DNA of 64,000 nt from Pseudemcibacter aquimaris (lineage in GTDB: Bacteria > Pseudomonadota > Alphaproteobacteria > Sphingomonadales > Emcibacteraceae): NCBI RefSeq assembly GCF_028869115.1, contig NZ_CP079800.1, positions 1,984,001-2,048,000 on the forward strand. Direction: 5' to 3'. Within the stretch, counting starts at the first letter, position 1; each line of letters starts with the position of its first letter. The notes under the pieces are model-generated. The model was given only the letters and a program-made list of their open reading frames with translations. It ran no database searches and was not told the origin of the DNA. The translations under genes and the position numbers were made by a program. Positions 1 through 64,000 of this stretch are shown one piece after another.

Positions 1-891
1 TACGATGAAACCAGTAATGGGAAAATTTATGAATATGAAGAGATTGCCAGCGAATATTATAAGAAATACTTCAAAATTTTAGACAAATCTAAAACGCCAA
101 AAGATGAAACATACTTTGATCATTATATAGAACTTATCAACACCGAAATGGCACTTCATGGGATATGGTACAAAAATAAATATCTAAACAATTTATTATC
201 CATGGCATCAAAAAGTAATATTCCAGTTTTGAAAAAAGCAGAAATTGAGGTCTTTGTAGCAAATCAACGTTATCTGAAAGACGACAAAGCAAAAGCACTT
301 AAAATTTTTATTTCAGCACTAAACAAACTTGAAACCATTGAAAACACGAATAAATTAACCCTTGCAAATGCCTATCTCGGTAAAGCGCTCATTCATTTCG
401 ACAATAAAAACTACAAGGATGCTGAGGTAGGTTTTCAATTAGCCCTCAAAAATTATGAAGAATTAGAAACAATAGATAAAAACATCCTCGCAAATTCCCA
501 TAAAAACTTAGCGAGATTATATGTAGAAACAGGTAAATATGATTTGGCTGCATCACACGGCGAACAGGTTACAAAATTTGCTAACAATCCAAAAGAAATG
601 TTTCTACCGATTGTAAGGAAAGAACCACTATATCCCTCGACCGCAAGGCGTCACGGTGCCGGCGGTTATGTTGTTATCAAATTGACGATTGATACCGAAG
701 GAAAGACAAAAAACATCACAGTGGTGGAATCATCTTCCTCAGTGTTTGAAGAAAATGCAATAAAAGCTGTCGAAGGATTTCGATATATCCCGCAGTCCGA
801 AAATGGCACGAGAATTGAAGTACCAAATGTAATGGCCGTATTGCAATTTGGAATAGCCAGTAGAAAATATATGTACATGAAAGCAATGTGA
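1..891 (+). CDS. TPR protein with TonB-like C-terminal domain (5' end outside window)
   Basis: The reading frame is open from base 1 with no stop, so the gene starts upstream of the window; the ATG at 148 is internal. The visible part is rich in helical TPR-like repeats (paired A/Y/L positions, e.g. LANAYLGKALIHF and LANSHKNLARLYVETGKYD). It ends in a TonB C-terminal-like fold: an EPLYPSTARRHG segment, then VIKLTIDTEGKTKN, then FEENAIKAVEGFRYIP. In TonB this domain contacts the TonB box of outer-membrane receptors. Here it sits behind TPRs rather than a TM anchor plus Pro-rich linker, and no exbB/exbD is nearby, so energy transduction is doubtful. It is the first of three similar adjacent genes; its stop is one base from the next start, implying co-transcription. 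Function unknown; a periplasmic scaffold role is inference. Confidence 0.8.
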   Translation, partial: YDETSNGKIYEYEEIASEYYKKYFKILDKSKTPKDETYFDHYIELINTEMALHGIWYKNKYLNNLLSMASKSNIPVLKKAEIEVFVANQRYLKDDKAKALKIFISALNKLETIENTNKLTLANAYLGKALIHFDNKNYKDAEVGFQLALKNYEELETIDKNILANSHKNLARLYVETGKYDLAASHGEQVTKFANNPKEMFLPIVRKEPLYPSTARRHGAGGYVVIKLTIDTEGKTKNITVVESSSSVFEENAIKAVEGFRYIPQSENGTRIEVPNVMAVLQFGIASRKYMYMKAM

Positions 892-892
892 T

Positions 893-2020
893 ATGATCAG
901 AATTTTATCACTACTTGTCATTTTTATTTCTCCCGTCTATGCCGAACAGGCAGCGGATATGACAGATTTACAAAAAATCGAAGCTGCTTTTTCGGAATAT
1001 TCACATCTTAGCCAGTCAACTAAAGATGTTGATGCCATTATAAAGGCTGCCCAAAAAGTTTATGATTTATCATTGCCATATTACGGAAAAAACAATCCCA
1101 ACACGGCAGCAAGTATTGTGAACCTCGCCACTATATATGCATATAAAAGCAAGGATGACACACACCCTGACCTACGATTAAAAGCATGGGAATTATACGA
1201 ACAATACCTAGAAATCATAGACAAAATAAAAGCGAAAAAAGACAAAGATTATATATATTTTTACCTAAATTATCTGGAATCACTCTCCCTTGAATCTAAC
1301 CAACAAAGAGCCACCCTTCACGCGAAAAATATTCATAACGCAAGCCAGAAACTGGATTATTCAGATGCAGAACATGGTGACATCCAGTTTTCAATTGCTA
1401 TGGCACTTTATAACAATCGCGATTTTAACGATGCTCATAATTATTTCAAACGGGCCAATAAGCATTACCTTAATGCACATGGGCCAGATCATTTCAAAGT
1501 AGGGAAAAGCTATTTCTGGATGGCAAAGCGTGAAATGACAAAACGCAGACAAAAATCAGCCGAAAGAAATTTACTCGCCGCACTTGATGTCTTTGACAAA
1601 AACCCTGAACAAGGGGCCTCATTAAAACAAAACACTCATGCTTTTCTTGTGGCCCTCTATGAATCAATGGGTAAATCAGATGCAGCAACTTTACATTGTC
1701 AAGCAATCGCCATCGAAAGACCAAAGGATTTCGATCAATTCATCACACCACTTTACCGAATTAATCCAAAATTCCCACCTATCGGCCCAAGACAAGCAAG
1801 CCGCTTACAAAAAGAGCCAATCGAAGTATTGCTTCAATTTGATGTCGATAAAAATGGCAGAACCAGTAACATCAAAGTCATTGATAGCGATAACGTCAAA
1901 TTTAACAGACCATCCATTCAAGCCGCCAGATCATATAGATACGCCCCAAGCGTCAAAGACGGTGAACTAATCGAAACAATTGGCGCAAAACTAAATTTCG
2001 TTTATGGAGTTTCACAGTAG
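893..2020 (+). CDS. Exported TPR protein with TonB-like C-terminal domain
   Basis: This 375-aa protein starts with a short signal peptide (MIRILSLLVIFISPVYAEQ, predicted cleavage after YAE or near it). About 250 residues of TPR-like helices follow. The C-terminal TonB-like domain is recognisable from FPPIGPRQASRLQKEP, LLQFDVDKNGRTSNIKV and SIQAARSYRYAP. The architecture matches the genes on both sides, so this is the middle member of a tandem triplet. The ATG follows the upstream stop by one base and its own stop abuts the next ATG, so translation is probably coupled. There is no transmembrane anchor after the signal peptide, so it should be soluble in the periplasm. Export and domain content are supported by sequence; a link to TonB-dependent uptake is only suggested by the fold. 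Confidence 0.85.
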   Translation: MIRILSLLVIFISPVYAEQAADMTDLQKIEAAFSEYSHLSQSTKDVDAIIKAAQKVYDLSLPYYGKNNPNTAASIVNLATIYAYKSKDDTHPDLRLKAWELYEQYLEIIDKIKAKKDKDYIYFYLNYLESLSLESNQQRATLHAKNIHNASQKLDYSDAEHGDIQFSIAMALYNNRDFNDAHNYFKRANKHYLNAHGPDHFKVGKSYFWMAKREMTKRRQKSAERNLLAALDVFDKNPEQGASLKQNTHAFLVALYESMGKSDAATLHCQAIAIERPKDFDQFITPLYRINPKFPPIGPRQASRLQKEPIEVLLQFDVDKNGRTSNIKVIDSDNVKFNRPSIQAARSYRYAPSVKDGELIETIGAKLNFVYGVSQ

Positions 2021-3144
2021 ATGATTAAAAAATCATATATCTTTCTTATATTCATAATATTTAATTTTTCTGTTTTTGCCGAAGAAAATGAAAAGCCAAT
2101 ATTTGTAAAACTGTATGAAGAAACGAATGAAGTATTTGAAAACCCTGAAGGCATTGAAGGCCTCCATGAAATGCACGTTAGAGTGCATGAGGCATCATCA
2201 AATATTAGAAAGAAATACGACAAAAGAAATCTTGAAACACTTCTTAAATATGCTCAGTTAACCTAGCAGATTTAAACGACATAAAAGGCAAAACTGATAA
2301 CAATAAAAACGAACGCAAGGCCTTCGATTTATATGAAGAATATTTCGAAACCCTGTACAAGCTATCTCCGCAAATAGAAGAACAATATTTATTCCAATAT
2401 TTATTGTTTATAAATGCTGGGTTTAATTCTCTCAAAATTAAAAACAACAGCATTTATGTAAACAACTTGCAAGAAATTATAAAACAAGTTTACGATGAAG
2501 AGAGAATTAGGTCAGAATTATATTATGTAATTAGTAGAAAGCTTTATGGGATATTAGCTAAAGATCAGGATAAAACTCCGTATACAATTTCTTGGGAGCT
2601 ATATGATAAACTATTTACTGAAGACAAACCTAATTTGGGCATAATGTTTATGTCGATGGCATTCATAAGCGAAAGAAGAAACAACAAAGCTGCTACTATC
2701 AAGTTTTTTAATTCCGCGATTGAAATTTTAGATAAAAACCTTAACACTAAAGATATAGAACTTCTTTTACTAGCCCACGAATCCCTCATAAATATTTATA
2801 GCAAAGATGGAAAAACGGATAAAGCAACACCACACCTCGTTGCATATGCTAAAAAAAGACCAGAAGGTTTTGGTGACCCTAAAAGAGCTTTATACGCTGA
2901 ATTCCCTATCCTCCCTTCAAATGTAAAAGGACGTGGAAAATCGCATCACGCGTCAGTGAGGTTTGATGTGGATAAAAATGGTTTTACAACAAATATTACG
3001 CCACTTACTACAATCAATATTGAACTTGCTGACGCACTTGCAGAGGCAATAAAAAAATCCCGATACGCCCCTGCAATTAAAGATGGTCAACCAGTTCCGA
3101 TGTATAGATTAAAAGAATCCATAACAATCTTCACAGAGCGTTAG
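2021..3144 (+). pseudogene. Third TPR/TonB-like paralogue, interrupted by a 1-nt frameshift
   Basis: The 5' part (2021-2266) encodes a signal peptide (MIKKSYIFLIFIIFNFSVFA) and early TPR helices, then hits a TAG at 2264. Shifting to the -1 frame at about base 2260 continues without a stop to 3144. The continuation reads NLADLNDIKGK, then ERKAFDLYEEYFETL, which matches the neighbour's LKAWELYEQYLEII. The C-terminus keeps the TonB-like features VRFDVDKNGFTTNI and AIKKSRYAPAIKDG. Restoring one base gives 374 aa, against 375 for the adjacent paralogue, which points to a single deletion in TTAAC (TTAAAC expected). No slippery heptamer is visible, so programmed frameshifting is unlikely. A sequencing or assembly error cannot be excluded; if so, this is an intact exported protein. 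It abuts the upstream stop (TAGATG). Confidence 0.75.
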
Positions 3145-3176
3145 CTTTTCATTCTTCAAATTTTATTTCGATTATC

Positions 3177-3947
3177 CTAAATCAACCCAGCAAGCGGTGA
3201 TGATGGGTCGGCGTATAGTTTCTTTGGCATACGTCCTGATAGATACGCGTCACGTCCCGCTTTAACGGCGTTGTTCATGGCGCGGGCCATGCGTACCGGG
3301 TCTTTGGCTTCTGCGATGGCGGTGTTCATTAGAACGGCGTCACAACCGAGTTCCATGGCTTGGGCGGCCTCGCTTGCGGTGCCAACGCCAGCATCAACGA
3401 GTACTGGTACATTTGCCTGTTCCACGATAATGCGGATGCCCACCGGGTTTTGGATACCAAGGCCGGAACCAATTGGTGCGCCCAGCGGCATAATCGCGCA
3501 GCAGCCGATGTCTTCTAATATTTTGGCCTGGATCGGGTCATCGTTACAATAAACCATGACTTGGAAGCCCTCAGCGATAAGCGTTTTCGCGGCTTCTACG
3601 GTTTCCGGCATGTTCGGGTATAATGTTTTTTGATCGCCAAGGACCTCAAGCTTCACAAGATCCCATCCGCCGGCTTCGCGTGCAAGGCGCAGTGTGCGCA
3701 CCGCATCATCACCGGTAAAACATCCGGCCGTATTCGGCAGGTATGTATATTTCTTTGGATCAAGATAATCCACAAGCATTGGTTCGCCCGGGTTCGCGAT
3801 ATTAACACGGCGCACAGCGACCGTGACGATTTCCGCGCCGGATGCCTCGACCGCGAGTTTTGTTTCCTCGAAATCTTTATATTTGCCCGTACCAACGATA
3901 AGGCGGGAATTATATTCTTTTCCCGCGATCTTTAATGTGTCGCTCAT
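3177..3947 (-). CDS. thiG: Thiazole synthase ThiG
   Basis: ThiG condenses 1-deoxy-D-xylulose 5-phosphate, dehydroglycine and the sulfur carried by ThiS thiocarboxylate to build the thiazole phosphate of thiamine, in the cytoplasm. The 256-aa length and whole sequence fit the family. Diagnostic segments are [20 protein letters not shown] near the N-terminus, TVAVRRVN, and [11 protein letters not shown], with K99 as the expected Schiff-base lysine. The TIM-barrel phosphate-binding glycines ([19 protein letters not shown]) are also present. It lies directly downstream of thiS on the same strand with 31 bases between them. No thiO/thiH, thiE or TPP riboswitch is seen next to the pair, so the remaining thiamine genes must lie elsewhere. 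Confidence 0.97.
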
Positions 3948-3978
3948 GTTATCTAAATCCGTCTATTTAAGTTATTCT

Positions 3979-4182
3979 TCAACCGCCGCCAATGAAATGT
4001 ACAATTTCAAGGTTATCACCATCACCGACCGTTACATCGGCAAAAGTGGTTTTGGGGACGATTTCGCGGTTGTGTTCAATCGCCACCTTTTCATGATCAA
4101 TTTCAAACTTGCCCAGTAAATCAATCAGCGGTAATGCCTCATCCATGCTGTGCGTGTCGCCGTTAATGGTCACATTTATCAT
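3979..4182 (-). CDS. thiS: Sulfur carrier protein ThiS
   Basis: This is a 67-aa ubiquitin-like (beta-grasp) protein starting MINVTINGDTHSMDEALPL and ending in the essential di-glycine tail (HFIGGG). The C-terminal glycine is adenylated by ThiF and converted to a thiocarboxylate that donates sulfur to ThiG. Length, the start MINVTING and the terminal GG are all typical. It is the first gene of a two-gene minus-strand operon with thiG. The 79 bases upstream, shared with divergent aroQ, are too short for and do not resemble a TPP riboswitch. Confidence 0.95.
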   Translation of the reverse strand: MINVTINGDTHSMDEALPLIDLLGKFEIDHEKVAIEHNREIVPKTTFADVTVGDGDNLEIVHFIGGG

Positions 4183-4261
4183 TATTAATGCCTTTAACTG
4201 TTTTCAAATCATAATTTAAGTATTATATACATACCTAATGATAATAAGTCAGCAGGGAAAT

Positions 4262-4699
4262 ATGACAAAATCAATATTGGTGATTAATGGTCCCAATTTA
4301 AATTTGTTGGGGACGCGGGAACCGGAAATATATGGTGCAGAGACACTTGACGACATTAAAGACAAAATGTCGGCCAAGGCATCATCGCTTGACCTTACTA
4401 TTGATTTTCGTCAATCCAACACCGAAGGTGAAATCGTTAACTGGATACAGGAAGCACGTGACGCACATGACGCCATCGTCATTAATGCGGGCGCCCTTAC
4501 CCACACATCGGTTGCAATTATGGATGCCCTGCTTGCCGTTGACACGCCCTGTGTCGAGGTACATTTATCAAATATTTTCAAACGCGAAGAATTCCGTCAT
4601 CATTCCTTTATCTCGCCGGCGGCGGTTGGTATGATTACCGGGTTCGGTTCCGTTGGTTATTTAATGGCGGTTGACGCCGTTTCTGATATACTCTCGTAA
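4262..4699 (+). CDS. aroQ: 3-dehydroquinate dehydratase, type II
   Basis: The protein is a type II dehydroquinase, catalysing the third step of the shikimate pathway (3-dehydroquinate to 3-dehydroshikimate). Family signatures are ILVINGPNLNLLGTREPEIYG, with Arg19 and catalytic Tyr24, NTEGEIVNWIQEA, INAGALTHTSVAIMDAL and VEVHLSNIFKREEFRHHS with the catalytic His. An ATG at 4238 would add eight residues (MIISQQGN). I prefer the ATG at 4262 because it is preceded by an AGGGA ribosome site and gives the usual family N-terminus; length is then 145 aa. It is followed by accB-accC, the common alphaproteobacterial order. Confidence 0.95.
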   Translation: MTKSILVINGPNLNLLGTREPEIYGAETLDDIKDKMSAKASSLDLTIDFRQSNTEGEIVNWIQEARDAHDAIVINAGALTHTSVAIMDALLAVDTPCVEVHLSNIFKREEFRHHSFISPAAVGMITGFGSVGYLMAVDAVSDILS

Positions 4700-4735
4700 A
4701 CACAATCAAGTTCATAGTTAAAAGGATTATTAATA

Positions 4736-5206
4736 ATGGCAAAAATGCAAGTGGACACAAAGTTAATTCGTGAACTCGCTGAAATGCTGAATGACACTGA
4801 TCTTTCTGAAATCGAAGTGGAAGATGGGGAAAGAAAAATCAAATTATCACGTGGCGGTTCCGTTGTATCCGTTGCTGCCCCTGCGCCAATTGCAGCGGCC
4901 CCAGCACCTGCAGCAGCACCAGCTGCCGCAGAAGCACCAGCAGCCGCGGCAGATACGCCAGCAGAAGATCATCCTGGTACGATTTTCTCGCCGATGGTGG
5001 GAACAATTTATACATCACCTGATCCAACAGCGGACGAATTTATCAAGGTTGGTGATACAGTTTCAGCAGGTCAAACAATCCTGATCGTAGAAGCAATGAA
5101 AGTGATGAACCAAATCCACGCTGCAAAAGCGGGTACGGTTAAAGCAATCCTTGTTTCAAACGAACAGCCGGTTGAATACGGCGAACCACTCGTCATCATC
5201 GAATAA
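4736..5206 (+). CDS. accB: Biotin carboxyl carrier protein of acetyl-CoA carboxylase
   Basis: AccB carries the biotin that shuttles CO2 from biotin carboxylase to the carboxyltransferase in the first committed step of fatty acid synthesis. The 156-aa protein has the expected parts: an N-terminal helical region (residues 1-40), an Ala/Pro-rich flexible linker (about 45-78), and a biotinyl domain (about 80-156). The biotinylation motif is EAMKVMN, with K122 the modified lysine. The thumb-like segment [17 protein letters not shown] is also visible. It lies 11 bases upstream of accC, so the two are co-translated subunits of one complex. Confidence 0.97.
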
Positions 5207-5217
5207 CGGGGACGTCC

Positions 5218-6570
5218 ATGATTGAAAAAGTCCTTATTGCCAACCGCGGCGAGATTGCCCTACGTATCCATCGTGCCTGTCACGAAATGGGCATTAAAAC
5301 CGTGGCTGTTCATTCAACGGCTGATGAAAAAGCAATGCATGTGCGCCTTGCGGACGAAAGTGTCTGTATCGGCCCACCAGCATCCGTTGACAGTTATCTA
5401 AATATCCCTGCGATTATGTCTGCCGCGGAAATCACCGGCGCGGATGCGATCCACCCGGGTTATGGCTTCCTTTCCGAAAATGCAAAATTCGCAGAAATCG
5501 TTGAAAAATACGGCATTAAATTTATCGGCCCAACTGCAGATCATATCAACCTGATGGGTGATAAAATTTCCGCGAAAGAAGCCGTAAAAAATGCTGGTAT
5601 TCCGGTTGTTCCGGGTTCCGAAGGTGAAATTAACACCTACGAAGACGCAGCACCAATTGCCGCTGACATGGGTTACCCTGTGATCGTTAAGGCAGCAGCT
5701 GGCGGCGGCGGTCGGGGAATGAAGATCGTTCAAAGCGCAGATGAGCTGGAAGTTGCAGTAACAAGCTGTCAACGCGAAGCAGAAGCAGCATTTGGTGACG
5801 GAACGGTTTATCTTGAAAAATTCCTGACAACACCACGTCACATTGAAATTCAAATTCTTGCTGATACCCACGGAAACGTGGTGCATCTTGGTGAACGTGA
5901 TTGTTCGCTTCAACGTCGTCACCAAAAAGTTCTTGAAGAAAGCCCATCACCGGCGCTTAATTCAAAACAGCGTGATGAAATCGGTGAAATTTGCCGTAAA
6001 GCGGTTGAAACACTTGGTTATCGTGGTGCGGGCACCATTGAATTCCTTTATGAAAATGGCGAATTTTATTTCATTGAAATGAATACCCGTCTTCAAGTGG
6101 AACATCCGGTTACGGAAATGATCACTGGTATTGATCTTGTGAAAGAACAAATCAGGGTTGCCGACGGGCTTGAGCTTAAACACAAGCAGGATGATGTTAA
6201 GTTCTCTGGTCATGCCATTGAATGCCGCATTAACGCCGAAGATCCGTTTACATTTATGCCATCCCCTGGCCAGGTAAAAGATTACCATACACCGGGTGGT
6301 CTTGATGTGCGTGTGGATAGCGGCCTTTACGCCCGTTACCACATTCCACCACATTACGACAGCATGATCGCGAAATTGATCGTTCATGGTAAAACACGTA
6401 ATGAATGTTTGATGCGTCTGCGTCGTTCACTGGAAGAATATGTGATTGACGGCATTAAAACCACAATTCCGCTTCATCAAAAGCTTATCCGCGAAGATGA
6501 TTTCATCAATGGTGATTATAACATTCACTGGCTTGAAAAATATCTGGATAGCTTAACTGAGACAAGCTAA
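5218..6570 (+). CDS. accC: Acetyl-CoA carboxylase, biotin carboxylase subunit
   Basis: AccC uses ATP and bicarbonate to carboxylate biotin on AccB. The 450-aa length matches the family. It contains the N-terminal biotin carboxylase fold ([20 protein letters not shown]), an ATP-grasp domain with the Gly-rich loop [12 protein letters not shown] near residues 160-171, and the active-site segment [16 protein letters not shown]. In that segment E287, N289 and R291 correspond to E. coli E288, N290 and R292. HIEIQILAD and [12 protein letters not shown] are also conserved. It directly follows accB and precedes aat by 24 bases; a strong AAGGAGG site before aat suggests the operon may extend into it. 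Confidence 0.98.
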
Positions 6571-6594
6571 TACACTGAATTTAAGGAGGGGTAC

Positions 6595-7251
6595 ATGAAT
6601 ATATCTCCTGAGCTCCTCCTTAGTGCCTATATGCAGGGCATATTCCCCATGGCCGAAGGGCCCGATGCGGAAGAAGTATTCTGGGTTGATCCCGAAGAAC
6701 GCGGCATATTCCCGCTTGATGATTTCCATGTCCCCAAAAAACTTGCCCGCAAAATCCGCAAGAACCCATTTAAAGTCACCGTCAATAAAGCATTCCGTGA
6801 TGTAATGCGTCACTGTGCTATGCCGACACCGCATAAAGACCGTAAAAGCACATGGATCAACCGCACGATCCTTACCAAATATGCAGAACTTCATGATATG
6901 GGATATGCCCATTCCATTGAATGCTGGCTAGATGATGAACTGGTGGGCGGGTTATATGGTGTGTCGTTAAATGGCGCATTCTGCGGCGAAAGCATGTTTC
7001 ATAATGTCACGGACGCAAGCAAGATCGCGCTCGTTTACCTTGTGGTGCGGCTTAAGGTCGGTGGGTATAAATTGCTTGATACCCAATTTGTAACGGATCA
7101 TTTAAGCCAGTTTGGCGCCATAGAAATCCCGCGTATGGAATATCGCAGCAGATTAAAAGAAGCCTTATTGGTCGAGGATAGTGATTTTTATTCACTTTCT
7201 GAAGATGCGGATGGATCTACAATTCTGCAATCAGTGACCCAAACATCATAA
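6595..7251 (+). CDS. aat: Leucyl/phenylalanyl-tRNA--protein transferase
   Basis: Aat adds Leu or Phe from aminoacyl-tRNA to N-terminal Arg/Lys of proteins, creating ClpS/ClpAP degrons (bacterial N-end rule). The 218-aa sequence has the family landmarks [53 protein letters not shown] and [21 protein letters not shown]. The start has a near-perfect AAGGAGGGG ribosome site. It follows accC in the same direction. Its last 21 codons overlap the 3' end of the convergent DUF2155 gene by 64 bp; the overlapped tail lies beyond the conserved catalytic domain. Confidence 0.96.
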
Positions 7252-7574
7252 ACCGCATGTTCCAGCGATGATACAGCCGGACTTGATGCGAACATCCATC
7301 CTTTGAATACTTCGTTTGCTTCGCCGGAATGGCCAAGATCAACGATTTCAAGGAAAGCAACACTTTCCGGTGTTTCTTCCGGTGGATTGGAACTGCATGT
7401 GCGCATGGTAATTTCCATGGTGCCGAACTTCACTGTTTGGTCTTGCACCACTTCAATGGTTTCAAGTTTTGCAGTAATTTTATTAAGCGCGCCAAGGGTA
7501 ACAACGGGCACTTCCTGCGCCATCAATGACGCTGGGAATAATAGTAAAATAGTTAGGAATAATTTGCGTAACAT
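7188..7574 (-). CDS. Exported DUF2155-family protein
   Basis: This is a 128-aa protein with a clear signal peptide ([20 protein letters not shown]). The body carries the DUF2155 signature: an N-terminal [13 protein letters not shown] strand, [13 protein letters not shown], the [15 protein letters not shown] block, then [17 protein letters not shown] and YDVWVTDC at the end. The two conserved cysteines probably form a disulfide. The family is essentially alphaproteobacterial and uncharacterised; it is routinely found, as here, with mlaD and NDUFA12. The 3' end overlaps the aat 3' end by 64 bp in antisense; the residues encoded there follow the conserved VTDC. It is five bases downstream of mlaD, so probably co-transcribed. 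Confidence 0.92.
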
Positions 7575-7579
7575 GGGCG

Positions 7580-8029
7580 TTACTCTTCGTTATCGCCGCT
7601 GCCCGCAAATGTATTGATTAACCCAAGAAGGTCCACTGCCCCTTGTGTTTCATAAATGGTATCACCATCTTCAAGCATAATGTCTGACCCACCCGGATCA
7701 AGCACAAGATAATTACCACCAAGTAAACCTTCTGATGTGATTTTGGCGAATGTGTCTTCTGGTAGTTCAATAGATGAATCGATATTCATTTCAACGACCG
7801 CTTCATATGTATCCGCGTCAAGGTGGCTACCGACGATTGTGCCGACCTTAATACCGCTGATTTTTACTTCGCCGCCAGTGGCAAGGCCGTCAATTTTATC
7901 AAAGCTTGCGTAATATGTGCTGCCGTTTACACTGCCAACACCAGCATTACTAAACGCGAAAAAAAGAAACCCGCCGGTAATCGCAAGGACCGCAGCGCCC
8001 ATCATTGTTTCAACAAGGTTGTTTCTCAT
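7580..8029 (-). CDS. mlaD: MlaD-type phospholipid-transport protein (MCE domain)
   Basis: MlaD is the periplasmic, membrane-anchored MCE subunit of the MlaFEDB ABC complex, which moves phospholipids between inner and outer membrane. The 149-aa protein has one N-terminal TM segment (VETMMGAAVLAITGGFLFFA) and a single MCE domain. The MCE domain shows YYASFDKIDGLATGGEVKI, GIKVGTIVGSHL, and the characteristic SEGLLGGNYLVLDPGG. Length matches the short MlaD form. It sits in the NDUFA12 - mlaD - DUF2155 arrangement; mlaE and mlaF are not in this window, as is common in Alphaproteobacteria. Confidence 0.95.
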   Translation of the reverse strand: MRNNLVETMMGAAVLAITGGFLFFAFSNAGVGSVNGSTYYASFDKIDGLATGGEVKISGIKVGTIVGSHLDADTYEAVVEMNIDSSIELPEDTFAKITSEGLLGGNYLVLDPGGSDIMLEDGDTIYETQGAVDLLGLINTFAGSGDNEE

Positions 8030-8054
8030 TTATTCGCTCCTGATTTAACTTTGT

Positions 8055-8444
8055 TCAGCTGCCAGGTGTCCAGGCCTCATAATCGCCAGTTGTTCCCTTG
8101 CGCACGCCACCTTCTGAAAGGGCGCCACTTGGGGAATATGCACCGAGCGTACCAGTTTGGTTTGGCTTGTGCTCTTTTTCCCAGCTTTTAATCGTACGTG
8201 GTTTTTCAAGCGGTGTATAATCAACGATCTTATGAAGCCAAGCATGCCAATCTGGCTGAATGTTTGATGCTTCGATTTCACCAACGAAAATAACCCAGCG
8301 TTTTTTACCGTCTTTAGATGTGTAATATTCATTTCCATGCGCATCTTCGCCGACTTTTACACCTTTAAATTTTGTGTAAATCGTTGTGCCGATTGTTGCC
8401 ACATGCCACCAGCCGAAAACCCGTTTTATAATATTAACAAACAT
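8055..8444 (-). CDS. NADH:ubiquinone oxidoreductase accessory subunit, NDUFA12 family
   Basis: This protein resembles NDUFA12/B17.2, a supernumerary complex I subunit conserved between mitochondria and Alphaproteobacteria. Visible landmarks are IKRVFGWWHVATIGTTIYT, GVKVGEDAHGNEYYTSKDGK, KRWVIFVGEIEASNIQPDWH and WLHKIVDYTPLEK. It would be peripheral on the cytoplasmic arm of complex I. A longer frame begins at 8507, but I place the start at the ATG at 8444 (about 129 aa): an AGACAGG ribosome site lies six bases upstream and homologues begin near this point. It heads the minus-strand group with mlaD and DUF2155. Confidence 0.93.
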   Translation of the reverse strand: MFVNIIKRVFGWWHVATIGTTIYTKFKGVKVGEDAHGNEYYTSKDGKKRWVIFVGEIEASNIQPDWHAWLHKIVDYTPLEKPRTIKSWEKEHKPNQTGTLGAYSPSGALSEGGVRKGTTGDYEAWTPGS

Positions 8445-8665
8445 GATCATCCTGTCTAAAGTTAAATTGCTAACCCTTTCTATACCCCGAAGGGTCCAGA
8501 AGAACAACCATTAAAGCACTCAGCAAAGCCGATATTTCACATTTAACGGTAACATTGGCGGATAACAATGACCATAATATGGCATTTGGGCTGTTTCTTA
8601 TGCGTAAAGGCCTATTTTCATTATGAAAATGTGGAAATTCATCAAAATTCCGGCGACTCACCAAC

Positions 8666-8681
8666 ACACAACATATAGATT
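8666..8681 (+). promoter_or_regulatory. Candidate NrdR box 1 upstream of nrdJ
   Basis: ACACAACATATAGATT matches the published NrdR-box consensus (acaCwAtATaTwGtgt) at 13 of 16 positions by my count. NrdR is the ATP/dATP-sensing repressor of ribonucleotide reductase genes. It is about 165 bp before the nrdJ start and pairs with a second box exactly 31 bp downstream, the helical spacing typical of NrdR site pairs. Confidence 0.55.
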
Positions 8682-8696
8682 ATAACCACTCGTCAA

Positions 8697-8712
8697 CCAC
8701 AAAATATATTAA
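8697..8712 (+). promoter_or_regulatory. Candidate NrdR box 2 upstream of nrdJ
   Basis: CCACAAAATATATTAA matches the NrdR consensus at about 11 of 16 positions. On its own it would be weak in such AT-rich DNA. Its 31-bp phase with box 1 (three helical turns) and its place before a ribonucleotide reductase gene support it. Confidence 0.45.
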
Positions 8713-8845
8713 AAAACACTTTGCGCGGTAAGCCGATTCAGTTAGAATTCCACCATATCCACCAAACATAACAGCAATAATAACGAAGTGCCCTTTGATA
8801 AGCTTAAAAAACACCCAAAGGGACATAAATGTTAAGGCGGGAAGA

Positions 8846-11800
8846 ATGAAGATAGAAAGAAATTATACAGACGCGAACCTCGGTGCATATGCCGATATAG
8901 CTTTTAGAAAAACAGACAGCGAAATTAGCAATCCAAACGGCGAAGTCGTATTTGGATTAAAAGGGTTCGAAGTCCCAAATGACTGGAGCCAGGTTGCGTC
9001 TGATATCATCGCGCAAAAATATTTCCGTAAAGCGGGCGTACCAGCATGTCTAAAACCCGTCAAAGAAGACGGTGTTCCAAGCTGGCTTTGGCGCCATGTT
9101 GCCGATGAAGAAAAACTTGAAAAATTACCGGATGATGAAAAATACGGTCCGGAAACAAGCGCACAACAAGTTTTCCACCGCCTTGCCGGTACATGGACAT
9201 ATTGGGGATGGAAAGGCAATTATTTCGAAACAGAAAGTGATGCCAGTGCCTTTTATGACGAACTTGTTTTTATGCTTGCAAGCCAGATGTGTGCGCCAAA
9301 TTCACCGCAATGGTTTAACACCGGTATTCATTGGGCATATGGCATTGATGGCCCGTCGCAAGGACATTTTTATGTTGATCCAAATACGGGTGATCTGACC
9401 AAATCCGCAAGCGCATATGAACATCCGCAACCCCATGCCTGCTTCATTCAGGGGGTAAATGATGATCTTGTTGGTGATGGCGGCATCATGGACCTATGGA
9501 CCCGTGAAGCGCGCCTGTTTAAATATGGTTCCGGCACAGGCAGCAATTTTTCCAATGTCCGTGGTGCGGGCGAAAGCCTTTCCGGTGGTGGCGCATCATC
9601 AGGGCTTATGAGCTTTTTAAAAATTGGCGATAGATCAGCTGGTGCGATTAAATCCGGCGGCACCACAAGACGTGCTGCAAAAATGGTAATCGTTGATGTT
9701 GATCATCCGGATATAGAGGATTTCATCAACTGGAAAGTGGTTGAGGAACAAAAAGTATCCGCCCTTGTCACCGGGTCAAAGGTCACAGAAAAACATGCAA
9801 AGGCGATAATGGCAGCCTGTCATTTAGATGGACTTGAAAATGCCTGTGATCCAAAAGAAAATGCGGAACTTAAAACCGCGATCCTTAACGCACGCCGTGA
9901 TATGGTACCGGAAAACACCATTCAACGTGTGATTGGTTTTGCAAAACAAGGCTTTACCAAAATTGATTTTGAAACCTATGATACCGATTGGGATTCAGAA
10001 GCTTATATGACCGTATCGGGGCAAAATTCCAATAACACCGTGCGTGTAACCGACGCATTTATGAAAGCGGTTGATGATGATGCCGATTGGAACCTTACCA
10101 ACCGTACCAATGGTGAAATTTTCAAAACCGTAAAGGCACGTGACCTTTGGAATGATATCGGCCTTAGCGCATGGCAATGTGCTGATCCGGGTTTACAGTT
10201 CCACACCACCATCAATGATTGGCACACATGCCCTAACAGTGGTGAAATCCGTGCATCGAACCCTTGTTCCGAATATATGTTCCTTGATGACACCGCATGT
10301 AATCTCGCGTCATTAAATCTGATGAAATTTAAAACCCGTGACGGCGAATTTGACGTTAAAAGTTTTGAACATGCTACACGTATCTGGACAATCGTTCTTG
10401 AAATTTCCGTGATGATGGCACAATTCCCATCACGCGAAATTGCTATGCGCAGTTATGAATACCGCACGCTAGGTCTTGGCTTTGCCAATATTGGTGCGCT
10501 GATTATGTCATGTGGGTATGGATATGACAGTGTTGAGGGCCGCGCCCTTTGTGGTTCAATCAGTGCACTGATGACTGGGGTCAGTTATAAAACATCGGCG
10601 GAAATGGCGGCCCGTCTTGGTGCATTTCCAAAATTTGAAGACAATAAAACACCAATGCTACAGGTGATCCATAATCACCGAACTGCCGCATGGGGTAAAT
10701 CATATTATAAGGGGTTAAACATCCACCCTGCCCCGCTTGATATTAAAAATTGCCCGTTTGATGATATTGCGGTTGCGGCGGGCCGCGCATGGGATATGGC
10801 CCTTGCATATGGTGAACAACACGGGTTTAGAAACGCACAAGTTTCCGTGATAGCACCAACAGGCACAATCGGCCTGGTGATGGATTGTGATACAACAGGT
10901 ATTGAACCTGATTTCGCACTGGTGAAATTTAAAAAACTTGCTGGTGGTGGTTATTTCAAAATCATCAACCGAATGGTACCCGAAGCACTTAAAACGCTGG
11001 GTTATTCACCAAAACAAATCGATGAAATTTCCAGATATGCCGTCGGACACGGCAATCTTGTAAACGCCCCGCATATCAATTGGGACAGTTTAAAAGCAAA
11101 AGGATTTGCAAACGCGCAGCTTGATCAATTAAGCGGTGCGATCGAGGATGCCTTTGACATCACGTTTGCCTTTAACCGTTATACATTTGGTGATGAATTT
11201 TGCACAGACGTTCTTGGAATTAGCACCGAACAGCTATCCAACCCATCATTCAACATGTTGAAAGAATTGGGCTTTACTAAAGAACAAATTAACGCCGCCA
11301 ATGAATATGCAGCCGGTACCTTTACCCTTGAAGGCGCGCCACATTTAAAAGATGAACATATCGCCATTTTTGATTGCGCAAACCCATGCGGCAAAAAAGG
11401 AAAACGTTTCTTAAGCGCCCACAGCCATATTCACATGATGGCGGCGGCACAACCGTTTATTTCCGGTGCGATTTCCAAAACAATCAATATGCCGAATGAT
11501 GCAAGCGTCGAAGATTGCATGGAAGCATACACCCTTTCATGGAAACTGGGGCTTAAGGCAAATGCGTTATACCGTGATGGTTCAAAATTAAGTCAGCCAT
11601 TAAACGCCGCAATCCTTGAGGAAGAGGAAATCGAAGAATTACCGCTTCATGAAAAAACCAAGGCGGTCGCGGAAAAAATCGTCGAACGCGTGATAGAACA
11701 AGGCCCGGCCAAACGCCGCAAACTGCCAACCCGCCGTAAGGGTTACACACAAAAAGCAACCGTTGGCGGCCATAAAGTGTACCTGCGTAGTGGTGAATAT

Positions 11801-12478
11801 GATGATGGCACACTCGGTGAAATATTCATCGACATGCATAAAGAAGGCGCCGCATTCCGAAGCTTAATGAATAACTTCGCCATCGCATTATCCATCGGGC
11901 TTCAGTATGGGGTGCCACTGGATGAATATGTGGATGCCTTTACATTCACGCGGTTTGAGCCATCCGGTCAGGTGGTCGGCAACGACGCCATTAAAATGGC
12001 AACATCGGTTCTTGATTATATTTTCCGTGAATTGGCGGTGTCTTATCTTGGTAGAACCGACCTCGCCCATGTGGTACCGGATGACCTTATGCCCGATAGC
12101 ATGGGAAGCGGTGATGATGATATTTCCGATGAAAGCTCCACCGCCGAAACCGGTGATGCGCTTAACCGTGTCATTGGCCTGACCAGTACCGGGTACGTCA
12201 GGAAAAGTAATCTTTATGTGCTGCAACAGGAAACCGTTGAAACCACAAAAAAGACAAAAGCACTGAAAATATCCGAAGACACGCAAATCGCAGTTGGCGC
12301 AGAAGAAGTTCAAGAAACCGTAATCATCGAACATGATGACCGTTCAAATCAGATCCTCGAAGCCAAAATGAAAGGATACGAAGGGGACGGATGCGCCGAA
12401 TGCGGCAATTTCACCATGGTAAGGAACGGTACGTGCCTTAAATGTGATACATGCGGTTCCACAAGCGGGTGCAGTTAA
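8846..12478 (+). CDS. nrdJ: Vitamin B12-dependent (class II) ribonucleotide reductase
   Basis: NrdJ reduces ribonucleotides to deoxyribonucleotides using adenosylcobalamin to generate the thiyl radical, so it works with or without oxygen. The start at 8846 gives 1210 aa beginning MKIERNYT, preceded by AAGGCGGGAAG; a TTG at 8795 would add 17 residues that are unlikely. Features in order: N-terminal region [27 protein letters not shown] with a substrate-site Cys; the [16 protein letters not shown] loop; [21 protein letters not shown] around the active site; [23 protein letters not shown]; and a C-terminal zinc-ribbon-like CAECGNF...[14 protein letters not shown] likely involved in re-reduction. 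No other RNR genes are nearby. Candidate NrdR boxes lie upstream. Confidence 0.97.
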
Positions 12479-12516
12479 ACTGGAATTCTAAAGAATTTTA
12501 CTAAATTTTTACCTAA

Positions 12517-12557
12517 TAAGCGCATTCTAATATCTAAGTGATTCTTGAATGCGCTTA
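12517..12557. repeat. 11-bp perfect inverted repeat after nrdJ
   Basis: TAAGCGCATTC (12517-12527) is repeated as GAATGCGCTTA (12547-12557) with a 19-base spacer. It begins 39 bases after the nrdJ stop and ends about 53 bases before the next start. There is no T-run after the second arm, so a canonical terminator is not shown. It may be a 3' stability hairpin for nrdJ mRNA or an operator for the downstream c-di-GMP gene. Confidence 0.6.
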
Positions 12558-12610
12558 TGCACCATCATCGCGTATTCTTTTGAAAGGTTTTAAAGGGTTA
12601 GGTATCGTAT

Positions 12611-14410
12611 ATGTCAGGTCAAACAGGCACCAGTGCTTTTCTTTTCAGAAATGAAAAACCGGCCCTTTCTTCTCGTAAAAATTCATTTGATATAACCAGC
12701 CCCATTAATGACGGCATCGCCATTGTCGGGGTAAAAGATAACGGCATTTTTCATTTAAATTCAGCCAACGAAGAATTTCTTAAGCTTGTGAATAATGAAA
12801 CAGCAAGACCGGTTGGTGACCTGATTTCCAACATTTTTTGGGGTGACGATATCAATGATGATGAATTATTTCGAAATATTCAGAATGTTTATGTTGAGAG
12901 TTCGCCGAATGCTTTCATTTGGAAACTGAAACTCGGTGGTCGTGACACGACGCTTATTTGCAAAATCATTCCGCTGCTGTGTAAGGATGGTGACGTCTGT
13001 CAAATGAGCATCATCACAAGCCATTACGACGAAGAAGAACAGCTTGATATCGAAATTGAACAATATAACCATTATGACCCCCTAACCCGTTTACCAAACA
13101 AACAAAAATTTTATGAAAATCTGGAAAATGCATTTGATGACATTGCCGCCGAACACCCGGAATATAGCAAAACATCCGGCGCGGACGCCGCCGTATTATT
13201 CATCAATGTAAAACGTCTGCAACGGGTCAATGAAAGTTACGGATATGAGTTTGGTGACAAGGTATTAAAGGCGTTATCGGCAGAATTAAAAAGCCTGGTT
13301 CATGAAAATGCGGAACTGGCACGTTTTAGTAACGATAAATTTGTCATCTTTCTTTCTGAAGTTCATTTTGAAAATGTAAAACGCGAAGCTGGCAACCTCG
13401 CTAATTCAATACATCATCACATCAATAATAAACGCCTTGTGTCGGGCAATGATATTCATATTTCCGTGGCCATTGGCATTGCAACGGGTGCTGCATCATC
13501 ATCCACCATCGAACGATTGATGCAAAATGCGCATTTGGCGATGAAGAAAAACAACGGCAGCACTTCTTCAACCCAAACCATTATATTCAATCAGGAAATT
13601 CAGGCACAAGCCGCGCGAAAAATCAAATTGGAAACCGAATTCCGTGAAGCGCTTGATAGAAATGAACTGGAACTTCATTATCAGCCGATAGTGAATATGC
13701 AAAATGGACTGATCATGGGGTTTGAGGGGCTATCACGATGGTTAAATTCATCACGTGGTTACATTTCCCCACTCGAATTTATCACCATTGCCGAAGAAAC
13801 CGGCCTTATCATCAAGCTTGGTGAATGGGTAACGGCCACGGCATGCCGTGACCTTAAGGGTTGGATTGACGCCAATCCGCTCGCGTCATCATTACAAAAG
13901 GCAGTGAATGTTTCTAGCAGCCATATTATTTCAGAAAGCGTCACACCGCTTGTGCGTGATAACTTGGCACAATGGGATTTAAGCGGGCAAAATTTAAAAT
14001 TGGAACTCACGGAATCCACCATCATGGAAAATTCCGATGTGGCGAAAAACATCCTGCTTGATTTAAAAACCCTGGGTATAACGCTAGCCGTTGATGATTT
14101 CGGCACCGGATATTCATCGCTTTCTTATTTAAGCCAAATTCCCGCCGACAGCATTAAAATCGACCGCGCATTCATTTCCAAAATGGATAAGGGCGACGAA
14201 GGCATCAATATGGTCAAGGTTATCATTAACCTTGCCAAATCGCTTGGTATGACCGTGGTCGCAGAAGGCATCGAAACAGAGGCCCAATGCCAGAAATTAA
14301 AAGAACTTGGATGCCATTACGGGCAAGGGTTCCTGTTTTCCAAGGCTGTACCCGCGGATGAAGCATCCGATATCATTTTAAATCAACCCTTTACGAAGTA
14401 CTTTTCATAA
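12611..14410 (+). CDS. GGDEF/EAL protein, probable c-di-GMP phosphodiesterase
   Basis: This is a 599-aa cytoplasmic protein with no TM segment. Residues about 30-150 look PAS-like (GIAIVGVKDNGIFHLNSANEEF). Residues about 155-330 form a GGDEF domain whose active-site motif is degenerate: ARFSNDKFV, with SNDKF at 240-244 in place of GGDEF, so cyclase activity is unlikely. Residues about 340-590 form an EAL domain with key residues retained: FEGL (E372), ELTES (465-469), DDFGTGYSSL (from 495), K516/D518 and AEGIET with E552. The likely activity is c-di-GMP hydrolysis, with the GGDEF domain as a possible GTP sensor. It has its own intergenic region upstream. Confidence 0.92.
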   Translation: MSGQTGTSAFLFRNEKPALSSRKNSFDITSPINDGIAIVGVKDNGIFHLNSANEEFLKLVNNETARPVGDLISNIFWGDDINDDELFRNIQNVYVESSPNAFIWKLKLGGRDTTLICKIIPLLCKDGDVCQMSIITSHYDEEEQLDIEIEQYNHYDPLTRLPNKQKFYENLENAFDDIAAEHPEYSKTSGADAAVLFINVKRLQRVNESYGYEFGDKVLKALSAELKSLVHENAELARFSNDKFVIFLSEVHFENVKREAGNLANSIHHHINNKRLVSGNDIHISVAIGIATGAASSSTIERLMQNAHLAMKKNNGSTSSTQTIIFNQEIQAQAARKIKLETEFREALDRNELELHYQPIVNMQNGLIMGFEGLSRWLNSSRGYISPLEFITIAEETGLIIKLGEWVTATACRDLKGWIDANPLASSLQKAVNVSSSHIISESVTPLVRDNLAQWDLSGQNLKLELTESTIMENSDVAKNILLDLKTLGITLAVDDFGTGYSSLSYLSQIPADSIKIDRAFISKMDKGDEGINMVKVIINLAKSLGMTVVAEGIETEAQCQKLKELGCHYGQGFLFSKAVPADEASDIILNQPFTKYFS

Positions 14411-14479
14411 TTCGCTTCGTATTTTCACGGTGTTATTGCATAATTATTCATATGGATAATCATGACTTAAGGGTACACA

Positions 14480-14857
14480 ATGGAAAAAATATATAAACGC
14501 CAACCGACCATTCGCACGCTTCCTAAACATAGCAACATTAATTCAAACGGCCATATTTTTGGCGGTTGGATTTTATCACAAATGGATAGCGCCGCCGGGA
14601 TCGAAGCCATCCGCCGGGTGGGCGGCCCTGTGGCCACCGTCGCCATTGAGGCCATGAAATTCCACGCACCCGTCAATGTCGGCGACTGGATGAGCGTTTA
14701 TACCGACATCACAAAAGTGGGCACAACATCACTAACCATCCATATTGAAGTAACCGTGGTCAGCCGTGATACAGAAGACGAAACACTAGTCACCGAGGGC
14801 GACTTTATCTTCGTCGCCCTAGATGAAAATCATCGCCCGAAAAAAATTGATGATTAA
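14480..14857 (+). CDS. Acyl-CoA thioesterase, YciA-type hotdog fold
   Basis: This 125-aa single hotdog-domain protein resembles YciA, hydrolysing acyl-CoAs in the cytoplasm as a hexamer. It shows RTLPKHSNINSNGHIFGGWI, with the catalytic Asp in SQMDSAAG (D36), and VATVAIEAMKFHAPVNVGD, typical of the family. An AAGGG site precedes the ATG. The stop codon overlaps the stop of the convergent alkaline phosphatase gene (shared TTAA), so the two transcripts run into each other. Confidence 0.92.
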   Translation: MEKIYKRQPTIRTLPKHSNINSNGHIFGGWILSQMDSAAGIEAIRRVGGPVATVAIEAMKFHAPVNVGDWMSVYTDITKVGTTSLTIHIEVTVVSRDTEDETLVTEGDFIFVALDENHRPKKIDD

Positions 14858-16155
14858 TCAAACAGGAATTTCGCCATCACACCCTTGATGTCCGTTTGAC
14901 GAATAGTTCCTTTAAAGGTCATGTCTTGCGGCAAACCATATGAATAAACCGGAACATTAATACCGGTATGGGCCTGATCATCGGCGTTATCCGTACCGTA
15001 ATAAATGACCATTTCATTGCCGCCTTTTGAAAGCAACATTTCATATAATCCCGGCAGATTTTCAGCGGTGCGTATATAATTTTCATAGTATGGATGATGG
15101 ATATTTTGCGTTGAGCCACCATGATCCGCCGTGATTATCACCACCGTATCCGGATGATTTTTCGCATAATCAACCGCCAGTTTCGCCGTGCGGTCAAATT
15201 CAAGCATTGAACCCATTGACCCACAAATATCCGCGTCATGGGCCGCTTTATCAATTGATGCGCCCTCAACCATCAGGAAGAAACCCTTATCATTATTACT
15301 GGATAATGATGATAAGGCCTTTTCGGTCATTTGTTCCAGTGACGGTGCGACCGTATGATCCGGATTTACAATACATCTTTCTGCGTCTGGAAAAATCACA
15401 TTACCGTCTGCACCAACCGATACTTTTTCAGCAGGCTTGCCGTCAACAGATTTCCATGTACGTGGCAAATGATAATCGGAAAAGACACCCCATACTTTAT
15501 CTGCTGTCACACCATCAAGGTCATCCGCCGATTTAACAATGGTGTATCCTTTTGATTTTGCGTCATTTTCAACCGTTGTTCCGTCCTTTTGGGCCGGAAG
15601 CAACCTATATCCACCGCCCATCATCACATCAACACCCAGATCAAGATATTGATTAATGATCGGTGCTTCGCCGTCCGTACATGCCTCTTGTCCGGCGTAC
15701 ATGCAATATCTGTTATTCACATGTGATCCAAATGCTGCGGGGGTCGCGTCGGTGATCACCGCCGTTGTCACAAGGCCGACTTTAAATCCATTTTCTTTCG
15801 CCTCTTCCGCGATGGTTTTCATCGGCTTACCATGCTGCGCTGTGGTTGAAATTCGGCGTACGCTCGTAAGCATTCCTGTCGCAAGCGCTGTGCCGCCACT
15901 GGCGCTGTCACCAACAAACGCGATATTATCCGCATTATCATTGCGTTTGGAAATCACGATCGCTGACGCGGTATTTTCCATTGTATCAAGGAAAAGCCCC
16001 GCACCGCTGTCGAATTCATAATTGCGGGTCGCGGAAATTTCCGCCTCACCCATGCCATCACCGATTAAAAGGATCACATTTTTCGGTGCGGCCTCAGCAG
16101 CCATCATTGGCATAATCAATGCCGCGGCGGTTGAAAGAAACGTTTTTTTCATCAT
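14854..16155 (-). CDS. Secreted alkaline phosphatase (copy 1)
   Basis: This is a 433-aa PhoA-superfamily alkaline phosphatase that releases phosphate from monoesters in the periplasm or outside the cell. A signal peptide spans about residues 1-22 (TAAALIMPMMAAEA, cut before APKN). Metal and active-site features follow: VILLIGDGMGEAEI (D32), VGDSASGGTALATG with D82 and nucleophile S83, FLMVEGASIDKAAHDAD, IITADHGGSTQNI and a final AHTG with a metal-ligand His. It lies five bases downstream of a close paralogue, so the pair is a tandem duplication and probably one operon. Its stop overlaps that of the thioesterase gene. Confidence 0.95.
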   Translation of the reverse strand: MMKKTFLSTAAALIMPMMAAEAAPKNVILLIGDGMGEAEISATRNYEFDSGAGLFLDTMENTASAIVISKRNDNADNIAFVGDSASGGTALATGMLTSVRRISTTAQHGKPMKTIAEEAKENGFKVGLVTTAVITDATPAAFGSHVNNRYCMYAGQEACTDGEAPIINQYLDLGVDVMMGGGYRLLPAQKDGTTVENDAKSKGYTIVKSADDLDGVTADKVWGVFSDYHLPRTWKSVDGKPAEKVSVGADGNVIFPDAERCIVNPDHTVAPSLEQMTEKALSSLSSNNDKGFFLMVEGASIDKAAHDADICGSMGSMLEFDRTAKLAVDYAKNHPDTVVIITADHGGSTQNIHHPYYENYIRTAENLPGLYEMLLSKGGNEMVIYYGTDNADDQAHTGINVPVYSYGLPQDMTFKGTIRQTDIKGVMAKFLFD

Positions 16156-16160
16156 GTCCC

Positions 16161-17468
16161 CTAATCAAAAAGGAATTTTTTCATGGCCGGATAAATTTCC
16201 GTTTGTTGAATAACACCCATCAAGTCTTCTGCGTTATCCATGCCAAATGTATAAACCGGAACATTAACACCTGTGTGTGATTGGTCATTGATATTGTTTG
16301 TACCGTAATAGGCACCAATTTCATTACCGCCTTTTGAAAGCAGTAATTGATAAAGGCCCGGGATATGATCACGGCGAAACGGTGAACCATCATATGATTC
16401 CGGGCGGTAAATCACTTGTGTGGCTTGCCCGTGGTCGGCGGTCACGATAACGGCTGTATCACCATTTTCTTTCGCGAACTCAACCGCCATTTCAACGGTT
16501 CTATCGAATGCAAGCATTTCACCAATGGTACCGCAAGGTTTTGCCACGTGCGCCTGTTTATCAATCGATGCGCCCTCAATCATCAGGAAGAAACCCTTAT
16601 CATCATTTTTAAGGCTTTCCATGGCGTATTTTGACATTTCTTCTAATCTTGGCATACCCGCATGGGCCGGATTAATTTCACATGCCGCTGGCTCTGGGAA
16701 AATCACAACTCTGTCTTCGTCAACCTCAACAAAATCGGCACCCTTACCACCTGGGCCAACCCATTCAACTGGCATATGTCCGTTTGAAAATACACCAAAT
16801 GTCTTTGTTCCCGTTTCAAGGTTCATTAATTCATCACGCTTGGTAATCACCGTGTATCCGTGTGATTTTGCCTTTTCTTCGACAGTGCCGCCACTTGCCT
16901 CGGATGCTGGTAAAAGGTTTGTACCACCACCGAGCATCACATCAACATTGGTATCAAGCATTTGTTCAACGATCGGTGTATCACCGAATTCGTTACAGGC
17001 GCTTGAGCCAACCATGAAACAATAACGGTTTTGCGCGTGGGCAGCGAATGATGCCGGTGTCGCGTCCGTAATGATTGAAGTGGTGACAAGACCCGTTTTA
17101 AAGCCTTTTGCCTTTGCTTGCTCTAGGATGGTTTCATAAGGGGCGCCGTCCTCTGCGCGTACGGCAACGCGTCCCGAACTCGTGCGGTTTCCGGTTGAAA
17201 TGGTCGTACCGCCACTGGCGCTTTCGCCCGCAAATTCTATCTTGCTTGGGTCATGAACCATTTTTTGCTTAACGATCACAGAACCGCGGTTTTTCATGGT
17301 GTCCACAAAAAGCCCCGCTTCACCATCAAATTCATAGGCACGTGTCAGTGCGATTTCTGCCTCGCCCATACCATCACCGATTAAAAGAATGATGTTTTTC
17401 GGTGCCGCAATTGATGTTGAAAAAGAAGCAGTTAGTATCCCCGCCGCCATTAAAAGTGATCGTTTCAT
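16161..17468 (-). CDS. Secreted alkaline phosphatase (copy 2, Asp-to-Glu next to the nucleophile)
   Basis: This 435-aa paralogue of the following gene has a signal peptide (MKRSLLMAAGILTASFSTSI, cut near AAPKN) and the same fold: IILLIGDGMGEAEI, FLMIEGASIDKQAHVAK, IVTADHGQATQVI and SHTG near the end. The active-site block reads AGESASGGTTISTG: the Asp normally before the nucleophilic Ser is Glu82, while copy 1 has Asp. In E. coli PhoA the equivalent residue (D101) tunes phosphate release, so this copy may have altered kinetics or substrate range. It is first in the two-gene operon. A PHO-box-like sequence upstream is too weak to call. Confidence 0.94.
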   Translation of the reverse strand: MKRSLLMAAGILTASFSTSIAAPKNIILLIGDGMGEAEIALTRAYEFDGEAGLFVDTMKNRGSVIVKQKMVHDPSKIEFAGESASGGTTISTGNRTSSGRVAVRAEDGAPYETILEQAKAKGFKTGLVTTSIITDATPASFAAHAQNRYCFMVGSSACNEFGDTPIVEQMLDTNVDVMLGGGTNLLPASEASGGTVEEKAKSHGYTVITKRDELMNLETGTKTFGVFSNGHMPVEWVGPGGKGADFVEVDEDRVVIFPEPAACEINPAHAGMPRLEEMSKYAMESLKNDDKGFFLMIEGASIDKQAHVAKPCGTIGEMLAFDRTVEMAVEFAKENGDTAVIVTADHGQATQVIYRPESYDGSPFRRDHIPGLYQLLLSKGGNEIGAYYGTNNINDQSHTGVNVPVYTFGMDNAEDLMGVIQQTEIYPAMKKFLFD

Positions 17469-17615
17469 TATCTTTATTCCTGAATTAAATATTATTAATG
17501 AAGCAAAGCATTTTTTTGATCACATTTCAATGCGGAAAAGAAATTTTAAATACAACAAATAATCAGCATAACTGTATGATTTATGACAAAAACTCATTCA
17601 AGCTATTCTAAAAAC

Positions 17616-17641
17616 AAAAAACCCGCCAGAAGGCGGGTTTT
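17616..17641 (-). terminator. Intrinsic terminator, distal copy
   Basis: The hairpin ACCCGCC (17621-17627), loop AGAA, GGCGGGT (17632-17638) is flanked by A and T runs and works best on the minus strand, followed by a T-rich tract. It resembles the terminator directly after tRNA-Lys and follows the duplicated tRNA 3' end in the same order and orientation. Confidence 0.75.
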
Positions 17642-17647
17642 GAAAAA

Positions 17648-17666
17648 TGGTGAGCCCGACAGGGTT
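17648..17666 (-). repeat. Duplicate of the last 19 nt of tRNA-Lys (including CCA)
   Basis: These 19 bases are identical to 17786-17804, the 3' end of the neighbouring tRNA-Lys gene: CCA end, discriminator, acceptor strand and part of the T arm. The rest of the tRNA is missing. The copy is followed by a similar terminator. It could be a relic of a second tRNA gene or an attachment-site-like scar from an element that used the tRNA 3' end. Confidence 0.8.
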
Positions 17667-17751
17667 GTCGTCAGTCGCTTTGCTCCTTCCGTCTCCTGCG
17701 CTACGCTTCGGAACCGAACAAGGATCAAACCTGATGCGACACATCAAAAAC

Positions 17752-17778
17752 AAAAAAACCCGCACGAAGCGGGTTTTT
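17752..17778 (-). terminator. Intrinsic terminator of tRNA-Lys
   Basis: CCCGC (17759-17763), loop ACGAA, GCGGG (17769-17773) is flanked by A7 and T5. In minus orientation it is a GC hairpin followed by a U run, eight bases past the tRNA CCA end. Confidence 0.85.
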
Positions 17779-17785
17779 GAGTTTT

Positions 17786-17861
17786 TGGTGAGCCCGACAG
17801 GGTTCGAACCTGTGACCTACTGATTAAAAGTCAGTTGCTCTACCAGCTGAGCTACGGGCCC
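17786..17861 (-). tRNA. tRNA-Lys (anticodon TTT)
   Basis: The reverse complement folds as a 76-nt cloverleaf with encoded CCA. The acceptor is GGGCCCG with CGGGCTC, and the D arm has GCTCAGCTGGTAGAGC. The anticodon stem is ACTGA/TCAGT with loop CTTTTAA, giving anticodon TTT. The T arm is ACAGGTTCGAACCCTGT. It is followed by an intrinsic terminator and stands alone between the tgt end and the phosphatase operon. Confidence 0.98.
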
Positions 17862-17941
17862 TCATGAAGAGGTGAGCGGAACATAAGGCCAGTTCCTTTA
17901 ATCGTCAATAGAAATTTGACTTATTTTTGTAAAAAATTTTA

Positions 17942-19078
17942 TCACACTGCGTCAATATCGCCAAGGGCGCGGTTTTCGTGGAATTTTTCAACAAATTCAC
18001 TAAGCTTTTTTTGTGAAATTGCTTCACGCATCCCGGCCATAAGGTCCTGATAATAGGTTAAATTGTGTTCGGTCAGTAACATTGGACCGAGAATCTCTCC
18101 GCTACGGATCAAATGCGAAATATATGCACGACTGTAATTGCGACACGCCGAACATTTACATTCAGCATCAATCGGGCGCGGATCATCAGTATGACGGGCA
18201 TTTTTCATGTTCACCGTACCGCGTCTTGTGAATGCTTGTCCGGTTCTGCCTGATCTGGACGGCATTACGCAATCAAACATATCAATACCGCGTTCCACCG
18301 CCCCAACAAGATCATCGGGCTTACCCACCCCCATCAAATAACGTGGTTTATTTTTCGGCATCACAGGCATGGTGAAATCAAGTACTTCGAACATCACGTC
18401 CTGTCCCTCACCCACAGCAAGACCACCAATGGCAAGGCCATGAAAATCAATTTCCTTAAGCGCGGCAACCGATTGATGACGCAGGTGCTCAAACACGCCG
18501 CCCTGTACAATACCGAATAGCGCGTTTTGTTCCGCATGTTCAGAACCATTATGAAACGCATCATAGGAACGCTGCGCCCAGCGCATGGAAAGCAGCATGC
18601 TTTCTTCCGTTTCCTTTTCCGTTGCCGGATAAGGCGTACATTCATCAAAAGCCATCACAATATTGGACCCAAGCAAGCGTTGAATTTCCATGCTGCGTTC
18701 CGGGCTTAACATATGTTTGCTGCCGTCAATGTGGGATTGGAAAGCTACCCCCTCTTCCGTAATTTTTCGAAGTTTCGCGAGTGACATTACTTGGAAACCG
18801 CCACTGTCCGTCAAAATCGGGCGGTCCCAATTCATAAATTTATGAAGGCCACCAAGGTTATGAATACGTTCCGCTGTTGGACGTAACATCAAATGGTAAG
18901 TATTGCCAAGCAGGATATCCGCACCCGTTTCACGCACGGTTTCCGGTTTCATTGCCTTAACGGTGGCGGCGGTGCCGACCGGCATAAATGCAGGAGTTCT
19001 AATCTCACCGCGAACCGTGTTAATCACGCCTGTGCGGGCATTACCATCGGTTTCATGGATTTCCATATTGAATGTCAT
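17942..19078 (-). CDS. tgt: tRNA-guanine transglycosylase
   Basis: Tgt exchanges guanine-34 for preQ1 in tRNAs with GUN anticodons, the first tRNA step of queuosine synthesis. The 378-aa protein has the substrate pocket [40 protein letters not shown], and [20 protein letters not shown] with the nucleophilic Asp. The zinc site is [18 protein letters not shown] (Cys-x-Cys-x2-Cys plus downstream His). It directly abuts queA, which acts on the next intermediate, so both queuosine steps are co-transcribed behind the gyrA group. Confidence 0.98.
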
Positions 19079-20116
19079 TTATCTGTCCTCGCGGAATAAA
19101 ATGCTGCTGTCGCCATATGAATAAAAACGATATTCATTTTGAATGGCATGTGCGTATGCCGCTTTCATATTTTCAAATCCGGCAAAGGCACTTACTAACA
19201 TAAATAATGTCGATTTCGGAAGATGGAAATTGGTCATCAACATATCGACGCATCTAAATTTATAACCCGGCGTGATGAATATGTCGGTTGCTTCGGCGAA
19301 TTCACGGGTAACGCCATCTTCATCCGTCGCACTTTCAAGAAGCCGTAATGACGTTGTACCAACCGCAATCACCTTGTTACCACGCGCATGCGTTTCATTA
19401 ATCAGATCGGCGACGTCTTTGGATAATTCGCCGTATTCTTCGTGCATCTTATGATCTTCGGTATCATCGACCTTAACGGGCAAAAACGTTCCCGCGCCCA
19501 CATGCAACGTGACATAAGCCGAATTAACACCTTTTTCCTTTAAAGCATTCTGAAGATTTTCAGTAAAGTGAAGCCCTGCAGTCGGTGCCGCGACCGCACC
19601 ATCATTTTTGCTATAGATGGTTTGGTAATCTTCTTCATCACGTGCATCAACCGGGCGCTGCGACGCGATATAGGGCGGTAGTGGCATCACACCCGCCGTT
19701 TTTAACGCATCACTTAATTCATCATCGGATTTATTAAATTTGATTGTGACCTCACCGGCGTCGCCCTTATGGGTACATAACGCATCAAGACCACCATCAA
19801 AATTAATAACATCGGCCACTTTTAATTTCTTTGCGGGTTTGGCGAATGCTTTCCATACACCGCCTGTCATATTCATATGCAGCGTCAGTTCCATTTTCGC
19901 GATGCCACGCTTGCCCTTAAGGCGTGCTGGTATCACACGGGTGTCATTGAAAATCATCAAATCACCGGGATTAATATTATCCGGCAATTCAGTAACCTTG
20001 CTGTCACTTATTGATTTTCCATTCACCACAAGCAACCGCGCCCCGTCACGGGACGGGGCGGGTCTTATTGCGATGAGCTCTTTTGGAAGCTCGAAATCGA
20101 ACTGATCAACTTTCAT
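19079..20116 (-). CDS. queA: S-adenosylmethionine:tRNA ribosyltransferase-isomerase
   Basis: QueA transfers the ribosyl moiety of SAM to preQ1-tRNA to give epoxyqueuosine-tRNA. The 345-aa length and landmarks fit: FDFELPKELIAIRPAPSRDGARLL, MIFNDTRVIPARLKG, YQTIYSKNDGAVAAPTAGLHFT, VTLHVGAGTFLPVKVDD, VIAVGTTSLRLLES and NFHLPKSTLFMLVSAFAG. Its stop is immediately followed by the tgt start with no gap. The upstream neighbour is a cyclophilin gene nine bases away. Confidence 0.97.
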   Translation of the reverse strand: MKVDQFDFELPKELIAIRPAPSRDGARLLVVNGKSISDSKVTELPDNINPGDLMIFNDTRVIPARLKGKRGIAKMELTLHMNMTGGVWKAFAKPAKKLKVADVINFDGGLDALCTHKGDAGEVTIKFNKSDDELSDALKTAGVMPLPPYIASQRPVDARDEEDYQTIYSKNDGAVAAPTAGLHFTENLQNALKEKGVNSAYVTLHVGAGTFLPVKVDDTEDHKMHEEYGELSKDVADLINETHARGNKVIAVGTTSLRLLESATDEDGVTREFAEATDIFITPGYKFRCVDMLMTNFHLPKSTLFMLVSAFAGFENMKAAYAHAIQNEYRFYSYGDSSILFREDR

Positions 20117-20125
20117 GGAAAGCCT

Positions 20126-20599
20126 TTACGCGTCTGCAGCAACCTGCATTTTCACGATCTTGTCAGGATTTCCATTCATGCAGAAATCCATACCTTCGCC
20201 ACGCTTAAGGCCATCAACATGTTCCATGCCGTCTGTTACCTGACCCCATACGGAATATTGACCGTCAAGATAGGATGCATCACCGAAACAGATGAAAAAC
20301 TGGCTGTCGCCACTATTAGGGTCCATAGAACGGGCCATTGAACACGCACCACGGTGGTGTGGTTTATCAGAAAATTCTGCGTCAATTTTTTGACCAGAAC
20401 CACCCATACCAGTGCCATCAGGGTCACCGCCCTGTGCCATAAAGCCGTCGATTACACGGTGAAATGTAAGACCGTCATAAAAACCGTTACGGGCAAGTTC
20501 CTTAATGCGGGCCACATGTTTTGGTGCCACATCAGGGTAAAGTTCAATTGTTACACGACCCGCTTCAAGGTCAAGATATAAAGTATCTTCCATACTCAT
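20126..20599 (-). CDS. Cytoplasmic peptidyl-prolyl cis-trans isomerase (cyclophilin)
   Basis: This is a 157-aa single cyclophilin domain without a signal peptide. Active-site segments are LTFHRVIDGFMAQGGDPDGTG (Arg and Phe of the catalytic site) and ACSMARSMDPNSGDSQFFICF. It differs from its upstream neighbour mainly by lacking export. The two are tandem paralogues between coaD and queA, an arrangement common in Alphaproteobacteria. It assists folding of cytoplasmic proteins. Confidence 0.95.
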   Translation of the reverse strand: MSMEDTLYLDLEAGRVTIELYPDVAPKHVARIKELARNGFYDGLTFHRVIDGFMAQGGDPDGTGMGGSGQKIDAEFSDKPHHRGACSMARSMDPNSGDSQFFICFGDASYLDGQYSVWGQVTDGMEHVDGLKRGEGMDFCMNGNPDKIVKMQVAADA

Positions 20600-20609
20600 T
20601 GTTTATTCC

Positions 20610-21182
20610 TTATTCATTAACGTCTGCAGCAACCTGCATTTTAATAATTTTGTCAGGGTCGGCCAAACCTTGCGCCACCACACCGATTTTGATTTTATCA
20701 ACGTAGCGCATACCCTGAACAACCTCGCCCCAAACGGTATATTGACCGTCAAGATGCGGTGAAAAACCACGCACGATGAAAAATTGGCTATCCGCACTAT
20801 TTTCATCATTGCCACGTGCCATTGAAACCATTCCTTTATAATGAGAAAGATCGGAAAATTCCGCGTCAATATTTTGACCGGAACCACCACGACCGGATAA
20901 ATCCGGATCAAGACCATCAGGATCACCGGTTTGCGCCATAAAGCCATCAATCACACGGTGAAACACAAGCCCGTCATAAAACCCTTCGCGTGTTAATTCC
21001 TTGATACGGGCCACATGATTTGGCGCCACTTCAGGGTACATCTTAATCACAACGCGACCATATTCCAGATCAAGATAAATTGTATTTTCAGGATCAAGAT
21101 CCGCATTTTGCGCATTTACAGCAAATGGCATAACACACATCATAATCAGGGCCACAAAAGCCTTAATAGATTTTTTCATCAT
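20610..21182 (-). CDS. Periplasmic peptidyl-prolyl cis-trans isomerase (cyclophilin)
   Basis: This 190-aa cyclophilin is preceded by a signal peptide (KAFVALIMMCVMPFAVNAQ). The catalytic core is LVFHRVIDGFMAQTGDPDG, then MVSMARGNDENSADSQFFIV, then LDGQYTVWGEVVQGM. It is exported, so it probably assists folding of envelope proteins, complementing the cytoplasmic paralogue ten bases downstream. It lies in the coaD-ppi-ppi-queA-tgt series. Confidence 0.95.
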   Translation of the reverse strand: MMKKSIKAFVALIMMCVMPFAVNAQNADLDPENTIYLDLEYGRVVIKMYPEVAPNHVARIKELTREGFYDGLVFHRVIDGFMAQTGDPDGLDPDLSGRGGSGQNIDAEFSDLSHYKGMVSMARGNDENSADSQFFIVRGFSPHLDGQYTVWGEVVQGMRYVDKIKIGVVAQGLADPDKIIKMQVAADVNE

Positions 21183-21198
21183 TTCGTCCTGTTAAAAA

Positions 21199-21708
21199 TT
21201 AAATTTTGCCAAGTTTCTTTAGCACATCAATACGAATAGAAGGTGTCACAAATTTGGCAATCTCACCGTCATATATGGCAATTTCCTTCACAAGTCGAGA
21301 GGCAATCGCCTGTAACGATGGATCAGCCATTAAAAAGACCGTTTCCACATCCGGGTTCAGTTTGTCATTCATGGCGGTCATCTGAAATTCATATTCAAAA
21401 TCCGATGTCGCACGAAGCCCGCGGATAATAACGGATGCACCCACCTCTTCCGCGAAATGCATCAACAGACTGTTAAAGGGCATCACTTCGATGGTCGCAG
21501 AACTTTCTTTTGAAATGACATCCATTTCCCGGCGCGTCATTTCAATGCGTTCATCAATGGTAAAAAGTGGATTTTTGCCAGGATTATTGGAAACCCCGAC
21601 AATCATATGATCAACCAGACTGGCACCACGCTTGATAATATCAATATGACCAAGCGTGATTGGGTCAAATGTTCCAGGGTATAACCCTATACGTTTCTGA
21701 GCAGCCAT
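21199..21708 (-). CDS. coaD: Phosphopantetheine adenylyltransferase
   Basis: CoaD transfers AMP to 4'-phosphopantetheine, the penultimate step of coenzyme A synthesis. The 169-aa protein has the nucleotidyltransferase signature LYPGTFDPITLGHIDII (TxGH motif), VGVSNNPGKNPLF, VIIRGLRATSDFEYEFQM and the C-terminal SSR-like region IASRLVKEIA. It starts three bases after the gyrA stop. Confidence 0.97.
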   Translation of the reverse strand: MAAQKRIGLYPGTFDPITLGHIDIIKRGASLVDHMIVGVSNNPGKNPLFTIDERIEMTRREMDVISKESSATIEVMPFNSLLMHFAEEVGASVIIRGLRATSDFEYEFQMTAMNDKLNPDVETVFLMADPSLQAIASRLVKEIAIYDGEIAKFVTPSIRIDVLKKLGKI

Positions 21709-21711
21709 TGC

Positions 21712-24480
21712 TTACTCCTCGGATGATGTTTCCTCTGAACCGGTGTCTTCTGCAGCTGTCTCAGCGTTATCCGCACCTTCGGCACTTTCTTCGCCATCTG
21801 CCTCGTCACTATTTTCGTCACTATCATCACCTGAATCGGTAATTCGGTCAACAGAAACAATATGTTCGTCGTCACCAACCTTAAACAGCGTCACACCTTG
21901 TGTATTACGGCCTGCGACACGAACATCATGAACAGGCACACGGATCAAGCGTCCCTGATCGGTAACCATCATCAATTGATCACTTTCTTCAATCGGGAAT
22001 GCGGCAATCACATCGCCGTTACGTGCTGACGTTTCAATATTGATCAGACCGCTACCGCCACGACCGGTGACACGGTATTCATATGATGATGTACGCTTAC
22101 CATAACCGTTTACGGTGATGCTTAAGATAAACTCTTCACGTTCTTCAAGTGCCGCGAGGCGCTCTTCATCAATTTCCGCTGGTTTTTCCGGATTTTCACC
22201 ACGGCGTTTCGCCGCAGCGTACCTTAGGTAAGCAACCTTTTGTTCCTGATCCATATTCACATGATGCAGGATCGACATGGATACAACCTCGTCCCCATCC
22301 GCAAGTTTGATACCGCGAACACCATCTGAATTACGCCCTTTAAACAAACGCACTTTCGTCGCTGGGAAACGGATACATTTACCACCCTTGGCCGCCATCA
22401 ATACATCGTCATCTTCGGAACATGCAGCAACACCAACAAGTTTGTCATCTTCCGACAGGCGTATGGCGATTTTACCATTTGCACGCACGTTTGAGAAATC
22501 AGAAAGCAAATTACGGCGCACGTTACCTTTTGCAGTAACGAAAATCGCATGTAGATCTTCCCATGTATCCTCATCTTCCGGAAGAGGTAAGATCGTGGAT
22601 ATTGTTTCGCCCTGCTGCAGAGGAAGGATGTTAATTAACGCCTTTCCTTTGGATGTTGGGCCACCAAGCGGCAATTTCCATACTTTAAGTTTATAAACCT
22701 GCCCCAGATTACTAAAGAACAAGATCGGAACGTGTGTATTTGACACAAAGACGTTTGTTAATACATCTTCGTCTTTGGTGCTCATGCCACTGCGACCTTT
22801 ACCGCCGCGACGCTGTGCGCGGTACGTATCAAGGGCCACACGTTTAATATAACCTGTGTTTGTCACGGTGACGACCATGTCTTCTACTTGGATAAGATCT
22901 TCATCTTCGAACCCGAAGGCATCAGCCGCAAATTCAGAACGGCGCGGGTTTGCAAATTCTTGTTTATAATTTACGAACTCTTCACGCATAATGCCGTATA
23001 GGCGTTCACGCGAACGCAGAATATCGATGTAATCTTCGATCTCAACAGAAAGCTCTTTAAGTTCATCACCAATATCATCACGGCCAAGTGCCGTTAAACG
23101 GTGAAGTCTTAATTCAAGGATCGCACGAACCTGTTTTTCGGAAAGTTTGTATTTTCCGTCGACGATATCACGGCCCGGTTCGTTGATCAGCTCAATATAT
23201 CCGGCCACATCAACCGCATCCCAGTTTTCCGCAAGCAATGCTTCACGTGCAGCCGCGGGGTTTGGCGCTTTACGGATCATGGCAACAACCTTATCAAGGT
23301 TATTAACCGCAATCACAAGACCAACCAAAAGATGGGCACGGTCACGGGCTTTACCAAGTTTAAATTTGGTTCTGCGGGTGATCACTTCTTCACGGAAACG
23401 GATGAATTGTTCAATAATATTATGAAGGTTCAATACTTGCGGACGACCAGCACAAAGCGCCAGCATATTGGCACCAAAGCTTGTTTGTAATGGTGTATAT
23501 CGGAACAACTGGTTCAGAACCACATCCGCCACTGCATCACGTTTTACTTCGACAACAACGCGCACGCCATCACGGTCACTTTCATCGCGGATATCTGAAA
23601 TGCCTTCAATACGTTTCGTCTTAACGCAATCCACGAAATTTTCAATCATGCGTGATTTATTAACCTGGTATGGAACCTCGGTAATAATAATCGCTTCACG
23701 ATCTTTTTTGAATTCTTCGATGTGGGTTCTGCCGCGCATAACAATAGAGCCACGCCCTGTCATTTCAGCACTTCTGGCACCCGCACCGCCCATAATAAGA
23801 CCACCGGTCGGGAAATCAGGGCCAGGCACGATTTCAACTAATTCTTCAAGTGTAATTTCAGGATTATCAACATATGCACAACAGGCATCCAACACTTCAC
23901 CAAGGTTATGCGGCGGAATATTCGTTGCCATACCAACCGCAATACCGCCTGCACCATTCACGAGAAGTGCAGGAAAACGTGCAGGAAGCACAGTTGGTTC
24001 ATGTTCGCTTTCATCATAGTTTGGCTGAAATGTTACTGTATCTTTATCGATATCTTCGAGTAAGCCACTCGCGGATTTCGCCATACGGGCTTCCGTATAA
24101 CGCATCGCGGCGGGTGGATCACCGTCCATGGAACCAAAGTTACCTTGCCCGTCAATTAGCGGCAGACGTAATGAAAAATCCTGTGCCATACGGACCATAG
24201 CATCATAAATCGCGCTGTCACCATGGGGATGGTATTTACCCATCACATCACCGACCACACGGGCCGATTTACGGTAAGGTTTCGTCCAATCATAATTATT
24301 TTCATACATGGAATAAAGAATACGGCGGTGTACCGGTTTTAATCCGTCCCTCACATCCGGCAACGCACGGGATACAATCACGCTCATGGCGTAATCTAGG
24401 TAACTATTCTTCATTTCCTCTTCAATAGTGATATTGGAGATACTCAAATCAGACGATTCAGCAGCATTATTATCGGTCAA
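21712..24480 (-). CDS. gyrA: DNA gyrase subunit A
   Basis: GyrA is the breakage-reunion subunit of DNA gyrase. The 922-aa protein starts at a TTG (24480) with AAAGGG seven bases upstream and no in-frame ATG nearby; the next residues ([14 protein letters not shown]) suit the family. The catalytic tyrosine is Y128 in [10 protein letters not shown]. The quinolone-determining region reads [12 protein letters not shown], with S89 and D93 both of the susceptible type. The GyrA-box QRRGGKG is present, and C-terminal beta-propeller blades follow. The last 45 or so residues are a strongly acidic tail rich in Glu, Asp and Ser, which in other GyrAs modulates supercoiling. It is first of the gyrA-coaD-ppi-ppi-queA-tgt run. 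Confidence 0.98.
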
Positions 24481-24694
24481 AATATGGCCCTTTTGCTTAA
24501 TGTGTTTTTACTTTTCCCATCAGGTAACTTCCCTATAAAAACACCTGATAAAATTCATCCAAAATTTATACAAAATTTATCCCCCCATAGCAAGCAATTG
24601 GACCATATTTTTACGGTTTTTTGACAATTATTTTTTATACAATTTTATCTTGCAAATACTCCTTTATTTTCAATAACTTAAAATATCAAAAATA

Positions 24695-25630
24695 TTATAC
24701 GCTCAGGAATAAATTAAACGCATATCCACCGATAATCGCCATCACAAAAATCACCATCAAAAAAGCAATCAAAAGTGGTGCTTTAAAGAGCTTTTTCAAG
24801 AGGATTAATTCAGGCAAACTTGCCCCGCCGCTACCGATCACCAACGCAATGATTGCACCGATGCTGACACCCTTTGCGACAAAGGACCCGATTAACGGAA
24901 GTAACGCTGTTACACGGATGTATAATGGAATACCAATTACAGCGGCTGTTGGTACGGCAAGCGGGTTATCCGGACCAGCCACATCACCAAAGAATTCAGC
25001 TGGCACAAAACCGTGCACAACAGAACCGATAGCCATTGCGATTACCATATAAGGCATCATTTGTTTAAACAGCGACCAGCACTCATCCCATGCTTTTTGC
25101 CAGATGGTTGGTGTTTGGATTTCCGCCACCGCAGCACCACATGATTTTGGTGTGCCACAACCAGATTGCTTTTCAACAAGCATTTCTTGTTTGATATACC
25201 GATCAAAGCCCAAAGCCTGCAGAATGATGCCAGCAGCGACAGAAACACTTAAGGCAAGCACAGCATACCAAATGGTCACTTCCAAGCCCAGAACAGGGAT
25301 AAATAGCGCAATAACAATAGGATTAAGCAGTGGGGACGTAAATAAAAAGGTCATAATCGGGCCAAACCCTGCCCGCGCCTTTAACAGCCCGACAAGCATC
25401 GGAATTGTCGAACAACTGCAAAATGGTGTAACGGCCCCAAGCCCCGCTGCAACGAAATACCCACGACCACCTTGCCCACCAAGTATTCTTTGTATTTTCT
25501 CAGCTGGTAATTTTTGATTAATCAACGCCACACCAAAACTGATCGCGAGAAACAATACAGTTAGCTCAACAAATAATTCAATAAACATCTTGCCACTTTC
25601 CAGTAGCATCATTTCAAATTCCGGTGTCAT
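24695..25630 (-). CDS. ArsP-like permease (PF03773 family)
   Basis: This is a 311-aa membrane protein with about eight hydrophobic segments. It carries the family motif AVTPFCSCSTIPMLVGLLKA near residues 65-84 and the TFLFTSPLLNP segment. A cytoplasmic loop has a Cys pair in SGCGTPKSCGAA. Members such as ArsP export organoarsenicals; others have unknown substrates. The pairing with an ArsR-family repressor, and a 24-bp palindrome shared by both promoters, supports a metalloid- or metal-responsive efflux unit; the substrate is inference. The ATG has a GAAAGGA ribosome site. The gene has its own promoter region because a terminator separates it from arsR. Confidence 0.85.
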   Translation of the reverse strand: MTPEFEMMLLESGKMFIELFVELTVLFLAISFGVALINQKLPAEKIQRILGGQGGRGYFVAAGLGAVTPFCSCSTIPMLVGLLKARAGFGPIMTFLFTSPLLNPIVIALFIPVLGLEVTIWYAVLALSVSVAAGIILQALGFDRYIKQEMLVEKQSGCGTPKSCGAAVAEIQTPTIWQKAWDECWSLFKQMMPYMVIAMAIGSVVHGFVPAEFFGDVAGPDNPLAVPTAAVIGIPLYIRVTALLPLIGSFVAKGVSIGAIIALVIGSGGASLPELILLKKLFKAPLLIAFLMVIFVMAIIGGYAFNLFLSV

Positions 25631-25646
25631 TATTTAAATCCTTTCT

Positions 25647-25670
25647 ATATTTCCAAAATTATCGAAATAT
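25647..25670. promoter_or_regulatory. Palindromic operator of the ArsP-like permease gene
   Basis: ATATTTC-N10-GAAATAT, with perfect 7-bp arms, lies 17 bases upstream of the permease start, just before the ribosome site. The same palindrome with the same spacing lies upstream of the ArsR-family gene. It is the likely binding site of that repressor. Confidence 0.75.
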
Positions 25671-25677
25671 TAATTTT

Positions 25678-25701
25678 TAAAAAAGCGGATTGCTCCGCTT
25701 G
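25678..25701 (-). terminator. Intrinsic terminator downstream of the ArsR-family gene
   Basis: In minus orientation AAGCGGA-GCAA-TCCGCTT is followed directly by a U run (arms 25694-25700 and 25683-25689). It lies between the arsR stop and the permease operator, so the two genes are separate transcription units under matching operators. Confidence 0.7.
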
Positions 25702-25718
25702 TATATTTTTTCTTAACC

Positions 25719-25788
25719 GTCACCCTCGGGCCAAAGTTATAAAAAATCCCGTGGGTCTCGAGACACTCGGAACAAGTCCGAGTATGAC
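25719..25788. repeat. Dispersed double-palindrome repeat, copy A (partly degraded)
   Basis: The right half (GTCTCGAGA, then CTCGGAACAAGTCCGAG, then TATGAC) matches the inverted copy at 34887-34944 at 33 of 34 positions. The left half starts GTCACCCTCGGG and returns to GGGTCTCGAGA but its centre is altered. It is an intergenic REP-like element ending one base from the arsR stop. Confidence 0.8.
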
Positions 25789-25789
25789 A

Positions 25790-26074
25790 TCACAAAGTAC
25801 AGCACTCGGCGTCTAAAAAGTTCACCACCTCTTTCAAGGCATCAAGTTCTGCAAAACAGTAAAGCGTTCTACCGTCCCTTTCCTGACGGACAAGTCCTGC
25901 ATGCATCAAACGGTGGATATGGTGCGATAGTGTTGACCCGGAAACATTAAGGTGTTCCTGAATTTCACCAACTGGAAGGCCATTATTGCCCGCCTTCACC
26001 AGCAAGCGATAAACCGACATGCGTGTGTCATGCCCAAGTTCCGCCATTCTTTTTACTGCTAATTCCTGTTTCAT
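25790..26074 (-). CDS. ArsR-family transcriptional regulator
   Basis: This is a small winged-helix repressor of about 94 aa. The start is placed at the ATG at 26074 (MKQELAVKRMAELGHDTRM); an in-frame TTG at 26110 would put 12 extra codons inside the operator. The helix-turn-helix reads LPVGEIQEHLNVSGSTLSHHIHRLMHAGLV and the wing is RQERDGRTLYCFAE. The C-terminus ends FLDAECCTL, a Cys pair as in arsenic/antimony-sensing ArsR proteins. It likely represses itself and the permease gene through the shared palindrome, releasing DNA when the thiols bind a metalloid; the effector is inference. Confidence 0.92.
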   Translation of the reverse strand: MKQELAVKRMAELGHDTRMSVYRLLVKAGNNGLPVGEIQEHLNVSGSTLSHHIHRLMHAGLVRQERDGRTLYCFAELDALKEVVNFLDAECCTL

Positions 26075-26101
26075 AAATTCATATATAACCGGATTCGAAT
26101 T

Positions 26102-26125
26102 ATATTTCAATATTTATCGAAATAT
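26102..26125. promoter_or_regulatory. Palindromic operator of the ArsR-family gene
   Basis: ATATTTC-N10-GAAATAT has the same arms and spacing as the site before the permease gene. It lies 28 bases upstream of the chosen arsR start, where an autoregulatory operator is expected. Confidence 0.75.
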
Positions 26126-26250
26126 AAAAATATGTCAGTTGTAAACCAATCCTCTCATTCAATCACAGTTATGTGAATTCATTTCATTTGAAACTATTGC
26201 CATGTGGCGATTATGTTCTCGCCAACACAAAATATAAATGGGAAATTATT

Positions 26251-26790
26251 ATGAAATCTTTACTTACACTTGGTGTTTTAATCACCATACCAACCATCAC
26301 ACTTGCACAAGAAGTAACACCAAAACCGGACCTTTCCGATTTTTCATTCTTGGTGGGTAGCCATAAATGTCTAAGCAAAACATATCAGCGCGACGGTAGT
26401 GTTGATGAACATACCGCCCTTTGGGATGGTCAGTATATTCTGGACGGGTTTGCCATTGCCGACGCATACCGCGAAATCGATGAAAATGGCACCACAATCC
26501 GCAGAGGCAGCAATTTCAGAAGCTATGATTCTGCTGCAAACAAATGGGTTATGAGATGGTTTGACCCCGAAGCATCAAGCTGGATGGCATTGGGAATGGA
26601 TGATAAAGGCGGCGTTAAAATTACAGATGATAAAATCATGTTCGAAGCCGACGTTCCGGACCTACGCTGGAAAATTGAATTTAACGATATCACCGATAAA
26701 GGTTTTATCTGGAAAGGATCAGCGTCCCTTGATGACGGTGAAAACTGGTACGATGGCGTTCAAATAATCCACTGCACACGCACAGAATAA
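26251..26790 (+). CDS. Exported DUF1579-like protein of unknown function
   Basis: The frame opens at 26173, but the ATG at 26251 is preferred: it follows GGGAAA and starts a signal peptide (MKSLLTLGVLITIPTITLAQ). The mature protein of about 160 aa is a predicted beta-rich, lipocalin-like fold: FSFLVGSHKCLSKTY, TALWDGQYILDGFAIAD, NFRSYDSAANKWVMRWFDPE and LRWKIEFNDITDKGFIWKG. This WxG and repeated-strand pattern is seen in DUF1579 and related families. Two Cys residues (in HKC and IHC) could pair. The next gene starts 37 bases downstream and may be co-transcribed. No function is assigned. Confidence 0.75.
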   Translation: MKSLLTLGVLITIPTITLAQEVTPKPDLSDFSFLVGSHKCLSKTYQRDGSVDEHTALWDGQYILDGFAIADAYREIDENGTTIRRGSNFRSYDSAANKWVMRWFDPEASSWMALGMDDKGGVKITDDKIMFEADVPDLRWKIEFNDITDKGFIWKGSASLDDGENWYDGVQIIHCTRTE

Positions 26791-26827
26791 AAAATAAAAA
26801 TGACATTCAAGTCATATGGGGAACATC

Positions 26828-28039
26828 ATGACACAATCAATCAGTTCTAACGCAACCGATCAAAGATCATATCGGTTAAGCAACATCGACATGGTCAGGG
26901 GATTAGTTCTTTTGATCATGGCAATTGACCACACCAGGGATTTTTTCATGGTTGGTGGCTTTGCCTTACCATTATCACAGCCGGATATCGGCCCTGCCCT
27001 TTATTTCACGCGTTGGATCACGCATTTCTGTGCCCCTGCGTTTGTGTTTCTGGCGGGTACATCCATTGGATTAATGGAAGGGCGCAAAACAAAGACGGAA
27101 ATCCGTAACTTCCTGATTAAACGGGGGTTATGGTTATTATTCGTGGAAATCGCGATTATATCAACGGCCCTTTCCTTTCGCCCACTTGGTGAAGCGGCCA
27201 TGGGCGGCTTAACCATTGCCTTTATTCAAGTGATCTGGGTAATGGGGATTGCGATGTTAATCCTTGCCTTTTTCCAATATCTGGGGGCACGGGTATGTTT
27301 ATTCACTGGTATCGCCATCATCATATTCCAACATTTGCTTGATCCCATTTGGCCGCTTGGTTCCATGGGCAGCGGCAATGACCCGTTTTGGTTATTCCTG
27401 CATGGGCGTGGCTCGCACGCACTTGGGCCTTTTTACGTGATGAATATGTATCCGCTACTTGCGTGGGTCGGTGTTATGTTGTTGGGCTATGGTGCGGCAT
27501 ACATATTTAAAAAAGAACCATCATCACGCGATAAATATTTGATGAAAGTGGGCATCATTTCCATTGCGTTATTCATCATTTTACGCGCGCTTGATATATA
27601 CGGCGAACCAAACCCATGGCAGATACAGGAACAGGGATTACTGGCGACATTTTTTGATTTTATGCATGTCAGCAAATATCCGCCAAGCTTTCTGTTTCTT
27701 CTAATCACGCTTGGGCCGGTGGCAATTATTTGTGCGCTTGCGGATAAATGGACAGGATGGATTAAAGACACACTTGTTATGTTTGGCCGGGTTCCGTTCG
27801 CTTTTTATGTGGCGCATTTTTACCTGATTCACACATTAAGCATCCTATTCGGTCTTTATCAGGGATTTGAAATCGGACAAATGACCCGTTTCTTCTTCCT
27901 CTATCCGCCCACATATGGCACCGATCTTGTTGGTGTTTATGCGGTTTGGATACTCGTGATCGCCACGCTTTACCCGTTCTGTAAGTGGGTTGCACACGTT
28001 AAGGCACGGCGCAAGGACTGGTGGCTTAGCTATCTATAA
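26828..28039 (+). CDS. DUF1624 (heparan-alpha-glucosaminide acetyltransferase-like) membrane protein
   Basis: This is a 403-aa multi-spanning membrane protein. It opens with the acyltransferase-like signature RLSNIDMVRGLVLLIMAIDH followed by TRDFF, the conserved Asp/Arg/His region of the family, and has about ten TM segments. Other landmarks are FVFLAGTSIGLMEGRKT and RVPFAFYVAHFYLIHTLS. The start at 26828 is chosen because GGGGAA lies five bases upstream; an ATG at 26816 lacks a site. The eukaryotic relative HGSNAT acetylates heparan sulfate across the lysosomal membrane; the bacterial substrate is unknown. A terminator follows. Confidence 0.82.
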   Translation: MTQSISSNATDQRSYRLSNIDMVRGLVLLIMAIDHTRDFFMVGGFALPLSQPDIGPALYFTRWITHFCAPAFVFLAGTSIGLMEGRKTKTEIRNFLIKRGLWLLFVEIAIISTALSFRPLGEAAMGGLTIAFIQVIWVMGIAMLILAFFQYLGARVCLFTGIAIIIFQHLLDPIWPLGSMGSGNDPFWLFLHGRGSHALGPFYVMNMYPLLAWVGVMLLGYGAAYIFKKEPSSRDKYLMKVGIISIALFIILRALDIYGEPNPWQIQEQGLLATFFDFMHVSKYPPSFLFLLITLGPVAIICALADKWTGWIKDTLVMFGRVPFAFYVAHFYLIHTLSILFGLYQGFEIGQMTRFFFLYPPTYGTDLVGVYAVWILVIATLYPFCKWVAHVKARRKDWWLSYL

Positions 28040-28053
28040 GAATAACAAACGAT

Positions 28054-28083
28054 AAAGGCAGCCTTCACAGGTTGCCTTTATTC
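28054..28083 (+). terminator. Intrinsic terminator after the DUF1624 gene
   Basis: AAAGGCAGCC (28054-28063), loop TTCACA, GGTTGCCTTT (28070-28079) forms a 10-bp stem with one G-T pair, followed by ATTCCTT. It lies 14 bases after the stop. Confidence 0.65.
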
Positions 28084-28128
28084 CTTAAAGCGAATAGTTT
28101 CTGATAAGTTCACAGGAGAAACCATTCA

Positions 28129-28740
28129 ATGACATCAACCCTATATTATATTCATGATCCAATGTGCAGCTGGTGTTATGGCTTTGCGCCCACATGGCAA
28201 AAAATCATGGATCAATTACCGGATGACATTGCCGTTGAATATGTTGTCGGTGGCCTCGCCCCCGATAGCGATGAACCAATGCCTGAAGCAACCACTCGGA
28301 TGGTTAAGGGCGCATGGCATAAAATCAATGAAATGCTTGGCACAGAATTTAATTTTGATTTTTGGGAAAATAACACCCCCAGACGGTCAACATACCCCGC
28401 CTGCCGCGCCGTCCTCGCCGCCCGTGCGCAAGGTTACGAAAAAGAAATGATCGCCGCCATTCAAACGGCCTATTACAGACACGCATTAAACCCGTCCGAT
28501 GATCATGTCTTAATCGGACTGGCTGATGAATTATCAATGGGCATAGAAAAATTTAAATCAGACCTAAATTCTGATGAGATCAATCAAGAACTCATGGGGC
28601 AAATCATGCTATCCCGAAAATTAACCCACCGCGGCTTTCCATCACTGGTCCTCGCCCATAACGGAAACCATCATTTCATTGAACATGATTATTTGGATGC
28701 GGATGTGACGCTTTCGAAGGTTGATAAAATTATATCCTAA
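28129..28740 (+). CDS. DsbA/FrnE-like thioredoxin-fold protein
   Basis: This 203-aa protein has a thioredoxin fold with an all-helical insertion, and the redox motif CSWC at residues 12-15 (YYIHDPMCSWCYGFAPTWQ). RSTYPACRAVLAARAQG and RGFPSLVLAHNG, with the cis-Pro, are typical of the DsbA/2-hydroxychromene isomerase superfamily. There is no signal peptide, so it acts in the cytoplasm, like FrnE-type proteins linked to oxidative or metal stress. AGGAG precedes the ATG. A terminator separates it from the upstream membrane protein gene. Confidence 0.9.
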   Translation: MTSTLYYIHDPMCSWCYGFAPTWQKIMDQLPDDIAVEYVVGGLAPDSDEPMPEATTRMVKGAWHKINEMLGTEFNFDFWENNTPRRSTYPACRAVLAARAQGYEKEMIAAIQTAYYRHALNPSDDHVLIGLADELSMGIEKFKSDLNSDEINQELMGQIMLSRKLTHRGFPSLVLAHNGNHHFIEHDYLDADVTLSKVDKIIS

Positions 28741-28763
28741 CATGTGTAATAAGTTAGAGTTAT

Positions 28764-29429
28764 TCACCAATATATTTTAGCAAAAACATACAACGCCATC
28801 ATCAAAATTATTACAGCTACAGAAGCAATCTGCATTATTATTTTTCCACGAATAATTCTCTTCTTACTCTCATTTGGAATATACAAATCATTTCTTACAG
28901 GTGAGTGATATAGTTCTCGATACCTATTAATGTGATTAACGAGTGAATTTGCCCGTTTCTCATTTTTCCCATCATCAAGATCTTTCACCAATAATTGTAT
29001 ATCAGCATTAAATAAGCCTGCTTTATTTAAACTGCTATGCCTTTTTAATACTTCATAATTTTCTCTTTTATAAGCGCATATATAAACAAATTTATTGAAA
29101 AATATTCTTTGTACACCAACAGAAAAAGGACCCACATCATCCCAAGGGCAAAATAACTCTCTAAAAGTAAATTTGTATACCAAACCTTTATCATTAATAA
29201 TAAGTTTTGGTCTTCCCCTTAAAAAATCTATGATCTTTACTAATGCAACTAAAGTTACAATAACGTGAAAAAATAACGTTGAATATATAGCTTTTGAGGC
29301 AGCTTCGCTCCAAATCTCAAATAAAAACATAGATAGTACTATTGATAAGAATGACCAAATTATGATGCTAAAGACAGCTCTTGCATTAGACACTCCAAAG
29401 GTCATAATATTTTGCGATGACACACCCAT
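28764..29429 (-). CDS. Uncharacterised membrane protein with PH-like middle region
   Basis: I do not recognise this 221-aa protein. It has two N-terminal TM segments (AVFSIIIWSFLSIVLSMFLF and ALVKIIDFL with the stretch before it) and one C-terminal TM (MQIASVAVIILMMALYVFA). The soluble middle has beta strands of the kind found in bacterial PH-like membrane proteins (GRPKLIINDKGLVYKF, LFCPWDDVGPFSVGV). GGGGA before the ATG supports the start at 29429. Its DNA is visibly more AT-rich than its neighbours, which may reflect acquisition. Confidence 0.7.
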   Translation of the reverse strand: MGVSSQNIMTFGVSNARAVFSIIIWSFLSIVLSMFLFEIWSEAASKAIYSTLFFHVIVTLVALVKIIDFLRGRPKLIINDKGLVYKFTFRELFCPWDDVGPFSVGVQRIFFNKFVYICAYKRENYEVLKRHSSLNKAGLFNADIQLLVKDLDDGKNEKRANSLVNHINRYRELYHSPVRNDLYIPNESKKRIIRGKIIMQIASVAVIILMMALYVFAKIYW

Positions 29430-29459
29430 GATATCCCCAATAAAACGTTGTATTATACT

Positions 29460-29684
29460 TTACTTCTTCTTCGCTTTCGCCTCTGCTTCGGCGGCAAGTC
29501 TTAAAGCTTTTAATTTGTTGGCTTTGTTGCGAGCTTCGTCGGCGCGGGCTTGTTTTTCTTTCATCAGCCTGTTTTCTTTAATCTTGGGTGGTTTTCTGTC
29601 GGTGAATTTTCCTTGGTCACCGCGCTCTAACGCGGCGATCATTTTATCGTCGGCTGTGTTTGGTCTTGTTGATCCTGATCCCAT
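29460..29684 (-). CDS. Small basic, coiled-coil-like protein
   Basis: This 74-aa hydrophilic protein is rich in Lys, Ala and Glu. Residues 35-74 form one long charged helix (EAEAKAKKK at the end), likely a coiled coil or a nucleic-acid-associated tail. The start has GAAAGG nine bases upstream. It lies between ssb and an uncharacterised membrane gene, all minus strand, but a terminator after ssb separates it from that gene. No family is assigned. Confidence 0.6.
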   Translation of the reverse strand: MGSGSTRPNTADDKMIAALERGDQGKFTDRKPPKIKENRLMKEKQARADEARNKANKLKALRLAAEAEAKAKKK

Positions 29685-29719
29685 TATAAAAACCTTTCTT
29701 CAATAATATGCCCCATAAT

Positions 29720-29745
29720 AAAAAAGCCCCGGCGTAACCGAGGCT
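29720..29745 (-). terminator. Intrinsic terminator of ssb
   Basis: In minus orientation AGCCTCGG, loop TTACG, CCGGGGCT is followed by a U run (A tract at 29720-29725 on the plus strand). It begins 16 bases after the ssb stop. Confidence 0.85.
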
Positions 29746-29760
29746 CTTATTTATTCTATC

Positions 29761-30261
29761 CTAGAACGGAATGTCGTCGTCGAAATCGCTGCCGCCGCTT
29801 GCCGGGGCAGAACCGCCGCCGCCCATTCCGCCGCCAGATCCACCACCGAATCCGCCGCTGTCTTGGTTAAAGCCGCCATTGTCGCCGCCACCAAAGCCGC
29901 CGCCTTCGTTACGGCCGTCAAGCATGGTTAGCACACCGTTAAAGCGTTGCAGTACGATTTCTGTCGTGTATTTTTCAACGCCGCTTTGGTCCGTCCACTT
30001 ACGGGTTTGAAGTGCGCCTTCCACGTAAACCTTTGATCCTTTACGCAGATATTGTTCCGCGATTTTACAAAGATTTTCGTTAAAAATCACCACACGGTGC
30101 CATTCTGTGCGTTCACGACGTTCGCCAGTGGCGCGGTCTTTCCAGCTATCGGATGTGGCAATGCTTAATTGCGCAATTGGTGAACCGTCATTGGTGTGCC
30201 TGATTTCAGGATCACGTCCCAAATTACCCACCAGAATTACTTTATTTACGCTCCCCGCCAT
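29761..30261 (-). CDS. ssb: Single-stranded DNA-binding protein
   Basis: SSB coats single-stranded DNA during replication and repair and recruits partners through its tail. The 166-aa protein has an N-terminal OB fold ([22 protein letters not shown], then ATSDSWKD, then [10 protein letters not shown] and [15 protein letters not shown]). A Gly/Asn-rich linker spans about 115-157 and the canonical acidic tip is DFDDDIPF. It is divergent from uvrA across a 180-bp region with a LexA-type SOS box, so both are likely damage-inducible. Confidence 0.98.
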
Positions 30262-30366
30262 GATGTGCCTTTCTTATAAATTTCGAATCTAATATGCTTC
30301 ACCATAGACAGAAATGCGTCTTTGACAAAGCTCTTTTTTACGCATTTTATAACATATTTTAAAAAA

Positions 30367-30381
30367 GAACAAAATAAGAAC
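30367..30381. promoter_or_regulatory. SOS (LexA) box between ssb and uvrA
   Basis: The sequence is GAAC-AAAATAA-GAAC, an exact match to the alphaproteobacterial LexA consensus GAAC-N7-GAAC (GTTC-N7-GTTC). It lies 61 bp before uvrA and 106 bp before ssb, in a shared divergent promoter region. Confidence 0.88.
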
Positions 30382-30441
30382 TTTACATATTGAGAGAATC
30401 CCTTAAATTCGGGATTAATAGAATTAAATAGGGTCGAAAAG

Positions 30442-33291
30442 ATGCTCACCAAAATTTCCGTGCGCGGGGCAAAAGAACATAACCTTAAATCCGTCGATGT
30501 GGACATTCCCCGTGACAAACTGGTGGTGATAACCGGTCTTTCGGGTTCGGGTAAATCGTCACTGGCGTTTGATACCATTTATGCCGAAGGGCAACGCAGA
30601 TACGTGGAAAGCCTTTCTGCCTATGCGCGCCAATTCCTTGAAATGATGCAAAAGCCGGACGCCGATCATATTGAGGGACTATCGCCCGCCATTTCCATTG
30701 AACAAAAAACCACGTCCCGCAACCCGCGTTCCACCGTCGGCACGGTGACCGAAGTTTACGATTACATGCGTTTATTATATGCGCGCATTGGTGTTCCTTA
30801 TTCCCCCACGACGGGTCTTCCAATCACCAGCCAGACGGTTAGTCAGATGGTAGACCGTGTAATGGAGCTGGAGGAAGGCACGCGTTTATTCCTGCTCGCG
30901 CCCATTGTACGGGGACGTAAGGGCGAATATAGAAAAGAATTCATGGAACTGTTAAAGGCAGGTTTTCAACGGGTTAAGGTCGACGGTGAATTTTACGAAA
31001 TCGAAGATGTTCCCGATTTAAATAAGAAAATCAAACATGATATCGAAGTTGTGGTGGACCGCCTTGTGGTGCGTGAAGGGTTAGAAACCCGCCTCGCCGA
31101 TAGTATGGAAACCGCGCTTAATTTAACAGATGGCCTCGCGGTTGTTGAAGAAGCGACAAAGGACGGCGCGGAAGGGGAACGCATTTTATTTTCCGCTAAA
31201 TTCGCATGCCCCGTTTCCGGCTTTACAATTGAGGAAATCGAACCAAGGCTATTTTCTTTTAATAACCCGTTTGGCGCCTGCCCGACCTGTGACGGACTTG
31301 GTGAAAAATTATATTTTGATCCTGAACTTGTTGTGCCGGATAAGTCGCTGGCGTTAACCGAAGGGGCACTTGCGCCGTGGGGCAAATCCAATTCGCCATA
31401 TTACGCGCAAACGCTTGAAAGTATTGCTAAACATTATAGATTTAAAACCAACACACCATGGAATAAGCTTTCCAAAAAGCATCAGGATGTCCTGCTGTTC
31501 GGTAGCGGTGATGAAGAAATCGAGATTTCCTATAACAGTGACAACATCAAAGATTATAAGGTCAAGAAAACCTTCGAAGGGGTGATTGGCAACATCAAAC
31601 GTCGCTGGCGGGAAACCGACAGTAATATGATGCGTGAAGAGCTTGCGAAATATCAATCATCGACCACCTGTGATGCCTGTGATGGCCACCGATTAAAGCA
31701 AGAAGCCTTAGCGGTCAAAATCGACGGTAAACACATTAGCGAAATCACCGAACTTTCGGTGCGTAAATCATTGGAATGGTTCACAAATCTTTCGGACAAG
31801 CTGTCCGATAAAGATAATGAAATTGCCAGCCGTGTGCTTAAAGAAATAACAGAACGTCTTGGTTTCTTAAATAATGTCGGCCTTGAATATCTGAACCTTA
31901 GCCGCACATCAGGCACCCTTTCCGGCGGCGAAAGCCAGCGTATTCGCCTCGCTAGCCAGATCGGTTCCGGCTTAACGGGTGTTTTATACGTGCTTGATGA
32001 ACCGTCAATCGGCCTTCATCAACGCGATAATGACCGGTTATTACAAACATTATCGAACCTGCGCGATATGGGTAATACAGTGCTGGTGGTGGAACATGAC
32101 GAAGAAGCGATCATGACCGCCGACCATGTCATTGATATGGGCCCGGGTGCTGGCGTTCATGGCGGTGAGGTCGTCGCCCAAGGCACGCCAAAACAAATCA
32201 TGAAGTCGAAAAAGAGCCTGACGGGTAAATATTTAAGCGGGGAGCTATCGATCGCCGTTCCGTCCGAACGCCGTAAAGGCCATATGGCTGGCAAAAAACG
32301 AAAAGAAATCGTGGTTAAGGGCGCAACGGGTAATAACCTTAAAAATGTTACCGCGAAATTCCCGCTTGGCGTCATGACTTGTATCACGGGGGTTTCCGGT
32401 TCCGGTAAATCGACGCTTACCATTGATACATTATATAAGGCGGTCGCGCGGAAAATTAACCGCAGCCGCGTTGTCCCTGGAAAACATGAGGACATCACTG
32501 GGTTAGAGTTTATCGATAAAATCGTTGAAATCGATCAATCCCCCATTGGCCGCACACCGCGTTCAAACCCGGCCACATACACGGGCGCCTTTACCCCGAT
32601 CCGTGACTGGTTCGCCGGACTGCCAGAGGCAAAGTCACGCGGTTATAAACCGGGCCGTTTTTCCTTTAACGTTAAAGGCGGCCGCTGTGAGGCATGCCAA
32701 GGCGACGGCGTCATCAAGATCGAAATGCATTTCTTACCTGATGTGTATGTGAAATGCGATGTTTGCGAAGGCAAACGATATAACCGTGAAACGCTTGAGA
32801 TAAAATTTAAAGGGAAATCGATTTCCGATGTCCTTGATATGACCGTGGAAGATGGTCTTGAATTTTTCTCCGCGATCCCGAGCGTGCGTGACAAGATTAA
32901 AATGATGCAGAAAGTGGGCCTTGATTATATCAAAATCGGCCAAGCGGCCACCACCCTATCGGGCGGTGAAGCGCAGCGCGTTAAGCTTTCCAAGGAACTA
33001 TCGAAACGGTCCACGGGACGCACGCTTTATATCCTTGATGAACCGACAACCGGCCTTCATTTTGAAGACATCAAAAAATTGCTAGAGGTCATACAAGCGC
33101 TTGTCGACAAGGGCAATACGGTGATCATTATTGAACATAATCTGGATGTGATTAAAACCGCTGATTGGATTCTCGATATCGGCCCAGAAGGGGGCAGTGG
33201 TGGCGGCCAAATCATCGCCGAAGGCACGCCAGAAGACGTCGCAAAGGTCAAAAACAGCTATACAGGTCAATATTTGGCAAATATTTTATAA
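30442..33291 (+). CDS. uvrA: Excinuclease ABC subunit A
   Basis: UvrA finds bulky DNA lesions and loads UvrB in nucleotide excision repair. The 949-aa protein has two ABC ATPase modules: Walker [11 protein letters not shown] near residue 31, signature [16 protein letters not shown] and [16 protein letters not shown]; then [21 protein letters not shown] and [15 protein letters not shown]. Zinc-binding cysteine pairs are visible at [26 protein letters not shown] and [10 protein letters not shown]. It is divergent from ssb behind a LexA box. Confidence 0.98.
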
Positions 33292-33342
33292 AATTATCAC
33301 ATTCGTTAACCTTTTGTTAACCTTCTTGGTTGATAGTTACAA

Positions 33343-33422
33343 TATTACAGATGCCCAAAACTGTAATACCATAATACTCAACTTACTCCATTTTGATACG
33401 CCTGCATTTGCCCAAGTGCAGG
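33343..33422. repeat. Two stem-loops with a common loop sequence between uvrA and trmFO
   Basis: Hairpin 1 is TATTACAG (33343-33350) / CTGTAATA (33361-33368) with loop ATGCCCAAAA. Hairpin 2 is CCTGCA (33401-33406) / TGCAGG (33417-33422) with loop TTTGCCCAAG. Both loops contain TGCCCAA (TTGGGCA on the other strand). Either could end uvrA transcription, but neither has a proper T run. The shared loop suggests a specific RNA-binding or RNA-RNA role. Confidence 0.5.
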
Positions 33423-33442
33423 TGTTTCATTTTGTGGGACAT
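33383..33442 (-). CDS. Candidate 19-aa microprotein or leader peptide
   Basis: The minus strand holds an ATG with a very strong ribosome site (GAGGGAGGA, eight bases upstream) followed by 19 codons and TAA: MSHKMKHLHLGKCRRIKME, a basic His/Lys-rich peptide. One stem-loop lies inside the frame and a second lies just downstream. No gene follows on the same strand, so an attenuator leader role is not obvious. The ribosome site is the main evidence; it may be chance. Confidence 0.25.
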   Translation of the reverse strand: MSHKMKHLHLGKCRRIKME

Positions 33443-33505
33443 TTTTCTATTCCTCCCTCATAAAAAAAGTGCTAAAAGCCGCTCACGATTTTGATGGATG
33501 GAAAT

Positions 33506-34873
33506 ATGAGCATTAAACCTATACATATTATTGGCGGCGGCATGGCCGGGACTGAGGCAGCGTGGCAATTGTTACAGCGTGATATTCCTGTGATCCTGCA
33601 CGAAATGCGTGGTGTTAAAACCACCAACGCACATTCAACAGATGGCCTTGCGGAGCTGGTTTGTTCCAATAGCTTTAGATCAGATGATATGGAAAATAAT
33701 GCGGTTGGACTGCTGCATGAGGAAATGCGACGCCTTGGTTCATTGATGATGGAAGCCGCAGAGGCAACCAAAGTCCCCGCCGGAAGCGCCCTTGCCGTCG
33801 ACCGTGACGGTTTTAGTGAATATGTTCAATCGAAATTACTGGCTCATCCATTATTCACACTCGAACGTGGTGAAGTGGACACCATACCACCAACGGAATG
33901 GGGCAATGTGATTATTGCCACTGGCCCCCTCACCTCTGACGCGCTCGCGAAAGCTGTGCTTGATATCACGGGTGTTGATGAATTGCAGTTTTTTGATGCG
34001 ATTGCGCCGATTATTTATAAAGAAAGCATTGATTTCGATAAGGCATGGTTCCAGAGCCGTTATGACAAGGGGGATGGCGCGGATTATATCAATCTGCCGA
34101 TGACCAAAGATCAATATTACACATTCATTGATGAAATTACCGACGCTGAAAAATCGGATTATAAAGATTGGGAACAGGATATCCCGTTTTTTGAAGGCTG
34201 TATGCCCATCGAGGTCATGGCTGAACGTGGTAAGGAAACGCTTGCCCACGGGCCAATGAAACCTGTTGGCCTGACCAATCCGCATTCTGATGAACGCCCT
34301 TATGCGGTTGTGCAACTGCGTCAGGATAATAAGCTTGGTACCCTTTATAATATGGTCGGGTTCCAGACTAAGATGAAATATAAATTCCAAAAGGAAATCT
34401 TTAAGAAAATACCTGGCCTTGAAAATGCGGAGTTCGCCCGGCTTGGCGGCCTTCACCGAAATACATTTATCAACAGCCCGAAACTGCTTGATGATCAATT
34501 ACGATTAAAATCAATGCCGCGCATAAGGTTTGCCGGACAAATCACAGGCGTTGAAGGATATGTGGAAAGCGGCGCCATGGGCATTATGGCGGGCCGTTTC
34601 CTGGCGGCGGAAACCTTGGGCGAAGAAATCACCGCCCCGCCAATCGTTACCGGCTTTGGCGCGCTGATCAATCACATCACCGGCGGCCACATCGAAGGGG
34701 CCGGCACCGCCAAAACATTCCAACCAATGAATGTGAATTTCGGTATTATGCCGCCGCTTGAAGAAAAGAAACATATGGTTGATGGCCGTATGGTCAAGAT
34801 TAAACGCAAGTTCAGAAAACCGCTTAAATCAAAACGGGCGCTTGATGCGTTAGAGGTTTGGTTAAATTCTTAA
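33506..34873 (+). CDS. trmFO: Folate-dependent tRNA (uracil-54-C5)-methyltransferase TrmFO
   Basis: TrmFO makes ribothymidine at position 54 of tRNA using methylenetetrahydrofolate and FADH2. From the ATG at 33506 the protein has 455 aa; TTG 33491 and ATG 33494 are less likely because GGATGGA sits just before 33506. Landmarks are the FAD motif [73 protein letters not shown] and [15 protein letters not shown]. It is common in Firmicutes and Alphaproteobacteria, replacing SAM-dependent TrmA. Confidence 0.97.
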
Positions 34874-34886
34874 TGCTCCCACTTCA

Positions 34887-34944
34887 GTCATACTCGGACT
34901 TGTTCCGAGTATCTCGAGACCCTCGGATCAAGTCCGAGGGTGAC
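34887..34944. repeat. Dispersed double-palindrome repeat, copy B
   Basis: The element has two joined palindromes: ACTCGGA-N5-TCCGAGT and CCCTCGGA-N5-TCCGAGGG, linked by ATCTCGAGA and bordered by GTCA and TGAC. It lies between the convergent trmFO and phytoene-synthase-like genes and could also act as a bidirectional terminator (TTTTTT follows). It is the intact relative of the copy at 25719-25788. Confidence 0.85.
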
Positions 34945-34958
34945 AATTTTTTATGGTT

Positions 34959-35819
34959 TTATATCCGACCCAACAGCGCACTAAAAAACAAACGACATTG
35001 GCGTTGAAACGTACTCGCCTTTTCATTGATTTCAAACGGGTTATAACCTGCTGCTTTAAACATATTCAAATAACTGCGGCTTAATGCGCCGAGCAGGAAT
35101 ATGCTTTTGGTTTCTTTGGAAAGCCTTCCCTTTTCATTCGCGATTTGATCAAGATATCCGGTTGCGGACATGCAGAAGCTTTCGATCATTTTGGAAAGAT
35201 TTTCATTTTTCTCTGCGGCGAAAATATCATTCTTTTTAACACCAAAGCTATCCATCGCATCCTGTGGGAATGATAATTTATTCATGGAAATATGGTAACG
35301 AATGGCCCGTAACGTGCCCACAAGCCCCCAAACCATACCAAGATCATAGGATAGCTCAAGCACCTTTTCATCACGTTCCCCGATCATCAGCGCCGCAAGA
35401 CGCATTAGATTTCCCGACGTATTACCAAGATATTCTTCGAATTCCGAAACCGTTTTCGGATTTTCGTCATAAATATCGGCCTGCCTTGCATCAATGATCG
35501 CCATAAATCTGTCTTTTGCAATGCCGCTGCGTTTAATGGCGGCGGATAGTGGCAACACAACTTCATGGTTTCTGGGGTTATCGTCATAAATGCCATCGAT
35601 AGATTCCCGCCACCATTGAAGCCTTATTTCACCAAGCATTGGTTCTGATACCGCCTCACGGATTTTTGCGACCTCGTGGTTAAAGGCATAAAGCGCAAAC
35701 AAGTCCTCACGAACGTCTGCTGGTGCAAAAAGTGTCACCAAAAAGCGGTCGTAATCATATTGTTTAATCTGTTTTGCACAGTATGTTTCAAGTTCAGCCA
35801 TGTTTGGTTTTATACCCAT
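34959..35819 (-). CDS. Squalene/phytoene synthase-family protein (NDUFAF6-like)
   Basis: This 286-aa all-helical protein is of the isoprenoid synthase fold (YCAKQIKQYDYDRFLVTLFAP, LFALYAFNHEVAKIREAVSE, IRLQWWRESIDGIY, YLGNTSGNLMRLAALMIG). The Asp-rich DxxxD motifs expected in true squalene/phytoene synthases are not intact: the first region reads FNHEVAKIRE. Such single-copy alphaproteobacterial members resemble NDUFAF6, a complex I assembly factor. No carotenoid or hopanoid genes are nearby. I favour an assembly-factor role over terpene synthesis, as inference. Confidence 0.8.
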   Translation of the reverse strand: MGIKPNMAELETYCAKQIKQYDYDRFLVTLFAPADVREDLFALYAFNHEVAKIREAVSEPMLGEIRLQWWRESIDGIYDDNPRNHEVVLPLSAAIKRSGIAKDRFMAIIDARQADIYDENPKTVSEFEEYLGNTSGNLMRLAALMIGERDEKVLELSYDLGMVWGLVGTLRAIRYHISMNKLSFPQDAMDSFGVKKNDIFAAEKNENLSKMIESFCMSATGYLDQIANEKGRLSKETKSIFLLGALSRSYLNMFKAAGYNPFEINEKASTFQRQCRLFFSALLGRI

Positions 35820-35888
35820 TATTTTATTCGTTTACCACCTAAATGACTGAAAAATACCATCTAATTATTTTAAAAAATAAGAGACATT

Positions 35889-35917
35889 TTGACCTAAGGT
35901 TAATTTACTGTTAAATT
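35889..35917 (+). promoter_or_regulatory. Sigma-70-like promoter of the small membrane gene pair
   Basis: TTGACC (35889-35894) and TAAATT (35912-35917) are separated by 17 bases, about 77 bases before the first start codon. This is close to consensus and fits the strong ribosome sites downstream. Confidence 0.5.
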
Positions 35918-35994
35918 TAGCACCGTTCTAAAAATGAACAGGGTAAACCCGAGCAAGGGACAAATAATTATTAAAACAACGGAGAGGGTATCAA

Positions 35995-36141
35995 ATGGCT
36001 AAAATCCTAGAATCACTGCCACTTACCATCGCAGCGGGAGTTGTCATTACAATCGTGATGATTTTCGCTACTGAAGCAATTTATGACAGTCAGATGAGCG
36101 CGCCGGAAAAGGCCGTTTCTGACATGATGGACAATATGTAA
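35995..36141 (+). CDS. 48-aa single-span membrane peptide
   Basis: This short gene encodes MAKILESLPLTIAAGV and onward, 48 residues, with one TM helix (about 9-27, LTIAAGVVITIVMIFATEA) and an acidic, Met-rich C-terminus. A GGAGAGGG ribosome site precedes the ATG. It ends 11 bases before the PuuD-like membrane gene, whose own AAGGAGG site overlaps this stop region, so the two form an operon. A small single-span subunit beside a multi-span heme-type protein is reminiscent of accessory subunits of oxidases; that is inference. Confidence 0.75.
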   Translation: MAKILESLPLTIAAGVVITIVMIFATEAIYDSQMSAPEKAVSDMMDNM

Positions 36142-36152
36142 GGAGGCACACT

Positions 36153-36632
36153 ATGGATGAAACAGTATTATTTATAATTCGTTATATGCATGTATTAAGC
36201 GGCATTCTTTGGATTGGTCTGCTTTATTATTTTAACTTTGTACAAATTCCAAGCATGCCGAAAATTCCGGATGATCAAAAACCGGCAATTGGTAAAGTAA
36301 TCGCACCTGAGGCACTATTCTGGTTCCGCTGGGCTGCGATGGCAACACTTGTATTTGGTATCTTCCTTGCCATGTTTAATGGCTATCTGGTTGATGCTTA
36401 CACACTGAAAATGCCTAATATTGGCTTTGGCATGTGGTTTGGTACAATCATGTGGTTCAACGTTTGGTTCGTTATTTGGCCAAATCAGAAAATCGCACTT
36501 GGCATTGTTGATGCACCAGCAGAAGCAAAACCGGCAGCAGCACGCAAAGCGATGCTATTCAGCCGCACAAACACAATGCTTTCAATTCCAATGCTTGCAT
36601 CAATGATTTCGGCTCAAAACCCAATCATGTAA
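36153..36632 (+). CDS. PuuD-like integral membrane protein (no cytochrome c domain)
   Basis: This 159-aa protein has four TM segments and resembles the membrane part of urate hydroxylase PuuD: IIRYMHVLSGILWIGLLYYFNF with a single His (H13), then FWFRWAAMATLVFGIFLAMF and GFGMWFGTIMWFNVWFVIWPNQ. Full PuuD proteins are longer and end in a cytochrome c; here that is absent and no purine genes are nearby, so urate oxidation is not supported. It is preceded by AAGGAGG and a 48-aa membrane peptide, and followed by a terminator. A heme or quinone-linked membrane role is possible. Confidence 0.8.
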   Translation: MDETVLFIIRYMHVLSGILWIGLLYYFNFVQIPSMPKIPDDQKPAIGKVIAPEALFWFRWAAMATLVFGIFLAMFNGYLVDAYTLKMPNIGFGMWFGTIMWFNVWFVIWPNQKIALGIVDAPAEAKPAAARKAMLFSRTNTMLSIPMLASMISAQNPIM

Positions 36633-36652
36633 TTTTTGGAAATAATGAATTC

Positions 36653-36685
36653 AAAAAAGCCGGGCTTTTTTAAGTCCGGCTTTTT
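36653..36685. terminator. Bidirectional terminator between the PuuD-like gene and the sensor kinase
   Basis: AAGCCGG (36657-36663) and CCGGCTT (36676-36682) enclose a 12-base loop, with an A6 tract before and T5 after, so it can stop transcripts from both convergent genes. Confidence 0.8.
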
Positions 36686-36692
36686 ATTGCCT

Positions 36693-39122
36693 TTAAGAAA
36701 TCCTGTCCATATCAAGTTCGATAATGGCTGTGGTGCCAACACCAACTTCACTTTCAAGTCTAAAACGACAGTTATGCATGGTAACAAGTTGGGTCACGAT
36801 GGCCAGCCCTAGCCCTGTGCCCTCTTCGTTTAATTCATGGTCATCCTGAATTTGCCCGAATGGGGTTAACACATGTTCAATGCGGTCTTCCGGGATACCA
36901 ATACCCGTATCCTTGATTTCAATTCTGCCAACTTCATCATTCAATTCCGCCGTAATCGTGATATCACCACCATTTTTGGTGAATTTAACCGCATTAGACA
37001 GCAAATTGATAAAGATCCGCTTACATGCTTGCTTATCGCCATAAAAAATAAATGGTTCTTCAATACCAGCTAATTGATTGTTAATTTTAATTTCTTTTGC
37101 ATCTGCCGCGCCCTGTATCATTTTCACAGTTTCGTTAATGCAAGCTTTGATATCAAAATCCACCTCGGCCAGTTGCATTTTACCGGCTTCAATTTTCGAT
37201 AGATCAAGCAAATCCTTAATTACATCGGCCAAATGGTTACCGCTGCTGTGAATATCTTCAAGATATTCTCTATATTTCAGTTGTGGAATGGCGCCGTATA
37301 CTTCGGATTTCATCACGTCGGAAAACCCAATGATTGCATTTAACGGGGTTCTTAATTCATGACTGATATTCGCGAGAAATGTTGATTTCGCCTGATTGGC
37401 CTTGTGAGCCTGTCTTTGGGAAATGATCAGTTTTTTTTCTGTTTCTTTTCTTCTGGCAATTTCACGACGCAAAATCATCACCCATGATAAAATTGCAAGT
37501 AACGCAATCGCTGATATTGCAATAATTCTATAGATCAATTCATTATTCTGACTCACCTCAACACGCAACGCCATCCAATTTCTGCTGATTTCGATTTTCT
37601 CAATTTCCGTCATGGAAATGATTGCCTTTTGCATGGAACTGGCTAGTAATGGCAATTCATTTCTAATTCCCATTGAAATTGCCGTTTGATATGGTGCATC
37701 ACCCGCAACAACAAGTCCTGCATACCCTTCTGCGGCCATATAATATGATGTGGTTGTAAGGTCACCGATATATGCATCAGCACTTCCGTTTGATACAAGC
37801 GACAAGGCCTCACCAATTGTATCCACCTCTATTATATTGATATTAGGGTAATCCTGCTTGATAAATTCGGTAACTGAAAAATCTTTAAGTTGCGCAATTG
37901 TCCTGCCGTTTAAGCCATTCATATTGCCAAAAAATTCACCCTCATCAAGTGCGAAAATCACATTGTTAAGCGATATATATGAATCCGTAAACTCAAGAAA
38001 ACGTCTACGTTCCGGCGTTGATACAATCGCCGAAAGCACGTCTGCTTCGCCTGCTTCAACTTTTGCCATTCCCTCTGGCCAATCTTTATTTCCAGCCCAC
38101 TGAAATGTTACATTTAATTTTTCTGCAATATTATCCAGATATGCCCCGGAAATACCCGAAATATTACCGTTTTCATCAATAAGTTCCAGCGGCACGATAA
38201 ACGGATCCGCAACAACCTGCACAACCGGATTATTCGCAAGCCAATTGCGTTCTTCTGCGGTTAATTCAAGTTCAGGGTTTAATTCATATTCTTGTTGCCA
38301 CCTGTTCGATAAATCCTGAAGTTCTTGTGATGAAATGGCCGCCATCCCTTTTTCCAGGATTGGAACAAGTTCCGGCCAGTCTTTGCGCACACCAAATCTT
38401 AATTCAATGTTTGATGCAAATTCCGGTAAATGATCGCGCCCAAGAACAGCAAGTCCCGGAATAAAATTTTTGGTAATTGCATAATTAGCAATCGGCAGCG
38501 TTACTGAAAAAACATCAATTTCACCGGCGGAAAGCGCGACGAGTGCCTCTTTAATATTTTCCTGAATAACCAAATTAAAATCGGGATAATCGCGTTTATA
38601 AATATCAAAATGGGCGAAATCCTCGATCACGCCAATTCTTTTGTCGGATAAATCATTTATAGAATTAATCGGATCGGATCCAGCGCGGCCGAAATACACC
38701 ATCGGTAAGGCAATATAAGCCTCGGTAAATTCAAGAAATTCTTCCCGTTCAGGTGATCTAACGACACTATGAAGGATATCGAGTTCTTTATTTGCGACTT
38801 TACCGCTTAATTCTTCCCATGAATAGCCATTGGTAAATTCAATGCGCACACCAATTTTTTCAGCAAGTAAATTAATATAATCAATGGAATATCCCGCGGG
38901 TTCACCGCCAAGGACAAAATCAAATGGCGGCCAGTCCATCTGGTTGGTCAGTCTTAAAACGGGGTGCTCTGCAATCCATGCTTTTTCAGCATCGGTTAAA
39001 CCGACAATATTCGTATCATCCTCTGCGTCCTGCGCCATAATTGAAACAGGAAAAACGGTCATAATAAATATTAGGAACAAATACCTAATGTTATTCATCC
39101 TCTTTTTAATGACATTGTTCAT
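36693..39122 (-). CDS. BvgS-like sensor histidine kinase with two periplasmic solute-binding domains
   Basis: This 809-aa protein starts with a signal peptide or anchor (NNIRYLFLIFIMTVFPVSIMAQ). Two family-3 solute-binding domains follow (about 45-275 and 285-520), each with an LRLTNQMDWPPFDF- or VQVVADPFIVPLELIDENG-type opening and a DxL...PERR/EFLEFT block. One TM helix is at about 538-558, then HisKA with H588 in ANISHELRTPLN, and HATPase_c with N710, DTGIGIP (738-744) and GTGLGLA. Unlike BvgS it has no PAS, receiver or Hpt domain, and no response regulator gene lies next to it. It probably senses a small periplasmic ligand; the partner is unknown. Confidence 0.92.
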   Translation of the reverse strand: MNNVIKKRMNNIRYLFLIFIMTVFPVSIMAQDAEDDTNIVGLTDAEKAWIAEHPVLRLTNQMDWPPFDFVLGGEPAGYSIDYINLLAEKIGVRIEFTNGYSWEELSGKVANKELDILHSVVRSPEREEFLEFTEAYIALPMVYFGRAGSDPINSINDLSDKRIGVIEDFAHFDIYKRDYPDFNLVIQENIKEALVALSAGEIDVFSVTLPIANYAITKNFIPGLAVLGRDHLPEFASNIELRFGVRKDWPELVPILEKGMAAISSQELQDLSNRWQQEYELNPELELTAEERNWLANNPVVQVVADPFIVPLELIDENGNISGISGAYLDNIAEKLNVTFQWAGNKDWPEGMAKVEAGEADVLSAIVSTPERRRFLEFTDSYISLNNVIFALDEGEFFGNMNGLNGRTIAQLKDFSVTEFIKQDYPNINIIEVDTIGEALSLVSNGSADAYIGDLTTTSYYMAAEGYAGLVVAGDAPYQTAISMGIRNELPLLASSMQKAIISMTEIEKIEISRNWMALRVEVSQNNELIYRIIAISAIALLAILSWVMILRREIARRKETEKKLIISQRQAHKANQAKSTFLANISHELRTPLNAIIGFSDVMKSEVYGAIPQLKYREYLEDIHSSGNHLADVIKDLLDLSKIEAGKMQLAEVDFDIKACINETVKMIQGAADAKEIKINNQLAGIEEPFIFYGDKQACKRIFINLLSNAVKFTKNGGDITITAELNDEVGRIEIKDTGIGIPEDRIEHVLTPFGQIQDDHELNEEGTGLGLAIVTQLVTMHNCRFRLESEVGVGTTAIIELDMDRIS

Positions 39123-39310
39123 GGGTCGTACACTCGAATATTACTTACCTGATATGACTACTATAAATTTATAAAACTTTATTTTTTGTTACTATAATAT
39201 TTAATTTGTAAAATAGCGAGTCTGAAGAAGGCCGATACGTTCCCCCAAAAACCGCCTTAAATCTTTATTCATGCTTTTGCTTTATTCTTTTTATATGAAA
39301 GGAATATGAC

Positions 39311-40108
39311 ATGTGCCGCTTTGTTGGTTACAAAGGAAATCCTATTACTGTCGCGGATCTTTTAATCAGATCCGAAAATTCCCTTATTGTCCAATCAATC
39401 GACGCAAAAGAAAGCATCAAACCTGTTAACGGTGATGGTTTTGGCCTTGGATGGTATCCGGAACATAGTGATCCTGAACCCGGTGTTTTCACCAGCATTG
39501 AACCGGCATGGAGCAACAGAAATTTAAGACGCCTATCTGAAAAAATTGTCACATCATGCTTTTTTGCCCATGTCAGGGACGCGACCATTGGCATGCCGGT
39601 CACGGAATTAAATTGCCATCCCTTCAGATATGGTAATTATCTTTGGATGCATAATGGATTTATCAATTCATTTAAATTAATCAGACGCAGATTAATGAAA
39701 GACCTTTCCGATGATGCCTTTAATTTAATTGAGGGCAATACCGATAGCGAATTTAGTTTCGCATACTTCTTAAATCAAATCGGGCTTGATAAAAACGCAT
39801 CTGCGGACACATTAGGCGCCAATATGATGTTGATGATTGAAAATCTGCGTCATGCATTAAGTGAACTTGAAATCACCGCCCATTCTATGCTCAATTTCGC
39901 CATGACGGACGGGGAAAATATTATTCTGACCCGTGCAACATGTGGTAAAATTGATGCGGCACCATCGCTTTATTATTCAGAAACCGATGACGCTGTTATC
40001 TTTGCCAGCGAACCTCTTAGCAAGGTACGTGAAAACTGGCGGAAATTACCAACCAATTCTGTTTTCGTGATTGATAAGAATAATTCGATAGAAATATTAC
40101 AGCTTTGA
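39311..40108 (+). CDS. Class II glutamine amidotransferase
   Basis: This 265-aa N-terminal-nucleophile amidotransferase resembles YafJ/EgtC: MCRFVGYKGNPITVADLL, where Cys2 becomes the catalytic N-terminal nucleophile. NGDGFGLGWYP, FFAHVRDATIGMPVTELNCHPF and WMHNGFI complete the glutaminase site. EgtC acts in ergothioneine synthesis, but no egtA/B/D genes are near, so that role is not claimed. GGAAT precedes the ATG. It is a single-gene unit. Confidence 0.9.
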   Translation: MCRFVGYKGNPITVADLLIRSENSLIVQSIDAKESIKPVNGDGFGLGWYPEHSDPEPGVFTSIEPAWSNRNLRRLSEKIVTSCFFAHVRDATIGMPVTELNCHPFRYGNYLWMHNGFINSFKLIRRRLMKDLSDDAFNLIEGNTDSEFSFAYFLNQIGLDKNASADTLGANMMLMIENLRHALSELEITAHSMLNFAMTDGENIILTRATCGKIDAAPSLYYSETDDAVIFASEPLSKVRENWRKLPTNSVFVIDKNNSIEILQL

Positions 40109-40261
40109 ACCGCCCAGATGTTCAATAACGAACACAATGATGTCCGAAAATGAACAGTTGCCACATATGCATTTTCATAACCCATTGAAAATTCATCATT
40201 TTCATTCTGGCATAATATTTGCTGTTATTCGGGAAGTATATTTATCAAAACTGGAACGAGC

Positions 40262-42724
40262 ATGTTAAACCATTATTTCAAAACGGCCTTACGCGGCATA
40301 TTAAAAGATAAACAATATTTCCTGATTAACGTCATCGGGCTTTCTGTTGCCTTAAGCATTGTGATCCTGATCGCATTATTTGTGCGTGATGAATTGGGAT
40401 ATGATAAATGGTTAACGGGTCACAACCGTATTTATAAATTAGAAGCAACCGCAACCCCGCCGGGCGGCGCACCGGTTAAGGTTGCCTATACCCCCGGTCG
40501 GATGGCACCAGAATTAAATACCCGTTTTGAAAATGAAATCGAACACGCTGTTCGCGTTTACCCCAATGAAACCTCGGTTCGCCGCGGAACGTCACAATTT
40601 AATGAAACCGTGCATTATGTTGACCAGGGCTTCTTTGATATTTTCAATATCCCTTTTAACATGGGAGCTAGCGACGCCGTGCTATCAAACAGCAACAACA
40701 TCGCAATAAGTAAATCTATGGCCACAAAATATTTTGGCACTGAAAATCCAATTGGCCAAATATTGGATATTAATCATTCCCCAAGCGCCAGTCGCATTGA
40801 TTATCAGGTCGTTGCTGTTTTTGACGATATCCCATCAAATAGCCATCTAAATTCAACTTTCATTGCCCTTCTCGATCCATCAAGATATGTGAACTGGCCA
40901 TGGGTTACAGAAGACTGGAATTCATTAACCAATCACACATATGTGAAATTTAATGAAACGGCGGACATTACGAGCTTTCAAAATAATTTCGCGAGCTTTA
41001 CAAGAACACTACCGATTACAGCAAATAATGACGCTGACAAAACACCGCGTTTTACATTCAGCATGATCAACGTTGCGGATATTCATTTAAAATCCACGGC
41101 ACTGCGCCCCCTTAAACCAGGCGGTGATATTAAAACGGTAAATACATTTTCAATGATCGCCATCTTGATTTTAATCATGGCGAGCATCAATTTCACCAAC
41201 CTTGCATCCGCACAAGCCATTAAAAAAGCAAAAGAAGTATCAATCCGCAAAGTCATGGGTGCAAATCGAAAACAGCTTATTGCCCAGTTCCTTGGTGAGA
41301 CTATATTAACAAGCTTCATCGCCATGATTATTGGCGTTGCAGTGGTGGAAATGTTGTTGCCACTTTATAATGATTTCTTAGGAAAAAATATTACCCTTTA
41401 CCCGTTAAGTAACCCACTTGAAGCCATCACCTTACTCGGGTTTAGTTTATTTGTTGGAATATGTGCCGGTTTTTATCCTGCATTTGTTTCATCATCCTTT
41501 AGACCGGCAAAAATCCTGCTTGCCAATAAATCCGATATCCCCGGTTCAACAAAACTGCGTCATATATTACTCGTTGTTCAGTTTACCATTTCAATCGGGC
41601 TTATCATTTCAACATTGATTATTTATGCGCAGACGCTTTATTCGCAAAATATCGACGCCGGATTTGAAAAAGAAAACAGAATTGTTCTTTCTGGTTCTGG
41701 GTTTAATCAGGTTGCCCCTGCATCCAAATTATTGAAAGAACAAATCGCCAATATTCCCGGTGTAAAATCGGTCGGTATTTCATCGGATAGTTTCCCAAAT
41801 CAATATGGTAATTTCGCGAATTTTTTATTGCCGGAAAGTAATAATGCCGAACCCGTAAACATCCAAACCATGTATATGGATGCAGATTTTCTTAAAACAT
41901 ATGGCGTGATACCGGTCGCAGGTCGTTTATTTTCAAATGATTTCATCGGTGATTTTGAAACCATTCCGGAAAATGACAATCTACCTATCACCCGTAGCGC
42001 CGTTGTTAACGAAGGACTGGTTAAACTTGCCGGTTATGAAAATGCAGATGATGCAATCGGTAAAGTCATCCGCGCGGCAAATGACCGCCCAATCGATATT
42101 ACAATTGTTGGCGTGGTTAATGATCTGCATACGGAATCAACCCGTCAAACACCTACCCCACAAGTTTACTTCGCAACCGAAGCAGGGCTTGATTTCATCA
42201 CCGTTCATTTAAATGATGCCTATAACGGTGAAATGGGCCAGCGTCTTGAACGAGTTTGGGGTCAAGTTCTTCCAGATGTGCCACTTATTTCTAACCTGAC
42301 GACAGATGTTTATGATGCGCTCTATATCGATGAAACGCGCCGCACGAAAATTTTCGCGACATTCTCATTGCTATCAATATTCATTTCAAGCATTGGATTA
42401 TACGGCCTTGCCGCATTCGTCGCCGAAAGCCGCACCCGTGAAATTGGCATTCGCAAGGTATTGGGGGCAACGGTACTGGATATCGTAAAACTGCTTATTA
42501 TTCAGTTTTCAAAACCAGTGCTAATTGCCAACATCATTGCCTGGCCTGTTGCTTATCTGAATATGGAAGAATGGCTTAGCACGTTCGCTTACCGGATTGA
42601 TATCAGCCTCGCTTACTTTTTATTCGCTGGCGGTATCACGTTATTGATTGCGTGGGGTGTCGTAATTGGTCACGCCCTAAAAATCGCCCGCGCCAATCCG
42701 GTTCATGCACTTCGTTCAAATTAA
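40262..42724 (+). CDS. FtsX/MacB-type ABC transporter permease (orphan)
   Basis: This 820-aa permease has duplicated halves. Residues about 20-40 are TM1 (YFLINVIGLSVALSIVILIA), followed by a MacB periplasmic domain. An FtsX block at about 290-410 holds SIRKVMGANRKQLIAQFLGE. After TM5 comes a second periplasmic domain and a final FtsX block (IGIRKVLGATVLDIVKLLIIQF). This architecture, with the opening NHYFKTALRGILKDKQYF, is typical of large permeases common in Bacteroidetes. No ATPase or membrane-fusion gene is adjacent, so its partner is elsewhere. A role in export or envelope mechanotransmission is inferred from the family. A terminator follows. Confidence 0.92.
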   Translation: MLNHYFKTALRGILKDKQYFLINVIGLSVALSIVILIALFVRDELGYDKWLTGHNRIYKLEATATPPGGAPVKVAYTPGRMAPELNTRFENEIEHAVRVYPNETSVRRGTSQFNETVHYVDQGFFDIFNIPFNMGASDAVLSNSNNIAISKSMATKYFGTENPIGQILDINHSPSASRIDYQVVAVFDDIPSNSHLNSTFIALLDPSRYVNWPWVTEDWNSLTNHTYVKFNETADITSFQNNFASFTRTLPITANNDADKTPRFTFSMINVADIHLKSTALRPLKPGGDIKTVNTFSMIAILILIMASINFTNLASAQAIKKAKEVSIRKVMGANRKQLIAQFLGETILTSFIAMIIGVAVVEMLLPLYNDFLGKNITLYPLSNPLEAITLLGFSLFVGICAGFYPAFVSSSFRPAKILLANKSDIPGSTKLRHILLVVQFTISIGLIISTLIIYAQTLYSQNIDAGFEKENRIVLSGSGFNQVAPASKLLKEQIANIPGVKSVGISSDSFPNQYGNFANFLLPESNNAEPVNIQTMYMDADFLKTYGVIPVAGRLFSNDFIGDFETIPENDNLPITRSAVVNEGLVKLAGYENADDAIGKVIRAANDRPIDITIVGVVNDLHTESTRQTPTPQVYFATEAGLDFITVHLNDAYNGEMGQRLERVWGQVLPDVPLISNLTTDVYDALYIDETRRTKIFATFSLLSIFISSIGLYGLAAFVAESRTREIGIRKVLGATVLDIVKLLIIQFSKPVLIANIIAWPVAYLNMEEWLSTFAYRIDISLAYFLFAGGITLLIAWGVVIGHALKIARANPVHALRSN

Positions 42725-42747
42725 GTGGTCTAATTAAAACGAATAAA

Positions 42748-42773
42748 GCCGGGCTATAACTAGCCCGGCTTTT
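42748..42773. terminator. Intrinsic terminator after the FtsX-type permease gene
   Basis: GCCGGGCTA and TAGCCCGGC form a 9-bp perfect stem with loop TAAC, followed by TTTT. It sits between two convergent genes and may serve both. Confidence 0.88.
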
Positions 42774-42776
42774 AAA

Positions 42777-43535
42777 TTAATAACTTTCATCCGCCATGAA
42801 TTTTCGCTCAGCGACAATTTGTTGGTAAATCACCCCCATGACAACAACAAAATAAACGGCAAACAAGCTACTTACTAGTGCATTTAGGAATTGGAATAAC
42901 GGGGATACATCTCCTGTTGCCTGCAGATCACCAAGCAAAATAGTCATAAGTAATAAGGACACAACCACCATTGGAATTACTGGCACAAGGACAGTGCCCA
43001 ATATTGCCCAGCGATTCCCTTTGGTCAGGTCTTTACTTCTATCAAGGGCAGCAAGTATTCCGATATTTTCTGCGAGCTTTGCCGGAATAGATAGATAAAG
43101 CGTCAGCATCACAATAATCCCTGGAATAATTAATAATAATAACCCAAGTACGGTTAAAATCATCGAAAGGATATATAATCCGATGACAGGGATAACCGCC
43201 TTAATTGCCCGGGATATATATGGGTATTCGCTAAATGAAATATCGTGGAATGATGCATGTGTTTTATCGAGCGTTATGATGATAAAAATTGCATATAAAA
43301 TATAATAAAATGCATAAATTGCTACAAATGGAACATCACCATTTTGTATAAATTCAAGTACCTCTGCTGGATCGCTTAAATCCACATTTTGATAAAACAA
43401 AATATAAGGAAGCGATGCAAGCAGTGCATAAAGAACAACTAGAACACCAAAAAACTGAAATTCATTTTTCATTACACGCACACCATCAGATAGCGCATTA
43501 AACACAGAAAATGTTTGATGATAACACAGAGACAT
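42777..43535 (-). CDS. Uncharacterised multi-span membrane protein
   Basis: This 252-aa protein has about six TM segments (FFGVLVVLYALLASLPYILF; VAIYAFYYILYAIFIIITLD; IGLYILSMILTVLGLLLLII; others). The motif LLIIPGIIVMLTLYLSIPA followed by AALDRSKDLTKGNRWAILG is shared by a broad group of membrane proteins related to glycerophosphodiesterase membrane domains. No catalytic residues are evident. It stands alone, convergent with the FtsX-type permease. Function unknown. Confidence 0.78.
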   Translation of the reverse strand: MSLCYHQTFSVFNALSDGVRVMKNEFQFFGVLVVLYALLASLPYILFYQNVDLSDPAEVLEFIQNGDVPFVAIYAFYYILYAIFIIITLDKTHASFHDISFSEYPYISRAIKAVIPVIGLYILSMILTVLGLLLLIIPGIIVMLTLYLSIPAKLAENIGILAALDRSKDLTKGNRWAILGTVLVPVIPMVVVSLLLMTILLGDLQATGDVSPLFQFLNALVSSLFAVYFVVVMGVIYQQIVAERKFMADESY

Positions 43536-43610
43536 AATTCCCCCTTCCTATAGTTATAATTTTTGGAAAGAATGTCTTACAATACCGTCACTGTCAAATG
43601 ATAGTTTTTA

Positions 43611-43985
43611 TTAAACGGCAATCAGCGCGGCCGTAACACGGCGCCCTTCGGATAGTAACACGTTATAGGTACGCGCGGCGGCGCCCGTGTCCATCATTTC
43701 AGGAACGATGCCTTTTTCCTTTAACCCAAGGCGAACCTCTTTCGGTAAGAATGCCATCCCTTCGCCCATGCCGATGATCAGCATTTCAATCTCGTCTTTA
43801 AATTCGATAATTTTTTCTAAGCTTTCTACGGTGATGTCTTCTTTTGATGTCACATCCCATGGGTAAAATCCTTTTGGTGTGATCAGCATACTTCCTTCAA
43901 AGCGGCTATCCCCCATACGAAAGCCCCCATTACCATAACCGGCAATGAAGGCTTCTTCACCAGATTTAATTTCTGAAAATTCCAT
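43611..43985 (-). CDS. Mth938-like (DUF498) protein
   Basis: This 124-aa protein of the DUF498/Mth938 fold is related to the mitochondrial complex I assembly factor NDUFAF3. Landmarks are GGFRMGDSRFEGSMLITPKG, EMLIIGMGEGMAFLPKEVR and VPEMMDTGAAARTYNVLLSEGRRV. It overlaps the secF stop by one base, the conserved alphaproteobacterial position after secDF. The function is not established in bacteria; a link to complex I assembly is by homology. Confidence 0.93.
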   Translation of the reverse strand: MEFSEIKSGEEAFIAGYGNGGFRMGDSRFEGSMLITPKGFYPWDVTSKEDITVESLEKIIEFKDEIEMLIIGMGEGMAFLPKEVRLGLKEKGIVPEMMDTGAAARTYNVLLSEGRRVTAALIAV

Positions 43986-44935
43986 TATCTGAATTGTTCC
44001 GGAATGATTTCTTTTCCGTCTTTGGTCATCTCTTCTTCCTCTTCACGGCGAATTTCAAACCAGAGTAATACTGGTGACGCAATGAATACAGATGAATAAG
44101 TACCAACGAAAATACCCCAGATCATCGCCGCTGTGAATCCTCTAATCGCTTCACCGCCAAGGAAATATAGTGAAGCAAGAGCGATTAAGGTCGTCACAGA
44201 TGTCATCACCGTACGGGCCAATGTTTCATTAAGACTAAAATTAATCAGTTCCGGCATTTCTTTCTTACGGTATTTGCGTAAATTTTCACGGATGCGGTCA
44301 TACACAACCACCGTATCGTTAAGCGAGTAACCAACAATGGTGAGGATCGCCGCAATAATAGAAAGGTTAAATTCCAATTGCGTTAAAGCAAACATACCAA
44401 TTGTCAAAATAATATCATGAACCAGCGCAATTACCGCCCCAAGGCCAAATTGCCATTCAAATCTGATCCAGATATAGAAAAGCACGGCACCAATCGCCAA
44501 ACCAACCGACATAATACCGGATTGGATAAGCTCTCCTGATACTACGCTACCTACTGATTCAGTACGTTGGAAAACAATATTGTCATCAACACCAGCTTCC
44601 AATGTCGATTGAACAAGATTAACAACTTCGTTCAGGGACATTGTTTCGTGTTCTTCAATACGGATCAAAATTTGATTATCCGCACCAAAGGTTTGAATGG
44701 AAACATCGCCCAGATCCAAATCACCTGTTAACCCCCTGATATGCGCAAGGTCAGCAGTTTTATCCAGATGTGCTTCAATAAGAAACCCACCTTTAAAATC
44801 GATACCGAAGTTAAGTTCTTTTGTGAAAAATAAACCAATTGATGCAACAATCATCAAAACAGAAAAAACATAAGCAATTTTTCTGAAATTAACGAAAGGA
44901 ATATTTGTGTCTTGTGGGACTAATTTAAGTAACAT
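43985..44935 (-). CDS. secF: Protein translocase subunit SecF
   Basis: SecF works with SecD to pull exported proteins through SecYEG using proton motive force. The 316-aa protein has TM1 followed by the hallmark LNFGIDFKGGFLIEAH, a periplasmic domain, and a C-terminal bundle with FTLTIVGYSLND-type sequence (AAILTIVGYSLNDTVVVYDRIRE) and SLNETLARTVMTSVTTL. It follows secD by 16 bases and overlaps the DUF498 gene. Confidence 0.97.
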   Translation of the reverse strand: MLLKLVPQDTNIPFVNFRKIAYVFSVLMIVASIGLFFTKELNFGIDFKGGFLIEAHLDKTADLAHIRGLTGDLDLGDVSIQTFGADNQILIRIEEHETMSLNEVVNLVQSTLEAGVDDNIVFQRTESVGSVVSGELIQSGIMSVGLAIGAVLFYIWIRFEWQFGLGAVIALVHDIILTIGMFALTQLEFNLSIIAAILTIVGYSLNDTVVVYDRIRENLRKYRKKEMPELINFSLNETLARTVMTSVTTLIALASLYFLGGEAIRGFTAAMIWGIFVGTYSSVFIASPVLLWFEIRREEEEEMTKDGKEIIPEQFR

Positions 44936-44951
44936 ATCAAATACCCTTCCC

Positions 44952-46568
44952 TTAAAGCTTCAAACTGGCGGGCTTTTTCTTACGTGCCCAGGTTACAATG
45001 AACAAACGTGAAAGGCTGACCGCTGTGAAGACGGATGTAAAGATACCCGCGGCAAGTGTCACCGCAAACCCCTTCACCGGGCCTGATCCAAATTGGAACA
45101 GAATAAGTGCCGCAATAAGCGTCGTTACGTTCGCATCCATAATGGTGCTAAACGCACGGCTATAACCCACATCAATACACGATAATACATTTTTACCACG
45201 ACGCAGTTCTTCGCGGATACGTTCAAAAATAAGCACGTTGGCGTCAACCGCCATACCGATCGTCAGAACGATACCGGCAATTCCCGGCAGCGTCAGCGTA
45301 GCGCCAAATAAGGACAACACACCAAAAATCATGAAGATATTGATAATCAAGGCCACATTGGCAATAACACCAAAGAAACCGTAACTTAAGACAATATAAA
45401 TCATCACGGCCGCAAGTCCGATAAGAGAGGCAATTTGACCTGCCGCCACACTATCCGCACCAAGGCCCGGCCCAACGGTACGTTCCTCAAGCAAATTGAG
45501 CGGCGCAGGAAGCGCACCCGCACGAAGCAGCAATGCCAGGTCATTTGCTTCTTCCACAGTGAAACTACCCATAATGATCGCCGATCCACCAAGGATGGCT
45601 GAATTAATGTTCGGCGCACTGATCACTTCGTTATCAAGAACGATGGCAAATGGTTTACCCACATTGGCGCGCGTCGCATCGGCAAACTGTTTCCCGCCTT
45701 TTGAATTGAAATTGATACTGACAGCCGGGCGACCATTTTCATCTGTGGAATAACTGGCGTTCACAAGATCTTCACCGGAAACCATCACTTCATCACGGAT
45801 CGCATATTGGAAAAGTGGTGCGCCATTTTCATCTTTTTCAAGGGATGGGTAAATGGTTGTGCGTGGCGGCACACGGCCACGATTAATATCTTCCTGACTA
45901 ACCGTAAGATTGGTCAGATGAAAGTTCATTTGTGCCGTTTCACTTAAGATATTTTTGAAATAAGTTGTATCTTCAACACCTGGCAATTGGATCAAAATGC
46001 GGTCAAGGCCATTTTGTTGAATGGTCGGTTCCTTGGTACCTGTGCCATCAATACGGCGGCGGATAACCTCAATTGACTGTTCAACAGATTGGATTTTCTT
46101 TTCTTCAATCGCACCTTCAGACATATTGATATTAATTACCGCGCCTGTTCCCTCTGCGATTTCAATATCTGGGGAACTTGCGCCGGTCATCAGGTCAATA
46201 CCAACCTGTGTCACTGTCCCTTGAATAATTTCAAGTGCACGGACACGGTCTTCCGGATTGGTAAGGGTAAAGATCAAACGATCGCCGTTTACACGGTAAC
46301 GATGACGAATTCTTTCATCACTTAATAGATCACGGATGGATTGTCCACGGTCAAGAAGCATGTTTGAAATAACACCGGCTGTGTCCACTTCCATCAAGAA
46401 ATGCGCACCACCCTGAAGGTCAAGACCAAGTGTCACCTGACTTGATGGCATAAAGCCCGGTAAATTTTCGATTTGTTCATCAGAAAGAAAATTCGGCACC
46501 GCAAGCATCACCCCGATAAGGGAAAATAGCGCAATTGAAATTACCTTCCATCTTGGAAAATCAAGCAT
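44952..46568 (-). CDS. secD: Protein translocase subunit SecD
   Basis: SecD is the larger partner of SecF. The 538-aa protein has TM1, then VTLGLDLQGGAHFLMEVD, a long periplasmic region with IQLPGVEDTTYFKNIL and GGKQFADATRANVG, and a C-terminal TM bundle. That bundle carries LPGIAGIVLTIGMAVDANVLIFERIREELRRG and SRAFSTIMDANVTTLIAALIL, the conserved proton-path region. Between yajC (19 bases upstream) and secF, it forms the usual operon. Confidence 0.98.
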   Translation of the reverse strand: MLDFPRWKVISIALFSLIGVMLAVPNFLSDEQIENLPGFMPSSQVTLGLDLQGGAHFLMEVDTAGVISNMLLDRGQSIRDLLSDERIRHRYRVNGDRLIFTLTNPEDRVRALEIIQGTVTQVGIDLMTGASSPDIEIAEGTGAVININMSEGAIEEKKIQSVEQSIEVIRRRIDGTGTKEPTIQQNGLDRILIQLPGVEDTTYFKNILSETAQMNFHLTNLTVSQEDINRGRVPPRTTIYPSLEKDENGAPLFQYAIRDEVMVSGEDLVNASYSTDENGRPAVSINFNSKGGKQFADATRANVGKPFAIVLDNEVISAPNINSAILGGSAIIMGSFTVEEANDLALLLRAGALPAPLNLLEERTVGPGLGADSVAAGQIASLIGLAAVMIYIVLSYGFFGVIANVALIINIFMIFGVLSLFGATLTLPGIAGIVLTIGMAVDANVLIFERIREELRRGKNVLSCIDVGYSRAFSTIMDANVTTLIAALILFQFGSGPVKGFAVTLAAGIFTSVFTAVSLSRLFIVTWARKKKPASLKL

Positions 46569-46587
46569 CGTTTAATCCAATAAATGT

Positions 46588-46920
46588 TTATTTTTTATCG
46601 TCGTTGGCCGGTTGAGTTTTGTCAATAACCTGCCCGATTGTTGAGCGAACGATTTTAACTTTAACATCAGTTGCGATTTCAACTTCAACATGATTGTCAT
46701 CTACAACCTTGCTGACTTTACCAACGATACCACCTGATGTAACCACTTTGTCACCGCGTTTCAAGGCGCCGACCATGGCTTGATGTTCTTTAGCGCGTTT
46801 TTGCTGCGGACGGATGAGCAAAAAGTAAAAAACAACAAAAATTAGTACAAATAGTAATAACCCCATAAGGCCACCATCACCACCCCCGGCTGTTTGTGCA
46901 TATGCTTCAGAAATAAACAT
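46588..46920 (-). CDS. yajC: Preprotein translocase accessory subunit YajC
   Basis: YajC is the small membrane partner of SecDF. The 110-aa protein has one TM helix (LMGLLLFVLIFVVFYFLLIRPQQKRAKEHQAM) with the conserved RPQQKR after it and a beta-rich cytoplasmic part (LKRGDKVVTSGGIVGKVSKV). It leads the yajC-secD-secF-DUF498 operon, divergent from the DUF815 ATPase. Confidence 0.97.
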   Translation of the reverse strand: MFISEAYAQTAGGGDGGLMGLLLFVLIFVVFYFLLIRPQQKRAKEHQAMVGALKRGDKVVTSGGIVGKVSKVVDDNHVEVEIATDVKVKIVRSTIGQVIDKTQPANDDKK

Positions 46921-47023
46921 TTCGATATTCCTTTTATATTTATAAAAAATTATCTATTGGATATAAGCGTATGGCGCGTTAAAAACAAGGTTAAAGCCGA
47001 TAAAATTATAGATTGGGATCAAT

Positions 47024-47860
47024 ATGGCAGAAATTAACGATAAAACCCTAAACAGAATAGCGGATGCCCTTGAACGTCTTGCACCGAATGATAGCGTTAA
47101 ACCTACGCTTGATGGCGCAGATGCATTTGTTTGGCATGCTGATCCCGACCGCCTTGACCCTATTCATAATGTCAGCCGCGTTGATTTTAACCTGCTTCAG
47201 GGGATTGATCATGTTCGTGATATTCTGCTTAAAAACACGGAACAATTCGCAAACGGGTATGCGGCCAATAATGCCCTACTGTGGGGGGCTCGCGGCATGG
47301 GTAAAAGTTCCCTTGTGAAAGCACTGCATGCGAAGGTGGGCAATTTAGCGCTTATTGAAATTCACCGTGAAGATATCCCAAGCCTACCACGACTACTTGA
47401 AATCATTCGCGACAGTGGTCGTCAGTGTATTTTATTTTGTGATGATCTGTCGTTTGATCATGATGATGGTAACTATAAATCATTAAAAGCCGTACTCGAA
47501 GGCGGCATCGAAGGCAGACCAAAGAATGTGATTTTTTATGCTACATCAAACCGTCGCCATCTTATGCCCCGTGATATGATGGAAAATGAACGCGGCACAG
47601 CCATTAACCCATCAGAAGCGATAGAGGAAAAAGTATCCCTATCCGATCGTTTCGGCCTATGGCTTGGTTTCCATAGCTGTAATCAGGATGATTATCTTAA
47701 GATGATTGACGGATACCTTGATCATTTCGGCATCAAGTATGACCGCGATGACGCACACGCAGAAGCACTCACATGGTCAAGAACCAGAGGCGCAAGATCA
47801 GGTCGCGTGGCCTTTCAATTTATTCAGGACCTCGCCGGTAGAATGGGTGTAAAACTATAA
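47024..47860 (+). CDS. DUF815 family AAA+ ATPase
   Basis: This 278-aa single AAA+ module has Walker A WGARGMGKSSLVKA (residues 88-96 core), Walker B CILFCDDLSFDHDD, and sensor-like FYATSNRRHLMPRDM. The N-terminal FVWHADPDRLDPI and DFNLLQGID segments are typical of DUF815. Members are widespread in Alphaproteobacteria next to yajC-secDF but are biochemically uncharacterised. It is divergent from yajC with about 100 bases between. Confidence 0.92.
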   Translation: MAEINDKTLNRIADALERLAPNDSVKPTLDGADAFVWHADPDRLDPIHNVSRVDFNLLQGIDHVRDILLKNTEQFANGYAANNALLWGARGMGKSSLVKALHAKVGNLALIEIHREDIPSLPRLLEIIRDSGRQCILFCDDLSFDHDDGNYKSLKAVLEGGIEGRPKNVIFYATSNRRHLMPRDMMENERGTAINPSEAIEEKVSLSDRFGLWLGFHSCNQDDYLKMIDGYLDHFGIKYDRDDAHAEALTWSRTRGARSGRVAFQFIQDLAGRMGVKL

Positions 47861-47867
47861 ATTAGCG

Positions 47868-48032
47868 TTAAGCATCAACGAGATAGACGCTATCTTTAAC
47901 ATCATCTCTAACAAGAATTTTGAAATTCTTTTGCTTTTTTAACAGCTTTTTTGAAAAAGTCTTCGCTGCACGTGGCTTGCCTGCCGCCTGCAGATAGTAT
48001 TCTACACTATATATATCGGTACATTTATTCAT
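47868..48032 (-). CDS. 54-aa basic protein of unknown function
   Basis: A short frame encodes MNKCTDIYSVEYYLQAAGKP and onward, 54 residues. It has a Lys-rich middle (TFSKKLLKKQKNFKILV) and an acidic/hydrophobic end (VKDSVYLVDA), preceded by AAGAGAAAAG. The start and stop fill the otherwise empty gap between the convergent DUF815 and groEL genes. The composition looks like a real small nucleic-acid-binding protein rather than random sequence, but no family is recognised. Confidence 0.5.
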   Translation of the reverse strand: MNKCTDIYSVEYYLQAAGKPRAAKTFSKKLLKKQKNFKILVRDDVKDSVYLVDA

Positions 48033-48148
48033 GTCTTTTCTCTTAAAAGCATGGGCTATCCATAATGGGAATCGCCTTATCTTTTTTTTATACCAAAATG
48101 TTTACAATTTAATTAAAGCCAAATTAAGACAACGTTAACCATTGCATG

Positions 48149-48179
48149 AAAAAAGGCCAGGGAAATACCCTGACCTTTA
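48149..48179 (-). terminator. Intrinsic terminator of groEL
   Basis: In minus orientation AAGGTCAGGG and CCCTGGCCTT form a 10-bp stem with one mismatch around TATTT, followed by a U run. It begins about 50 bases after the groEL stop. Confidence 0.85.
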
Positions 48180-48226
48180 TATAGTACATTAAGTAATAGA
48201 TGTAAAGTGCTGTATTATATAGGGGT

Positions 48227-49900
<1,674 letters not shown>

Positions 49901-49910
49901 TTAAAATTTC

Positions 49911-50198
49911 TTATTCAATAATGCCAAGAATGTCAGCTTCTTTCATGATCAACAGCTCTTCACCGTCAACCTTGATTTCTGTGCCTGACCATTTACCGAA
50001 AAGCACTTTGTCGCCCGCTTTAACGTCAAGCGCAGCAACAGAACCGTCATTGCCCTTTACGCCATTACCAACGGCAACAACTTCACCTTCACTTGGTTTT
50101 TCTTGTGCTGTATCAGGAATGATAATTCCACCAGCTGTTTTAATTTCATTTTCAACGCGACGTACAAGTACGCGATCGTGTAATGGACGAAATCCCAT
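49911..50198 (-). CDS. groES: Co-chaperonin GroES
   Basis: This 95-aa protein is the lid of GroEL. It shows [18 protein letters not shown], the mobile-loop region [19 protein letters not shown] and [23 protein letters not shown]. It is the first gene of the groES-groEL operon and lies about 50 bases from a perfect CIRCE operator. Confidence 0.98.
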
Positions 50199-50248
50199 TT
50201 TGAAACCCTCTTTGATTTAGGTTGTTAAAGTTAATTACATTTACGCTT

Positions 50249-50275
50249 TTAGCACTCTTAGAACAGGAGTGCTAA
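50249..50275. promoter_or_regulatory. CIRCE operator (HrcA site) of groES-groEL
   Basis: TTAGCACTC-N9-GAGTGCTAA, a perfect match to the CIRCE consensus with the standard 9-base spacer. Upstream on the minus strand is a possible promoter: TTGAAG (50312-50317) and TATCTG (50289-50294), 17 bases apart, putting the start site just before CIRCE. HrcA should repress the operon until heat shock. Confidence 0.97.
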
Positions 50276-50351
50276 AAGCCACACAGAACAGATAGTGGAT
50301 AGGGTTTAATACTTCAAGGGCCAGATTTAAAAAAAATGCACTTTTTTTAAA

Positions 50352-51782
50352 TTAAATCACCAGATAAAGCGCAATCGTACCCGCACCAACGGTTAACGCG
50401 TACGGAAGCTGGGTAATCACGTGGTCCATATGGTCACTGCCGGCACCAACGGACGCCAGTACCGATGTATCGGAAACCGGTGATGAATGATCACCAAAGA
50501 TACCACCGCCAACCACGGCCGCGATTACTTTATAAACAATCGGGTCATGAGCAACACCACCGCTAAAGCCATATGCAATCGGCAGAACGAACGGGATCAT
50601 TAATGCAAATGCGCCCCATGATGTTCCGGTTGAAAATGAAATCACCGCCGTTAAGAAAAACGTCGACGCCACGAGTAATGACGGCGTCATGAACCCATCG
50701 CTTAGCGCCATGATAAATTCCGCAGCGCCAAGCCCCTTGGTCACCGTATTAATACAATAGGCAAGCGCGGTAATGATAATCGCGGACATGACACTTTTCG
50801 CGCCCTTGATACCGATTTCGGTAAGGTCGCTGAAATCTTTTACATATTTTTTGAAATATAGCGAAAAGCCAAGATAAATCACCGCCATGATAAAGGCTTC
50901 AAGGATCATTAAGCTACCGAACATAAAGTAAGTGATAATCACCGTACCGAACACCATGAAAATTGGTAATCCAAAATCCCAGAACAAATAAGCCTTTTCA
51001 AATTTTTGATCGAATATATCATCGCCTTCATCACTGACCATTGGAATGGCGCCATCACGCAGTACTTTTCCTTCATCACGGGCACGCTTTTCCGCTTTTC
51101 TCATAAAGCCGTAATCAGGAATGATTTCCAAACAAATCAACATAGTAAAGAAAATCAACAGCATCGGGTAAATGTTATAAGGAATGGATGACGCAAATAA
51201 TGTTATTGCCTCTTCCGCACCATTCACAGGGCCACCTTCCTTTGCGATTAAGCCACCGATATAAGCCCCCCATGACATAAATGGTACAAGCACACAAACG
51301 GACGCCGTCGTACTATCCAAAATAAACGCAAGCTTTTCACGGGAAATACGCGCCTTATCTGTTAAGGGGCGCATAATCGGACCAGTCATCAACGGGCTAA
51401 AATAATCATCAACAATAAAGAAACCCATCATCCATGTGGTGAATTTCACCTTTTTCGGGCTGGTGCCTGTTTTGGAAACCTTATTAGCGAATGCAACAAG
51501 CACCCCTGCCCGTTTAAAGAGTTCAAAAAGAATTCCGATAAAGATAATAATCACACAGATGCGGATAAATTCACCATCAAGGCTCGCGGCAACCAAATTC
51601 ACAAAACCACCCGCAGGATCAAGTCCCATCATAAATTCATCTGGATTATATCCCATCATCATCACACCGACCAAGCAACCTGCGAAAAGTGAAAAGATCG
51701 CGCTTCTGGTCCAGAAGGCTGTGATTAATGCTAATAGTAATGGCAATAATGCCCACACCCCGAAATTGATGGTCGCTTCCAT
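50352..51782 (-). CDS. NhaC-family Na+/H+ antiporter
   Basis: This 476-aa transporter has about 12 TM segments and the NhaC signatures FFIVDDYFSPLMTGPIMRPLTD, LDSTTASVCVLVPFMSWGAYIGG, SFSTGTSWGAFALMIPFVLPIA and GGGIFGDHSSPVSDTSVLAS. It exchanges sodium for protons, fitting a marine lifestyle; some relatives carry other organic ions. It is last in the minus-strand run with the GT41 genes, four bases downstream of the nearest one, which may simply reflect read-through. Confidence 0.92.
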   Translation of the reverse strand: MEATINFGVWALLPLLLALITAFWTRSAIFSLFAGCLVGVMMMGYNPDEFMMGLDPAGGFVNLVAASLDGEFIRICVIIIFIGILFELFKRAGVLVAFANKVSKTGTSPKKVKFTTWMMGFFIVDDYFSPLMTGPIMRPLTDKARISREKLAFILDSTTASVCVLVPFMSWGAYIGGLIAKEGGPVNGAEEAITLFASSIPYNIYPMLLIFFTMLICLEIIPDYGFMRKAEKRARDEGKVLRDGAIPMVSDEGDDIFDQKFEKAYLFWDFGLPIFMVFGTVIITYFMFGSLMILEAFIMAVIYLGFSLYFKKYVKDFSDLTEIGIKGAKSVMSAIIITALAYCINTVTKGLGAAEFIMALSDGFMTPSLLVASTFFLTAVISFSTGTSWGAFALMIPFVLPIAYGFSGGVAHDPIVYKVIAAVVGGGIFGDHSSPVSDTSVLASVGAGSDHMDHVITQLPYALTVGAGTIALYLVI

Positions 51783-51786
51783 GTAA

Positions 51787-53574
51787 TTATTTTTCCCTTT
51801 TTACGACAGAGACCAGAATATCTTCAAAGTCTTTCACCCATTTCTTCTGATCGAATAATGGCAATGTGTCTTTATTTTCTTTTAAATGTGTTTTTAACGC
51901 CGCAAGGGTATCAGGATTTTTTGCAATTTCAACTGCGCGTTCAATATATTCTTCTTTTGTATGGGTAATAAGACTTTCCAGATCTGCCGCACTTAACATG
52001 CTAGATGAAACGCGCGAATAAAATGGCTTGCCAATTTTAGCAAGCACAGGCAGGCCAACCCCTAATGCTTCGATGCACGTTGTATGTGCCCCACAAATAA
52101 AGCTATCGAGTAATAAATCTGAACATATAAACCTAGATAAATGTTCTGTATTTTCAACCCTTCCCGAAATATAAAGTCTATTCGGGTCTATGCCATTATC
52201 CTGTAATTTTTGTTTTACATTTTCGATTGTTTCATCATTTTCCAACATTAACCAAAGTACACTATCCTCTGCCCTTCTTAATATTTCGCACCAAGCAAGA
52301 AATGTTGCTTCATCAATTTTCCAGCTGTTATTGAAACTACAAAAAACAAACTTATCTTCCGGAATATTCCAATAATCCCGTCCAAGTTCCTTGGCTTCGT
52401 CACCCTGAATATTTGGAAAGAAATAACTATTCGGCATCCTTAGTGGCATTTCAGTATAATGATCTTCCAATTCAGCTGGCGCAATTACATGATCCGTTAA
52501 AGCATAATCATTCCATGTTGCTCCAGTCGTACAAGGTGTTCCAAGCCAAGCAATTTGAATTGGGGCCGGTTTTTGAGCAAGCACCCCCATACGGCGATTT
52601 CCGACAAACCCGTCCAGATCAATAAGTACATCCATTTCAGTTGATGCAATTTTCTCTGCCATTTCCTGATCGGTCATTGAAATTAGCTCATGCACATAAT
52701 CACAATCGCCTGATATTTTTTCATAATGCGTACAGGTTTGGTCAGGATTTACAGGGAAAATATGAATTTCGACGACATCACGATCAAAGAGATCAAAGAA
52801 ATTAAAAAGTACATAAGCCGTTACATGCCTAGATAAACAAGAAGAAAAAAAGCCGAGCTTAATTTTACCCTTCTTTTTTACCTGCTTAGCTTCAGTATGA
52901 TATTGAGTAAAGGTAACACCCGAGCGTTCCATTATATCAATAAATTTTTTGCATTCATTTTCCGCCAAGTCACGCATAAAACTGCCATTTTCGATGAACT
53001 TCATTGCGTCATAAACAGTTAATGGGGCCGCTTCACCTGTCTGCATTAAATTTGAACTTATGGAATATAATTTATCATCAAGCTTTTTCGCATCATCCCA
53101 CATACACATATCATGATAACAACGGTGCAATTTGACCATATTATTAATATTTGTGGGATCTTGTTCGAATATGTGTTCAAAACAATCCATTGCGAGGTTT
53201 GTTTTAAATTGTAATTTATAACAATCCCCCAACACCATCCAGGCATCAGTTAAGTTAGGATCCTGATCAACAAGATATTTACATATTTCTTCGGTACTTT
53301 TAAAATTTCTTAGCTCGATTTGAACGCGTGCATATTTCACCAATAGTTCAGTGCCAATACCATTTCCGGCTCTGCGTATGGCTTCTTCAAAACTGTTTTT
53401 CGCTAATAAAAAATCGCCCGTTGCAAAAGAGGCATGCCCAAGCATTTCATAAGCCAGCCAAAAATCAGGCGCATTCTTACAAACACTTAAAAAACATTCT
53501 TTCGCCTTAAAGTTGTTTTTTGCTTTATAATATTTAAGCCCTTCTTCAAAAAGAGATCTGACATTCGTAGACAT
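51787..53574 (-). CDS. TPR plus GT41 (O-GlcNAc-transferase-like) protein, copy 1
   Basis: This 595-aa protein has N-terminal TPRs (about 5-160: EGLKYYKAKNNFKAKECFLSV, AYEMLGHASFATGDFLLA, DAWMVLGDCYKLQFKTNLAMD). A GT41/SPINDLY-type catalytic region follows (about 240-590): KLGFFSSCLSRHVTAYVLF, VLIDLDGFVGNRRMGVL, APIQIAWLGTPCTTGATW, CSFNNSWKIDEATFLAWC and DLLLDSFICGAHTTCIEALGVGLPVL. The usual PYNGHTT-type motif reads FICGAHTT. The family transfers GlcNAc or hexose from UDP-sugar to Ser/Thr (or Asn) of proteins in the cytoplasm. It is one of three tandem paralogues; the acceptor protein is unknown. Confidence 0.9.
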   Translation of the reverse strand: MSTNVRSLFEEGLKYYKAKNNFKAKECFLSVCKNAPDFWLAYEMLGHASFATGDFLLAKNSFEEAIRRAGNGIGTELLVKYARVQIELRNFKSTEEICKYLVDQDPNLTDAWMVLGDCYKLQFKTNLAMDCFEHIFEQDPTNINNMVKLHRCYHDMCMWDDAKKLDDKLYSISSNLMQTGEAAPLTVYDAMKFIENGSFMRDLAENECKKFIDIMERSGVTFTQYHTEAKQVKKKGKIKLGFFSSCLSRHVTAYVLFNFFDLFDRDVVEIHIFPVNPDQTCTHYEKISGDCDYVHELISMTDQEMAEKIASTEMDVLIDLDGFVGNRRMGVLAQKPAPIQIAWLGTPCTTGATWNDYALTDHVIAPAELEDHYTEMPLRMPNSYFFPNIQGDEAKELGRDYWNIPEDKFVFCSFNNSWKIDEATFLAWCEILRRAEDSVLWLMLENDETIENVKQKLQDNGIDPNRLYISGRVENTEHLSRFICSDLLLDSFICGAHTTCIEALGVGLPVLAKIGKPFYSRVSSSMLSAADLESLITHTKEEYIERAVEIAKNPDTLAALKTHLKENKDTLPLFDQKKWVKDFEDILVSVVKREK

Positions 53575-53589
53575 GTTTTTCTTGTTTCT

Positions 53590-55367
53590 TTATTTTTCTA
53601 ATATATGTATCAGTATTTCTTCAAAATCGCGAACCCACCTTTTTTGATCGAATAAAGGTAATTCATCTTTATTTTCTTTCAGATGATTTTTCAATCTTTC
53701 CAGCTCGCCATCCTTTGTCGCAATTTCAATAGCACGTTCGATATATTCGTCTTTGGAATTTGTTATGCAATCTTCCATATCAGCAGCTTTGATAATACTT
53801 GCTGCTACCCTACCATGAAATGTTGTGCCTATTTTAGTTAGTACGGGAAGTTCTGCATATAATGCTTCCGTACATGTTGTATGTGCCCCGCAAATAAAAC
53901 TATCCAGCATTAAATCTGCATGATCAAAACGGGCAAGATGAATATCATTTTGAACACGGCCGGTACAATGTAACCGATTACTATCTACCCCATTTTCTTC
54001 CAATGTATCTTTTATGTTTGTAATTGCCTGCTCATCTTCAAGAAACAACCAAAGAATACTGTTTTCCACTTTCTTCAATATCTCGCACCATGCCAAGAAT
54101 GTCTCTTTGTCAATTTTCCAACTAATATTAAAACTGGCAAAAACGAATTTGCCTTCTGGCAAATTCCAATATGCACGGTCTTTTACACTTCTTTTTAAAG
54201 ACGACATTGAATTGAAAAAATACGAATGCGGCATCCGCAATATTTTTTCAGTATATTGATATTCTAGCTCTTTAGGCGCGATAATATTATCAATCAAAAC
54301 ATAATCAATCCACGGTGCACCAGCTGTCGCCGGCGTCCCCATCCAAGCAATCTGGATTGGTGCTGGTTTTTGGCTAAACACACCACGTCTTTTAGCGCCC
54401 ACAAAACCATCCAGATCAACCAGAACATCAAGAGAATGTTTTTTTATAACATCCACCATTTCTTCATCACTTTGTGAATTAAATTCAATCAGGTTTTCTG
54501 CACTTTTACTGATTTTTTGATAATTAGGGCATTGGTGATCTGGGTTAACCGCATACACAATAACGTCAAATTTCGCTTGATCAAAATGTTCAAAAAAACT
54601 GTTTAAAACAATGGCGGTGACATGCTTTGATAAGGCAGCAGAAAGAAAGCCAACCTTTATTCTTTCTTCTTTTTTTGTTATTCTTATACCGTGGAATATT
54701 GTGGTAACTCCACCCCCATTTTTTTCTGAATTTCAATATACGCATTGCTAAGATTAACCGCAATTTTCTTCATAAAATCAGCATTTTCTGAAAACATTAA
54801 AGCCGAATGAATATCAACGGGCGATGCCATTCCGGTTTCAAATATTTCTTCGCAAAAATCGATCAGCCTGTTATCGACTCCTTCTGCTTTATCCCATAAA
54901 CAGATACTATGATAACAACCGCTTAATTTCGTTAGCGTTGAATAATCATTCGGTGTTTTCTCAATGATTTTTCCATAACATTTTATTGCATCTGTCTGAT
55001 TATGCTTTGCGCGGTACATATCCCCCAGAGTTTTTAAAGCGGGCATATATCCAGGATCTTTTTCAAGGATCATTTTACAAAAATGTTCGCACCCTGCTTC
55101 ATCATTAATATCCAGCAATAAATTTGCATATAAACCAAGCTGCTGACTTGTTGCGCCGTTAGGAGAATTTTTTATTGAATTTTCGTATTGAAATTTTGCC
55201 TTGGCAAAATCCCCGAGCAAATAATAACAATATCCCAATATCTCTGATACTTTTGGATCATTAGGGGCTATTACATTGGCTTTTTCAAAACACTCTTTGG
55301 CCTCGAACAGTTTTTTACTTTTAAAATGGCCCATACCAAGTTGATATAACCTTCTAACATCAGACAT
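53590..55367 (-). pseudogene. TPR plus GT41 protein, copy 2, split by a 1-nt frameshift
   Basis: The 5' part (55367-54684) encodes TPRs and ends MGVELPQYSTV then TAA. The 3' part, in the -1 frame, runs GIRITKKEERIKVGFLSAAL without a stop to 53590 and contains the whole catalytic region (VLVDLDGFVGAKRRG, APIQIAWMGTPATAGAP, DLMLDSFICGAHTTCTEAL). Copy 1 reads SGVTFTQYHTEAKQ where this gene reads MGVELPQYST, placing the break just after YST (about 54687-54692), likely GGG shortened to GG. Restoring one base gives 592 aa, the same as copy 3. No slippery heptamer is seen. It may be a recent pseudogene, a phase-variable gene or a sequence error; a GTG at 54558 could start a truncated catalytic domain. 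Confidence 0.8.
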
Positions 55368-57146
55368 TCAGCATAAACCCTTATTTTGGGTAATTTCTTG
55401 TAATATTTGTTCCCAATCTTTTACCCATTGTCTTTGGTCAAATACAGGCAAATCATTTTTATTTTCACTTAAATGATTTTTAAGTCGCGCCAATTCTTCT
55501 GCAGAATTGCCAATTTCAATACCCCTTTCAACAAACTCATCAATAGTATGGGTAATCAAACTATCCAGTTTCCCGGCCGATAAAATACTAGCTGCGACCC
55601 GGGAAATAAATGTTTCCCCAATTTTTGTTAACACTGGAAGATGAGCATAAAGCGCCTCCACACAGGTCGTATGTGCATTGCAAACAAAACAGTCAAGCAT
55701 CAAATCAGCATGTTGCAATCGTGACAAATGATCTTCATTTGATAGTCTATCCGCAATAATTAACCTATCTGCATCCACGCCCTGCTGTTTCATTTCTTTA
55801 CGAAGATTTTTAAGCGTCATTTCATCATCAACAAGAATCCATAGAACACTATTTTCAACACCCTTTAAGATTGAACACCATGCTTGAAATGATGTTTGAT
55901 CAATTTTACGGCTAATATTGAAACTCGCGAAAATGAATTTATCGGTTGGCAAATTCCAATCTTCTTTTTTGCTTTCTATTAATGGCAAGGATGTACAGCT
56001 ATTAAAGAAAAAGCTATTTGGCATTCTAAGTATTTCTTCAGTATAATGATTTTCAAGCTCTATCGGTACGATCACATCATCAACCAATATATAATCCATC
56101 CACGGCGCACCAGATGTCACCGGTGTCCCCAGCCAAGTAACTTGAACCGGCGCCGGTTTCAATAAAAACACGCCCGGCTGGCTTCTGCTGATTTCACCAT
56201 CCAGATCAATCAATACATCAATTTCATGACTTTGGATAAATTCTGCAACTTCCAATTCACTTTTTGAACTTAATTCATAAATATGCGCGCCGGACGATGA
56301 AATCTTGTCATAATACGGACATTCCCCTTTAACATTTAGGGCGTATATAAAGACTTCAAATTTATCATAATCATGATGCCTGAACAAATCTTGCACCAAA
56401 AACGCTGTTGCATGTCTTTTTAATGCTGATGAAACATAACCAACTTTAATGCGACCATGATTATCTCTACTAGGTCTTTGTTGTAGAAATATACCACTTG
56501 CTTGTTGTTTTTTTTTCATATGAAAACAACGATTTTCAGCTAATTCCTTAAAAAGAAAACCATCAATATCTAAAAAGAATGCAGAATGGACATTTAGCGG
56601 CGAAGGTTCTCCTATCGCCATTTTAGACTTCGAAATTTCAACTAACTTACTATCAACTTCTTTCGCCTTATCCCACATACAAAGACTATGATAGCTGAAA
56701 CTAAGACGGGTTAAAATATTAGGGTCATCTTTTACAATTTCTCTAACTTTTTCAAAACATTTTACCGCTTCATTTAATTGAAAAAATGCATTGTAACACC
56801 CCCCTAGATTAGTCCACGCCTCTGCGGAATTTTTATCACGATATATGATCTGTCGGAATATTTTTATCGCCTCTTTGCTATCACCTGTTTTTCTTAAAAT
56901 AAGACCGTAATTATTTAAAAACTGAAGGGACGGTTTTTCTATTGAATATTTAAGGGAAATTTCAAAATAAATTCGCGCTTCTTTAAAATTGCCAAGCTGC
57001 GCTAACAGAACAGCAAGCATTCTAGCAATTTGCGGATCATTTGGCACAAGTTTACTGGCCTTTAAGAAGATATCTTTTGCTTCTATAAATTTTTGTTGTC
57101 TATATAATTCAACACCCTGTTGATATAATTCTTCAACATTATTCAT
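55368..57146 (-). CDS. TPR plus GT41 (O-GlcNAc-transferase-like) protein, copy 3
   Basis: This 592-aa protein has the same layout: TPRs (LYQQGVELYRQQKFIEAKDIF, IARMLAVLLAQLGNFKEARIY, EAWTNLGGCYNAFFQLNEAVK) over residues 5-160 and a GT41 catalytic domain: RIKVGYVSSALKRHATAFLV, VLIDLDGEISRSQPGVFLL, APVQVTWLGTPVTSGAPW, ASFNISRKIDQTSFQAWC and DLMLDCFVCNAHTTCVEAL. It is the most divergent of the three and may have its own acceptor. Its ATG overlaps the DUF1491 stop (ATGA), and its TGA abuts the next gene's ATG, so translation is coupled through the cluster. Confidence 0.9.
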   Translation of the reverse strand: MNNVEELYQQGVELYRQQKFIEAKDIFLKASKLVPNDPQIARMLAVLLAQLGNFKEARIYFEISLKYSIEKPSLQFLNNYGLILRKTGDSKEAIKIFRQIIYRDKNSAEAWTNLGGCYNAFFQLNEAVKCFEKVREIVKDDPNILTRLSFSYHSLCMWDKAKEVDSKLVEISKSKMAIGEPSPLNVHSAFFLDIDGFLFKELAENRCFHMKKKQQASGIFLQQRPSRDNHGRIKVGYVSSALKRHATAFLVQDLFRHHDYDKFEVFIYALNVKGECPYYDKISSSGAHIYELSSKSELEVAEFIQSHEIDVLIDLDGEISRSQPGVFLLKPAPVQVTWLGTPVTSGAPWMDYILVDDVIVPIELENHYTEEILRMPNSFFFNSCTSLPLIESKKEDWNLPTDKFIFASFNISRKIDQTSFQAWCSILKGVENSVLWILVDDEMTLKNLRKEMKQQGVDADRLIIADRLSNEDHLSRLQHADLMLDCFVCNAHTTCVEALYAHLPVLTKIGETFISRVAASILSAGKLDSLITHTIDEFVERGIEIGNSAEELARLKNHLSENKNDLPVFDQRQWVKDWEQILQEITQNKGLC

Positions 57147-57478
57147 TCAATTATTCCAACTACATATTTCTCTTTTGGATCATCGATTTCTATCACCCAT
57201 AAATCCTCATCAAAACTTTTTTGTCTGACGATATAGTCATCGGCCTTTTGTTCTTCCATATATCCTTCGCCGAGCGGCTCATGCCAAATAAGCTTATCAT
57301 CCATATCACGGGTCTCGGAATATATTCTGGCACCCATTCCATGCACATACTGCTTTATGATGATCTGTCCTCTTTCTTCGTCCCCTTTATGCAGCACCAT
57401 TGCAGGAATAAATTCAGCTTCACATCTTTTTATTTCCGCGGCTACTCTTATGCTGCTTTTAAGACGGATTTCCTGCAT
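57143..57478 (-). CDS. DUF1491 family protein
   Basis: This 111-aa protein carries the alphaproteobacterial DUF1491 pattern: RLKSSIRVAAEIKRCEAEFI, VLHKGDEERGQIIIKQY, YIVRQKSFDEDLWVIEIDDP. Function is unknown. It overlaps both neighbours: one base with the glycosyltransferase stop (57478) and four bases with the GT41 copy 3 start. In other genomes this family is usually housekeeping-linked; here it is embedded in a glycan cluster, perhaps by chance. Confidence 0.85.
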   Translation of the reverse strand: MQEIRLKSSIRVAAEIKRCEAEFIPAMVLHKGDEERGQIIIKQYVHGMGARIYSETRDMDDKLIWHEPLGEGYMEEQKADDYIVRQKSFDEDLWVIEIDDPKEKYVVGIIE

Positions 57479-58632
57479 TAAACATTCCCTAACAAACGAT
57501 TATAATTATTGATCAGTATTTCCATGGATAGATTAAAGTCGTACTTTTCCTGCGCATCCAATTTCGCATTATTTTTGATGCTATCCCATTGATCCTTACA
57601 TTCAAGCATTTCACCGTATTTTTCCGCAAGCGCAATTGGGTCACCCGCCTTAAATAAAAAGCCGTTCTTGCCATCTTCGATGACCATTCGGTGGCCACCG
57701 ATATTTGATGCCAAAACCAATTTACCTTTTTGCATGGCTTCTTTTAATTTATTTGGAACCACACTTTCCGAATGTGGTACTTTTTGACGCGGGGATACGT
57801 ATATATCGATTTGATCAAGGAACTTGGGTATCTTTTCTTGTGGCACAAAACCGGTAAAAATGACACGGTCCCCAAGCATTTTTCTTGATGCCAAATGTTG
57901 CCATTCCTGATCCATATCACCGTCCCCAACAATCAATAAACAAGCATTGGGTTCCCTAAGCATGATACTTCGCATGGACCTGATTAAAATATCCCCCCCT
58001 TCATAATCATGGAAAAAACCAATATAGCCAAAAACGGTCATCCCTTCGAAATTCAAGCGCGCACGAAGATCATTATATTCATCTTCTGTAATTTCAACAT
58101 CACATGGCACTATTCCATCTTCGATCACCGCTATTTTTTGCTCGTTAACCCCGGATCTTTCAAGATCATTTTTTACCGCATCCGTCGACACTGTAATAAG
58201 ATCAACATGATCCAAAACACTGTCTTTTAAATCAGTCGTTTCTAAAAACAGATCATAATCATAAAGTAGCGGTATATTATGCTTTTTTGCCGCATTTATC
58301 GCCGCTATTCCATTATAAGCTGGCCCATGAATATGGATAAGATCGACTTTATTAGACGATAGTATTTTTGAAATTTTCTTCTTTAATTTTGATGCTGCTA
58401 TTTTTTGATCCACGTAAGGGATTTTCACAAGCGGGTTTATGCCTTTGGCCGTTCTTTCAAACTCTACCCCGTCAACATATTCTTTGGTTTTCTGAAATTG
58501 ATCATGGTGAATGCCTGTTACCTGAATTGTTTCAATATCATTATCATGTAATGCTTTGATCAAGCGCTGTGCACGGAAAGTATATCCATTAACAAAAGGA
58601 AGCGACCGTTCAAGCACATGCAGAACACGCAT
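57478..58632 (-). CDS. Group 4 glycosyltransferase, exosortase-associated type
   Basis: This 384-aa GT-B enzyme opens MRVLHVLERSLPFVNGYTFR, with the SLPxxNGYTFR start typical of the PEP-CTERM/exosortase A-associated glycosyltransferase family. The donor-binding half has TVFGYIGFFHDYEGGDILI, ACLLIVGDGDMDQEW, VIFTGFVPQEKIPKFLD and SESVVPNKLKEAMQKGKLVLAS, the E-x7-E-like motif. It likely transfers a sugar from a nucleotide donor during polysaccharide synthesis in the cytoplasm. It overlaps the PrsT-like TPR gene (TAATG) and DUF1491, so it is part of the operon. Confidence 0.88.
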   Translation of the reverse strand: MRVLHVLERSLPFVNGYTFRAQRLIKALHDNDIETIQVTGIHHDQFQKTKEYVDGVEFERTAKGINPLVKIPYVDQKIAASKLKKKISKILSSNKVDLIHIHGPAYNGIAAINAAKKHNIPLLYDYDLFLETTDLKDSVLDHVDLITVSTDAVKNDLERSGVNEQKIAVIEDGIVPCDVEITEDEYNDLRARLNFEGMTVFGYIGFFHDYEGGDILIRSMRSIMLREPNACLLIVGDGDMDQEWQHLASRKMLGDRVIFTGFVPQEKIPKFLDQIDIYVSPRQKVPHSESVVPNKLKEAMQKGKLVLASNIGGHRMVIEDGKNGFLFKAGDPIALAEKYGEMLECKDQWDSIKNNAKLDAQEKYDFNLSMEILINNYNRLLGNV

Positions 58633-60968
58633 TAATTCACCTGCAACCCAACAATCGGCATATTATTACGAACGCTTGCGATTTGTTCTTCTGTTGCGCC
58701 AGCGTCCTTTGCCTTATTAAATGCGTTCATCGCATCATCAACACGATTTTCCAGTAAATTCAGCTCCCCCTGATAAAGATATGCCACCGCAATCGTGGTT
58801 TCATCCAGTTTCAATTGATCAATATAATGATAACCACTTTGGAAATTGCGATCAGTTTTGGTAAGTTCTACGAGCTCTAAAACCAAAGGAAGTCTGTCTT
58901 TTACCGTCTCCAAACCAGACACCAATAAAGGTCTTACCTTATGCATTTCACTTGTTTGCATATACGCGCGTGCTAGTAATAAAAACGTTTCTTGGTCGCT
59001 GGCATTTTTTGCGATTGATTGCTCAAGGAATGTCAGCGACTGTTCTGCATTTCCACCGAGCAACAATGATTTACCGGCCATTTTATGCGACAGATAATGA
59101 TCAGGGAAAATTTCCGTTAATCTGAATGCGTTATTACGTGCACCGTTAACATTGCCGCGATCAAAATAAAAATTAATTAATTTCAAACGCGGTTCCATCA
59201 AATCGGCACGTGCGCTTGTCGCCGTTCTTAAATAACGCTCTGCGCGGATAAAATCCCCCTGCATCATGGCGAATTCATATAACAAATCATATGCCGGAAG
59301 ATATTCTTCATCACGGGAAAGAATTGTGTTTAATGAAAGAACCGCATCATTTTCATTGCCACGTTCAAATTGAATTTTCGCAAGCGCTAACCTTGCCTGA
59401 TGAAAATTGCGGTCTAACTGTAATGCTCTGCTGAAATTACTGCGGGCATCATCGGCTTGCCCCTGCCCCTGATAAGACCTGCCGATCAAATAATAACCAA
59501 GCGGGTTTTGACGGTTCGCATCGATCAAACGTGCTGCACTATCAAACGCACTTTCAAAATCATTATCTTCCAATGCTTGGTACGCCTCAATCACAAGGCG
59601 GTAATCATCCGCATTATTCTGGTTTAAAATTTCCGCAAAATCGATGGTAATACCAAAATTTTGTTCACGGCCAAATTCATCTGCATATTGATTATCCGCA
59701 GCACTTAATGCTGATACACCGTCAGTAACCGCCTTATCCATAAATAAGGCCGCATTATCATATTCCCTCACCAGCGAATAAGCACTGCCGATTAAATAAT
59801 AATCAAGCCCGGTCATAAGGCCATTTTCATTTAGGTCCAATAGCGCGTCAACCGCGCCCATACCGTTACCCAATTTTAAGTTTGACGCAGCAAGTATTCT
59901 GCTTGCTTCAATATGTAACGGGTCGATTTCTTTTAATCTGGATAAAGAACGCACAGAACGGTCATAATCACCTGTTGCATATCCAAGCTTACCCCATAAC
60001 AAAAGCGCCGGAACAGAATTTAAATAAGCATTAAATCCTGCCTGATTTAAATATCTGGTGGCTGTTCTGATATTGTTGCCTTCAGCGAATAGTGCCGCAA
60101 CCATGAAATTGGCATATGGGTTACGTTGGTCTCTGGCCAGTATTTTACGGGCCCATTTCATGCTTTCATCATGATTTCTTAAATTGAAATAGGCACCAGC
60201 AAGCTTGCTTTCCGTTTCGGTATTTTCCGGTTCATAAAAATTGGCCAGTTCAAAATATTTTAATGATTTTTCTGATCCAGCGCGCCTTTGAACCAGCTCT
60301 CCTTTTAATAAAAGAATTTCTGCTTTACGGGGTTCAAAATTTAATGCCTTATCGACATTAAGTTCCGCTTTTTCATATTCCCCCATATCATTATAAAGAC
60401 TGGCAAGCGATGCATTTAAATCATATTGATCAGGCAAATAAATACTTGCTTGATATAATTTAAGAAATGCCTGACGTTTTTGACCAAGGGCGTTATGCAT
60501 CAACCCTTGCACCAAATATACTTCACCATGAATTTCCGGTGCGGCTTCTTCGATAAGGATCTCTTCGCCAATTAAATCATATTGCTTGGTGATCAAATAT
60601 GTTTTACCGATATCGCCAAGCAGCAAATTTCTTGGCATACCGAGTTGTTCAGCACGTTTCAATTCATGAAGAGCGATATCCGCGTTCCCAAGAAGAATGT
60701 ATTTTTTTGCAATTTGTTGACGTAACAACCAGTTACCAGAATTATCAAAAATTCTATCCCACAGTTCATCAATTTCCGCATTGATGGCGTACCTCTTTAA
60801 TTCTTCTTTTGTGGGTTCTCTTAGGACATAGACTTCCTCGGTCATTTCTTCCATTTCTGGCATAAGTGCCTCGGCCACCGCTTGCGCGGATGCACTGCTT
60901 AGCAACAGACCTGACAGCGATATAATCCCCGCCCCGAATATGCCAATTTTCTTTATGCCCAAATTCAT
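58632..60968 (-). CDS. Exported PrsT-like TPR protein
   Basis: This 778-aa protein has a signal peptide (IGIFGAGIISLSGLLLSSASAQA) and roughly 18 TPR-like repeats across the rest (YLINKQYDLIGEEILIEEA-like, DLNASLASLYNDMGEYEKAE, PLGYYLIGRSYQGQGQADDA, HLSHKMAGKSLLLGGNAEQS-like units). The layout resembles PrsT, the TPR lipoprotein of exosortase/PEP-CTERM polysaccharide systems, though no lipobox Cys is visible here. It heads the run that continues with the exosortase-type glycosyltransferase, which supports an exopolysaccharide export or assembly role. Confidence 0.82.
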   Translation of the reverse strand: MNLGIKKIGIFGAGIISLSGLLLSSASAQAVAEALMPEMEEMTEEVYVLREPTKEELKRYAINAEIDELWDRIFDNSGNWLLRQQIAKKYILLGNADIALHELKRAEQLGMPRNLLLGDIGKTYLITKQYDLIGEEILIEEAAPEIHGEVYLVQGLMHNALGQKRQAFLKLYQASIYLPDQYDLNASLASLYNDMGEYEKAELNVDKALNFEPRKAEILLLKGELVQRRAGSEKSLKYFELANFYEPENTETESKLAGAYFNLRNHDESMKWARKILARDQRNPYANFMVAALFAEGNNIRTATRYLNQAGFNAYLNSVPALLLWGKLGYATGDYDRSVRSLSRLKEIDPLHIEASRILAASNLKLGNGMGAVDALLDLNENGLMTGLDYYLIGSAYSLVREYDNAALFMDKAVTDGVSALSAADNQYADEFGREQNFGITIDFAEILNQNNADDYRLVIEAYQALEDNDFESAFDSAARLIDANRQNPLGYYLIGRSYQGQGQADDARSNFSRALQLDRNFHQARLALAKIQFERGNENDAVLSLNTILSRDEEYLPAYDLLYEFAMMQGDFIRAERYLRTATSARADLMEPRLKLINFYFDRGNVNGARNNAFRLTEIFPDHYLSHKMAGKSLLLGGNAEQSLTFLEQSIAKNASDQETFLLLARAYMQTSEMHKVRPLLVSGLETVKDRLPLVLELVELTKTDRNFQSGYHYIDQLKLDETTIAVAYLYQGELNLLENRVDDAMNAFNKAKDAGATEEQIASVRNNMPIVGLQVN

Positions 60969-61100
60969 ATTTTTTATTTTCCCGATAAGAAGATACGTGA
61001 ATTACATTTAGCGCAAAAATAATATTCAATCCACCGTATAATTTTATTGATATCGGTCGCATGATCGTTTTATCCTGATCCAAATATAAAAGGGACGAAA

Positions 61101-62768
61101 ATGATCACAAAATCTTTACTATTATTTAGTGCTATGACGAGCGTTGTTATGGCACAGGATTGCAAGCCTGCTGACATCGTAATGACAGGGGCAACTGTTT
61201 ATACTGTCAATGATAATCAACCTACTGCATCTGCCATTGCAACACGTGGTGATAAAATCATTTATGTCGGTGATGATATTGGTGCGGAGCGTTATGCATG
61301 TGGAAATGCCAATGTGATTGATATGACGGGTAAAACCATTTTCCCGGGCTTCATTGACAGCCACGGTCATTTAATGCGAGTGGGTTTTCGTGAAAAAAAT
61401 CTAAACCTTCAGGGGATAAGCAGCCTCGCGGATATGCTGGAGGCTGTAAAGTCACATGCCGATGCAAACCCAGATAGCGCATGGATTACCGGCACAGGCT
61501 GGATCGAAACAAATTGGCCGGAAGGGCGTTTTCCAAACAAAGATGATTTGGACGCCATTATTCCTGACCGTCCTGTATCGCTTGGTCGCGCTGACGGTCA
61601 TGCATCAGTATTAAACACAATGGCACTTGAACTTGCGGGCATTACTGGTGAGACCAAATCACCGCAAGGCGGCGCCATCAACCTAGATGAAAATGGTGAA
61701 CCTACTGGTATATTGGTGGATACAGCACGTGATCTTGTCAATCCACTTATCCCCGCCCCAACGGCAGCTGAACGAAAAGATGCTATTCGCATGGGTGCAG
61801 AACGTAATGTCCGTATGGGTTGGACCAATTTCCAAGATGCAGGCAGTAATTACGACACCATCGGATTATTTCAGGAATTATATTCAGAAAACAATCTTGC
61901 CCACCGTGTTTTTGTGGCTGTGAACTTTGGACCAGAACTCGATACCCTTTATGAACGCGGGATAGAGGTCGACAAAGATAATATTGTCACCGTTCGCGGC
62001 ATTAAAGTAAGGCTTGATGGTGCCCTTGGGTCACGGGGTGCGGCATTGCTTGAACCATATTCCGATTATGATACCAAAGGGTTAATCATCACAAAAAGTG
62101 AAGACATCAGACCCGTTCTGTTAAAAGCCATCAAAATGGGTTTCCAGGTTGAAACACATGCCATTGGTGATGCCGCCAACAGGATAATTCTGGATTTATA
62201 CGAGGAAGCCTTTAAAGCGGTTCCAAAATCACAACGTGCCGTTCAAGATCCAAGATGGCGTGTGGAACATGCACAAAACATCCAACCAGAAGACGTTGAT
62301 CGCTTTATTGACCTTGACGTCATTCCGTCAATGCAGGCGTCGCATGCCATTGGTGACCTTCATTTTGCCGGCATTAGATTGGGCATTCCGCGACTTGCCA
62401 ATGCCTATCTATGGCGTACGTTAATTGACAAGGGTTCGATTATTGCCGGCGGATCTGATCAGCCAGTTGAAATTGGCGACCCACGTATTGAATTTTACGC
62501 CGCCGTTGCCAGAAAAGATTTCGATGGCTATACCGGTGAAGGATGGCACCCTGAATATGCGGTAACTCGTGAAGAGGCCCTAAAAATGTTAACCATCTGG
62601 GGTGCGCATACCGCGTTTCAGGAAAATATTCTAGGCAGTATTGAAGTTGGAAAGCTGGCTGACCTAAGTATTATGGATAAAGACATAATGACCATCCCAG
62701 AAGACCAGATTATGACAGCTGAAAATGTCATGACGGTCGTTAACGGAAAAATTGTTTATCAAAAATAA
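61101..62768 (+). CDS. Exported amidohydrolase (YtcJ-like), copy 1
   Basis: This 555-aa metal-dependent hydrolase of the Amidohydro_3 family starts with a signal peptide (MITKSLLLFSAMTSVVMAQ). The metal site begins with IDSHGHLMRVG (H88 and H90). It then has RLDGALGSRGAALLEPYSDY, QVETHAIGDAANR (His), RVEHAQNI (His) and AGGSDQPVEIGDP (Asp). The family removes N-acyl or cyclic amide groups; the substrate is unknown, and periplasmic location suggests scavenging. It is followed 11 bases later by a close paralogue. Confidence 0.92.
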   Translation: MITKSLLLFSAMTSVVMAQDCKPADIVMTGATVYTVNDNQPTASAIATRGDKIIYVGDDIGAERYACGNANVIDMTGKTIFPGFIDSHGHLMRVGFREKNLNLQGISSLADMLEAVKSHADANPDSAWITGTGWIETNWPEGRFPNKDDLDAIIPDRPVSLGRADGHASVLNTMALELAGITGETKSPQGGAINLDENGEPTGILVDTARDLVNPLIPAPTAAERKDAIRMGAERNVRMGWTNFQDAGSNYDTIGLFQELYSENNLAHRVFVAVNFGPELDTLYERGIEVDKDNIVTVRGIKVRLDGALGSRGAALLEPYSDYDTKGLIITKSEDIRPVLLKAIKMGFQVETHAIGDAANRIILDLYEEAFKAVPKSQRAVQDPRWRVEHAQNIQPEDVDRFIDLDVIPSMQASHAIGDLHFAGIRLGIPRLANAYLWRTLIDKGSIIAGGSDQPVEIGDPRIEFYAAVARKDFDGYTGEGWHPEYAVTREEALKMLTIWGAHTAFQENILGSIEVGKLADLSIMDKDIMTIPEDQIMTAENVMTVVNGKIVYQK

Positions 62769-62779
62769 GAGTAGAAAAT

Positions 62780-64000
62780 ATGATTAAAAAAATATTAGGA
62801 ACCGCAGCATTAACTGCATTAATGACAACAACATCATTTGCACAAAGCTGTGTTGATGCTGATATCGTTCTTAAGAATGGTAAAATATATACCGTTAACG
62901 ACAACCAACCAACCGCAGAAGCAACAGCCATTTTGGGTAATAAAATTATTTATGTTGGCGATAATATCGGTGTTGAACGTTATGCATGTGGTGATGCAAA
63001 TATCATCGACCTCGCTGGTAAGGCCGTTTATCCAGGACTTATTGAATCCCACGGACATTTGGAAGGTGTCGGTTTCCGTGAAGTAAACCTGAACCTGCAA
63101 GGTATTGATAGTCTTGCTGAAATGCTTGCTGCCGTTAAAGCATATGCTGATGAAAACCCGGATGCAGAATGGGTATCCGGCCGCGGATGGATCGAAAAAG
63201 TTTGGCCGGAAGGTCGCTTCCCAACACGTCAGGATCTTGATGAAATTGTTCCTGACCGTCCCGTATATCTTGGCCGTGCAGATGGCCATAGTGCCGTTAT
63301 CAATACCAAAGCCATGGAAATGGCCGGTATCACAGGCACAACTGAAAATCCGGTTGGTGGCCATATTAACCTTGATGACAATGGTGAACCGACAGGTATG
63401 TTGATTGATAACGCAATGAACATCGTTAGCAGCCTAATCCCTTCACCAAATAGAGAGCAAACAAAAGCAGCCATAAAACGTGGCGCAGAACGAAATGCAT
63501 CCCTTGGCTGGACAGGTTTCCATAATGCTGGAAGTACTTACGAAAGCCTTGAACTTGCCAAAGAGCTTCGTGCAGAAGGTGCCCTTGCACATAGACTATA
63601 TCAAGTAATGTGGATGGACGAAAATGCCGAAAGACTGGCTGAAGAAGGGCCAGACATTGACCCTGAACATTATGTAACCACACGTGGTATCAAAATGATG
63701 ATGGATGGTGCACTTGGTTCCCGTGGTGCGCTTTTCATTGATAAATATGCCGATTATGACACCAAAGGTCTTCCGATGTTTACACAGGAAGAAATGATGC
63801 CATTGATCATCAAGGCACTTGAAAACGGCATTCAAATTCAAACACATGCCATCGGCGATGGGGCGAACCGCATCATGCTTGATATTTACGAAGATGCGTT
63901 CAAAGCCGTGCCAAAATCAAAACGTAAAGTGGCAGATGCAAGATGGCGTATTGAACATGCGCAGAACATTCAACCAAATGATCAGGACCGTTTCATTGAC
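62780..64000 (+). CDS. Exported amidohydrolase (YtcJ-like), copy 2 (3' end outside window)
   Basis: The frame is open to the window edge (407 codons). It starts with a signal peptide (MIKKILGTAALTALMTTTSFA) and follows copy 1 closely: VDADIVLKNGKIYTVNDNQP, LIESHGHLEGVGFRE with the HxH metal pair, MMDGALGSRGALFIDKYADY, QTHAIGDGANRIM and RIEHAQNI. The conserved Asp before SHGH in copy 1 (FIDSHGH) is Glu here (LIESHGH). It is 11 bases from copy 1, so the two are a tandem duplication within an operon. Confidence 0.92.
   Translation, partial: MIKKILGTAALTALMTTTSFAQSCVDADIVLKNGKIYTVNDNQPTAEATAILGNKIIYVGDNIGVERYACGDANIIDLAGKAVYPGLIESHGHLEGVGFREVNLNLQGIDSLAEMLAAVKAYADENPDAEWVSGRGWIEKVWPEGRFPTRQDLDEIVPDRPVYLGRADGHSAVINTKAMEMAGITGTTENPVGGHINLDDNGEPTGMLIDNAMNIVSSLIPSPNREQTKAAIKRGAERNASLGWTGFHNAGSTYESLELAKELRAEGALAHRLYQVMWMDENAERLAEEGPDIDPEHYVTTRGIKMMMDGALGSRGALFIDKYADYDTKGLPMFTQEEMMPLIIKALENGIQIQTHAIGDGANRIMLDIYEDAFKAVPKSKRKVADARWRIEHAQNIQPNDQDRFID

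Follow-up and report, generated by a model that had tools for sequence, protein, structure and literature searches.

A tandem array of exported TPR proteins with TonB-type C-terminal domains, diversified as mosaics, in Pseudemcibacter aquimaris

To our knowledge, the TonB tail is regarded as functional only as part of a motor-driven protein tethered to the membrane, and a locus of Pseudemcibacter aquimaris in which such tails sit on exported TPR proteins raises the question of what they do there. We analysed a window of 64,000 nucleotides (G000:C1:1984001-2048000), the host genome (G000) being a single contig (C1) of 3.37 Mb. An earlier note had described a tandem triplet of genes at window positions 1-3144. 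Three adjacent genes on the same strand (g2, g3 and g4) are indeed present there; however, the array comprises four, the full-length first copy, g1 (G000:C1:1982670-1983764), lying just upstream of the window. The array is located between a MATE gene and thiG.

The gene g2 (window 1..891, plus strand; G000:C1:1983764-1984891) encodes an exported TPR and TonB_C protein of 375 aa and is cut by the window start, with its first 79 codons upstream; its TonB_C domain was found at 622..819 (+; PF03544, 60.1 bits, E 3.1e-15). The next gene, g3 (893..2020, +), encodes a protein of the same kind and length (375 aa), whose structure we modelled. Its signal peptide (MIRILSLLVIFISPVYA; 893..943, +), recognised from the sequence and a hydrophobicity scan and likely cut before EQ, is the start of the 'constant' 5' part discussed below, and its TonB_C domain lies at 1820..2005 (+; PF03544, 37 bits, E 4.7e-8). 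The fourth copy, g4 (2021..3144, +), begins with a signal peptide visible in the sequence (MIKKSYIFLIFIIFNFSVFA; 2021..2080, +), carries its TonB_C domain at 2914..3102 (+; PF03544, 29.5 bits, E 6.2e-6) and is broken by a frameshift. Three-frame translation placed the change of frame between KYAQ and NLADLNDIK, at 2240..2270 (+): the frame that opens at 2021 runs for 81 codons to a TAG at 2264-2266, and what follows, up to 3144, is read in another frame. Inspection of this junction by eye showed no classical -1 slippery heptamer, and a programmed frameshift was set aside on that ground; g4 is either a frameshifted pseudogene or the product of a sequencing error.

The g2 start overlaps the g1 stop by 1 nt, a single nucleotide separates the g2 stop (891) from the g3 start (893), and g4 starts (2021) directly after the g3 stop (2020). 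The adjacency described in the note was thus confirmed; g4, however, is not one open frame. The signal peptides ascribed to the two N-termini that are complete in the window, those of g3 and g4, are both visible. A sigma-70-like match (10/12 positions) stands about 30 nt before g1, and such matches are no commoner than in shuffled sequences.

In the profile search, PF03544 (TonB_C) scored above its curated cut-off in all four genes and TPR_12 in g1-g3, in agreement with the TonB_C-like C-terminal domains behind TPR helices that had been read from the sequence. The array holds 4 of the 11 TonB_C matches of the genome, and such a share in one cluster indicates that the clustering is not due to chance. 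The AF2 model of g3, for which the input alignment contained only proteins of the window and the fetched loci, reached a pLDDT of 88.6 and a pTM of 0.82, with TPR helices at residues 20-271 and a TonB-type domain at 299-371. The domain consists of strands 310-318 and 323-332, a helix 335-347 and a strand 362-371, which is the topology of a TonB tail, and this third strand either closes the protein or precedes a short C-terminal extension. The middle part is a TPR superhelix (pLDDT about 90), with no extended proline-rich periplasmic spacer. An isolated 99-residue tail modelled without an alignment was poor (pLDDT 46) and that model was left unused. Profile searches of the PDB matched the solved TonB2 structure (2k9k, E 9e-27), as well as E. 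coli TonB, and for the helices the TPRs of kinesin light chain; Foldseek with the whole model returned KLC and LGN TPRs. Profile, model and PDB matches therefore agree on the TonB-like fold that had been suspected.

Set against 22 TonBs from related genomes, the array proteins keep a common core (P..YP, G, V.F.V, G, E, F, A..A, K, Y.P and DG), the G, P and DG positions at 90% or more, while being much more variable than those TonBs. Several positions specific to TonBs are lost, among them the RAAE.G.EG turn and the K.K.P motif, which reads RYAP in the array proteins. Their TonB_C domain varies almost as much as the TPR part, so that no conserved docking surface stands out.

All 38 full-length copies showed a signal-like N-terminus and no later TM-like stretch in the hydrophobicity scan, and the profile search of the genome found no exbBD, TonB or receptor genes near the array, which supports the proposal of soluble periplasmic proteins without a TM anchor or ExbB/ExbD. 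A lipobox at the cleavage site was present in 0/38 copies, the single motif match sitting inside the hydrophobic core, and a lipoprotein identity was rejected for lack of the cysteine at that site. The array amplifies and recombines while the Ton machinery lies elsewhere in the genome: an ExbBD-TonB operon (exbB-exbD-tonB) at C1:404704-406673, with a separate TPR gene directly after tonB, a second tonB, and at least 25 TonB-dependent receptors (25-26 counted), the MotA/ExbB match nearest to the array being about 47 kb off, at C1:1937017. The search for exbBD or receptors beside homologous clusters, which the note had proposed, showed no such linkage across the order; a receptor gene stands near two single-copy gammaproteobacterial relatives (L087 and L091), too few to count.

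The C-terminal domain thus belongs to the same Pfam family as that of the TonB energy transducers, shares its topology and has a TonB2 structure as its best PDB match, but the array proteins differ from transducers in lacking the N-terminal TM helix, the motor motif and the spacer, and in being exported, soluble, headed by a TPR superhelix and encoded apart from exbBD. That they are genuine transducers coupling to ExbBD in another way, as the fold and the TPR helpers of TonB2-type systems might suggest, is extremely improbable, since the SHLS motif is missing together with the helix, the spacer and the linkage to exbBD, and the real TonBs of the same genomes do have the helix, so that the topology contradicts it. 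Without membrane helix, motor-binding motif or spacer, the array proteins cannot be energy transducers, and a true TonB identity was rejected on these grounds and on the neighbourhood. Since a soluble protein cannot transmit the force of the motor, the TonB tail must serve binding.

The MATE-thiG interval is the site of the array in this genus and a hotspot, with 0 to about 12 copies. There are 4 copies in G000, about 12 in G006, 1-2 in several genomes and none in G002, G004, G005 and G009, the intervals of G004 and G003 being incompletely assembled. The copies of G006 lie on two contigs, one of which reaches the MATE side and the other the thiG side. Broken copies are frequent among the array genes, and the array-free genomes of the genus still have receptors and TonB. 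Where the array is missing, the interval may instead contain sulfatases, a PGA_cap (CapA-like) gene, an alpha/beta hydrolase or a Fic protein, and in relatives accessory genes were seen in place of the array or beside it (L101-L106). Outside the genus, genomes of the Emcibacter and Kordiimonas types have 1-3 copies at other fixed places, and single-copy full-length relatives are present in Gammaproteobacteria. Within the genus the array copy number rises weakly with the number of receptors (rho 0.57, p 0.04, n 13, uncorrected for phylogeny); this weak correlation could stem from common ancestry or from the quality of the assemblies.

The most informative feature of the array is its mosaic diversification. 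Between G000 and G006 the neighbouring housekeeping proteins are 75-95% identical, whereas the best-matching array proteins reach 53%. The two array copies of G011 agree in 88% of the bases over the first 80 codons and in 42-46% after that point, while the duplicated fragments that flank them match their sources at 94-96% identity. Between these two copies lies a hybrid CapA'-thiG' fragment (L051:9690-10151), a scar of tandem duplication. A trio of copies in G006 agrees at ~71% identity in the leader, starting at about -72, and through the first ~370 nt, and diverges thereafter; past this stretch blastn aligned none of the corresponding parts for 2 of the 3 pairs. Among 19 copies of the genus, the nearest relative of residues 1-90 was found in the same genome for 11 (permutation p<0.001), as compared with 2/19 for the TPR middle and 0/19 for TonB_C. 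In AU tests, with clades named after the trees were seen, the C-part data rejected the G011 pair (p 6e-9) and the G006 trio (1e-65), and the N-part data rejected two C-part clades (p 0.005 and 0.010); g1 and g2 of G000 as sisters were rejected by the C-part (7e-37) and not by the N-part (p 0.19). Since the ML tree of the 5' part by itself is weakly resolved, we base the case for mosaicism on the AU tests and the G011 pair. The array genes are mosaics, in which the 5' part is common within arrays and the later TPRs and TonB_C form old lineages that run across species. Synonymous sites were saturated outside the common start (dN/dS of the G011 copies), and selection can therefore not be claimed.

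Beside the architecture, export signal, missing anchor, copy-number variation, hotspot location and mosaic structure, all of which are observed, we place a tentative reading drawn from the sequences, in which the proteins would be soluble adaptors or competitors of receptors. The third strand of TonB pairs with the TonB box of the receptor (PMC11658791). By the same beta-strand addition, the tail of each copy might pair with TonB-box-like peptides of TonB-dependent receptors, the TPR part would bind a second periplasmic partner, and each copy would act as adaptor or competitor for one receptor or receptor set. The array would diversify as copies are born and lost and as recombination replaces everything but the leader, the signal peptide and the first helices (roughly residues 1-90 to 120). 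Because the TPRs and the tail are both exchanged behind a constant export part, parallel specificities fit better than one common target, and together with the weak trend of copies and receptors this favours receptor adaptors or competitors over the main rival, a scaffold at peptidoglycan. Against the favoured reading speak the missing linkage of the arrays and of their homologues in the order to receptors or exbBD, the four genomes of the genus that have receptors and TonB but no array, the variability of the tail and the reversed domain order of some gammaproteobacterial proteins. A bolder form, which we consider rather unlikely, takes the hotspot array as a periplasmic repertoire of soluble TonB-tail adaptors, with specificity exchanged by recombination behind the constant export part, gating or shielding changing sets of TonB-dependent receptors, either for nutrients or against phages and bacteriocins that use them.

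The scaffold explanation makes the TonB-type domain a module of the cell wall or envelope that holds the TPR proteins at peptidoglycan, where the TPRs assemble complexes unrelated to receptors. We judge it somewhat unlikely, although TPRs are generic scaffolds, the array has no linkage to receptors or exbBD, and its neighbours in the hotspot include a capsule-type PGA_cap gene and sulfatases. A common target in the cell wall should keep the tail conserved, yet its variation nearly equals that of the TPR part and follows old lineages common to several species; we also know of no conserved peptidoglycan-binding residues. A link of TonB tail dimers to peptidoglycan has been proposed, according to a citation in PMC9022066, and speaks for this explanation.

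There are two further explanations, both of which we hold to be quite improbable. In one, the soluble tails would be a decoy or immunity repertoire that occupies receptors and limits the TonB-dependent entry of phages and bacteriocins, the exchange of specificity tracking the attackers. In E. coli, siderophore uptake is inhibited when TonB fragments are present in the periplasm, and the range of 0 to about 12 copies in one genus, the broken copies, the unrelated accessory genes of the hotspot, the constant start with its exchanged specificity part and the low identity of the best cross-species counterpart (53%, against 75-95% for housekeeping neighbours) would all suit such a role; however, the sequences give no direct sign of selection, synonymous sites being saturated, and metabolic or surface genes share the hotspot. 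PADLOC gave no substantial match to a defence family, only a weak one on a single copy, and membership in a defence family was rejected. In the other, the TonB-type domain would be an inherited structural cap with no binding role, the TPRs doing the work in a family under neutral birth and death. Its relaxed conservation relative to real TonBs, the frequent broken copies and the dispensability of the array within the genus agree with this, but no full copy has lost the domain, its core positions are retained (G, P and DG at 90% or more), and other exported proteins carry it by itself or in the opposite domain order, as would suit a module that does work.

Several known systems resemble the array in part. 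A precedent for the adaptor or competitor reading is the separate TPR protein TtpD2, which is essential in a TonB2 system (PMC6957404). It resembles the array proteins in its size of ~400 aa, its tie to a Ton system and its low conservation between species, but it lies in the tonB2 operon of Vibrio and has no reported TonB tail (PMC6957404), whereas the array stands between MATE and thiG, and G000 has a separate TPR gene after tonB, apart from the array. The soluble TPR-TonB_C proteins of Alteromonadales and other Gammaproteobacteria have the same signal peptide, TPR_12 and C-terminal TonB_C, yet they are single genes, with no tandem arrays or mosaics in the neighbourhoods read. A TonB_C-like match outside classical TonB also occurs in BlaR1/M56-like proteins (L097 and L099), which differ in being membrane-bound and adjoining a BlaI-like gene. 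Polymorphic families with a constant start and a variable end are known, for example the SitA toxins of myxobacteria; the array is like them in its constant export part, exchanged specificity part and tandem copies and unlike them in having no toxin or immunity domains, its variable part being TPR and TonB_C.

Neither the TonB_C domain nor its combination with TPRs is a new kind of sequence. A tandem array of exported proteins that recombines, in contrast, seems to be undescribed, as the open-access literature searched yielded no account of one. A widespread exported family of untethered TonB tails, amplified and recombined in one genus, would point to the regulation or shielding of receptors by soluble competitors, and the mosaic structure gives a direct handle on this, as the exchanged part should carry the specificity.

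TonB_C domains were also seen in other settings. In exported gammaproteobacterial proteins (L095:6378-7463, L096:5412-6578 and L100:6427-7581) the domain stands at the N-terminal end (residues about 46-127) and the region after it has no Pfam match, a reversed domain order from which TonB_C may be a general periplasmic module. G000 encodes three exported proteins of 121-124 aa that consist of a TonB_C domain alone (L005:1492-1857, L007:1492-1860 and L007:2216-2590), two of these stand-alone soluble tails being adjacent and L007:2216-2590 being a gene also contained in L006. A fifth, diverged exported TPR-like and TonB_C protein is encoded elsewhere in the genome (L009:1477-2490, minus strand). 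Near an array in G028 lies a gene for an exported protein of 1011 aa with a ricin-type lectin and WD40 repeats (L055:15043-18078). Among the receptors of G000, five barrels fall within 13 kb (C1:1664526-1677260), and two barrels 4 kb apart (C1:459808-461322 and 463842-465356), with identical profile scores and frames of 960 aa, are probably a very recent tandem duplication.
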